DNA of 37,822 bases. It comes from a virus. The stretch covers positions 1 through 37,822 of IMG/VR virus record IMGVR_UViG_3300031851_000065. The stretch is one strand, 5' to 3'. This document shows, one piece after another, positions 1-37,822 of this stretch; the first letter of the stretch is position 1; every line of letters begins with the position of its first letter. Below the pieces are notes generated by a model that did no database searches, was not told the origin of the DNA, and worked only from the letters and a program-made list of their open reading frames with translations. Position numbers and translations under genes: made by a program.

Positions 1-102
1 GCTATTCCTAAATGTTGCATTACTGCTGTGAGTTGTCTGTGCTGTGAAAAGCCAGAATCCTGTGCATCAAAGTGCAACGTTGTTGCCGAGGGTGCGGACT
101 GA
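1..102 (+). pseudogene. 3' fragment of the terminal Cys-rich gene
   Basis: Frame 1 encodes the last 33 residues of the protein at 37384-37686, including its cysteine-rich tail, and stops at TGA 100-102. There is no start codon, because the terminal repeat cuts into the gene. The fragment is silent unless the ends are joined, either in a concatemer or by circularisation; there the full reading frame is restored. Confidence 0.75.
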
Positions 103-238
103 TTTTGGTAAATAAATCTGACAGGGTTATATTATTGCGGCGCGTCCGATAATCCCCCGTGGCCCCACCACCGAAAACAAACGTTTGTTTATATCAACGA
201 TCGTTTACATTGGCACGCCCTATGTCACACGTTTGATT
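1..238. repeat. Left direct terminal repeat
   Basis: Bases 1-238 match 37585-37822 along their whole length with one difference: T at 113 against A at 37697, inside an A-rich run. A repeat of this size at both ends is typical of T7-like genomes, which package concatemers with short direct terminal repeats. An assembly overlap of a circular contig is the alternative, but the mismatch means the two copies were read separately. Confidence 0.85.
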
Positions 239-350
239 GAATCAAGCGTTTGAATGCATCAGGGCTGATTCCAGCGGATCCCGGATCCGTTCCCCGTGGA
301 ACATCAACGACCGTTTACGTTGTTGCCCTCAATATCAACGATCGTTTACA
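178..350. promoter_or_regulatory. AACGATCGTT palindromic repeat family (candidate operators)
   Basis: The 19-base motif ATATCAACGATCGTTTACA occurs at 191-209 and 332-350, with a variant at 301-319 (ACATCAACGACCGTTTACG). Another copy lies in the right terminal repeat at 37775-37793. The core AACGATCGTT is a perfect palindrome. Further palindromes surround it: ACAAACGTTTGT at 178-189 and TTGATTGAATCAA around 233-245. The family is confined to the genome ends, so these look like protein-binding sites (operators or end-recognition sites) rather than general phage promoters. The function is inferred. Confidence 0.45.
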
Positions 351-383
351 CTCTATGCCTCTGGTAGGGTGTTTTCATGCTCT

Positions 384-591
384 TATAAGTCGTTATACTG
401 CAACGACTTGCAACCAATGTAAACAGCCCTAGAAACGCCCTAGAACGCCACCTGACGCCCTCCAATACTGCCCGTACTCTACCCCTCAGAAACCATTCAA
501 ACGATTTCCCGCGTAAGTCGTTATATTGCAGGTACTTACGTTGTGGATAACTTTATTTGAATCATAAGTCTATACGCTTCAAGTACTTATG
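384..591. promoter_or_regulatory. Three related 29-base dyads with TATA centres (candidate operator-promoters)
   Basis: Three 29-base inverted repeats share the plan TAAGTC-TATA-centre-ACTTA. They lie at 384-412 (arms AAGTCGTT/AACGACTT), 512-540 (arms CGTAAGT/ACTTACG) and 563-591 (arms CATAAGT/ACTTATG). Each centre carries a -10-like TATACT, TATATT or TATACG. The third dyad ends just upstream of a perfect TATAAT at 613-618. Such dyads over promoter elements are what repressor-controlled early promoters look like, but no regulator is assigned. Confidence 0.45.
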
Positions 592-671
592 AGATAACTT
601 CATTTAATTCACTATAATATCGAATGAAGCTATTGCATTCCCTTGAATATTGAAGATACTAGAACTGTACT
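590..671 (+). promoter_or_regulatory. Candidate host sigma70 promoters for the early region
   Basis: A perfect TATAAT lies at 613-618, though its -35 region (590-595) is poor. TTGCAT 633-638 is followed after 16 bases by GATACT 655-660. TTGAAT 643-648 is followed after 17 bases by TGTACT 666-671. They lie in an AT-rich stretch upstream of the first gene, where T7-like phages carry host-type promoters. These are matches by eye only. Confidence 0.35.
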
Positions 672-1121
672 CTTTGACAAGTGAATACCCGCCATCCGCC
701 ACCATCCGCGCCACCGGGATGGGCTAGGCAACGATGCCAGCCGAACCGCTCCCGCCTTGATCCGCTTCAGCCGATCCCGCCGACGAGCCAACTAGACTGA
801 CCATCGGGGTGAGATTTCCATCATGATCCTTGCCGATCCGATACGCGCAGACTATCAACAAGGACGATGAACCAATTAGACTGGCCTACATTTGAGAAAG
901 TGTAGGATCTAGACTCCAGTCCGCTTGTCACGCCGATTCTGAAGAATCCGCCGGTGCCAGCGTAGAACGTCGAACGGTGCAGGAACTAGCAGGAATCGAG
1001 CCGTCATATCGTCATAGCAAGCGATCCACGGACAATCGCATCCACCGATAAAAACCCTACGCCATGCGCGGGGGGCCATGAAAGGGTAGGAGCTAGACAA
1101 TACAAATGAGACACTCAAGCC

Positions 1122-1152
1122 GCCATGGTCCGTGAAATTATCGGGCCATGGC
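1122..1152 (+). promoter_or_regulatory. Leader RNA hairpin upstream of first gene
   Basis: GCCATGGTCC (1122-1131) can pair with GGGCCATGGC (1143-1152), giving a 10-base-pair stem with one G-U pair and an 11-base loop. There is no immediate U-run, so it does not look like a simple terminator. It lies about 57 bases upstream of the first start codon and could be a processing site or a leader structure. Confidence 0.4.
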
Positions 1153-1208
1153 GTTTCACTCGTCTAGTATGGCGGGTTTTCAAATCGTACTTCTGAAAGG
1201 GTACAACA

Positions 1209-1583
1209 ATGTCAAACGCTACTATTATCGCTCCCGCTCCCGCAACGTCCGCCGATCTTTCAAAGTGGATCCTCGGGGCAAGGAACGCCGTGAAGGCTTA
1301 CAAGGCTTCACTGTCCATCGAAATGCTGTTCGGTGAAATCGATCTGGAACCGCTCAATGATGCGCGGCTGGCTCTGGGCACGTTGCGGGAATTTGGTGAA
1401 GCTAATCCGGGTGTCCGCACGGCTCTCGAAACCGAGGACGGCACGTTGTCCGTGAACGGCATCGATGCATGGGAGGCCATCGTGGCCGGGTGTGGCATCA
1501 AGGGCGGAACGTCGAAGATCCGCAAGGGCAAGATGTCCAACGTCAAGGCAGCGGGCAAGGCTATCATGTCCAACAAGGGCTGA
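1209..1583 (+). CDS. Early hypothetical protein, first gene of the genome
   Basis: This 124-residue, alanine- and glycine-rich protein has no motif I recognise. The ATG at 1209 follows GAAAGGG (1195-1201) with a 7-base spacer, the same kind of leader used by most genes of the block. Its N-terminus is rich in Ala/Pro/Thr, the middle is acidic, and the C-terminus (about residues 100-124) is basic with many Lys and Gly residues. It is separated from the next gene by a terminator-like hairpin, so it may be transcribed more strongly than the genes behind it. As the first gene to be expressed it would be a candidate host-takeover protein, but only its position supports that. Confidence 0.75.
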   Translation: MSNATIIAPAPATSADLSKWILGARNAVKAYKASLSIEMLFGEIDLEPLNDARLALGTLREFGEANPGVRTALETEDGTLSVNGIDAWEAIVAGCGIKGGTSKIRKGKMSNVKAAGKAIMSNKG

Positions 1584-1609
1584 GGCTAGGCTAGGGGAAT
1601 TCAACTCAA

Positions 1610-1641
1610 CCCGTCATCCCGTGAAAAGGATGGCGGGTTTT
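1610..1641 (+). terminator. Rho-independent terminator or attenuator after the first early gene
   Basis: CCCGTCATCC (1610-1619) pairs with GGATGGCGGG (1628-1637) with one G-U pair, around an 8-base loop, and is followed by TTTT at 1638-1641. The U-run is short, so partial read-through into the next genes is likely. The 3' arm plus T-run (ATGGCGGGTTTTC) recurs near 1169, downstream of the leader hairpin. Confidence 0.6.
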
Positions 1642-1654
1642 CTCATGTCAACAC

Positions 1655-1677
1655 CAACTGAAAGGAATGACCATGCG
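1655..1677 (+). repeat. 23-base translational-leader repeat, copy 1
   Basis: An exact 23-base repeat shared with 1908-1930 contains CTGAAAGGA and the start ATG of the following gene (1673). The match extends into the second codon, so the two genes share their complete initiation region. Confidence 0.8.
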
Positions 1678-1903
1678 GAAGAATCATGATGATGGTAACG
1701 CTGTCGGTATCTGCACGGTGGCGTGGCTCAGTGCAGAGGAACTGGCGGACAACATCGAGGGCGGTGACCCGAGTGAGTGTGTCGCTGGGTATTACTGGTG
1801 GGATGGTGGCCGCGATCTGAAGGCTACCACGTTCACTGCACAAGGACCATACGAGACAAGGCAGGCGGCTGTCGCTGACGCTGTTGAATATGACAGCATG
1901 TAA
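1673..1903 (+). CDS. Small early protein, YYWW paralogue 1
   Basis: This gene encodes a 76-residue acidic protein. An upstream in-frame ATG at 1667 touches the ribosome-binding site AAGGA (1662-1666), so the ATG at 1673, six bases away, is the better start. The protein contains GYYWW followed by GPYETRQAAVADA, and it resembles the product of 3442-3678, which has GYYWW ... GPFDTEQEAIDDA at the same spacing. I associate this YYWW/GPF pattern with a common family of small phage proteins of unknown function. The gene sits between a terminator-like hairpin and the next gene, with identical initiation signals on either side, as if it were a movable cassette. Confidence 0.75.
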   Translation: MRKNHDDGNAVGICTVAWLSAEELADNIEGGDPSECVAGYYWWDGGRDLKATTFTAQGPYETRQAAVADAVEYDSM

Positions 1904-1907
1904 ACAT

Positions 1908-1930
1908 CAACTGAAAGGAATGACCATGCG
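1908..1930 (+). repeat. 23-base translational-leader repeat, copy 2
   Basis: This is identical to 1655-1677 and contains the AAAGGA ribosome-binding site and the ATG at 1926. Shorter relatives lie at 3050-3067 and 3235-3252 (AAAGGACTAACTGATGA) and at 4249-4267 and 4563-4581 (CTGAAAGGAAAGACAATGA). Confidence 0.8.
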
Positions 1931-2132
1931 TGATTATGAAGTGAGAAAGGACGGCCCACTGTGGGCTGTCATCAACGTGCTGACGGGTGAATCGGAGCCG
2001 GGCATGGGTGACTACAGAAACCGCAAGTCTGCTGAAGACGCAGCGGACAATCTCAATGACGCACAAGATGCGTTGCTTGATGTGTTTGAGGGCAAGGATG
2101 CCGTGCGTCCTGTACTCAATGTGATGGGTTAG
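1926..2132 (+). CDS. Small early hypothetical protein
   Basis: This 68-residue acidic protein starts at ATG 1926, six bases after AAGGA. Other in-frame ATGs upstream (1884, 1920) overlap the previous gene or the binding site. The sequence RDYEVRKDGPLWAVINV followed by a segment rich in Asp/Ala/Asn (about residues 33-55) suggests a short beta strand and a helix; no family is recognised. Its initiation region is a copy of that of the gene before it. Confidence 0.7.
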   Translation: MRDYEVRKDGPLWAVINVLTGESEPGMGDYRNRKSAEDAADNLNDAQDALLDVFEGKDAVRPVLNVMG

Positions 2133-2218
2133 TGGAGCATTGAATGGAGAAGATTATTGATAACTATGGACGTGGCTATGTTGAACGGAATTTCAAACCA
2201 ACAAGAAAGGACTATGAC

Positions 2219-2479
2219 ATGAGCGACGACAGAAAGTACAGCGTGCGCATTGATGTGGATGGTACGAATATGAGGCACGTTGAGTATTTTCCCACGTACC
2301 TGCAAGCGATGCAGGCAGGGGAGCGATGGAGGAAGTGGCTACGCATGGGCATCACGGATGGGCTCATCGAAGAGTTCACCGTGTCCGTGTGGGAGTACAC
2401 CGACCACGAGTTCTCCAACCCGTGGACCAAGCGACTTGAGCGAACTGAGCGTAGAAAACAGACAGGAGATATCACATGA
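2219..2479 (+). CDS. Small early hypothetical protein
   Basis: The likely start is ATG 2219, which has GAAAGGA at 2205-2211 and the same ACCAAC-GAAAGGA-ATG arrangement as its neighbours. It gives 86 residues. An in-frame ATG at 2144 with GGAG at 2134-2137 would add 25 residues, and both starts may be used. The protein has an N-terminal beta-like segment (KYSVRIDVDG), aromatic residues in the middle and a basic C-terminus ending in RTERRKQTGDIT. It is not recognised. Its 3' end overlaps the lysozyme start by four bases, so the two are probably translationally coupled. Confidence 0.7.
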   Translation: MSDDRKYSVRIDVDGTNMRHVEYFPTYLQAMQAGERWRKWLRMGITDGLIEEFTVSVWEYTDHEFSNPWTKRLERTERRKQTGDIT

Positions 2480-2865
2480 TAGTCACAACAGTGGCAGCAC
2501 TATTGCTGTCGATGACCCCACTTCACAAGGCCATCCATCAAGTAGAATCCTCGGGTCGTACTGGCTCGGGGATTGTTGGTGATGGGGGCAACGCCATCGG
2601 TCCATTGCAGATCTGGAAAGCATGCTGGACTGATGCAGTGCAGTACGATCCATCCATCGGTGGTACGTATCAAGACTGCAATGACCTTGAGTATTCATGT
2701 AAGATCTTTGATGCCTACGTGGCCCGGTATGCAACCGAGCGTAGGTTGAAGCGTGTACCCACCGATGAGGATCGGGCACGTATCTGGAACGGTGGACCTA
2801 ATGGGTACAAGAAGAAGGCCACCATTAAATACTGGAAGAAAGTAAAGGAGCAACTCAATGGGTGA
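2476..2865 (+). CDS. Phage lysozyme, destabilase/i-type-like endolysin
   Basis: This 129-residue protein has a short hydrophobic N-terminus (residues 2-13, VTTVAALLLS) that could act as a signal-anchor, followed by HKAIHQVESSGR with a probable catalytic Glu24. Then come GDGGNAIGPLQI (residues 35-46, Asp36 a candidate second acid), a Cys-containing middle and a C-terminal WNGGPNGYKKKATIKYWKKV. This pattern is typical of the small lysozyme family related to invertebrate i-type lysozymes found in many phages. It would cleave peptidoglycan. AGGAG at 2464-2468 precedes the start. It is unusual to find the only evident endolysin in the early block, far from the holin candidates at 18829-19405. Confidence 0.75.
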   Translation: MIVTTVAALLLSMTPLHKAIHQVESSGRTGSGIVGDGGNAIGPLQIWKACWTDAVQYDPSIGGTYQDCNDLEYSCKIFDAYVARYATERRLKRVPTDEDRARIWNGGPNGYKKKATIKYWKKVKEQLNG

Positions 2866-3064
2866 AATGGAACGTGTGGTTGTGGTGAATAGTGGACTGC
2901 TGAAGTTGCAGCGTCCTGTACGTAACAAGGATGGATTTGTTGTCGGGTATGACCCTGACACCCATGGCATTGAGGAGATCAACCTCAATGCGGAACTCGA
3001 TTCTATGCAGATTCACATCACGTTTGATGATGGTGAAGAGTGGATATTTGAAAGGACTAACTGA
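2858..3064 (+). CDS. Small early hypothetical protein
   Basis: This 68-residue acidic protein overlaps the lysozyme gene by eight bases (ATGGGTGA), with AAAGGAG lying inside the lysozyme coding sequence. It is mainly beta-like (VVVVNSG, QIHITFDDGEEWIFE) and no family is recognised. It ends in ERTN, as does the next protein, because the shared ribosome-binding-site repeat of the downstream gene is read as coding sequence. Confidence 0.65.
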   Translation: MGEMERVVVVNSGLLKLQRPVRNKDGFVVGYDPDTHGIEEINLNAELDSMQIHITFDDGEEWIFERTN

Positions 3065-3249
3065 TGACTGAAGTAATGACTCAAGTAAGAGTATGGGATG
3101 ATGGCAGCCAGTCATGGGAAAGTGGCTGGTTGTTGGTGTCTACTGATGAAGAGGCAGGTACTGCTGTGGTCAAGGAAGAACATGAAGTCCTTCCTGAAAC
3201 ACGTACCGTTGACTGGGATGACTTCACAACTATTGAAAGGACTAACTGA
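3064..3249 (+). CDS. Small early hypothetical protein
   Basis: This acidic 61-residue protein starts on the ATG that overlaps the preceding TGA, seven bases after AAAGGA (3051-3056). It has a segment (VWDDGSQSWESGWLLV) reminiscent of small beta-barrel proteins and a second strand pair (GTAVVKEEHEVLPETRTVDWDDF), but I cannot name a family. It is in a tight chain of overlapping genes and so is probably translated by re-initiation. Confidence 0.65.
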   Translation: MTEVMTQVRVWDDGSQSWESGWLLVSTDEEAGTAVVKEEHEVLPETRTVDWDDFTTIERTN

Positions 3250-3428
3250 TGATTAAGATGACTGAAATACAGGAGAAGGTACTCGACGAACTCAAGCAGC
3301 GATGGGACAACGTGGGTGAACCATACTCACTACCATGTGATGACTGTGTGATGGTCGTGGTGAGCAGCAACAGAACAGGTATGAAGATGACTCTCGGTAT
3401 TGAGACCGATGGTTACTGTCACTCTTGA
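3249..3428 (+). CDS. Small early hypothetical protein
   Basis: This 59-residue reading frame begins at the ATG overlapping the previous stop (TGATG) behind AAAGGACTAACTG, an exact repeat of the signal before 3064. It encodes a helical N-terminus (EIQEKVLDELKQRW), a CDDC pair and a beta-like second half. No family is recognised. The conserved initiation module and the close packing are the main reasons to accept it. Confidence 0.6.
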   Translation: MIKMTEIQEKVLDELKQRWDNVGEPYSLPCDDCVMVVVSSNRTGMKMTLGIETDGYCHS

Positions 3429-3441
3429 AAGGAGAGACTCA

Positions 3442-3678
3442 ATGAAATTCTACACTGACACTCAAAGGGAGTCGGATCCACATGCCCTGCCGGATGCAGA
3501 GGTGTTCCACTCTAGTGCATATGGGCATGATGTTGAGGGGTATGATGACGGCTACTATTGGTGGCCCTGCTCACCCGGTTGCTTGCCCGATGGTGATCCG
3601 ATTGGACCGTTTGATACTGAACAAGAAGCTATTGATGATGCCCGTGAACGGGCTGGAAATGGAGACAACGATGACTGA
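3442..3678 (+). CDS. Small early protein, YYWW paralogue 2
   Basis: This 78-residue very acidic protein starts at ATG 3442, seven bases after AAAGGAG. It contains GYYWWPCSPGCLPDGDPIGPF followed by DTEQEAIDDARE, a pattern I have seen in many small phage proteins of unknown function. It is a divergent paralogue of the product of 1673-1903, sharing YYWW and GP(F/Y)-T-QA-DA. The paired cysteines (PCSPGC) are absent from the other copy. Its role is unknown. Confidence 0.75.
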   Translation: MKFYTDTQRESDPHALPDAEVFHSSAYGHDVEGYDDGYYWWPCSPGCLPDGDPIGPFDTEQEAIDDARERAGNGDNDD

Positions 3679-4078
3679 AGGACCAACAAGAGAACAGAAA
3701 CTTGCTGCCTGCTCACACTACAGTACGAAGGCATTTGAGAATGCTGAGTGGGATTACTCATGCCCTACCCCTCCTGTCTCTACTGCTAAGTGGAAGCCTG
3801 AAGACTGGATGAAGTGGGTTGATGGTCAAGGTAGCTGGTTCAGAACAACCACAGATGCCTTCCCTCAGGGACGCTTCGAGGGCATCGTCAACTTCCCTGA
3901 TGGTGGACAGTTCACTGCACTGTACAAGTTCAGGTTCGATGCCTGCCTCAATAACATGGTACGCAAGTATCCAAATGCTTCTGAGTATGAGGTTGTTGAG
4001 CATCCGTCTGATAGGAGATTCAAATGCAAGTTGACTCGGTACAGGTACGAGCTAGTAAAGGTGTACGAGGATGAATAA
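3671..4078 (+). CDS. Early hypothetical protein
   Basis: The start at ATG 3671 has GGAG at 3661-3664 and overlaps the previous gene by eight bases; it gives 135 residues. An ATG at 3659 in frame is a less likely start. The protein is rich in aromatic residues (AEWDYSC, WKPEDWMKWVDGQGSWF) and has alternating charged and aromatic segments to the C-terminus (CKLTRYRYELVKVYEDE). No family is recognised. The sequence is well behaved and lies in a continuous operon, so the gene call is firm even though its function is unknown. Confidence 0.75.
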   Translation: MTEGPTREQKLAACSHYSTKAFENAEWDYSCPTPPVSTAKWKPEDWMKWVDGQGSWFRTTTDAFPQGRFEGIVNFPDGGQFTALYKFRFDACLNNMVRKYPNASEYEVVEHPSDRRFKCKLTRYRYELVKVYEDE

Positions 4079-4286
4079 GATAACTGACGTTGAAGTTGCC
4101 CTTGCCTTCAAGAGAATTGAGATCAGTAAACACTTGAGAGAGTTCAAGAGATTACAGAAGGAAGAGCATCCCAAGTGTTCGTATGTGAAGAGGACTGTGC
4201 TTCGTCTCAATGAGGAGGCGGTGGCACTGCAAGCATTGATTGACCAAGCTGAAAGGAAAGACAATGAAGAGACCGTACAAAATTAA
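4071..4286 (+). CDS. Small helical early protein
   Basis: This 71-residue protein overlaps the previous gene by eight bases (ATGAATAA). It is predicted by eye to be almost entirely helical, with heptad-like spacing in VEVALAFKRIEISKHLREFKRL and RLNEEAVALQALIDQAERK, so a short coiled-coil dimer is plausible. No family is named. The end of the gene contains the ribosome-binding site of the next gene and overlaps its start (4264). Confidence 0.65.
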   Translation: MNKITDVEVALAFKRIEISKHLREFKRLQKEEHPKCSYVKRTVLRLNEEAVALQALIDQAERKDNEETVQN

Positions 4287-4566
4287 ACCCTACGCTGAGT
4301 ACCTCAAAGAGAATGATCTCGATGACTCGGGCAGCCCGGACTCTCGTGAGGAAAAACAGATTAGGTACATTGTAAAATCGAAAATGAATCACCTGAAAGA
4401 TCTATGGGATCAAGGTGAGTATGACTTCGAGGCCATGCTTGAAGAGGCCAAGCTACTTACTGATAGCAAAAATGTAGCAAGACTTAATTTTCACGGTAGC
4501 AGGCTGAGGGCCTTCGCAGAGAGGGTTGAGTTCCTCACCCAGCAACTCGTTGACATCGGTAACTGA
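4264..4566 (+). CDS. Early hypothetical protein
   Basis: This 100-residue charged protein starts at ATG 4264 behind CTGAAAGGAAAGACA; an in-frame ATG at 4240 lacks this signal. It begins with a basic segment (MKRPYKIKPYAEYLKEN), has an acidic linker and then helical stretches (KSKMNHLKDLWDQGEYDF, RAFAERVEFLTQQLVD). It is not recognised. The 19-base initiation module is repeated exactly before the next gene (4563-4581). Confidence 0.7.
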   Translation: MKRPYKIKPYAEYLKENDLDDSGSPDSREEKQIRYIVKSKMNHLKDLWDQGEYDFEAMLEEAKLLTDSKNVARLNFHGSRLRAFAERVEFLTQQLVDIGN

Positions 4567-4577
4567 AAGGAAAGACA

Positions 4578-4883
4578 ATGACTGAATCTGTAGAACTTAA
4601 TCTAATGTATAACCTCCTGTCCAAGGGGGACTTTGTTACTGTAAACTTTGGTGACTGTGTGTGTTCCGACAGATCTCGGACTCTCATGGTTACAAGCGGT
4701 GCCCGTACTGTGAAATGTTCATGGGCTAAGGGTGGCCGCATCAGCAGGATTATCCTGAAGAATCCCGACAATCTTGGGGGTGTGAGGTACACACTCCGTA
4801 ATGATGATGGTAAGGTATCTCTTTCCCTTGGAGATATGGCTACCCGTCTTAATAGTATTGAATATTGCAAGGGTAATAACTGA
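4578..4883 (+). CDS. Early hypothetical protein
   Basis: This 101-residue protein starts at ATG 4578 behind the repeated module CTGAAAGGAAAGACA. Much of it is beta-like (GDFVTVNFGDCVCSDRSRTLMV, ARTVKCSWAKGGRISRIILK) with three cysteines, so a small beta-barrel fold is possible. I recognise no family. It lies in the same operon, immediately upstream of the DUF932 gene. Confidence 0.7.
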   Translation: MTESVELNLMYNLLSKGDFVTVNFGDCVCSDRSRTLMVTSGARTVKCSWAKGGRISRIILKNPDNLGGVRYTLRNDDGKVSLSLGDMATRLNSIEYCKGNN

Positions 4884-4908
4884 GTTCTTAATTGAAAGGA
4901 AGACTCAA

Positions 4909-5769
4909 ATGGTTTCAACTATTCCCGTTCCGACTAATAACGTCATGGGTTCATGGGGTAAGGCATACACTACCGAGCAGGTCAGTCGCCTTGCACCTCC
5001 CCCGGTCACCGATACTCACAAGCCTAGAGATCACCACCGTCTGTTCGACATGGTGTCCAATGCCCTTGGTCGTGCTGACTTTGAACACTCAGAGCCAATG
5101 CACTACGTGGGCAACGGCAAGGTCAATGGTCAAGAAGCACCCGCCAAGTTCATGACCGTGATGAATATCAGGCACAACTCAGTCACTGATGATGTTGGTG
5201 GCATGACTATGAATCGTCAGGTGTTCATTCAGAACAGCTACGACAAGTCCATGTCCATCCAGTTGATCACTGGTATCGAGGTGTGTATCTGTTCCAATGG
5301 TCTCACATTCGGTCAGGTCGAGGGTACTATTCGACGTAAGCAGACCAAGAATGTTGAGGATGATATCTACAAGATTGTCTATGGTGGTGTGGATCAGTTG
5401 CTTGGTCAGTTCCAGTCTCAGGAGGAGCAAGTCCAGTCGCTCCAGAATACTGAGATGACCAACCGCATGGCTGACCACATCATCATGGACAGTATGAGGG
5501 CTGGTGTAATCAACCCTGCCGGTGTCAAAGATGTGTGGGATAAGTGGGACAATCCCAACTACAGTGAGTACAAGGAACGCAATGCGTGGTCCCTTGTCAA
5601 CGCATTCACTGAGCGCGGCAGAGGTCGCAGCATCTTCCAACGCCACGGGAGCAACAACAGATTGCTCGAAATTGTCAAGGATTATGCACCGGAAGCAGCA
5701 CCCAAGACAATCACATCAGGGTATGATGATGACGTTGATCAGGTGAAGACTGTCTCCTCCGACTTCTGA
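4909..5769 (+). CDS. DUF932 phage/plasmid-like protein
   Basis: At 286 residues this is the largest early protein. It starts at ATG 4909, eight bases after GAAAGGA. The segment HKPRDHHRLFDMVSNALGRA near residues 40-60, the central GGMTMNRQVFIQNSYDKS, and ITGIEVCICSNGLTFG near residues 115-135 fit the DUF932 family of phage and plasmid proteins. These have been suggested to act in DNA metabolism, but no reaction is established. The second half is helical, and the C-terminus is acidic (YDDDVDQVKTVSSDF). It is the last gene before a strong terminator, which marks the end of the early operon. Confidence 0.7.
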   Translation: MVSTIPVPTNNVMGSWGKAYTTEQVSRLAPPPVTDTHKPRDHHRLFDMVSNALGRADFEHSEPMHYVGNGKVNGQEAPAKFMTVMNIRHNSVTDDVGGMTMNRQVFIQNSYDKSMSIQLITGIEVCICSNGLTFGQVEGTIRRKQTKNVEDDIYKIVYGGVDQLLGQFQSQEEQVQSLQNTEMTNRMADHIIMDSMRAGVINPAGVKDVWDKWDNPNYSEYKERNAWSLVNAFTERGRGRSIFQRHGSNNRLLEIVKDYAPEAAPKTITSGYDDDVDQVKTVSSDF

Positions 5770-5801
5770 TCAATCAAATCTCTACATCTCCCTTTCAGTT
5801 G

Positions 5802-5840
5802 GCCCCCGTATCGGTAACCCCCTCCGATGCGGGGGCTTTA
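5802..5840 (+). terminator. Strong rho-independent terminator closing the early operon
   Basis: GCCCCCGTATCGG (5802-5814) pairs with CCGATGCGGGGGC (5824-5836) along 13 positions with one G-U pair, around a 9-base loop, and is followed by TTTAATTA. It separates the early block from the lysogeny module and RNA polymerase. Confidence 0.85.
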
Positions 5841-5859
5841 ATTACATAAGGAAACAACA

Positions 5860-6078
5860 ATGAATCCCGATAAAGTTATGGAAAGAATGTTGAATGCATT
5901 CAAGCGTGAGCAGGTTATGAGGAGGAAGGCCCGAGCCTTCGCTGAGTCATGGAGAGAAATGTCTAGCACTCAGTTCGCTGAGTGGATTGCAATTGCACTC
6001 GACCGCGATGATGATCTTGATGAGTTCCTTGAACTGATGACTCATGCGATTGACAGGGTGAGGAACCAATCCCACTGA
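5860..6078 (+). CDS. Small hypothetical protein upstream of the lysogeny module
   Basis: This 72-residue, probably all-helical protein starts at ATG 5860 after AAGGA (5848-5852). It is rich in Arg, Glu and Met in its first half (RMLNAFKREQVMRRKARAFAESWREM) and acidic in the second (ALDRDDDLDEFLELM). It contains no named domain. It lies directly behind the early terminator and shares the TTTAATTACATAAGGA leader with the capsid gene, so it may be expressed separately from the early block. Confidence 0.65.
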   Translation: MNPDKVMERMLNAFKREQVMRRKARAFAESWREMSSTQFAEWIAIALDRDDDLDEFLELMTHAIDRVRNQSH

Positions 6079-6153
6079 GTGGTAAACTTTCCTGTTGTTA
6101 TTTGAAAATGTGTTTGTTAGAAACCCACTATATTTAGAGGGGACACCAACAAC

Positions 6154-6438
6154 ATGGTCAAAGAGATACGTGAATTTGTAACTCTGCTTGGTAAGCGTTT
6201 CAGAACTAGACCTGAGCTAAGAGACATCAGACTAAGGGTAATCATTATTGTGTTATGCAGTTATGATGAACCGTTGTCTCATGCTTGTATCACTGAACTG
6301 CTTTCAACAACAGACAAGACTTCAAGGAGGCTTCGTTCAATACTTGTGGATACAGGTTATGCAACCGAGTCATTTAATAACAGAGAGATAATGCTTTCGC
6401 CAACACAGAAAGCGAGGGACCTTGTCATCGAGAAATAA
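6154..6438 (+). CDS. Winged helix-turn-helix DNA-binding protein, candidate lysogeny regulator
   Basis: This is a basic 94-residue protein. Residues about 30-90 read as a winged helix: a helix (LRVIIIVLCSYDE), a turn into PLSHACITELL, a recognition helix around STTDKTSRRLRSILVDTGYA, and a wing ending in SPTQKARDLV. The plan matches MarR/ArsR-type folds. AGAGGGG at 6136-6142 precedes the ATG. The gene ends inside the region just upstream of the integrase start at 6500. A small DNA-binding protein beside int is the best available candidate for a repressor, excisionase-like factor or integration regulator. No CI-like repressor is visible elsewhere. The family assignment is by pattern only. Confidence 0.65.
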   Translation: MVKEIREFVTLLGKRFRTRPELRDIRLRVIIIVLCSYDEPLSHACITELLSTTDKTSRRLRSILVDTGYATESFNNREIMLSPTQKARDLVIEK

Positions 6439-6499
6439 ATCTTTCAAAAGACTCAGGACTCTGGTAGAATCTATCATCGTTAATGAATTGGAGGTAGAT

Positions 6500-7570
6500 A
6501 TGACTATCCGTGTGAGAGGTACATCGTTCCAAGTGGACTTTGTACATGGGGGAGTGCGCTATCGTCGCAACAAACCCACGATGCAGGAGGCTAAGGACTG
6601 TGAGATACAGGCCAAGGCCAACCTGTTGCAGGGACTTGATCCCTTCCCTGATGAGACTCCTAAGGAGGAGACAAAGCAGGGTAAATGTTTTGGTGAGGTA
6701 TCCCAACAAGTGTATGACCTAGTGTGGTCTAAGCAGAAGGATGCTCGCAACGCTAAGAACAGGATGATGCAAGTCAGGAATGACTTAGGTGATGAGACGT
6801 TGTTGTCGTCAATCACCACCGACATTCTTGATGAGTACACCATCCAGCTTGAACGCTCTGGTAATTCTCCGGGCACCATCAACAGGAAGCTATCCGTTGT
6901 TTCCAAGGTACTCAAGCATTCTTATCGTCGTGAGGATCTGGATCGTTTGCCATACATCCCTCGTCAGGGTGAGCCACCATCTAGGTTCAGGTGGTACACC
7001 GAAGAGGAACAGAGGTTGATCCTTGAGGCATGCAAGCTCAACAACAACCCCGAGTTCTTCAGGCTGATTGTCATCCTGTTTGATACCGGGATGCGTATCA
7101 GTGAGGCTCTTGGTCTTACTCGTGACAACATCTTGTTCGATGAGAAGTTGATTGTTCTTCATGAGGGTGAGACCAAGAACGATGGAGCTAGGTCAATACC
7201 CATGACCACCCGTGTCCACCGTCTACTCAGTCAGGTGGATACAAACAACTGGTTCTTCAGTATGAACTATGATGCAGCCTGTAAGGAATGGCATGGAGTT
7301 CGAGCAAGGATCGGTATGGGTAAGGGCGACATCCTCCATGCCATGAGGCATACCTTCTGCTCTCGTCTAAGTCAGAATGGTACTGACCTCAGGACAATAC
7401 AGGAGTTGGCAGGTCACAAAGACCTTTCAACTACACAGAGGTACACCCACCTCAATACTCGCAAGCTCAAGGTTGACATCGAGAAGCTGGAGGCTTGCAC
7501 TAACATTGAAGATTTGATACCGTGTGACACGGAGCGTGACACGAGGGCCAAAGGGACTGGCCTGAGTTGA
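6500..7570 (+). CDS. int: Tyrosine recombinase / phage integrase
   Basis: This 356-residue protein has an N-terminal arm-binding region, a SAM-like core-binding domain (about residues 60-150) and a C-terminal catalytic domain. The visible catalytic residues are Arg199 (TGMRISEALGL), Lys226 (ETKNDG), His280 and Arg283 (HAMRH), His306 (GHKD) and the nucleophile Tyr315 (TTQRYTHL), which is the complete set. GGAGG (6490-6494) lies five bases before ATG 6500; a longer frame from TTG 6422 lacks such a signal. The gene is followed at once by a tRNA-like sequence, the usual neighbour of an integrase attachment site. Marine T7-like phages such as cyanophage P-SSP7 have the same order of int, att and RNA polymerase. 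Confidence 0.93.
   Translation: MTIRVRGTSFQVDFVHGGVRYRRNKPTMQEAKDCEIQAKANLLQGLDPFPDETPKEETKQGKCFGEVSQQVYDLVWSKQKDARNAKNRMMQVRNDLGDETLLSSITTDILDEYTIQLERSGNSPGTINRKLSVVSKVLKHSYRREDLDRLPYIPRQGEPPSRFRWYTEEEQRLILEACKLNNNPEFFRLIVILFDTGMRISEALGLTRDNILFDEKLIVLHEGETKNDGARSIPMTTRVHRLLSQVDTNNWFFSMNYDAACKEWHGVRARIGMGKGDILHAMRHTFCSRLSQNGTDLRTIQELAGHKDLSTTQRYTHLNTRKLKVDIEKLEACTNIEDLIPCDTERDTRAKGTGLS
7523..7541. repeat. 19-base direct repeat flanking attP, left copy
   Basis: TGTGACACGGAGCGTGACA lies inside the 3' end of int and matches 7684-7702 at 18 of 19 positions. Each copy contains GTGACA twice, 12 bases apart. The pair brackets the tRNA-like core, as expected of integrase arm-type binding sites. Confidence 0.65.
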
Positions 7571-7591
7571 ACTGTATAACTTAATCTTTAT

Positions 7592-7650
7592 CTCCGGAGG
7601 GATGGCAGAGCGGTAATGCAGCGGATTGCTAATCCGTATATCCCCCGGAG
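7592..7650 (+). other. Putative attP core: 5' part of a tRNA-Ser(GCU)-like sequence
   Basis: From 7596 the sequence reads as a tRNA 5' half. GGAGGGA is the acceptor strand and TG follows. A D-arm comes next (stem GCA/TGC with loop GAGCGGTAA), and then an anticodon arm GCGGA-TTGCTAA-TCCGT whose anticodon is GCU (serine). The homology seems to stop in the variable arm; no T-arm or matching 3' acceptor of normal form follows. CTCCGGAGGGA (7592-7602) can also pair with TCCCCCGGAG (7641-7650), giving ten base pairs with one bulged A, so a compact T-arm-less RNA is an alternative. The position between int and the RNA polymerase gene, flanked by repeats, favours an attachment site. It is probably not a functional tRNA. 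Confidence 0.7.
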
Positions 7651-7683
7651 AAAACCTTAGATTAGCTATACAATTATGCGTCT

Positions 7684-7702
7684 TGTGACACGGATCGTGA
7701 CA
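7684..7702. repeat. 19-base direct repeat flanking attP, right copy
   Basis: TGTGACACGGATCGTGACA differs from the left copy only at base 7695 (T against G at 7534). It ends directly before GGAG, the ribosome-binding site of the RNA polymerase gene, so a protein bound here could also affect that gene's expression. Confidence 0.65.
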
Positions 7703-7712
7703 GGAGCAGCAG

Positions 7713-10097
7713 TTGAAGCAATCAGACTTAGAACAAGAAATGCTGGAACGTGGGCGAGAGAGATATCGCTCTAAGGTATCTCGTGCCACTGAGTTAGGTA
7801 TCGAGTCCACTCACCCAGCCGGACAACAACTATTACAACACAGCGTTGTTGTCCTGACTGAACACTTCGAGGATTGGATCCACCATGCTCGGACTTCATC
7901 AGGACGGCAGCACCGTGTCCTTCCTCTCATTGAACAGGTGTCTCCTAAGGTAGCGGCAGCACTGACTGCTCGTGCCACCCTTGACTGCATCTCGCAGGGC
8001 AGGAAGCTCAACACCACAGCAGCAACCATCGGTGGTCTCATTGAAGATGAGGCTAAGTATGTACTGCTTAAGGATCAGTACACTGAACTATGGGCACAGA
8101 TGAACCGTGTACTTGACCGATACAAGTCAGCAAAAAACAAGGCTAAGTTCATCAACAAGACACTCAAGTTCCACGACATCGTCATGCCCCGCTGGACAAC
8201 AGACGAGCGAATACGTGTCGGTGTTGTCTGTCTTGAGTTGATGCGGCAGTCAACAGGATTGATTGAGATTGTTGCTCGCAAAGATCAGCATGGTAAATCC
8301 CTTCAATGGGTGCAGCCCTCAGATGATCTACGTGAATGGTTCAAGGGTGCCCACGCTCACTTGGAGATGCTGAACCCAGTACAGCTTCCGATGTGTGAGA
8401 CCCCCATGCCTTGGACGAATGTGTTCATCGGTGGTTACCAATCTGATGTCATCAGGAGGCGACCCCTGCTCAAGACAACGGACAAGACTCACCTTGATAC
8501 AGCAGCAGTTGCTGACATGCCAAAGGTTTACCGGGCCATCAATGCACTGCAATCAACCCCATTCAAGATCAATGACTTTGTCATGAATACGATGGAACAT
8601 TGCTGGACCCGTGGACTTGAGGTTGATGGCCTTGTCACCTCTGATGATGAGCCGTTGCCCGCCAAGCCTCACGACATCAAGACCAACGCTGAGTCACGTA
8701 AAGCATGGAGACGCAGGGCTGCCCGTCAGCACTTCGAGAATGAGCGCAAGCAATCCAAGAGGCTTCATGCTCTACGAGTGTTGAGTCTGGGTAAGAAGTT
8801 CTCAGGACAGACAATCTTTCAGCCAATGAACTTAGACTTCAGAGGTCGTGGGTACTATCAGCCACACTTCCTCAACCCTCAAGGTCCGTCCTTCGTCAAG
8901 TCATGCTTCCTGTTCCACAACCCGCAACGAATGAATGACAGTGGCGTGAAGTGGCTGCACATCCACATTGCTAATTGCTTCGGCAATGACAAGCTGTCGT
9001 ATCAGGATAGGATCAAGTGGACTGAACAGAACAAGAAGATGATCCTGAGTGTTGGCAAGGATCCGATTGGCAACATGGAATGGACCAAGGCAGATGATCC
9101 TTGGTTGTTCTTGGCTGCGTGTAATGAGTTCTACAAGATGTCAACGACATCAAACTTCTACACTCACCTGCCTATTGGAATTGATGCCACCAACCAAGGC
9201 TTGCAGATATACGCCATTGTTCTGCGAGATATCGAGAGCGCATTGGCGACCAACTGCCTACCTTGCGAGCTTCCTAACGACATCTATCAGCAAGTATGTA
9301 ATCAGGTATACAAGCTGATAGAGAATGACAGCAGCGAATATGCAAGGGGGTGGCGTAAGTTTGGACTCACCCGGAAGACTACCAAGCGCAGCACCATGAC
9401 CCTTCCGTATGGCTCAACGTTCTTTGCATGTAAGCAGTACACTGCTGAGTGGTTCTATAGTGAGGTTGCTAAGGGTAGAGAGAACCCCTTCGGTGAAGAG
9501 ACCTATACTCCCTGCAACTGGTTGGCTGAAAGAATATGGGAAGCAATCAGCATGTCCGTCCGGGCAGCTCGACAGGGAATGGACTGGCTCCAGTCTGTTG
9601 CTGCGGTGTGCATCGACAACGGTGTTGTTCCTCAGTGGACCACACCTCTTGGTCTTCCTGTGAGAATGCACTACGAGAAGCAGGCACATCTTAACATCAA
9701 GACCAACGTGTTCGGTGTGATTAGGCAGACAAGAATTCGCAAGGATAGTGGTGACCCCTCCAAGAGAAAGTCAGTCAACTCAATGGCTCCCAACTGGGTA
9801 CATAGTCATGATGGTGTTGGTGGTCTACTTGGTGAGTCAGTGAACCTTGCACTTGATCACGGTGTTCATGACTTCATGGCTATACATGATGACTATGAAA
9901 CACATGCACCGCACGTTGCCACCATGTCAGCGGCAGCAAGACAAGCAACAGTCAACATATTTTCAGGAAATGCATTGGCAGATACTCACCGTGAGATATC
10001 TGTTTTGTTACCATCTGGGGTGGACCTACCAGAGCCACCACCTCAGGGCGATCTAGATGTATCGCAAGTTCTAAAGGCTCAGTATTACTTCTCATGA
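7713..10097 (+). CDS. T7-like single-subunit DNA-directed RNA polymerase
   Basis: The 794-residue enzyme would transcribe phage genes independently of host polymerase. The catalytic landmarks are visible: DFRGRG at 375-380, motif A with Asp491 (GIDATNQGLQIYAIVLRD), motif B with Lys558 and Tyr566 (TRKTTKRSTMTLPYG), and motif C with Asp726 (AIHDDYETHAP). It is shorter than T7 RNA polymerase (883 residues), the shortening being in the N-terminal promoter-binding part. The start is most likely TTG 7713, six bases after GGAG (7703-7706); ATG 7740 lacks a binding site. The gene begins ten bases after a putative integrase arm site and 62 bases after the tRNA-like attP core. Confidence 0.95.
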   Translation: MKQSDLEQEMLERGRERYRSKVSRATELGIESTHPAGQQLLQHSVVVLTEHFEDWIHHARTSSGRQHRVLPLIEQVSPKVAAALTARATLDCISQGRKLNTTAATIGGLIEDEAKYVLLKDQYTELWAQMNRVLDRYKSAKNKAKFINKTLKFHDIVMPRWTTDERIRVGVVCLELMRQSTGLIEIVARKDQHGKSLQWVQPSDDLREWFKGAHAHLEMLNPVQLPMCETPMPWTNVFIGGYQSDVIRRRPLLKTTDKTHLDTAAVADMPKVYRAINALQSTPFKINDFVMNTMEHCWTRGLEVDGLVTSDDEPLPAKPHDIKTNAESRKAWRRRAARQHFENERKQSKRLHALRVLSLGKKFSGQTIFQPMNLDFRGRGYYQPHFLNPQGPSFVKSCFLFHNPQRMNDSGVKWLHIHIANCFGNDKLSYQDRIKWTEQNKKMILSVGKDPIGNMEWTKADDPWLFLAACNEFYKMSTTSNFYTHLPIGIDATNQGLQIYAIVLRDIESALATNCLPCELPNDIYQQVCNQVYKLIENDSSEYARGWRKFGLTRKTTKRSTMTLPYGSTFFACKQYTAEWFYSEVAKGRENPFGEETYTPCNWLAERIWEAISMSVRAARQGMDWLQSVAAVCIDNGVVPQWTTPLGLPVRMHYEKQAHLNIKTNVFGVIRQTRIRKDSGDPSKRKSVNSMAPNWVHSHDGVGGLLGESVNLALDHGVHDFMAIHDDYETHAPHVATMSAAARQATVNIFSGNALADTHREISVLLPSGVDLPEPPPQGDLDVSQVLKAQYYFS

Positions 10098-10110
10098 AAG
10101 GGCTATAACA

Positions 10111-10725
10111 ATGGCACAGAAAAACTACACAACTCCACAGGGCACAGCAGTGTGGCCCAAGATCTCCAAGCCAGAGACTAAGTTTGACGCTGAAGGTGTC
10201 TACGAAACTCAGCTTCAACTTGGTGCTGAAGAGGGTGCGATCTTCCTGTCGAAGGTGGAAAAGCATCTCGAAGAATGGCATGACTCTGAACAGAAGAGAC
10301 TCGGCAAGAACATTCAGAAGTATGCACTTCCTCACAAGAAGGACATGACCCAAGATGGTGAAGAGACTGGTAATCATCTCTTCAAGTTCAAGCTCAAGGC
10401 CATGGCTGGTAAGCCCGGTAACAAGTGGGAACAGAAGCCGAAGATCTTTGACAGCACCGGCAACCCCATCAAGCCTGAGGATATTTCAATCGGCAGTGGA
10501 AGCAAGATCCGCATCGGGTTCAGCATCCACAACTGGTATAGCCCCTCACTGGGATGTGGATTGTCACTTCAGTTGAAGAGCGTTGTCGTTGATGACCTCG
10601 TTGAGTTTGGTGGAGACTCCTTCGACAGCTTTGGCTTCGACAAGAGTGAGGGTGGATTTGTCCACAACACAGGTGATGAAAGTCCAGTAGGTGAAACGTT
10701 TGACCAAGGTAAGAGCGACTTTTAA
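10111..10725 (+). CDS. Single-stranded DNA-binding protein (T7 gp2.5 position)
   Basis: This 204-residue protein lies directly behind the RNA polymerase gene, as gp2.5 does in the T7 plan. It has a mixed beta-rich body and ends in an acidic tail with an aromatic last residue (GETFDQGKSDF), the hallmark of phage ssDNA-binding proteins that contact polymerase and helicase. GAAAGGG precedes ATG 10111. It would coat single-stranded DNA at the replication fork. The family assignment rests on context, length and tail, more than on a clear motif. Confidence 0.8.
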   Translation: MAQKNYTTPQGTAVWPKISKPETKFDAEGVYETQLQLGAEEGAIFLSKVEKHLEEWHDSEQKRLGKNIQKYALPHKKDMTQDGEETGNHLFKFKLKAMAGKPGNKWEQKPKIFDSTGNPIKPEDISIGSGSKIRIGFSIHNWYSPSLGCGLSLQLKSVVVDDLVEFGGDSFDSFGFDKSEGGFVHNTGDESPVGETFDQGKSDF

Positions 10726-11089
10726 GTACACTCTCCCGGTAGTGCCTGTCCCTGCCTCACGACCTAGAGTAACGAGGCGGGGACATGTTTACTACGGTAA
10801 GAACTACAGCAAGTTCCGCGCTGAGGCGGCAGCAATACTAGGCCAATGGGACGCGCCCTGTATGCTGCCCCTCACCGGGACGCTGCACCTTGATGTGACT
10901 TTTTACTGTCCTCGACCCAAGACAACCAAGAGGCTGTCACCACGAGGGGACATTGATAATTTCCAGAAGACACTTGATGTCTTCAACGAGATCTTGTGGA
11001 GAGATGATGACCAAATAGTTTCTGTACTCGCCAAGAAGGAGTACAGCGATCAACCAAGAATTGAACTGGAGGTAACTGAATATGGCTGA
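10691..11089 (+). CDS. RusA-family Holliday junction resolvase
   Basis: This 132-residue protein has PVPASRPRVTRRG near residues 18-30 and the RusA signature GDIDNFQKTLDVFNEILWRDDDQIV near 80-105, with the aspartates expected to bind metal, followed by a Lys-containing strand. RusA enzymes cut four-way DNA junctions. The gene occupies the slot of T7 endonuclease I (gp3), so one resolvase type seems to have been replaced by another. The reading frame opens at GTG 10691, overlapping the ssDNA-binding protein gene by 35 bases with no clear binding site; a start slightly downstream is possible. Confidence 0.8.
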   Translation: MKRLTKVRATFKYTLPVVPVPASRPRVTRRGHVYYGKNYSKFRAEAAAILGQWDAPCMLPLTGTLHLDVTFYCPRPKTTKRLSPRGDIDNFQKTLDVFNEILWRDDDQIVSVLAKKEYSDQPRIELEVTEYG

Positions 11090-12662
11090 GTTCGTTAGAC
11101 ACGAGCCATGTGAGAGATGTGGAAGCAGCGACAACCTAGCTGTGTATGCAGATGATTCAACTTATTGTTTTACTCCGGGCTGCACAAACCGGAGTAAAGG
11201 AGATGGTTCCTATGTGCAAAAGGAGACAACTAAAATGGATATGATTGATGTTGATTACATCCCGTTGACTAAGCGGGGCATCAAGATTGAGACCTGTAAG
11301 AAGTGGGGATATGGTTCTTCCACTCACAACAACCAGCCTGTACAGGTGGCGAACTACCGTGACAACAAGGGCATCCTCAAAGCCCAGAAGATCCGCACTG
11401 CCAACAAGTCTTTCCGCTGGCTCGGTGACTCAAAGGCAGTGAACCTGTTTGGTGAACACCTCTGGGAAACCAATGGTAAACGAGTGATTATATGTGAGGG
11501 TGAGATCGACGCACTTAGCGTCAGTCAGATCCTCGACAACAAGTGGCCTGTCGTGTCCATCCCCAACGGTGCATCCTCTGCACCTAAGGCAATCACCAAG
11601 AGCCTTGAGTGGCTTGAGACATTTGAAGAGGTTGTTCTCTGCTTCGACCAAGACGATGCGGGGCGTGCAGCAGCCAATGCCTGTGCCCCCTTGATCACTC
11701 CCGGTAAGTGCAAGATTGTGCATGGCCTGCCTGAGAAGGATCCGAATGACTGCATCATCAAGGGCAAGCACAAGGAACTGAACCAAGCTCTCTGGGAAGC
11801 TAAGACCTTCCGACCTGATGGTGTTGTTGCAGGCAATGAACTGTGGGACCACATCAACAAGCAGGATACTGGCTGGTGTGTTGAGTATCCTTGGCAGGGC
11901 TTCAACGACAACCTCCTCGGTATGCGTGGCGGTGAACTTGTGACCCTTACCGCAGGTACAGGTATCGGTAAGTCATCGGTCTGCCGTGAGCTTGCCTACC
12001 AGCTTGTCCTTGATGGTCACAAGGTTGGCTACATTGCGCTTGAGGAGTCAGTCAAGAAGACTGCTGAATGCTTGATGGCTCTGCACCTAAACATCCCTTA
12101 CACCAAGCTAGACGAGGTTCCTGATGAGAAACGCAAGGAAGCATTCGACGAAGTATTGGGTGAGGGTAACCTCGTCCTCTATGACCACTGGGGTAGTCAA
12201 GATCCTGCCCGTCTCCTTGGTCAGGTCAGATACATGTGCAAGGCATTGGGTTGTAAGTTCATCTTCCTTGATCACCTGAGTATTCTGGTCAGTGCCCTTG
12301 AAGAGGGTGATGAGCGGCGGATGATTGACAACACAATGACGAAGCTCCGCGCATTGGTGGAGGAGACCGATGCTCACTGTGTACTTGTTTCGCACCTCAA
12401 GCGTCCTGATGGACGTGGTCATGAGGAAGGTGCAGCCACCTCACTCAGTCAGTTGCGAGGCTCACATGCAATCGCTCAACTGTCCGATGCTGTGATCGGA
12501 TGTGAAAGAAATCAGCAAGATAATCTGGAGGCTCGGAACACAACTATCCGAGTATTGAAGAACAGGTTCGCAGGAACCACGGGGATCTGCTCCACTCTGG
12601 AGTTCAACCCCACAACTGGAAGACTTAACGAATACACCAGCCCCTTTGAACCGGGCAACTGA
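11082..12662 (+). CDS. Bifunctional primase-helicase (T7 gp4-like)
   Basis: The 526-residue protein begins with a zinc-binding domain (Cys10, Cys13, Cys29, Cys34). It continues with a TOPRIM primase domain (EGEIDAL at 139-145, FDQDDAGR at 188-195) and ends with a RecA-like helicase domain: Walker A AGTGIGKSS around Lys297, Walker B FLDHLS around Asp397, and a later SQLRGSHAIAQLSD motif. It would unwind the fork and make primers. Its start overlaps the resolvase gene by eight bases, and GGAGG lies 11069-11073. Confidence 0.93.
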   Translation: MAEFVRHEPCERCGSSDNLAVYADDSTYCFTPGCTNRSKGDGSYVQKETTKMDMIDVDYIPLTKRGIKIETCKKWGYGSSTHNNQPVQVANYRDNKGILKAQKIRTANKSFRWLGDSKAVNLFGEHLWETNGKRVIICEGEIDALSVSQILDNKWPVVSIPNGASSAPKAITKSLEWLETFEEVVLCFDQDDAGRAAANACAPLITPGKCKIVHGLPEKDPNDCIIKGKHKELNQALWEAKTFRPDGVVAGNELWDHINKQDTGWCVEYPWQGFNDNLLGMRGGELVTLTAGTGIGKSSVCRELAYQLVLDGHKVGYIALEESVKKTAECLMALHLNIPYTKLDEVPDEKRKEAFDEVLGEGNLVLYDHWGSQDPARLLGQVRYMCKALGCKFIFLDHLSILVSALEEGDERRMIDNTMTKLRALVEETDAHCVLVSHLKRPDGRGHEEGAATSLSQLRGSHAIAQLSDAVIGCERNQQDNLEARNTTIRVLKNRFAGTTGICSTLEFNPTTGRLNEYTSPFEPGN

Positions 12663-12675
12663 GAGGAGAATTAAA

Positions 12676-14505
12676 TTGTACCAGCTAGTATTTGATATTG
12701 AGACCAACGCCATCATGGATTGGTCAGAGCTTAGTGACCTAGAAGTCATTCATTGCATCGCCATCTGTGATGTATCCAAACCCGATGTTGTTGATGTCTA
12801 CTCAGACAGCTATGGCAGTGGGTGGCAGATCTCGGATGCCATGCACCGACTCAGTCTGGCGGACAGATTGATCGGCCACAACATCGACAAGTTTGATATC
12901 CCTGCGTTGAAGAAGATGTATCCAGACATCTCTCTGAGTAACTGTGCCTCCGTTGACACCACCCTTGCTGGAAAGATTATGCAGCCCGATGCTCTACGCA
13001 TTGACTTCCAGAATGGTGACATGCCTAAGAAGCTGCGTGGTCGTTACTCCCTTGAGGCATGGGGTCACAGGCTCGGACTCATGAAGGGTGACTTCGGTAA
13101 GCAGACTGATTGGTCTGAGTTCACTGATGAGATGGCTGAGTATTGCCGTCAGGATGTGAAGGTCAACCTCGCCCTGTGGAATAAGATCTCCATTGACTTC
13201 AAGCCTGATGTCTATGCAGTTGAACGTGACTTCAGGGACATCCTGATTGAGCAAGAAGCCAACGGTGTCGTGTTTGATGAAGATGCTGCATACAAGCTGC
13301 ACTCAGAATTGATTGGTGAGAAGGTTACTCTTGAGTCTAAACTTCAGGAGATCTTCCCCCCTCAAGACGAGCCAATGAAGACCCCACAGTATTACATTGA
13401 TCCTGTCACAGAAGATAAGTACCCCCGCAAGAAGGATGCTCCTCACCTTGTACAGAAGCGTCTCAAGGCTGGACCCCTGCGCCGTAGAGTGGTGCCCTTC
13501 AACCCCGGCAGCAGGCTCCAGATCGCCAACGCTCTCATCAAGATGTATGGGTGGAAACCTACCGAGCTGACGGGTGATGGCAGACCCAAGGTAGATGAGT
13601 CAGTATTGTCCTCTCTGCCCTACCCAGAAGCCAAGGTATTGTCTAGGTATCTCACCATTGGTAAGCGCATTGGACAGCTCAGTGAGGGCCGTGAGTCGTG
13701 GCTCAGAGCTTCTAGGGGTGGACGTATTCATGGCTATGTGAACACCCTTGGAACGGTGTCATCGCGCTGCGCTCACTCCAGACCAAACCTTGCTCAGGTT
13801 CCTGCTATCGGATCACTCTGGGGTAAGGAATGTCGTGAACTGTTCAAGCCCTCTCCCGGCATGGTGATGGTTGGTTGTGACATGTCTGGACTTGAGTTGA
13901 GATGTCTTGCTCATTACTTGGCTCGATGGGATGGTGGCGAGTACATCAAGATCCTGTTGGAAGGTGACATCCATCAATTCAATGCAGACAAGATGGGCAT
14001 TGAACGTGGACCCGGAAAGGGTGTGATGTATGCAACCCTCTATGGGGCTGGTGATGTGCTGGTTGGTAAGCTCGTTGGTGGTGGCCGCCGTGAAGGGCGA
14101 ACTATGAGGACCATGCTTGAGGATGGTATTCCTGCACTCAAGAAGCTGAAGCAAGCAATCGCCAACAGACTCAAGACTCAAGATTGGCTGCCTGCTATTG
14201 ATGGTAGGAAGTTACCAATTAGGTCCGAGCATTCTGCACTCAACCTACTTCTCCAGTCAGCAGGCAGTATACTGATGAAGAGATCTACCATTATCATGGA
14301 TGGTTACATCAAACAAAACGGACTATCAGCTAACCAGATCATGCACGTTCATGACGAGGTACAGTTTGAAGCATTAGAAAGTGAGGCCGAACATGTCGGA
14401 AGGATTGCGGTACAGGCAATGCAAGAGGCTGGCAAGCCTTACGAGTTCAGATGCCCCCTCGATGGAGAGTACAAGATTGGAGCCAACTGGGCCGAAACCC
14501 ACTGA
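12676..14505 (+). CDS. DNA polymerase I-type replicative polymerase with 3'-5' exonuclease
   Basis: The 609-residue polymerase has an N-terminal proofreading domain (DIETNA with Asp7 and Glu9, GHNIDKFD, YCRQDVKVN). Its polymerase domain contains motif A with Asp402 (GCDMSGLELR), an O-helix-like GKGVMYATLYGAGD, and motif C with Asp560 (HVHDEVQFEA). The best start is TTG 12676 seven bases after AGGAG (12664-12668); the open frame reaches back to 12646 without such a signal. It is shorter than T7 gp5 (704 residues). Whether it uses host thioredoxin cannot be told from the sequence. Its last 44 bases overlap the LAGLIDADG gene. Confidence 0.94.
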   Translation: MYQLVFDIETNAIMDWSELSDLEVIHCIAICDVSKPDVVDVYSDSYGSGWQISDAMHRLSLADRLIGHNIDKFDIPALKKMYPDISLSNCASVDTTLAGKIMQPDALRIDFQNGDMPKKLRGRYSLEAWGHRLGLMKGDFGKQTDWSEFTDEMAEYCRQDVKVNLALWNKISIDFKPDVYAVERDFRDILIEQEANGVVFDEDAAYKLHSELIGEKVTLESKLQEIFPPQDEPMKTPQYYIDPVTEDKYPRKKDAPHLVQKRLKAGPLRRRVVPFNPGSRLQIANALIKMYGWKPTELTGDGRPKVDESVLSSLPYPEAKVLSRYLTIGKRIGQLSEGRESWLRASRGGRIHGYVNTLGTVSSRCAHSRPNLAQVPAIGSLWGKECRELFKPSPGMVMVGCDMSGLELRCLAHYLARWDGGEYIKILLEGDIHQFNADKMGIERGPGKGVMYATLYGAGDVLVGKLVGGGRREGRTMRTMLEDGIPALKKLKQAIANRLKTQDWLPAIDGRKLPIRSEHSALNLLLQSAGSILMKRSTIIMDGYIKQNGLSANQIMHVHDEVQFEALESEAEHVGRIAVQAMQEAGKPYEFRCPLDGEYKIGANWAETH

Positions 14506-14857
14506 GGTGGCTTGGCTCGCTGGCATAGTCGATGGAGAAGGGTATGTGTGTTATCGCAAGACACCCACAGTTCAGGTGGAAACTGTGACCCCCGAGCTTG
14601 CGTACATACCTGCCTCCATCTTCGGCGGCAGCGTCACCACTCAACAGCGTAGGAACGCATCCGTCTTTAGATGGAGTGTTTATGGGGACAACGCCATCAA
14701 TGTACTGAGGCAGTTGATCCCTTATCTACAATATAAGAAAGCACAGGCTGTCATTGTGCTTAACTCAGGCCGATACCCACCTAAGTCAGCCATGAGAAAG
14801 TCCCACCACAGCCGACTTAACCAGCTTAGAAAGAAGAGATATGATGGAGCCACTTGA
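14462..14857 (+). CDS. Small LAGLIDADG homing endonuclease-like protein
   Basis: This 131-residue protein has a single motif LAGIVDGEG at residues 19-27, with the acidic residues expected at Asp24 and Glu26. The following layout (AYIPASIFGGSV, then VLRQLIPYLQYKKAQAVIVL) is typical of single-motif LAGLIDADG nucleases, which work as dimers. The ATG at 14462 lies inside the end of the DNA polymerase gene in another frame; an ATG at 14381 would extend it but lacks a binding site. It is free-standing, with no intron or intein visible in the polymerase. It may promote its own spread into related phages or may now serve the phage as a junction or nicking enzyme. Confidence 0.75.
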   Translation: MESTRLEPTGPKPTEVAWLAGIVDGEGYVCYRKTPTVQVETVTPELAYIPASIFGGSVTTQQRRNASVFRWSVYGDNAINVLRQLIPYLQYKKAQAVIVLNSGRYPPKSAMRKSHHSRLNQLRKKRYDGAT

Positions 14858-15065
14858 ATATGTACCAACTTCTTCACTATTGAAGGAACTAAGGAAGAGA
14901 CATGACACCATGGTCTTCCTGTCAGCAAGCAACAGAACGCACAATGTCGAGGATGTGACAGTTGCGTTTGAGGGGCCTTTCCACTCAGTGTTGGGTCTTG
15001 TCGAACTAGGTAAATGTGCAGTAATGAATGGAATCAGCAATGACGAAGACAGCTTTAGTGATTGA
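14841..15065 (+). CDS. Small conserved phage hypothetical protein
   Basis: This 74-residue protein starts at ATG 14841 or 14844, overlapping the LAGLIDADG gene by 17 bases. Its layout (EPLEYVPTSSLLKELRKRHDTMVF near residues 3-26, then FEGPFHSVLGLVELGKCAVM) resembles small uncharacterised proteins I have seen beside replication genes in other phages. The C-terminus is acidic. It lies just upstream of the exonuclease gene and overlaps it. No function can be given. Confidence 0.65.
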   Translation: MMEPLEYVPTSSLLKELRKRHDTMVFLSASNRTHNVEDVTVAFEGPFHSVLGLVELGKCAVMNGISNDEDSFSD

Positions 15066-15798
15066 TGGCGACATCTTCCTTTGGGAATGTTGTCTCTCAG
15101 CAGAACAAGCGTTTGATTGGGGTGATGATCTATGGACCCTGCACTCAGATGCTCAGGAAGTACGACTCAAACTAGACATCGCCTTTGCCTCTCTGAAGGA
15201 GAAGCTCAACGCCACCACCATGGCAATCGCACTGAGTGGACCCACTAACTGGCGAAAGGAAGTTCTCCCTACATACAAGGCGAACCGCAAGAAGACACGC
15301 AAGCCGGTGGCATTCTTCGCCATGAAGGAGTATGTACGAGAGACCTATCACACATTCGAGATCCCCACCCTTGAGGCTGACGATGTGTGTGGCCTGCTTA
15401 TGGGACGACAGCTATGGAAGACTAAGTTTGAACGGGTGATTGTCACTGCTGATAAAGACCTGCTACAGATCCCCGGTCTCCACTACAACCCCAACAAGCC
15501 CCATGAGGGTATCTCCGAAGTGACCCCTGAAGATGGTACGTATAACTTTATGTACCAAGCACTTACGGGTGACGCTGTTGATGGCTACTCAGGCTGTCCC
15601 GGTGTTGGGCCTAAGACTGCTGAACGTAAGCTCAAGCAGGCTGACCCCAAGGACTACTGGGATCTTGTCCTTGAAGCCTATGAGGATGCGGGACTCACCT
15701 ACGAGGACGCCCTACAACAGGCACGGGTTGCTAAGATCCTGACAACCAAAGACTACAATTTCCAGACAAATGAGGTAATACTATGGGAACCAAAATGA
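15028..15798 (+). CDS. 5'-3' exonuclease (T7 gp6-like, FEN family)
   Basis: The protein has 256 residues from ATG 15028, or 252 from ATG 15040. It carries the FEN-family acidic positions (VIDGDIFLW near 10, EADDVCGLLM near 115, TADKDLLQIPG near 140) and a helix-three-turn-helix (GDAVDGYSGCPGVGPKTAERKL near 180-200). It would remove primers and degrade host DNA during phage replication. It overlaps the preceding gene by 38 bases and the following gene by 16. Length and order match T7. Confidence 0.9.
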   Translation: MESAMTKTALVIDGDIFLWECCLSAEQAFDWGDDLWTLHSDAQEVRLKLDIAFASLKEKLNATTMAIALSGPTNWRKEVLPTYKANRKKTRKPVAFFAMKEYVRETYHTFEIPTLEADDVCGLLMGRQLWKTKFERVIVTADKDLLQIPGLHYNPNKPHEGISEVTPEDGTYNFMYQALTGDAVDGYSGCPGVGPKTAERKLKQADPKDYWDLVLEAYEDAGLTYEDALQQARVAKILTTKDYNFQTNEVILWEPK

Positions 15799-16145
15799 AC
15801 CGCGATCAACTACTGAGGGTCCACCGCCGTCTCTGTGAGAAAGCAGTGAGCCTGATGGAGAAGAAAAACCACGATTACAGTGGGGGGAAGGCGGCTGAAG
15901 ACCCCTTCCTTAACTTCACTCGTGTAGAGAAACTAGGGATTACAGACACTAAGAGGGGTTTTATGGTGAGACTCACCGATAAGATCTCCCGTCTGATCAC
16001 CTTCATTGACACTGGTGTGTACAAAGTTCCCGACGAAAAACTGGAAGATACGGTACTTGATCTAATCAATTATTCGATCCTGTTGTATGCATACGTCCAA
16101 ACAGAGACAGGAAAGGATGAGTATGAGGAAAATTCCAACGATTGA
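15783..16145 (+). CDS. Nucleotide modification associated domain 1 (DUF1599) protein
   Basis: This 120-residue protein reads LMEKKNHDYSGGKAAEDPFLNF near 20-41, then KRGFMVRLTDKISRLITFI and EKLEDTVLDLINYSILLYAYV, which is the DUF1599 pattern. The family is named from its association with base-modification genes in phages, but its reaction is not established. GAGG at 15772-15775 is seven bases before ATG 15783. No obvious hydroxymethylase, thymidylate synthase or glycosyltransferase is present in the window to pair with it. Confidence 0.75.
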   Translation: MGTKMNRDQLLRVHRRLCEKAVSLMEKKNHDYSGGKAAEDPFLNFTRVEKLGITDTKRGFMVRLTDKISRLITFIDTGVYKVPDEKLEDTVLDLINYSILLYAYVQTETGKDEYEENSND

Positions 16146-16308
16146 TAAGTCCCTTATTGAAGCACTTAATGAGCGAGTTCCAGAGAGATGTCCTGACCCT
16201 AGCTGGTCTGACCGTGAGATCTGGATATATGCAGGCAAGAGGGAGCTTGTCAAACTACTCATCAATGAGTTTACCCTTCAACAAGATAACCTAGTAAAGG
16301 AGCTGTGA
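16123..16308 (+). CDS. Small hypothetical protein
   Basis: This 61-residue protein starts at ATG 16123, six bases after AGGAAAGG; ATGs at 16087 and 16117 are less well placed. It has a proline-containing turn (PERCPDPSWSDREIWIYAGKREL) and a helical C-terminus. It overlaps the DUF1599 gene and stands between the replication and head modules. I do not recognise a family. Confidence 0.65.
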   Translation: MRKIPTIDKSLIEALNERVPERCPDPSWSDREIWIYAGKRELVKLLINEFTLQQDNLVKEL

Positions 16309-16309
16309 T

Positions 16310-16543
16310 ATGTGCATTGGCGGATCACCTAATCTACCCCCTCCACCACCGGCTGTAGCACCACCGGCACCCCCAGCACCTATTGTCGTTGCTCCCCCAC
16401 CAACACTACCCCAGATGCCTGCTCTACAGAATGAGCAGTCCCGTCCTGATAATCCCACCCGTAAAAGGCGTGGCACTCAGCGGCGTGGTAAATCCATGTT
16501 GAAGATCCCCCTCAATACATCAGGCGGAGGTCTCAACATTTAA
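16310..16543 (+). CDS. Small proline-rich protein upstream of portal
   Basis: This 77-residue protein starts at ATG 16310, eight bases after AAGGAG. Residues 8-45 are dominated by proline and alanine (LPPPPPAVAPPAPPAP), followed by a basic stretch (RKRRGTQRRGKS) and a glycine-rich end. Similar small MC-GG-PPP proteins are common just before portal genes in T7-like phages and are suspected to be minor virion or assembly proteins. Its stop codon overlaps the portal start. Confidence 0.7.
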   Translation: MCIGGSPNLPPPPPAVAPPAPPAPIVVAPPPTLPQMPALQNEQSRPDNPTRKRRGTQRRGKSMLKIPLNTSGGGLNI

Positions 16544-18060
16544 TGGAAACTCTCAAGAACACCTACCTTAAATGCTCTGGTGAGCGCAACAACTACCTCG
16601 ACAGGGGTAGGGATGCCAGTGCATTGACTATTCCCACGATCCTCCCAGAGGAGGGTAAGACTGCAAGCCGCCGCTATGGAACCCCTTACCAAAGCATAGG
16701 CGCACGGGGTGTCAACAACTTGGCATCCGCCCTCCTCCTCTCACTCCTGCCTCCGAACGCACCCTTCTTCCGACTTCAGTTGGATGAGGAGACCGAACGG
16801 GAGCTGGAAACTCTTGATACCAATATCATTACTGAAGTTGAGGACTCTCTCGCAAGTATTGAGCGATCAATGATGGATGAGATTGAGCGATCTGGTGTAC
16901 GTACCGGACTATTTGATGCTGTCCGCCACCTGATCGTCACAGGGAATGCCTTGCTGTATTTCCCTGACGGCGGCAATATGCGTGTGGTACACCTCGATCG
17001 TTACGTTGTTAAGAGATGCCCCCTCGGCCATGTGAGGACAGTGGTCCTTATGGAGAGCGTATCTCCCTCAATGCTCCCTGAGGAAGTACGCCCCGCCGTG
17101 GGGGATGAAACTTCTTATGAGGATCACATCGACCTCTACACCGGGATGTTCACTCGCAACGATGGCAAGGTTGAAGTATTTCAGGAAGTCAATGGCATGG
17201 AGATCGAAGGATCTCGCCGTGTCATGGACGCTGATGATGCTCCCTTCATCCCACTGAGGATGTCCAGAGTTGATGGTGAGAACTATGGCCGTGGCTATGT
17301 TGAACAGTACATGGGCGACCTGCAATCCCTCGAAGGCTTGACTAAGGCCATTGTTGAGGGCAGTGCAGCGGCAGCCAAGATCCTATTCTTGGTCAACCCC
17401 AACGGTACAACTAGGGCACGTACCCTCAGTGAGTCCCCCAATGGTGCTATTAGAGAAGGATCAGCTAATGATGTCAGTGTACTTCAATCTGGTAAAGCGG
17501 CGGATTTCTCTGTCGCACTCAGTACGATGCGTGACATTCAAGAACGTCTCGCATACGCATTTCTGCTGGTTGAAGGATCAATACGTAATGCAGATCGAGT
17601 CACAGCAGAAGAAGTGAGGCTGGTCACCCAAGCCGTTGAACGACAGCTAGGTGGCATCTACAGCATCCTCAGCCGTGAACTCAGTTTGCCGATGGTGAAC
17701 TTGGTTATGAACAAAATGAAGTCTGAAGGATCCCTTCCAAAGATCCCTCAAGACAAGATTAAACCAGTGATCATTACAGGTATTGAAGCCCTCGGGCGAG
17801 GAAATGACCTCAACCGACTTGATACATACTTAGCAGGAATCGGACAGATCCTTGGTCCCGAGGTGCTTCAAACCTACGTTGATGTCAGTGAATATCTAAA
17901 GCGTAGGGCCATGGCACTCGGCATAGATACCAAGGGTCTGGTACGATCAAACGAAGAACTGGCCGAAATGCAGCAACAGCAGCAGGCCGCACAGCAACAA
18001 CAAGTGATGGCACAACAAATGGCTCCACAAATGATGGAGCAAGCGACTCAAGGAGAATAA
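16543..18060 (+). CDS. Portal / head-tail connector protein (T7 gp8-like)
   Basis: The 505-residue protein forms the dodecameric ring through which DNA enters the capsid. Its length (T7 gp8: 536), its place before scaffold and capsid, and segments such as DGENYGRGYVEQYMGDLQSLEGL and RVTAEEVRLVTQAVERQLGGIYS are typical. The C-terminus is rich in glutamine (QQQQQAAQQQQVMAQQM). It starts at ATG 16543, overlapping the previous stop (TAATG). Confidence 0.92.
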   Translation: METLKNTYLKCSGERNNYLDRGRDASALTIPTILPEEGKTASRRYGTPYQSIGARGVNNLASALLLSLLPPNAPFFRLQLDEETERELETLDTNIITEVEDSLASIERSMMDEIERSGVRTGLFDAVRHLIVTGNALLYFPDGGNMRVVHLDRYVVKRCPLGHVRTVVLMESVSPSMLPEEVRPAVGDETSYEDHIDLYTGMFTRNDGKVEVFQEVNGMEIEGSRRVMDADDAPFIPLRMSRVDGENYGRGYVEQYMGDLQSLEGLTKAIVEGSAAAAKILFLVNPNGTTRARTLSESPNGAIREGSANDVSVLQSGKAADFSVALSTMRDIQERLAYAFLLVEGSIRNADRVTAEEVRLVTQAVERQLGGIYSILSRELSLPMVNLVMNKMKSEGSLPKIPQDKIKPVIITGIEALGRGNDLNRLDTYLAGIGQILGPEVLQTYVDVSEYLKRRAMALGIDTKGLVRSNEELAEMQQQQQAAQQQQVMAQQMAPQMMEQATQGE

Positions 18061-18816
18061 ATGTCTGACTATCAAAGTATTGAAATCAAGGGAGAACAGA
18101 CTCCCGCAATGAACCCAGAACAGGCTGCAAGTATTGAGCAGGAAGCCACGCCGGAAGTCACGACCCCAGAAGCTGCCCCTCAACGACCCGAGTGGCTACC
18201 TGAGAAGTTCGAGACACCGGAAGCAATGGCCTTTGCGTATAAGCAGCTCGAACAAGAGTTCTCAAAAGCAAGCTCTCCAGCTCCTGAAAATGAAACAGAA
18301 GCAGGGGGAATTGACCCCGGCACCTTTGCTGCCCTTGCAGAAGAGTTTGACGAGACAGGTGATGTATCAGAGATCTCTCGCCAGAAGCTGGCAGAGACTG
18401 GCATCCCGCGTGAGTTCATTGATGAATATGTTCAGGGCCAGCAGCAGATGGCTCAATCATCTATTGTTGAGGTTTATAAGTCAGTAGGTGGTGAAGAGCA
18501 GTACAAGCAGATGCTTAACTGGGCCGTTGAACAGCTCAGTGATGGCGAGATTGACCTGTTCAATGACATGGTTGCAGGCTCAAAAGAAGAAATGATGATG
18601 GCAGTCAACGGTCTCCACGCCCGCTATGTTCAGTCGGGACAGGTAGCCCCTAAGACCCCCCTCGTGCAGGGCGAGACACCGACTTCGGGCAACAACAGCT
18701 CGGTCTTCCAGTCACGCGCACAGGTTGTTGAAGCCATGAAAGACGAACGGTACAGGAAAGATCCTGCTTATCGAGAAGAGGTCTACCGTAGGCTTCAGAA
18801 CTCAAACGCAATCTAA
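18061..18816 (+). CDS. Capsid scaffolding / assembly protein (T7 gp9-like)
   Basis: This 251-residue acidic, largely helical protein lies between portal and capsid, as gp9 does. The N-terminal third is disordered and rich in Pro, Glu and Ala. The C-terminal segment (AQVVEAMKDERYRKDPAYREEVYRRLQ) is the conserved capsid-contact region of this family. CAAGGAGAATAA precedes ATG 18061, one base after the portal stop. Confidence 0.88.
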   Translation: MSDYQSIEIKGEQTPAMNPEQAASIEQEATPEVTTPEAAPQRPEWLPEKFETPEAMAFAYKQLEQEFSKASSPAPENETEAGGIDPGTFAALAEEFDETGDVSEISRQKLAETGIPREFIDEYVQGQQQMAQSSIVEVYKSVGGEEQYKQMLNWAVEQLSDGEIDLFNDMVAGSKEEMMMAVNGLHARYVQSGQVAPKTPLVQGETPTSGNNSSVFQSRAQVVEAMKDERYRKDPAYREEVYRRLQNSNAI

Positions 18817-18828
18817 GGAGATTCTAAA

Positions 18829-19053
18829 ATGGAAAATAAACCCGGTGTTAAAACAACGGAATTCTGGCTCAGTGCCGCTGCCGCAATGGTTGGCGCACTT
18901 GTTGCCGCTGACGTGATCCCCACTGAGGGACCGTGGCTACAGGTCGTTGGACTTGTGTCTGCTGCCCTTGTTGCTCTGGGATACACAGGAGCGCGGCTCA
19001 ACCTCAAGAACAAAGAGGCTGAAGCTGCTCAGTATGAGGCTGAGTCTGAATAA
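18829..19053 (+). CDS. Holin-like membrane protein
   Basis: This 74-residue protein has two hydrophobic segments, about residues 11-27 (FWLSAAAAMVGALVAA) and 36-55 (LQVVGLVSAALVALGYTGA), and a charged C-terminal tail (LNLKNKEAEAAQYEAESE). This is the plan of a class II holin, which opens the inner membrane at lysis. AAGGAG precedes the ATG. It is followed directly by two overlapping frames that resemble a spanin pair, which supports a lysis role. Confidence 0.65.
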   Translation: MENKPGVKTTEFWLSAAAAMVGALVAADVIPTEGPWLQVVGLVSAALVALGYTGARLNLKNKEAEAAQYEAESE

Positions 19054-19068
19054 TTAGAATGGATCTAT

Positions 19069-19227
19069 ATGTATGCAGCTATATCAGCAATCATCATTGC
19101 GATCCTTACTCCATTCGTGGAGATGCTACGTGAACACAAAACGACTGCTACTGACGTTGCCCCTAATCCTAAGCGCAGTGCTTGGGATGAACGGGTGCGG
19201 AAGTTCAAGAGTCGTATTCGTGGATGA
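19069..19227 (+). CDS. Small membrane protein, candidate inner-membrane spanin (Rz-like)
   Basis: This 52-residue frame begins with a hydrophobic segment (AAISAIIIAILTPF, residues 3-16), followed by a charged, basic C-terminus (KRSAWDERVRKFKSRIRG). The second half overlaps, in another frame, the start of a lipoprotein gene at 19130. This nested arrangement is typical of Rz/Rz1 spanins, although 52 residues is very short for an Rz. The ribosome-binding site is weak. A small accessory holin is the alternative. Confidence 0.5.
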   Translation: MYAAISAIIIAILTPFVEMLREHKTTATDVAPNPKRSAWDERVRKFKSRIRG

Positions 19228-19405
19228 GTCCGATGGGCTTGTTCGCTTAGGCTCCGATGTTCGGGGCCATGTATGGTATTGGAATGGTTCCTCATGGGAA
19301 CTGTCCTCTAATTCTGTCAAGCTACCCGAAGGGTGGTACGCAGGATCAATCGGTGCTGAAGAAGAACCAGATAACTCTGGCCCTGCTGCGGTGGGACAAC
19401 CTTAG
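19130..19405 (+). CDS. Lipoprotein, candidate outer-membrane spanin (Rz1-like)
   Basis: GTG 19130 has GGAG (19119-19122) seven bases upstream and gives 91 residues. The N-terminus is a lipoprotein signal: NTKR, a hydrophobic run (LLLTLPLILSAVLG) and MNGC with the lipid-accepting Cys at residue 23. The mature part contains VFVDESDGLVRLGSDVRG and WNGSSWELSSNSVKLPEGWYAGS, a pattern I have met in uncharacterised phage lipoproteins. The open frame could reach back to ATG 19073, but that would bury the signal sequence. The first 98 bases overlap the membrane protein gene at 19069-19227. Confidence 0.6.
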   Translation: MNTKRLLLTLPLILSAVLGMNGCGSSRVVFVDESDGLVRLGSDVRGHVWYWNGSSWELSSNSVKLPEGWYAGSIGAEEEPDNSGPAAVGQP

Positions 19406-19464
19406 AATTCTCAACTTACTCAGCCCAGTCAACTACTAACTTTTAATTACAAAGGATCAAAAAC

Positions 19465-20538
19465 ATGACAGACGGAAGAATGTTTTTCGACCCGGTTACA
19501 TCACGACTGGGTTCAAACAACCTTGGAGCAGATGCCAATGCATTGTTCCTGAAGGTTTTCAGTGGAGAGATTCTCCAAGTTTTTGAGGAAGCTAACATGA
19601 TGCTCCCTCTCACCACCTCACGCAACATCAGCAGCGGCAAGACGGCAACGTTCCCCGTGGTCGGTGTCGCCAGTGCCAAGTACCACACTCCCGGTGAGTC
19701 AATCCTGACCGCTGGTAATGATGCTGCTGGCTCAGATGGCTTTGCTGACCAGAGTAAGTACCTGTCTGCTATCAAGCACACTGAACGTACTATCTCGATT
19801 GACGGAATGCTTGTCTCAAGTGCATTCATCCACGACATTGATGAAGCCAAGAACCATTGGGATGTCCGAGCTGCCTACAGTACGCAGATTGGCCGCGAGC
19901 TTGCTTACACCACGGATAAGGCTCTTATCCGAACCGTGGTTGCAGGTGCCCGAGCGACTGCTGACCGCTTCGGTGGCACGTCCGCTCAGTTCCTTGGTGA
20001 AGCAATTAACACCACTGGTGCAAACACCGCGTACACCGCTGAAGAGCTTATTGAGGGTATTGCCTCGATCGCTCAGAAGATGGATGAGAAGAACGTTCCT
20101 GCTGAAGGACGTTACTGTATGCTCAACCCAGCTCACTACTACCTGTTGGTGAAGAGTGGCAACGCTGCCATCAACTCCGACTTCGGTGGTATGGGTTCCA
20201 TCGCTACTGGTGAAGTGGCTCAGATTTCCGGCCTCCGCCTCATGAAGTCGAACCACATCCCATCAGCAAATGAGTCATCGACTCAGGATGGTGTCCTTGG
20301 CGACAACCTCATCAACAACGACCTGTTTGGATCGGACACCGGATACTCTGGTGCGAACTTCAGCACGACCGTTGGTGTGGCGTTCCAGACCGAAGGTGTT
20401 GGCACTGTCAAGCTCCTCGACCTTGGTGTCGAATCCGAGTATCAGATGGACCGTCTCGGTACGCTGATGATGGCTAAGTACGCAATGGGTCATGGTATCC
20501 TGCGCGAAGAATGCTGCTACGAAATCAAGACTGCTTAA
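19465..20538 (+). CDS. Major capsid protein (T7 gp10-like)
   Basis: The 357-residue protein lies behind the scaffold in T7 order. Segments such as SGEILQVFEEANMMLPL, HTERTISIDGMLVSSAFIHDID and YCMLNPAHYYLLVKS are typical of the HK97-fold capsid proteins of T7-like phages. A 59-base gap upstream ends in TTTTAATTACAAAGGA, related to the leader of the gene at 5860. A terminator follows. No frameshift signal for a minor capsid form is evident. Confidence 0.94.
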   Translation: MTDGRMFFDPVTSRLGSNNLGADANALFLKVFSGEILQVFEEANMMLPLTTSRNISSGKTATFPVVGVASAKYHTPGESILTAGNDAAGSDGFADQSKYLSAIKHTERTISIDGMLVSSAFIHDIDEAKNHWDVRAAYSTQIGRELAYTTDKALIRTVVAGARATADRFGGTSAQFLGEAINTTGANTAYTAEELIEGIASIAQKMDEKNVPAEGRYCMLNPAHYYLLVKSGNAAINSDFGGMGSIATGEVAQISGLRLMKSNHIPSANESSTQDGVLGDNLINNDLFGSDTGYSGANFSTTVGVAFQTEGVGTVKLLDLGVESEYQMDRLGTLMMAKYAMGHGILREECCYEIKTA

Positions 20539-20572
20539 TTGTAGTCTTTTAAGACCTTGAGTCTCCCTTTCG

Positions 20573-20611
20573 GGGCGGTCCACCTTCGGGTGGGCCGTCC
20601 TATTTTCTTTT
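20573..20611 (+). terminator. Rho-independent terminator after the capsid gene
   Basis: GGGCGGTCCACC (20573-20584) pairs with GGTGGGCCGTCC (20589-20600) with two non-Watson-Crick G-T positions, around a stable TTCG loop, and is followed by TATTTTCTTTT. T7 has its main terminator in the same place, behind gene 10, so capsid and upstream genes are made in excess over the tail genes. Confidence 0.88.
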
Positions 20612-20621
20612 AGGAGTAAAT

Positions 20622-21251
20622 ATGCCAACAAAAACGACTGAACTAGAAGCTGTCAACACCATCCTTTCCTCGGTTGGTGAACCACCTATCGTCAGCCTCA
20701 CGGGTACTCAGGGTGCTGATGCAACGATTGCTAGAAACATCCTGACCGAAGTGTCTAGGGAAGTTCAAAGTCAAGGTTGGCATTTCAACACTCTGTATGA
20801 TCAGAGGTTCTCCCCCAACACCTCTAATGAAATTACTCTTGCTGACGAAGTTCTCCGTGTGGACAACTACTCAGGACGGTCAGGTTCAACCACTATTGGT
20901 GGACTCTCTGAAGACCGATCTGTTGTCCAGCGTGGAGACAAGTTGTTTGACAAGACCAACAACACTTTCACATTCACCTCATCAATCCAGATGACTGTTG
21001 TCTACCTGTATGAGTTTGAAGAGATGCCTGAGCCTGCTAGACGTTATGTCACCATCAAAGCTGCTCGCATCTTCCAAGACCGTATGGTTGGATCCCAGAA
21101 GTCCCACATGTTTACCATGCAGGATGAAATGAGATGCATGTCCACCCTTAAAGAGTTTGAAGGTGATACTGCTGACAGGAGCATCTTCGACAACGATGAC
21201 GTTTTCAACATCATCAACCGTAGAGGTGCGATGAGAAGGGGTGGTTATTGA
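20622..21251 (+). CDS. Tail tubular protein A (T7 gp11-like)
   Basis: This 209-residue protein is of the usual gp11 length. It has the typical start (TELEAVNTILSSVGEPPI) and the segments EVSREVQSQGWHFNT and RYVTIKAARIFQDRMVGS. It forms the adaptor ring between portal and nozzle. TTTTAGGAG precedes ATG 20622, immediately after the terminator. The stop overlaps the start of the next gene. Confidence 0.93.
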   Translation: MPTKTTELEAVNTILSSVGEPPIVSLTGTQGADATIARNILTEVSREVQSQGWHFNTLYDQRFSPNTSNEITLADEVLRVDNYSGRSGSTTIGGLSEDRSVVQRGDKLFDKTNNTFTFTSSIQMTVVYLYEFEEMPEPARRYVTIKAARIFQDRMVGSQKSHMFTMQDEMRCMSTLKEFEGDTADRSIFDNDDVFNIINRRGAMRRGGY

Positions 21252-23779
21252 TGGCGTTGATCAACAACGATATACCAAACCTCATTGGCGGTGTCAGCCA
21301 GCAGCCTGACTCAATGCGCCTCATCAACCAGTGCGAAGCACAAGAGAACGCTATCTCTAGTCCTGTAGAAGGACTGATCAAGCGCCCCCCCACAGAACAT
21401 ATTAAAGAACTTATTTCATCCCCTTCATCAGATCTCTTCATTCACCATGTGAACAGAGACAGCAGTGAACAGTATTTCATTGTGTGTGATGGCGGAAATG
21501 ATGTGAACACCATCAAGGTGTTTGACATGGCAGGTGTTGAGAAGACCATTACCCACGACCCTGAAGGTTCAGCCCCTGAAACGGGGTATGCCTACATGAC
21601 CACCTCAACCCCCAGCACTTCCTTGAAAGCCGTGACTATTGCCGATGTCACCTTCTTCGTGAACACCGAGAAGACAACAGCAATGGACACTGCGCTGTCA
21701 ACCTATTCAAGGAACCTCACCGCCCAGCCCAATGAAGCTCTCATTGTGGTCAAGAGATCCCCCGGTGCATTCTCTAAGTGCGAACTGACACTGCGTATGG
21801 ACGAGGTTGACCTCGGACTTACTGATGGCACTGATGGTGACTTCGGATATGGAGCTGATGCAGCAACAGCACAGGATGCTATATTCACTGCTGATAGGAT
21901 CAGGCAGCTTTTCCATAATGGCTCCTTCCACACCAAAGACACCGATGGTGATGGAGATGTGGACAGCTCTGATACCGCCGTAACCACAACATCGGATGGA
22001 ACAGCATCCAACCTGAATGTGGTCTTCATCACAGCCAACAGGGCGTTCAACCTCACTGCATCTGATGGACAAGGCAACACCATCCTTCAGGTGATCAAGG
22101 ACGAGGTAGAGAACTTCGCTGATCTACCCTCAATCGCCCAGCACAACATGGTCATCAAAGTCATTGGCGACCCTGAAGCTGCCGTTGATGACTACTACGT
22201 CAAGTTCCAGACCGATGATGGACTGGATGGACTAGGTAAAGGTAGGTGGCTTGAGACCACAGCGGGTGGCATCAAGAACAGCTTTGACTTTACGACCCTT
22301 CCCCACATCCTTGTGCGTAATGCAGATGGATCATTCAAGTTCACGCAGGCTGATGGACAGTTTGATGCCAGCACCAGCTCACCGTTCGGAAACCTTAAGT
22401 TCAGTCCAAGATCCGTAGGCGATCTTGTGACAAACCCTCCCCCTACATTCATTGACAGTAAAATCAGTGGCATCGCGTTCTTCAAGAACAGGCTTGTATT
22501 CCTGTCTGGTGAGAATGTAATCCTGTCTGAGGTTGGCGAATACTTCAACTTCTTCAGGACAACCACAGCCCAGCTATTGGACTCGGCAGTCATCGACATT
22601 GCCGTTGGGGGCACGTCTGTGTCCAACCTAAAGCACGCTGTGCCCTTCTCTAACAGGCTCATCCTGTTCTCCGATACATCACAGTTCAGTCTCCAGAGTG
22701 ATAGCTTCCTGTCCCCTATGACAGCCTCAATCACCTCACAGACCGAGTTTGAAATCACGCCCCGGACCAAGCCTATTGTTTCAGGGTCAAACCTGTTCTT
22801 TGCCTTCCCCCGTGGGTCATTCAATGGTGTCAAGCAGTTCTACAAAGTCAACGAGATTGACATCCAGTTCGATGCTGTTGAGATCTCTGCTCAAGTTCCC
22901 AAGTACATTCAAGGCAATATCAAATCATTTGCAGCAACAACGCACGAGAACATGCTTGTGGCTGTCACCGACACTGATGACACCAGCATGTACTGCTTCA
23001 CCTACTACCAAGGAGGTGATCAGAGACTGGTCGCATCGTGGTCTAAGTTCACATTCGGTGGGAACATATACTCCTCATTCTTCATCGACACTGAGCTATA
23101 CGTCCTTATCAAGAGAGGTACAAAGCTCTGTCTTGAGAAGATTAAGATGGAAACTGGACTGGTGGATACTGGTGCTGACTATCTAACCACCCTTGACCGC
23201 CGGGTGTATAAGGCCACAGGTTCGTATTCAGCCGCCACAGACAAGACAACATGGACAGGGTTTGAGTACACCCCCTCGGCCAACTCACAGATCAGCACCA
23301 ACGTGGGTCTACAGCTACAGATCACAGACAGGGCAGCAGGTTCAATCAGCGCACGGGGGGACCACTCATCAACACCCGTTTATATTGGTGAGCCATATAC
23401 GATGCGCTATGAGCTTTCTAAGCCCATCATGAAGACCAATAACTTCCAATCTAATCAGACCATGATTCCTTCAACCAACCAGAACAGGACTCAGATTAGG
23501 TACATGACCATCCTGTTCTCTGACACGGCTGTGTTCAACGTCAGGGTCACACCTGAGTACCACCCAGAGAACAGCTATGTGTTCACTGGTCGGCAGCTAG
23601 GAGATGGATCAGCGAGCGTGGACAGTATTCCTTCAGTCGATGGGGACTTCCGAGTACCTATCTTTGCTCAAACTGATAGAGTAAAGATTGAACTGATCAA
23701 CGATACGCCCCTACCAAGCAACTTCCAAGCAGTGCAATTTGAAGTTGAACAGACCTCAAGAAGAATGCGACTTCGGTGA
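21251..23779 (+). CDS. Tail tubular protein B / nozzle (T7 gp12-like)
   Basis: This 842-residue protein begins ALINNDIPNLIGGVSQQPDSMRL, the conserved start of gp12 nozzle proteins. It forms the tail tube tip and contacts the fibres. The ATG at 21251 overlaps the preceding TGA; the TTG at 21248 is not needed. Residues around 230-245 contain DTDGDGDVDSSDTAV, an EF-hand- or dockerin-like calcium loop inside the protein. Confidence 0.92.
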   Translation: MALINNDIPNLIGGVSQQPDSMRLINQCEAQENAISSPVEGLIKRPPTEHIKELISSPSSDLFIHHVNRDSSEQYFIVCDGGNDVNTIKVFDMAGVEKTITHDPEGSAPETGYAYMTTSTPSTSLKAVTIADVTFFVNTEKTTAMDTALSTYSRNLTAQPNEALIVVKRSPGAFSKCELTLRMDEVDLGLTDGTDGDFGYGADAATAQDAIFTADRIRQLFHNGSFHTKDTDGDGDVDSSDTAVTTTSDGTASNLNVVFITANRAFNLTASDGQGNTILQVIKDEVENFADLPSIAQHNMVIKVIGDPEAAVDDYYVKFQTDDGLDGLGKGRWLETTAGGIKNSFDFTTLPHILVRNADGSFKFTQADGQFDASTSSPFGNLKFSPRSVGDLVTNPPPTFIDSKISGIAFFKNRLVFLSGENVILSEVGEYFNFFRTTTAQLLDSAVIDIAVGGTSVSNLKHAVPFSNRLILFSDTSQFSLQSDSFLSPMTASITSQTEFEITPRTKPIVSGSNLFFAFPRGSFNGVKQFYKVNEIDIQFDAVEISAQVPKYIQGNIKSFAATTHENMLVAVTDTDDTSMYCFTYYQGGDQRLVASWSKFTFGGNIYSSFFIDTELYVLIKRGTKLCLEKIKMETGLVDTGADYLTTLDRRVYKATGSYSAATDKTTWTGFEYTPSANSQISTNVGLQLQITDRAAGSISARGDHSSTPVYIGEPYTMRYELSKPIMKTNNFQSNQTMIPSTNQNRTQIRYMTILFSDTAVFNVRVTPEYHPENSYVFTGRQLGDGSASVDSIPSVDGDFRVPIFAQTDRVKIELINDTPLPSNFQAVQFEVEQTSRRMRLR

Positions 23780-24228
23780 ATAAATCAACTTGCTGGGTAC
23801 GCCACTCAATACTTTCAGATATCACCCGACTTCACCCCCTTCTCCGTCAGGAGGATAGGGAGGAAGTCAGAGCTATCGGCATACGTCCACGTACAGCCCT
23901 GATGCAGGGGTATTTGAATGGACCCTGCTTCACTGGCATGTATGAGGACAGCCTACTCTGCATGTACGGAGTAGTTCCTGAAGGAGATAAAGGACGCATC
24001 TGGATGCTGTCATCAACGTTGGCAGACAATTACCCCATATCTATATGCCGCATAAGTAGGCGGGAAGTAGACAAACTAAGACTCAATTACAGTGTGTTGT
24101 TCAACGTAGTTGATGAGCGGAATGAACTTACGATCAAGTGGCTTACTTGGCTTGGGTTTAGTTTCGGAGCAACACATATAATTGGCAAACATAAACAACC
24201 GTTTAAGGAGTTTTCACTATGGCAATAG
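23776..24228 (+). CDS. Internal virion protein A (T7 gp13 position), acetyltransferase-like
   Basis: This 150-residue protein is placed and sized like T7 gp13. The chain reads as a GNAT-like fold: a helical N-terminus (ITRLHPLLRQEDREEVRAIG), central strands (CFTGMYEDSLLCMYGVV, GRIWMLSS) and a C-terminus ending in WLTWLGFSFG. In T7, gp13 is needed for virion assembly. The start is GTG 23776, overlapping the gp12 stop. Enzyme activity is not shown. Confidence 0.8.
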   Translation: MNKSTCWVRHSILSDITRLHPLLRQEDREEVRAIGIRPRTALMQGYLNGPCFTGMYEDSLLCMYGVVPEGDKGRIWMLSSTLADNYPISICRISRREVDKLRLNYSVLFNVVDERNELTIKWLTWLGFSFGATHIIGKHKQPFKEFSLWQ

Positions 24229-24896
24229 GTCTTCTACTGGGACTGGGATTGGCAGCAGCCCAATACGGTGCATCCCGAAGCAACGCCTCAAGGCAGAATG
24301 CGTATGCCCGTGAACTCCAGATCCAACGCAATGAGCAGTACAGAAGGAATGTCCAATACCAGAAGGACTTGATGGCCTTTTATACCAGTCGGTATGAGCA
24401 GACCGCCGTCAACGCTAAAAGCGATGCAGACCAGCAGTTTGCCACTGTGTTTGATGCCATCGGGCAGAGACGTAAACAAGCGTTTGGAACAATCGACCAA
24501 TACGCCAAGCAGTCAGCAGCGGCATCATCCCGTTTCAGGGTAAGTGATACTGAGACTACTGGTCAGTCCAAGCAGCTCGCCCTTCAGGAGTATGCTGCTG
24601 TAGAGGCCCGAGCTTCTGCAATCATCCACGACAACCTTGAGGGTGCCATGAGACAGTCACAGCGTCAACTGAACGCTATCAAGGCGACCACTCAGAACCG
24701 AATCAACCAAGCTATGCCCACACCCATGCAGCCTATCTACCCCGGTGATCAGGTTCAGGGCGTGTACCAGCCGGGTGGAATGGACTTGGCCCTTGGACTG
24801 GGCAATGCGTTCGCGTCCTCCTACGCAACATCAGCCGCAGGTCTACCGGATAACGTGCCTGCAACCTTTTCTAACGTCATGGAAGGTATGGCCTAA
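24219..24896 (+). CDS. Internal virion protein B (T7 gp14-like)
   Basis: This 225-residue protein has a small hydrophobic N-terminus (AIGLLLGLGLAAAQYGAS) and then a long Gln/Arg/Ala-rich helical region (ARELQIQRNEQYRRNVQYQKD), as in gp14, which is ejected to form the outer-membrane channel. It overlaps the preceding gene by ten bases behind AAGGAG and the next gene by one base. Confidence 0.85.
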   Translation: MAIGLLLGLGLAAAQYGASRSNASRQNAYARELQIQRNEQYRRNVQYQKDLMAFYTSRYEQTAVNAKSDADQQFATVFDAIGQRRKQAFGTIDQYAKQSAAASSRFRVSDTETTGQSKQLALQEYAAVEARASAIIHDNLEGAMRQSQRQLNAIKATTQNRINQAMPTPMQPIYPGDQVQGVYQPGGMDLALGLGNAFASSYATSAAGLPDNVPATFSNVMEGMA

Positions 24897-27589
24897 TGAC
24901 ACAACTACCCAATTATCAAGTAACAGCTAACCCCATTTCAAACTTTGAAACCTTTGGCGAGGCAGCACCCAGCGCACCAGCCACGGTTGAGGGAATGCTG
25001 GCTCCTCCCATTGACACATACACTCCGACCATGCGCCTCCTCGGGCAGCTCTCCAACACCCTCACCAGCTTCTTCAATGAAGAGAAAGTAAAGGAGAATG
25101 AGCTGGCCTTTCAGTCCTCTGAAGCATCAGCTATGGAGAAACGTCCAGAGATACTTGCACTGGCTGCTGCCCGTGATGGGAACATGCTCAAGTATGCGGA
25201 TCTTGTAGATAAAGGATTGATCACACAGGATGAAAACCCTTGGGCTGCTGCTGGAGCTAAACGCGCCCTTGCCAAGATGAATGCTCAACTCATCAGGGAC
25301 AACCGCAACCAGAACCTGACCAGTGATTTCCGAAACAATGCAGACAATATCAGCTCCGCAGCGGACCCCACCATTGCTGTTGCTACCTACATGTCTTCTC
25401 GCACAAACCCCTTGGGACTGAGCGAAGACATCCTTCAAGATCATTATTACATGATCAACTTTGAGCAAGAATTTTCAAGGGTGAGACAACAGACAACCGA
25501 TGATGTCATCAAACTCAGGAACAGTAAAGAAAGACAGGACATTATCAACTCCATCGGAGCAGAAGTAAATGCTGTGATGGATGATGCGAGTTCTGCCCGT
25601 CAGGTTACAGAAGAAATGTTTGGACCTATGAGTCCTAAATTCTTCAAGGAACGTCTTGATGCCATATCTGATGATGAAGACTTCATCAGCCGTCTAGGTG
25701 AAGATGGGGTGAGATCCGCAGTAAACATGTTCCTCATTGAACGCGCCGCATTAGGAGATGTGAGTTCTATCTTGACACTTGATAATCGGGATATCAAAGA
25801 TGCTGATCTCCGATTGAAAGCGGATAAAGTGATTGCTGATTATGATCAAGCAGAAGAAGCATCGGCTGAGAAACGAGCAGTTGAAATATCAACCAACCTT
25901 GCTGGAGCAAGAGTTGCCGATATTGTCTTGGATGATGAAGACGAAACTGTTACCACACGAATTTCTGCACTGCTTGCCGATAAGGGACTGAGAGCGGCCC
26001 TCGGCAGCAATGGTCTTCGAGACTATGTGGGTGAATATGCGATCCAGCTAGGGTTGCAAGGCAACACCGAATACATGGCTATCTTGAATGCTCCACTCAG
26101 TAACGGAACAACACTGCTTGATAGCCCAAAAGTGAAGGCCCTGTATGGCTTGAAGAAGAATGACATTGATCGTGCAACGGCAGAGAAGTTCAACGTGAAC
26201 ACTAAGGCTGCGAATGCAGAGATTTCAAAAGTTGTTGATGCCGCGCTTTTGGAGGCTTTTAGTCACAACCCCCTAGCAACGGATGAGCAGATATTCAACG
26301 ATGCTAAGGCTGGCGCGGAACAGGCTGACGGTAGGCTCATATTCGACTACAACCCAGCAAGACAAGAACTTAAAATCCTCCAGTATTACTCAGACGGTGA
26401 ACCTTATTTCAAGACCATCACCACCGATTCAATCAGAAGGACGGCGTTGAAGAACCGATTTGAAGGGCGCAAGAATGAGATAAGAAAGCAGCAATATAAG
26501 ATTGATCCAGAAAACACTGCGGGTGTTCAGATGGAATCAATAGAGGTTGCTGCTGCCGTTGAAAGCATGAAAAGAGACAATGGCTACATTGATGAAGATC
26601 TCAGGAACCGTGTGAAGCGCGGGTTTGATCTTGCAACGGGTGGTGAGACCATTGAGGAAGAAGATCTTCCTGCCATCCAAAGCACGTTGTCACTTTACAG
26701 GGCAATGAAAAACAGCGGCAACACTTCGCTGATGTCTGGGTACTTCAGTGGTAAAGGTGAGAATGAATTCTTCTACTTCTTGGATATCCTTGAAAAAGGA
26801 AATCAAGGCTCTGGAATGGGTGACCTGCCGCTTGGTTCAGGAAGTCTTCAAGGTGCATTGTCAAAACTCAACACGGTTGGCAACATCGAAACTGGCATAT
26901 TGGATAGTCAAGCATTCAGAGAGTATGAAGCAGAGCTAGAGACACAGATTAGAGAAGCAGGCTACGACTCTCTTACTGGGAATCTACTATTGCAAATGGG
27001 AAGAGTCCGTTACAAGCTCGGCGGTGCAGGTGATCCCTCTGAGGCCGCAAGCGATATTATGAATAACTTTGTGGAATCAGGACAGCACTTCACCTACATC
27101 ACAACAAATACCAAGTTCAACCCTGATGAGGCACCTGCTCTGTTCGATGGAGTGATTGAAGATCTCCGCATCAGCGTTGGGACACGGCGTGAGGAGCTTC
27201 TAAAATCACCCTTGTCCGCTACTGTCAATGAGTTTGTAATTCAGCAGTCAGGTGCTTCAGACAACACTGACGATAAATATATTGAATTCTTGGATAGAGT
27301 TAAGTTCATTGGTAAACATGATGGAACATTTATCATTACATCTGGACCTAGCCACTCCTCTCTTGAGAGTTTCAACATTGATCAGTTTAGAGAAGATCAG
27401 CTCAACAGAGCTAGTTTGGTTAGACCTGTAACAGGCAGTTCACTCATTAATTTCAAACTTCCTGTAAGCCCTGAAACAAAACTTCCTAGAGATCCTGTGA
27501 CACTAGAAGAAAAACTCAAATCTGAAATGAGTGAACGCATGTCACGAAGTCTTAATCTTGGACCTGATGGTCAGTATGAGGGACCATAA
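24896..27589 (+). CDS. Internal virion protein C (T7 gp15-like)
   Basis: This 897-residue, mostly helical protein has the position and rough size of gp15 (747 in T7), part of the ejected core that spans the periplasm. It begins MTQLPNYQV, nearly the same N-terminus as the next protein. Long stretches rich in Ala, Asp and Glu indicate helical bundles. No enzymatic motif is visible. Confidence 0.85.
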   Translation: MTQLPNYQVTANPISNFETFGEAAPSAPATVEGMLAPPIDTYTPTMRLLGQLSNTLTSFFNEEKVKENELAFQSSEASAMEKRPEILALAAARDGNMLKYADLVDKGLITQDENPWAAAGAKRALAKMNAQLIRDNRNQNLTSDFRNNADNISSAADPTIAVATYMSSRTNPLGLSEDILQDHYYMINFEQEFSRVRQQTTDDVIKLRNSKERQDIINSIGAEVNAVMDDASSARQVTEEMFGPMSPKFFKERLDAISDDEDFISRLGEDGVRSAVNMFLIERAALGDVSSILTLDNRDIKDADLRLKADKVIADYDQAEEASAEKRAVEISTNLAGARVADIVLDDEDETVTTRISALLADKGLRAALGSNGLRDYVGEYAIQLGLQGNTEYMAILNAPLSNGTTLLDSPKVKALYGLKKNDIDRATAEKFNVNTKAANAEISKVVDAALLEAFSHNPLATDEQIFNDAKAGAEQADGRLIFDYNPARQELKILQYYSDGEPYFKTITTDSIRRTALKNRFEGRKNEIRKQQYKIDPENTAGVQMESIEVAAAVESMKRDNGYIDEDLRNRVKRGFDLATGGETIEEEDLPAIQSTLSLYRAMKNSGNTSLMSGYFSGKGENEFFYFLDILEKGNQGSGMGDLPLGSGSLQGALSKLNTVGNIETGILDSQAFREYEAELETQIREAGYDSLTGNLLLQMGRVRYKLGGAGDPSEAASDIMNNFVESGQHFTYITTNTKFNPDEAPALFDGVIEDLRISVGTRREELLKSPLSATVNEFVIQQSGASDNTDDKYIEFLDRVKFIGKHDGTFIITSGPSHSSLESFNIDQFREDQLNRASLVRPVTGSSLINFKLPVSPETKLPRDPVTLEEKLKSEMSERMSRSLNLGPDGQYEGP

Positions 27590-27591
27590 AC

Positions 27592-30500
27592 ATGACACAA
27601 CTTCCTAGCTACCTCAATGAGTACATTGGTCCTACCCCTACTCCTAAGATGATCGCAGATGCGACTCCTGAGAAGAAAGATGAAGGCACTCCATCCTTCC
27701 TAGATGTCTTCTTTAATTCAACAGTCACCGGACCAATTATTGACTGGATGCACAGGCCCAGTGAAGTAGATCCAGATTTCAAGATTACCCCTGATCTCCT
27801 GAAACTGCATGCAAGAGACATTCCTGCAAACTTCATTGATGACATCGCTAACTCAGACAGCTTGGAAGAGTTCCTGTATCGCACCACAACGATCAAAGAC
27901 AAGATGAAGACCCAGCGTCAGCTTTCAGAAATGGGAGCAACAGGCATGGCATACCAGTTTGGTGTTTCACTGCTTGACCCGGTGTTCTTGACTGCTGCTC
28001 CTCTGGCAAGCCTTTCTATTGGGACTAAGGCAGTGGGTGCAGGTGTTGTTGCAACAAGAACAGTCAGAGCGCAGGCAGCTATGAGAGGATTTGGAATATC
28101 TGCTGCTGTGGATGTTCCTATTGAAGGACTTAGATGGGCAGTGGACCCCTTCACTGATGGCGAAGACTTTGTGATCAACACGTTGGCTTCGGTGGCCCTT
28201 GGCACCACATTATCCACTGCTTTCCCGAGGCTTGCTGGTTTCCAGAAAGGATGGAAAGATCAGGTCAAGCTCGAAAAACTCAGGATCGCTGCCGACATTG
28301 AGAAGGCAAACGTAGATGAGCTTATTGCAAGGATTGGTCCTGATGGTGCTGAACAGATTATTGCCACTGCTAAAAGAAGAGGAATTGATGTAGAAGGAAA
28401 AGAAACTGGGCAGATCTTCAGAGAACTTATTGCTGCGGAAGAGCGGACTGGACCGGGAACCGTTGGTCCTTTCCTTTCAGAAGAAGGCACGGAGAGATAT
28501 GTAAACGGTCTTTCTAAGAAAGAGTTGTTTGCTGAAGCTAAGGCGCGTGGAATTGAAACCACTAGGAGATCAGCCGATGGCCCCGATGATCAAGCCCTGA
28601 ATGCTATTGAAGAGCGCATCAGTAAAACAGACGCAACAACCTACAAGCAGATGGTGGATCTCAGGAAGTCAGCGGATGAGCTAGGTATTAAAACGCTGGA
28701 TGACTCAGGTAAACCAAAAAGCAACGAAGTTATGCGGACTGAAATCCGTGAGCGCGTTGGAGAACTAAGGAAAAAAGGCAGCAGGAAAGTACCTAGAACT
28801 GCCAAGGAACTTAGAGAAGAAATCATTAGCTCTAGACGTAAGGACTTTGAGCTGGACAGTCAGTCAGCAACGGCAATCGTTAAGGCCATTGATGACAGCG
28901 ATGAGTCCATCAAGAATGCCTTGAATGTCCTGAACTTCTCTGTTGAGGACTACGCAAAGGAACTTGCCAAGCGGATTCCTGAAGAAAGCATTTTCTCACG
29001 TACTCTGAACTTCCTACCCGGAGCGAAGCCTCTGGCAATCATGGCAAAGAGATCCCAGAATGAGAGGGTCCGCAGCTTCTTCAGTCTCCTTGTTGAAGAC
29101 CCCACCGGCAGTCCACGCATTGATGTTGAAACCATTGTGTATGCCAACCGTCAGGTAGCTATGGGAAACTTCCAGAAAGCTAGACTGGCTATTCGTAGAT
29201 CAAACGGACAAAAAGCACTTGAAGAGTTTGACGCAAATGTTGCTGAGGCCATCAGGACAGGGAAAAATCTAGATGGTCTTGAAGGCAAAGCTGTTTCAGA
29301 GATAAGAAAGTTCTTCAATGGCCTTGCTGAGTATGCGGAAGAAGCTGGCATTGCTGGATTTAGAGAGTTTGTCAACAACAACTATGTCCCGAGAAGGGCG
29401 CTTGGTTCGGCAGTCAGTGCAGCTATTGATAAGTTTGGTGAGGTAGAGGTAAGAAACCTTCTTACTAAAGCACTGACATCAAACAACCCTGACATGAGTT
29501 CAGCAAAGGTCAAAGCCATTGTTAATGGGTGGTTCAAGTACGCTGAAGACCCCACTGGTTACGTAAATGCACGGATCAGTCCCAAATCTGAAGCGCACTC
29601 TGCCGCAAAGATCTCTTCTATGCGTAGCGTCCTTGAAAAAGAGGGCATTGATCCTGAGGCAATTGAGGAAATACTAGAGTACTTCATTCCTAAATCTAGA
29701 GACCCTCACCTTGGCATGACTAACAAAAGAATCAACTTCAACGAAGCTGCTTTCATTGAGGTTGAGGGCAAAGGCATACTCAAATTCTCAGATCTTCTTG
29801 AGAACGACATGACTCTGCTGATGGAACAGTATGCAACGCGGCTGCTGGGGTCTGCGGAGCTGACTAAACTTGCAAAGGCTTTGAATATCCCCATCAGTGG
29901 CACCGAAGCAACCGTTCCTACCCGTGGTGACATGATCAGGTGGCTGCAAGGTGGCGAGGGCGGCCTAGATGAGAACATGCAGACTGGTTTTGAAGTTGCT
30001 TACAACGCAATCATGGGCATGTCTCAGGGTAACTTGAATGATAAGTCACGAAGGGCGCTCAGATTCCTTCAAGATCTAGCCTTCATCCAGTCAATGGGCA
30101 ATGTAGGTGTGGCTCAGTTGCCTGAATTAGCTAACTCAACCGTCTCAAATGGCCTCAGGGCCACGCTTCAGTCAGTTCCAAGGCTGAGAAAACTACTCAG
30201 ACAGGCACATAACGGTGAGCTTTCAGACGAAGTCCTTGCTGAACTAGATGCATTTGTCCGCCCCGGTGACATGCTGGATGAGGGTTTCACACGTACTTAC
30301 AGAATACATGACGATGTAGGCATTGATGAAAACGGAGTTGCAGGAACATCAATGGCGATGACGGGAATGCGGACAGTTGCTTCTGGTGCCCCAGTTACTT
30401 TCGGGGGCAGAGGCATCACACTGAACCCACTTGGTATTGGTCCTGCTGATGAACTGCTTAGGAATGGTCACGTTGCTGCCACTCTACAGAACTGGGTCAA

Positions 30501-31419
30501 CTTGGCTTACAAGGTCAAGGATGGCAAGAAGGTAACCAACAGCTTCTGGTCGAAATCTAAAAAGAGATTTGAGTATCTTGGTTTCAGTGAAGAAGAAACC
30601 GACGAGATATTGAAAGCCTTGGCAGACCCAAGTGTCACAGTTGTAGAACAGGGACTTCTTGGCAAGAACATTGTCAAACTAAACCTTTCGGCAATGGACG
30701 ACAGACTTAGAAACAAACTGGTGTTTGCTCTTCGACGAGATGTTGACCGAGTTATTCAGAGGAACAAGGTTGGTAACCTCAGCCCTTGGATGAACTCCCC
30801 GATGGCAAATGTATTCCTACAGTTCAGGAAGTTCGCCATCAACGCCACCAACAAGCAGCTCGTGTACAACCTAGACATGATGGATGGTAAGGCACTCGCA
30901 ACATTCGTATCTACGATTGGTCTTGGAACCATTGGGTACATGATCACTACAGAAATTGGTGCCCGGAAATACAGGGGCAAAGAACTCAGAGAGTACAGAG
31001 ACAACGCCTATGGAACTAAAGAGTATCTTGGAATCAAAATACCCAACCCCCTAATTGCAGGTGTCATTCGATCAGGACCATCTGGTGCCCTACCAATGGT
31101 TCTCAGTCCCCTCACTAAAATGATTGACCCAGAGGAACAAGATCTGTTTAACACATATAGAACAAGTGGATATGGGGTAGGTTTCCTTAACTTAGAAAAC
31201 ACGCCCGTTGGTTCTCTCCTTACAGGAGGAGGAAAGTCACTCATGGAACTTGGTGCCGCAGGTTTGGAAGCTGTTTCAGGAGGAAGAGTAGGCAACAAAC
31301 TAACTGACAGAGAACTGGCATCCATACTACGTAACGTGCCAATGAGAAACACACTTTTGATGAACAAGGCTCTATTAGAGTTGCAAGAAGCCTTAGATCT
31401 ACCCGATAAACAACGATAA
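27592..31419 (+). CDS. Internal virion protein D (T7 gp16-like)
   Basis: At 1275 residues this is the largest protein in the window and corresponds to gp16 (1318 residues in T7), the ejection protein of the inner membrane. Glycine- and alanine-rich hydrophobic stretches lie near residues 120-165 (LLDPVFLTAAPLASLSIG) and 1095-1120 (ALATFVSTIGLGTIGYMIT). The N-terminal transglycosylase motif of T7 gp16 is not visible; it starts MTQLPSYLNEY instead. Four repeats of a KR-rule style segment (LFAEAKARGIETTRRS, SADELGIKTLDDSGKPKSN) in residues 220-400 resemble SAP-like helical motifs. Confidence 0.87.
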   Translation: MTQLPSYLNEYIGPTPTPKMIADATPEKKDEGTPSFLDVFFNSTVTGPIIDWMHRPSEVDPDFKITPDLLKLHARDIPANFIDDIANSDSLEEFLYRTTTIKDKMKTQRQLSEMGATGMAYQFGVSLLDPVFLTAAPLASLSIGTKAVGAGVVATRTVRAQAAMRGFGISAAVDVPIEGLRWAVDPFTDGEDFVINTLASVALGTTLSTAFPRLAGFQKGWKDQVKLEKLRIAADIEKANVDELIARIGPDGAEQIIATAKRRGIDVEGKETGQIFRELIAAEERTGPGTVGPFLSEEGTERYVNGLSKKELFAEAKARGIETTRRSADGPDDQALNAIEERISKTDATTYKQMVDLRKSADELGIKTLDDSGKPKSNEVMRTEIRERVGELRKKGSRKVPRTAKELREEIISSRRKDFELDSQSATAIVKAIDDSDESIKNALNVLNFSVEDYAKELAKRIPEESIFSRTLNFLPGAKPLAIMAKRSQNERVRSFFSLLVEDPTGSPRIDVETIVYANRQVAMGNFQKARLAIRRSNGQKALEEFDANVAEAIRTGKNLDGLEGKAVSEIRKFFNGLAEYAEEAGIAGFREFVNNNYVPRRALGSAVSAAIDKFGEVEVRNLLTKALTSNNPDMSSAKVKAIVNGWFKYAEDPTGYVNARISPKSEAHSAAKISSMRSVLEKEGIDPEAIEEILEYFIPKSRDPHLGMTNKRINFNEAAFIEVEGKGILKFSDLLENDMTLLMEQYATRLLGSAELTKLAKALNIPISGTEATVPTRGDMIRWLQGGEGGLDENMQTGFEVAYNAIMGMSQGNLNDKSRRALRFLQDLAFIQSMGNVGVAQLPELANSTVSNGLRATLQSVPRLRKLLRQAHNGELSDEVLAELDAFVRPGDMLDEGFTRTYRIHDDVGIDENGVAGTSMAMTGMRTVASGAPVTFGGRGITLNPLGIGPADELLRNGHVAATLQNWVNLAYKVKDGKKVTNSFWSKSKKRFEYLGFSEEETDEILKALADPSVTVVEQGLLGKNIVKLNLSAMDDRLRNKLVFALRRDVDRVIQRNKVGNLSPWMNSPMANVFLQFRKFAINATNKQLVYNLDMMDGKALATFVSTIGLGTIGYMITTEIGARKYRGKELREYRDNAYGTKEYLGIKIPNPLIAGVIRSGPSGALPMVLSPLTKMIDPEEQDLFNTYRTSGYGVGFLNLENTPVGSLLTGGGKSLMELGAAGLEAVSGGRVGNKLTDRELASILRNVPMRNTLLMNKALLELQEALDLPDKQR

Positions 31420-31428
31420 GGAGCCACC

Positions 31429-33666
31429 ATGGCTAACAGCTTTATTGATGTGGACTACACATCTCCCAGTACAACACTGGCTTTTACAAATAACGACCTT
31501 GAATACCTAGAGACAGCCCACATCAAGATTGTGGTTTCAAACGCCACATCAGGTGACTCAGTGACTTTCCTCCAGACGGACAGCACGACCTTCACCATCA
31601 GTGTGAGTACGGGTACAACCACAATCAACTTCGCCGCGTGTGTAAGCAGCTTCCCTACAGGTGCCAACAAGATCAGAGTGCAGCGTGTCACGCCTTCTGA
31701 CAACCTGCTGACAACATTCACCAACTCATCCCTGCTCCGTGCTGAAGACCTCAACGAGAACTCAGATCAGCTTCTCTATGTTCTTCAGGAGCAGATTGAC
31801 GCGGGTACTGGTTCACTGCCACTGCTTGCCACTGGTCAATATGATGCTGGTACAAACCAGATCATTAATCTGAAAGATGGCAGTGATGAGTCACACGCAG
31901 TTTCGTTTGGTCAGCTCTCTGCTCTGGTCTCGAATGCCACAAACTCACCCTCGGTCGCTCAGAACTGGGAGTTCAACATCGGAGCCAGCGGCTCAGGCGG
32001 AACTTATGACGGCATTGCAAACACCTCATTTACTTTGAGTCCTGCTCCCTCATCAGCAATCAACGCCACGTTCATTGTTGAGGTTGGTGGAGTCATTCAG
32101 CGTCCTGACAGTGACTTTGAAGTCAATGGCAACGTCCTCCGGGTACTCAACCAGAACCTGACCACTTCAACATTCAATGGAGACACGATTGTCATCCAGA
32201 ACTTTGGACTGGCTAGGACTGTCTATGATTTCCCTGTGACTGGAGAAGCGTCTTCTGCGAGTGAAACTCCCATCACACTCAAGGGTTACACCGGCGGTGA
32301 TGCCACTGCGCTGTTGAAGCTGAAGGATAGTGGCAACAATGAAAACGCCAGCATCTCTGCGGGCGGTACGGTGAAGGCTAAGGTTATTGAACCAGTCACC
32401 AGCGGAACCCTGTCGGTCAGTGCAACAACGCTCACGACTACAGGAGCAATTACTGCCAATGGTAACCTCACTGTTGGTGATGGCTTTGCGGTCACTGAAA
32501 CCACAGGTGATACTACGGTCAACAAGCTGACCATTAGTGAAACAGATACGTCTGGCTTCACCTCAACCATGGCAATGCCAAAGAGTTATGTTGACTCCAG
32601 CGGCGGCTACGCAGGAAACGCTGTGGGCGGCACAGACCACCTGAACACCTACATGACACCCGGTAACTACCGAGGAACTGCCCCTGCTTCACCCGCAAGC
32701 TACGGCTACCCCGCATCAATCACTGAAGGAACTGTCTACACTTTGATTGTACTCAGAGCTGGTGGAACGGCCTCAAACGTCATCCATCAAGAGCTGATCT
32801 ATCGGGCGGCTTCTCAGAAAGAACTTAGGTTTGAGCGCATCCACTCTGCAAACGCCCAGTCGGGTCAGGAAGCAACTGAGTGGGGCGCGTGGAAGAAAGT
32901 AATCAACAGTGAGAACTCCCTGAATGACCTTGCTACCGCCAACGGTAACTACAGCATGGGCACTCATAAGCTCACCAACCATGCAACCCCCACCGCCGAC
33001 ACTGACGTAGCGATCAAGAGCTATGTTGATGCAGAGATCGTCACCTTCTCAGGGACATCAGGACAGAAGAAGCTCCTTGCCGCCCACACATTTGACAATG
33101 ACGCATTCCTCTTATCCGCAGCGGCGGATGAAACTTGGCACACCACATACTCCTCACTTGAGATTGTGTACTCCGGCGTAACAAGCAACTACAGAATTGG
33201 TGTAGGTGTCGTCGTGCGAGACGCTGCGGGGGCGTACACGTACCCCACCGGCAAAAAGGTCTCTGGCCTTCTTACAGCAACCACAGGAACGCCTACCACG
33301 CAGTATACTTATGCACCTGAGGTTCAGCTCACAAGCCAACAGAGTGAAGGTGCTGGATCAGGAAACACTCTTAATACCGATGGATACGTGGTGCGAGGAC
33401 CGAATGTCGGCACTGGAAACGTCGAACAACAGGGCCGAGTGAGAATCGACCTCGAACCGGACACGATGATGTTTGATATGAGTGGATACACAAGAAACAC
33501 CAGTAACGCCAACACAGGTTATTTCGCTACCGGTAAGTACGGAATGGAATGCGACACTGACAAACCAATCAGCCGTCTGTCGTTTGCGTCACACACCGAT
33601 CACCCCAACAACAACAGAGGAACCATCGCCTCTGGACAAGTCCGCATCTACGGCACACTCAGATAA
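31429..33666 (+). CDS. Tail fibre protein with T7 gp17 N-terminal domain
   Basis: Residues 1-150 follow the T7 tail-fibre N-terminal domain (FIDVDYTSPSTTLAFTNN, RVTPSDNLLTTFTNSSLLRAEDLNENSDQLLYVLQE), which attaches the fibre to the tail. Then come a second beta domain (NWEFNIGASGSGGTYDG), repetitive Thr/Ser-rich strands, a pyocin-knob-like part (YMTPGNYRGTAP ... EWGAWKKVINS, near 400-500) and a C-terminal beta domain for receptor binding. The total is 745 residues. AAGGAG precedes ATG 31429. Confidence 0.9.
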   Translation: MANSFIDVDYTSPSTTLAFTNNDLEYLETAHIKIVVSNATSGDSVTFLQTDSTTFTISVSTGTTTINFAACVSSFPTGANKIRVQRVTPSDNLLTTFTNSSLLRAEDLNENSDQLLYVLQEQIDAGTGSLPLLATGQYDAGTNQIINLKDGSDESHAVSFGQLSALVSNATNSPSVAQNWEFNIGASGSGGTYDGIANTSFTLSPAPSSAINATFIVEVGGVIQRPDSDFEVNGNVLRVLNQNLTTSTFNGDTIVIQNFGLARTVYDFPVTGEASSASETPITLKGYTGGDATALLKLKDSGNNENASISAGGTVKAKVIEPVTSGTLSVSATTLTTTGAITANGNLTVGDGFAVTETTGDTTVNKLTISETDTSGFTSTMAMPKSYVDSSGGYAGNAVGGTDHLNTYMTPGNYRGTAPASPASYGYPASITEGTVYTLIVLRAGGTASNVIHQELIYRAASQKELRFERIHSANAQSGQEATEWGAWKKVINSENSLNDLATANGNYSMGTHKLTNHATPTADTDVAIKSYVDAEIVTFSGTSGQKKLLAAHTFDNDAFLLSAAADETWHTTYSSLEIVYSGVTSNYRIGVGVVVRDAAGAYTYPTGKKVSGLLTATTGTPTTQYTYAPEVQLTSQQSEGAGSGNTLNTDGYVVRGPNVGTGNVEQQGRVRIDLEPDTMMFDMSGYTRNTSNANTGYFATGKYGMECDTDKPISRLSFASHTDHPNNNRGTIASGQVRIYGTLR

Positions 33667-33688
33667 CCCTAACAACAGGAGAATATAA

Positions 33689-34258
33689 ATGCCTACAAAA
33701 GTAAGCGCAGCCATGACCACAGGCGTGGTTAAGGACACAGATAAAGCATCGAAGACAGGCGGACTTGTTGCTGAGGGTCAAGTCGTACAGCTCAACTCAT
33801 CAGGAAAGATCCCCTCATCTTTCACCAGTGGGGGCATCAACCTCGGTGGCACCGGTGCGGCCAACCTATTGGATGATTATGAGGAGGGAACTTTCACCGC
33901 TACCGCAGCCCCCGGCACCTCGGGGACAATCACTCTCAATGATGCAATTCTGAGCTATACCAAGATTGGTCAGCTTGTCTTCGTTTCGGGCAGCCTAACT
34001 ATCAGTGCTTTGAGCAGTCCTGTTGGATCAATCAATATCGGAGCTATTCCTTTCACCGCCTCCGTAGATGCAGTAGCGAATGTAAACATTCAAGCCCCTA
34101 GCTCTGGTGATATATCTTTTTCAGGATGGCTGCTTACAAGCCATAACAACATCTTGAAGATCTATGAGAACAGCGGCACCCAACCAGCAAACTCAGCTAA
34201 CTTGCTACAGACATCATCAACTATCTATATTTCGTTGACATATATAACCGGACAGTGA
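33689..34258 (+). CDS. Second tail fibre / tail-associated receptor-binding protein
   Basis: This 189-residue beta-rich protein starts with a repetitive region (TTGVVKDTDKASKTGGLVAEGQ) and has the phage fibre motif LLDDYEEGTFT near residue 65, followed by a compact beta domain. Such motifs are common in C-terminal parts of phage fibres. It lies directly behind the main fibre gene and is a candidate for a fibre tip or host-range determinant. ACAGGAG precedes ATG 33689. Confidence 0.72.
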   Translation: MPTKVSAAMTTGVVKDTDKASKTGGLVAEGQVVQLNSSGKIPSSFTSGGINLGGTGAANLLDDYEEGTFTATAAPGTSGTITLNDAILSYTKIGQLVFVSGSLTISALSSPVGSINIGAIPFTASVDAVANVNIQAPSSGDISFSGWLLTSHNNILKIYENSGTQPANSANLLQTSSTIYISLTYITGQ

Positions 34259-34259
34259 C

Positions 34260-34469
34260 ATGGAATCGAATGATCAAATACTGGTAGCCCTTGGCCGTCT
34301 TGAAGGCAAAGTAGATGCTCTCATGACCCGTCAGGCACTTCACGATGAGGACATTCAACGACATGATGTACGTCTCCGACAGCTTGAGCAAGGACGCTCG
34401 TGGCTCCTCGGAGCTGCTGCTGTCATTGGCGCACTCGTCTCATTCGTAGCATCTAAGTTAGGAGTTTGA
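34260..34469 (+). CDS. Coiled-coil protein with C-terminal membrane segment, XhlA/holin-like
   Basis: This 69-residue protein begins with amphipathic heptads (ILVALGRLEGKVDALMTRQ, DIQRHDVRLRQLEQ) and ends in a membrane segment (WLLGAAAVIGALVSFVASKL, residues 48-67). This is the plan of XhlA-like haemolysin/holin helper proteins. T7 carries its holin (gp17.5) in the same place, between fibre and small terminase. It therefore competes with the product of 18829-19053 for the role of main holin. One of them may be an antiholin or accessory factor. Confidence 0.65.
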   Translation: MESNDQILVALGRLEGKVDALMTRQALHDEDIQRHDVRLRQLEQGRSWLLGAAAVIGALVSFVASKLGV

Positions 34470-34470
34470 T

Positions 34471-34725
34471 ATGGCTAGTCCTAGAAAAGGCAAAGCTAAA
34501 CTGAAGATTACTGCTTCAGGTAAGCGGGTTTCTTATGGTCAGTCCGGTAGATCCAGTGACGGTGGACCCCGCGTTCGTCCCGGAACATCCAAAGGCGACT
34601 CATACTGCGCTCGTTCCCTCGGGATTAAACGAGGTCTTTCTAAGGAAAAGCAGAATGACCCTAACACCCCAAACAACCTGTCTCGTAAGAGATGGAAGTG
34701 TAAAGGAGCAAAGAGTACAAAATGA
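34471..34725 (+). CDS. Small basic phage protein (ITASGKR family)
   Basis: This 84-residue, strongly basic protein contains KITASGKRVSYGQSGRSS, then GTSKGDSYCARS and NNLSRKRWKCKG. Similar small basic proteins occur near terminase genes in other aquatic phages; their function is unknown, with DNA or RNA binding a simple guess. It shares ITASGKR, also at base level, with the C-terminus of the protein at 35089-35337. TAGGAG precedes ATG 34471. Confidence 0.7.
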   Translation: MASPRKGKAKLKITASGKRVSYGQSGRSSDGGPRVRPGTSKGDSYCARSLGIKRGLSKEKQNDPNTPNNLSRKRWKCKGAKSTK

Positions 34726-34931
34726 CCCCAAAAGAAACTATGAACAATCTGCATGATCTGTTGGCACAAGAACTTACAAACAAGATCAGCTCAGGTGAAG
34801 CATCCAGTGCTGAACTGAGTGTCGCCCGTCAGTTCCTGAAGGACAACGGCATTGATGGAACCATTGAGCAGAGTGATCCTCTGGCTAACCTCGCCAAGAT
34901 CCTGCCCTTCTCTGACAAGGAGGCTGGATAA
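34722..34931 (+). CDS. Terminase small subunit (T7 gp18-like)
   Basis: This 69-residue helical protein has the plan of the short DNA-packaging subunit of T7-like phages: a helix (NNLHDLLAQELTNKISSGE), then ASSAELSVARQFLKDNGID and a charged C-terminus. Position in the fibre-to-large-terminase interval agrees. It overlaps both neighbours by a few bases. It would recognise concatemer DNA for cutting and packaging. Confidence 0.78.
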   Translation: MTPKETMNNLHDLLAQELTNKISSGEASSAELSVARQFLKDNGIDGTIEQSDPLANLAKILPFSDKEAG

Positions 34932-35092
34932 TGTCTAAGAAGAAACTCCAAACACCCAAACCTACCAACCCCTCACTGTGGTCCCGAGCTAAGTCCATGG
35001 CTAAAAAGAAGTTCGATGTCTACCCATCAGCCTATGCCAACGGCTGGGCATCTAAGTGGTACAAGTCCAAAGGTGGAGGGTGGAAGTCATGA
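34931..35092 (+). CDS. Small basic YPSAYANGWASKWYK protein
   Basis: This 53-residue basic protein carries FDVYPSAYANGWASKWYKSKGGGW in its second half, split around the conserved YPSAYANGWA core that I have seen in small proteins of aquatic phages and large DNA viruses. Its function is unknown. It starts at the ATG overlapping the TerS stop and ends overlapping the start of the next gene (ATGA). Confidence 0.65.
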   Translation: MSKKKLQTPKPTNPSLWSRAKSMAKKKFDVYPSAYANGWASKWYKSKGGGWKS

Positions 35093-35337
35093 GCTACAAA
35101 GGTGGCCTCCGTAAATGGTTCAAAGAAGACTGGCGTGACATCAAGACAGGTGAATCCTGTGGACGTAAGTCGGCCAAGAATTCAAAGCGTTCATACCCAG
35201 CTTGCCGTCCTAAAGCTGTTGCTGACAAGATGACCATCTCTCAGAAGCGTAGTGCATCAAAAAAGAAGACCGGGCCAGACCGGGTAGAATACCCCATCAC
35301 TGCTTCAGGTAAACGGCGTTTGAAAATCAAGAAATAA
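35089..35337 (+). CDS. Small basic SYKGGLRKWFKEDW protein
   Basis: This 82-residue, Lys-rich protein starts at ATG 35089, where GGAGGG precedes and the previous stop overlaps. It has SYKGGLRKWFKEDWRDI, then CGRKSAKNSKRSYPACRPKAVADKM broken by lysines, and ends PITASGKRRLKIKK. Proteins of this kind are found in many aquatic phages. It is very likely nucleic-acid binding, but its role is unknown. Its ITASGKR tail echoes the protein at 34471-34725. Confidence 0.68.
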   Translation: MSYKGGLRKWFKEDWRDIKTGESCGRKSAKNSKRSYPACRPKAVADKMTISQKRSASKKKTGPDRVEYPITASGKRRLKIKK

Positions 35338-35346
35338 GGATCTCAC

Positions 35347-37011
35347 ATGGACGCACCGGAAACACTCAAGGACTTCAGGAACTTCCTGTACCTCTGTTGG
35401 AAGCACCTGAACCTCCCAGATCCCACCCCGGTGCAATATGACATCGCTGACTTTGTCCAGAATGGACCCAAGCGTCGAGTCATCCAAGCCTTCCGAGGTG
35501 TGGGTAAGTCGTGGATCACCTCTGCATATGTGTGTCACCAGCTCCTCCTAGACCCTACAAAGAACATCTTGGTGGTCTCTGCCTCCAAAACACGTTCGGA
35601 TGATTTCTCGACATTTACCCTCAGGATGATCAACGATATGTCCATATTGGAGCATCTTCGCCCAAGGGACGATCAGAGGAATTCCAAGATAGCTTTTGAC
35701 GTTGGGCCTGCCCCAGCATCACACGCACCATCCGTGGTGTCCAAAGGTATCTTCTCACAGATCACAGGATCCCGAGCAGACCTGATCATTGCTGATGACG
35801 TTGAGAGTTTGAACAACTCAGCTACCCAGACAACCCGAGACAAGCTCCTAGAGACAGTCAAAGAATTCGACGCTGTCCTCAAGCCAGAGGGCCACATCAT
35901 CTACCTCGGAACCCCACAGACCGAGATGAGTATCTACACCTCCCTGACGGAGCGCGGATACACCACTCGCGTATGGCCCGCTAGGATCCCGTCTGAGGGA
36001 CAGGAGACTAGAATGGGTTCTACCCTTGCCCCGATGGTTCAAGCCCTTAGAGAGGATCCTACGGCCTCTAGAGGAGATGCTGTTGATCCTGACAGATTCA
36101 ACAATGAAGACCTGCTGGAACGAGAAGCGTCCTACGGAAGGACCGGGTTTGCCCTCCAGTTCATGCTGGACAGCACACTCAGTGACCTAAGTCGTTACCC
36201 ACTAAGACTTTCTGATCTGTTGATCATGAACATCAGCGGTGACATAGGGCCTGAGAAGGTCATCTGGGCACCTGATAAGGACAAGGCCATCTCTGACCTA
36301 CCCTGTGTAGGCATGGCTGGAGATAGGTATTACACCCCATTTGAGGTCTCAAGTAGCTGGCAGAAGTTCACAGGCTCTGTCATGGCGATTGACCCCTCGG
36401 GTAGAGGTGCTGACGAGACCAGTTATGCGGTCATCAAGATGCTGAATGGCTACCTGTTCGTCACTGATGCCGGTGGTATTGAGGGCGGATATGAAGAGAA
36501 AGCCCTGAAGAAGCTGGCTCAGATCGCCAAGACCGAGAAGGTGAACAAGGTTCTTATTGAAAGTAACTTTGGTGACGGTATGTTCACGGCCCTTCTAACC
36601 CCTGTACTGGCAAAGACTTACAAGGTTGGTATCGAGGAAGTCAGGCACAGTACACAGAAGGAAAGGCGCATTATTGACACGCTTGAACCTGTCATGAACC
36701 AGCACAAGCTCGTATTCAACCGCAAGGTCATCGAGACGGACTATGACAGTACACGGCATCTAGGGCCAGAGAAGGCTCTCAAGTACCAGTTGTTCTACCA
36801 GATGAGCAGGATCACACGGCAGAGAGGCGCACTAGCCCATGATGACCGTTTGGATGTCCTTGCCATGGCTGTGAACTACTGGACAGAGCAGATGGCTCAG
36901 GATGCTGACAGGCAGATGGCAACAAGGAAAGATGAACTCTTGAGGAGAGACCTAGAGAACTTTATGGACACTGTTGTCGGTCGTAAACCCCAGCCACGTA
37001 CATGGTTCTGA
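35347..37011 (+). CDS. Terminase large subunit (T7 gp19-like)
   Basis: This 554-residue packaging ATPase and nuclease has Walker A RGVGKSW around Lys54, Walker B LIIADDVE around Asp150-Asp151 and a nuclease domain beginning AIDPSGRGADET with Asp349. A later acidic DDRLDVLAMAV near 500 completes the RNase H-like site. Size and order match T7 gp19 (586 residues). It cuts concatemers at the terminal repeats and pumps DNA into the procapsid. AAGGA precedes ATG 35347. Confidence 0.94.
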   Translation: MDAPETLKDFRNFLYLCWKHLNLPDPTPVQYDIADFVQNGPKRRVIQAFRGVGKSWITSAYVCHQLLLDPTKNILVVSASKTRSDDFSTFTLRMINDMSILEHLRPRDDQRNSKIAFDVGPAPASHAPSVVSKGIFSQITGSRADLIIADDVESLNNSATQTTRDKLLETVKEFDAVLKPEGHIIYLGTPQTEMSIYTSLTERGYTTRVWPARIPSEGQETRMGSTLAPMVQALREDPTASRGDAVDPDRFNNEDLLEREASYGRTGFALQFMLDSTLSDLSRYPLRLSDLLIMNISGDIGPEKVIWAPDKDKAISDLPCVGMAGDRYYTPFEVSSSWQKFTGSVMAIDPSGRGADETSYAVIKMLNGYLFVTDAGGIEGGYEEKALKKLAQIAKTEKVNKVLIESNFGDGMFTALLTPVLAKTYKVGIEEVRHSTQKERRIIDTLEPVMNQHKLVFNRKVIETDYDSTRHLGPEKALKYQLFYQMSRITRQRGALAHDDRLDVLAMAVNYWTEQMAQDADRQMATRKDELLRRDLENFMDTVVGRKPQPRTWF

Positions 37012-37201
37012 ATGGGTGAGTATGTGGATATAACGATATCTGGGCCGAAGGTCTCATGAAGACTCAAGTGAAGTCATTATGAGAGCCTCTCAAGTCTCCC
37101 TTATGGGGGGTTTGGGGGGCCTCAGGAACTCTAAAGATCTAAGTGAAGCCTTTAACTAGGACAATACTTAGACATTTAATACTTAACATAGGAGAATAGA
37201 T
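37012..37201. promoter_or_regulatory. Intergenic region with nested inverted repeat and G-rich terminator-like element
   Basis: The inverted repeat CTCAT-GACT ... AGTC-ATGAG lies at 37053-37083. It is followed by TCTCCC-TTAT-GGGGGG (37095-37110) and TTT, a weak terminator-like hairpin, and then a second run of six G (37114-37119). Similar TCTCCCTT sequences occur near the two strong terminators (around 5789 and 20563). From 37178 the sequence TTAATACTTAACATAGGAG leads into the next gene. Concatemer processing signals are also expected near this end. Confidence 0.45.
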
Positions 37202-37384
37202 ATGCCTAGAGGTGGTGGAACCCCTGTCAATCAACCCGGTCAAGGTGGAAGCAGTTCTAGCGCTGCTGCTGCCAGAGATGCCGCAGGAAGCCGTAGACGT
37301 AACACACGTAACCGCAGGCGTAAGGCCAGTGGCAACGGTAAAGCAATGGAAGAACTTAAGCTCAAAAAGGGATTGAAGTACTGA
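37202..37384 (+). CDS. Small basic protein near the right end
   Basis: This 60-residue protein is rich in Gly, Ser, Arg and Lys (GGTPVNQPGQGG, RRRNTRNRRRKASGNGKA), with a helical Lys/Leu end. It looks disordered and able to bind nucleic acid. CATAGGAG lies upstream, and the stop overlaps the next ATG at 37384. No family is recognised. Confidence 0.65.
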   Translation: MPRGGGTPVNQPGQGGSSSSAAAARDAAGSRRRNTRNRRRKASGNGKAMEELKLKKGLKY

Positions 37385-37686
37385 TGAAACCTATGATGAT
37401 CCATTGGACTGACACGACTGGTCAGGGAGATCAACAGACGTGGTTGTCATCCGGTGAAGTAGCCGAGATGGAGCCATGTGCCATGGTGACTATTGGGTTC
37501 CTACTTGTGGATGATGAGGACTTTATTGTCGTTGCCGCCACCAAGAGCATGGACCCAGATGATGATGCATTTGGCAACGTCAACGCTATTCCTAAATGTT
37601 GCATTACTGCTGTGAGTTGTCTGTGCTGTGAAAAGCCAGAATCCTGTGCATCAAAGTGCAACGTTGTTGCCGAGGGTGCGGACTGA
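37384..37686 (+). CDS. Terminal Cys-rich hypothetical protein crossing the repeat boundary
   Basis: This 100-residue protein has a beta-like N-terminal domain (MIHWTDTTGQGDQQTWLSS, MVTIGFLLVDDEDFIVVAA) and a C-terminal segment with seven cysteines (KCCITAVSCLCCEKPESC and SKC). The cluster could bind metal ions or form disulfides. The right terminal repeat begins at codon 68, exactly at the start of the Cys-rich part, so its 3' third is duplicated at the left end. The ATG overlaps the preceding stop. Confidence 0.7.
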   Translation: MKPMMIHWTDTTGQGDQQTWLSSGEVAEMEPCAMVTIGFLLVDDEDFIVVAATKSMDPDDDAFGNVNAIPKCCITAVSCLCCEKPESCASKCNVVAEGAD

Positions 37687-37822
37687 TTTTGGTAAAAAAA
37701 TCTGACAGGGTTATATTATTGCGGCGCGTCCGATAATCCCCCGTGGCCCCACCACCGAAAACAAACGTTTGTTTATATCAACGATCGTTTACATTGGCAC
37801 GCCCTATGTCACACGTTTGATT
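37585..37822. repeat. Right direct terminal repeat
   Basis: This is the second copy of the 238-base terminal repeat. It begins inside the coding sequence of the last gene (37384-37686, codon 68 onward) and ends just after the first leader palindromes. The copy at this end keeps the gene intact, while the left copy holds only its 3' third. Confidence 0.85.

Follow-up and report, generated by a model that had tools for sequence, protein, structure and literature searches.

T7-like phages of cyanobacteria carry attP motifs that match the first half of a tRNA-Leu gene, and deletion mutants show that their integration requires both the integrase gene (int) and attP (PMC8776855). Islands with a fragment from this side of the gene form a small class in Islander, in which 159 islands have a 5' tDNA fragment versus 3760 with a 3' fragment (PMC4383910). 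In the Fionnbharth-type mycobacteriophages, a tyrosine integrase splits an essential host tRNA gene, paired arm-type sites flank the core, and, within a group, some close relatives rebuild the tRNA whereas others bring a complete one (PMC10865867). The tRNA of the Pseudomonas phage LUZ100 was suggested by its authors to have come from imprecise excision following an earlier integration (PMC10134795). Here, we analyze IMG/VR record IMGVR_UViG_3300031851_000065 over its full 37,822 nucleotides (hereafter, the window), in which the 5' part of a tRNA-Ser(GCU) gene very probably serves as the attP of a T7-like phage.

Results

The window comprises the genome of a T7-like phage (37.8 kb; G+C content, 49.4%). 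A 238-bp direct terminal repeat (1-238 and 37585-37822; 237/238 identical) indicates that the record, though classed as linear, is a near-complete genome. Elsewhere in the window, a 129-amino-acid open reading frame in the early region (2476-2865) matches Pfam Destabilase, an invertebrate-type lysozyme (E 2.4e-8), and a 322-amino-acid frame at 4801-5769 contains DUF932 (E 1.4e-10). The features around the site are as follows.

6500..7570, plus strand: tyrosine integrase gene (int); likely start ATG at 6500, open frame from TTG at 6422
7524..7543, plus strand: left arm; GTGACACG occurs twice in direct orientation with a 12-bp spacing, forming putative arm-type integrase sites; overlaps the end of int
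7573..7595, plus strand: leader (X), left arm of the inverted repeat and putative promoter of the rebuilt tRNA
7596..7637, plus strand: 5' part of tRNA-Ser(GCU), the attP identity block; 42 nt, exact tRNA match
7596-7602, plus strand: acceptor 5' strand
7605-7619, plus strand: D arm
7621..7637, plus strand: anticodon stem-loop GCGGA-TTGCTAA-TCCGT, the presumed core, with strand exchange predicted in the loop for the window phage
7628-7630, plus strand: anticodon GCU
7636..7672, plus strand: right arm (Y) of the inverted repeat, pairing with the acceptor strand and leader (ATCCCCCGGAG ... AGATTAGCTATACA)
7685..7702, plus strand: right arm; GTGACACG and GTGACA with a 12-bp spacing form putative arm-type sites; kept in attP-bearing relatives
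7713..10097, plus strand: T7-like RNA polymerase (RNAP) gene, the right-hand neighbor of attP; Pfam RNA_pol E 1.7e-83, RPOL_N E 6e-19

The int product matches Pfam PF00589 (E 3.5e-24) and the PHROG integrase profile (E 7e-52), and one relative (L003) has a stop codon just 5' of the position that corresponds to the window's ATG at 6500. Its catalytic residues R199, K226, H280, R283, H306, and Y315 are invariant across 8 relatives. The R-K-H-R-H-Y set is complete in the integrase adjoining the half-tRNA, which begins 25 nt beyond the end of int. The RNAP is approximately 33% identical to the RNAPs of T7-like pelagiphages and of LUZ100.

A bacterial tRNA-Ser(GCU) half beside int

An acceptor strand, a D arm, and an anticodon arm with anticodon GCU had been recognized here in a preliminary description of the window, and all are real, forming an exact 42-nt match at 7596-7637 on the plus strand. 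That description had proposed a search against tRNA-Ser(GCU) genes, and this recovered an uninterrupted, alphaproteobacterial match: the 42-nt block occurs letter for letter inside complete tRNA-Ser(GCU) genes of 2 other viral contigs, and its first 40 nt are exact in the genomes of 28 species (of 84,980 in GTDB r220), always in tRNA-Ser(GCU). The matching genomes are titled as alphaproteobacteria or subgroups thereof, except for one titled as Pseudomonadota only. Given the exact block in the tRNA-Ser(GCU) genes of both viral contigs and cellular genomes, a chance match is ruled out.

This uninterrupted phage/host identity of 40 to 42 nt takes in the whole anticodon loop and breaks off right after the anticodon stem, at 42 to 43 nt in the window and at 40 nt in relative L002, which is 98% identical and already deviates beyond that point. 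The loss of tRNA character noted previously is thus genuine but was placed too far downstream, in the variable arm; identity stops before that arm. The proposed check with a tRNA finder and a covariance model likewise agrees with the absence of a T arm: ARAGORN found no tRNA, and hence no complete cloverleaf, in the window, and the Rfam tRNA model yields a fold without T arm and variable arm, the lack of which keeps its score (26.8 bits) under the gathering score of 29. A full-length tRNA at this site is ruled out by these searches. A minus-strand match to the Magnesium-II riboswitch (E 0.45) was below threshold and was discarded.

Relatives exchange the tRNA half

Scans of IMG/VR provided a clade of close relatives, four of which have the same tRNA-Ser(GCU) 5' half in the same place, with one base changed in L060 (integrase identity to the window of 98% in L002, 76% in L060, 59% in L062, and 57% in L141). 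L153, a distant T7-like phage whose integrase is 25% identical, also has a tRNA-Ser 5' half with one base changed. Other relatives differ: in L004 and L061, the minus strand carries a tRNA-Glu(UUC) 3' half, on the int side of the core; L086 and L098 have the 5' half of tRNA-Leu(UAG); and L003 and L059 are without the core, with the integrase frame kept. Direct reading of the cyanophage P-SSP7 shows a tRNA-Leu(UAA) 5' half, GGGAGTGTGGCGGAATTGGTAGACGCGCCGGACTTAAAA, in the same place. Wherever a half is kept, it lies to the int side of the anticodon arm, and whether this is the 5' or the 3' half simply follows from the strand of the tRNA. The apparent rule is that the crossover falls in the anticodon arm and the tRNA sequence lies to the int side of it.

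Separately, a second exact copy of an anticodon-loop 8-mer is present in the int-RNAP gap for 15 of the 33 integrase-adjoining tRNA genes (L059-L137 and named phages), all on the plus strand and including those of LUZ100, HTVC119P, and MedDCM S28-C10; the copy in L081 may be a mere duplicated tRNA fragment. Other tRNA 8-mers recur much more rarely (as a rule, approximately 2 to 3%).

Arm repeats, leader, and inverted repeat

Pairs of GTGACA at 7524/7536 and 7685/7697, each with a spacing of exactly 12 bp, flank the core on both sides and account for 4 of the 18 plus-strand copies of this motif in the whole window. Pairs and spacing are conserved in L002, L062, L141, L004, and L061, one motif of the right-hand pair being inverted in the last two. 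The repeats are partly lost in L003, which lacks the core as well as a portion of the left arm, and wholly lost in L059, together with the core. This layout is that of arm-type integrase sites around a core, to which the integrase presumably binds.

Within the leader, whose position is conserved in L060, L062, and L141, there is a -10-like TATAAC at 7575-7580, and every close relative that keeps the site has an AT-rich, -10-like hexamer 15 nt 5' of G1. The suggestion that the phage supplies the promoter of the tRNA was not upheld, in that a sigma-70 scan detected no consensus promoter at the site, this hexamer notwithstanding. Nor was an intrinsic terminator found at the site. A terminator between core and RNAP occurs at approximately 10 of 24 family sites and never in the window's clade, and we do not regard it as a general family feature.

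An imperfect inverted repeat (arms at 7573-7603 and 7636-7672) encloses the half-tRNA, which lies in its loop. Relative to shuffled sequences, folding gives z scores of -3.4 for the window, -5.4 for L060, -1.6 for L062, -2.2 for L141, and 0.1 for P-SSP7. The left arm of each lineage pairs best with the right arm of the same lineage, and pairing outside the tRNA is beaten by 3 (window), 0 (L060), 6 (L062), and 44 (L141) of 1000 shuffles; together, these results indicate that the inverted repeat covaries. It is probably maintained. Because L003 and L059 lose the inverted repeat along with the att core, it appears to be tied to attP and not to RNAP expression. The tRNA-Glu half of L004 and L061 is also surrounded by an inverted repeat.

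Related prophages and in silico joining

Among 385 alphaproteobacterial genomes, G484 contains a full T7-like prophage with the same gene order and a related integrase (40.6 kb; G484:C1:77657-118263, L155/L164-L167). Copies of CAGACTCAAAATCTG, the tRNA-Leu(CAA) anticodon arm, bound it on either side. The host 5' half of this gene lies 0.36 kb before RNAP and the host 3' half after int, and joining the two ends in silico restores a complete tRNA. A second prophage (G899:C7:119995-162665, L168/L177) has the same geometry with tRNA-Leu(UAG), and thus both are joined at the anticodon arm, with the host 5' half facing RNAP. Each of these phages carries a whole tRNA-Leu with the same anticodon as the split host gene, which fits the tRNA-dependent lysogeny of mycobacteriophages (PMC10865867) and constitutes an apparent case of such lysogeny outside the actinobacteriophages. 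Since they carry a whole tRNA and not a 5' half, the rebuilding step proposed for the window phage rests on the cyanophages and on in silico joining. When the window and SAR116 locus L019 are joined at the anticodon loop, only the phage-5'/host-3' product contains a complete tRNA-Ser(GCU), in agreement with the earlier proposal that the phage holds the 5' part and that the tRNA is rebuilt with the host 3' part.

Searches with the integrase at an E value of ≤1e-30, run without a positive control, detected no prophage of the window phage in 136 SAR116-order genomes, nor in the 28 tRNA-matching species and 15 genomes of another order; an empty result of this kind is no evidence of absence. The integration junctions identified are those of the distant relatives in G484 and G899. 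Short phage matches and eight weaker genome matches provided nothing usable.

A candidate host

Of the 136 SAR116-order genomes, 4 contain the exact tRNA-Ser block and 19 the exact tRNA-Glu block of L004 and L061. Both blocks are present in 2 SAR116 genomes, the only ones with both among the 28 species having the Ser block, and this co-occurrence makes a marine alphaproteobacterium, perhaps of SAR116, our best guess for the host. One SAR116 locus (L017) has an extra, truncated 5' copy of tRNA-Ser(GCU) with its promoter, 1.1 kb upstream of the intact gene (329-370 and 1466-1553). We disfavor an att scar as its origin: the promoter and neighboring gene are duplicated as well, so the arrangement reads as a tandem duplication.

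Discussion

We are confident that 7524-7702 is the attP of a temperate, or at least integration-capable, T7-like phage, with a crossover in the host tRNA-Ser(GCU) gene and with the phage carrying the 5' half. This reading is based on sequence identity to bacterial tRNA genes, the layout of the site, its conservation among relatives, and two natural prophages with related integrases in which the geometry is the same; the attP assignment of the preliminary description thus gains support from the host tRNA identity, the adjacent and catalytically intact integrase, and the paired arm-type repeats. For the window phage itself, we infer the strand exchange, the use of promoters, and the marine alphaproteobacterial host. 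Bound to GTGACA arm sites to the left and right of the core, the integrase would exchange strands within the anticodon stem-loop of the host's tRNA-Ser(GCU) gene, which would lie in the same sense as int, the phage holding the 5' half on the integrase side of the crossover. Integration would then join the phage leader and phage 5' half to the host 3' half, producing a complete tRNA-Ser(GCU) beside int, and would leave the host promoter and host 5' half upstream of the phage RNAP gene. The predicted junctions are phage leader, 5' half, and host 3' half on one side and host leader, 5' half, and GTATATCCCCCGGAGAAAACC on the other.

Alternatively, the sequence could be what decay or truncation has left of a phage tRNA gene, namely a tRNA-Ser lacking the T arm, functional in its own right or without function, with integration occurring elsewhere. 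The Rfam fold is indeed that of a tRNA without a T arm, its acceptor stem partly paired, and a perfect acceptor complement (TCCCTCC) is kept in L062 and L141. We nonetheless consider such a gene highly improbable: the 5' half is perfect relative to hosts while the sequence past the anticodon stem diverges fast, even among relatives that are 97 to 98% identical; its location beside int and between conserved arm repeats fits an attP; and relatives exchange it for another tRNA half on the opposite strand. There is similarly very little probability that the element is an RNA hairpin ahead of the RNAP gene (an attenuator, for instance, or a site of RNase III processing) whose use of tRNA sequence is a coincidence. 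In favor of this reading, an RNase III site immediately precedes gene 1 in T7, the hairpin has a z score of -3.4, and its arms covary between lineages. However, L003 and L059 are without the hairpin and have an intact RNAP gene, P-SSP7 has no hairpin, L153 has no visible acceptor complement, and a hairpin leaves the 42-nt identity to hosts unexplained. The hairpin may instead be an added function on top of attP.

That the site is a former attP, now out of use in a purely lytic lineage, is distinctly unlikely. In its favor, integration of T7-like cyanophages is transient and does not lead to stable lysogeny (PMC8776855), and two relatives of the window phage retain the integrase frame after losing the site; but the catalytic residues of the integrase are intact, and core, arm repeats, and spacing are conserved across integrase identities of 57 to 98%.

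An extension of the attP reading, which we regard as rather unlikely, is that integration swaps promoters: RNAP would be preceded by the leader promoter and the hairpin as long as the phage is free, whereas in the prophage the leader promoter would drive the rebuilt tRNA, the host promoter would face RNAP, and the hairpin would sense integration. If so, the prophage would retain only the inner hairpin stem before RNAP, and relatives with an opposite-strand 3' half would be without such coupling. By leaving the host tRNA promoter facing the phage RNAP, the 5' geometry makes the puzzle of unstable lysogeny in T7-like phages directly testable.

The cyanophage precedent and the Islander counts together make the attP reading the correct recognition of a minority arrangement that had already been described, and bear out the initial remark that a phage-borne 5' part is unusual (PMC4383910, PMC8776855). 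The tRNA is new for this kind of site, and the host group probably is as well, such that 5'-half attachment extends from the tRNA-Leu of cyanophages to tRNA-Ser(GCU) and to T7-like phages of a marine alphaproteobacterial host. One integrase clade has moved between a 5' half and a 3' half on the other strand and in some members has lost the site, and farther relatives have a whole replacement tRNA.

Among known systems, P-SSP7 and S-TIP37 share with the window the order int, attP, and RNA polymerase, as well as an attP matching the first half of a tRNA (PMC8776855), but they use tRNA-Leu in cyanobacterial hosts, and in P-SSP7 there is no hairpin around the site and the integrase is approximately 23% identical to that of the window. 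Elements of the 5' class of Islander resemble the window in supplying the 5' side of the restored tRNA and in displacing a 5' fragment, and crossovers centered on the anticodon are a recognized class (PMC4383910); these elements are mapped bacterial islands, whereas the window is a free phage genome with a predicted site. Fionnbharth and similar mycobacteriophages have a core of approximately 10 bp and a whole phage tRNA that replaces the broken one (PMC10865867), in contrast to the half tRNA of the window phage, which should rebuild the gene; farther T7-like relatives have whole tRNAs. Finally, LUZ100 corresponds to the window in gene order, in its integrase and RNAP (32 to 33% identical), in having a tRNA beside int, and in its temperate features (PMC10134795), but its tRNA-Leu is whole, on the minus strand, and upstream of int, with a bare anticodon-loop core downstream.
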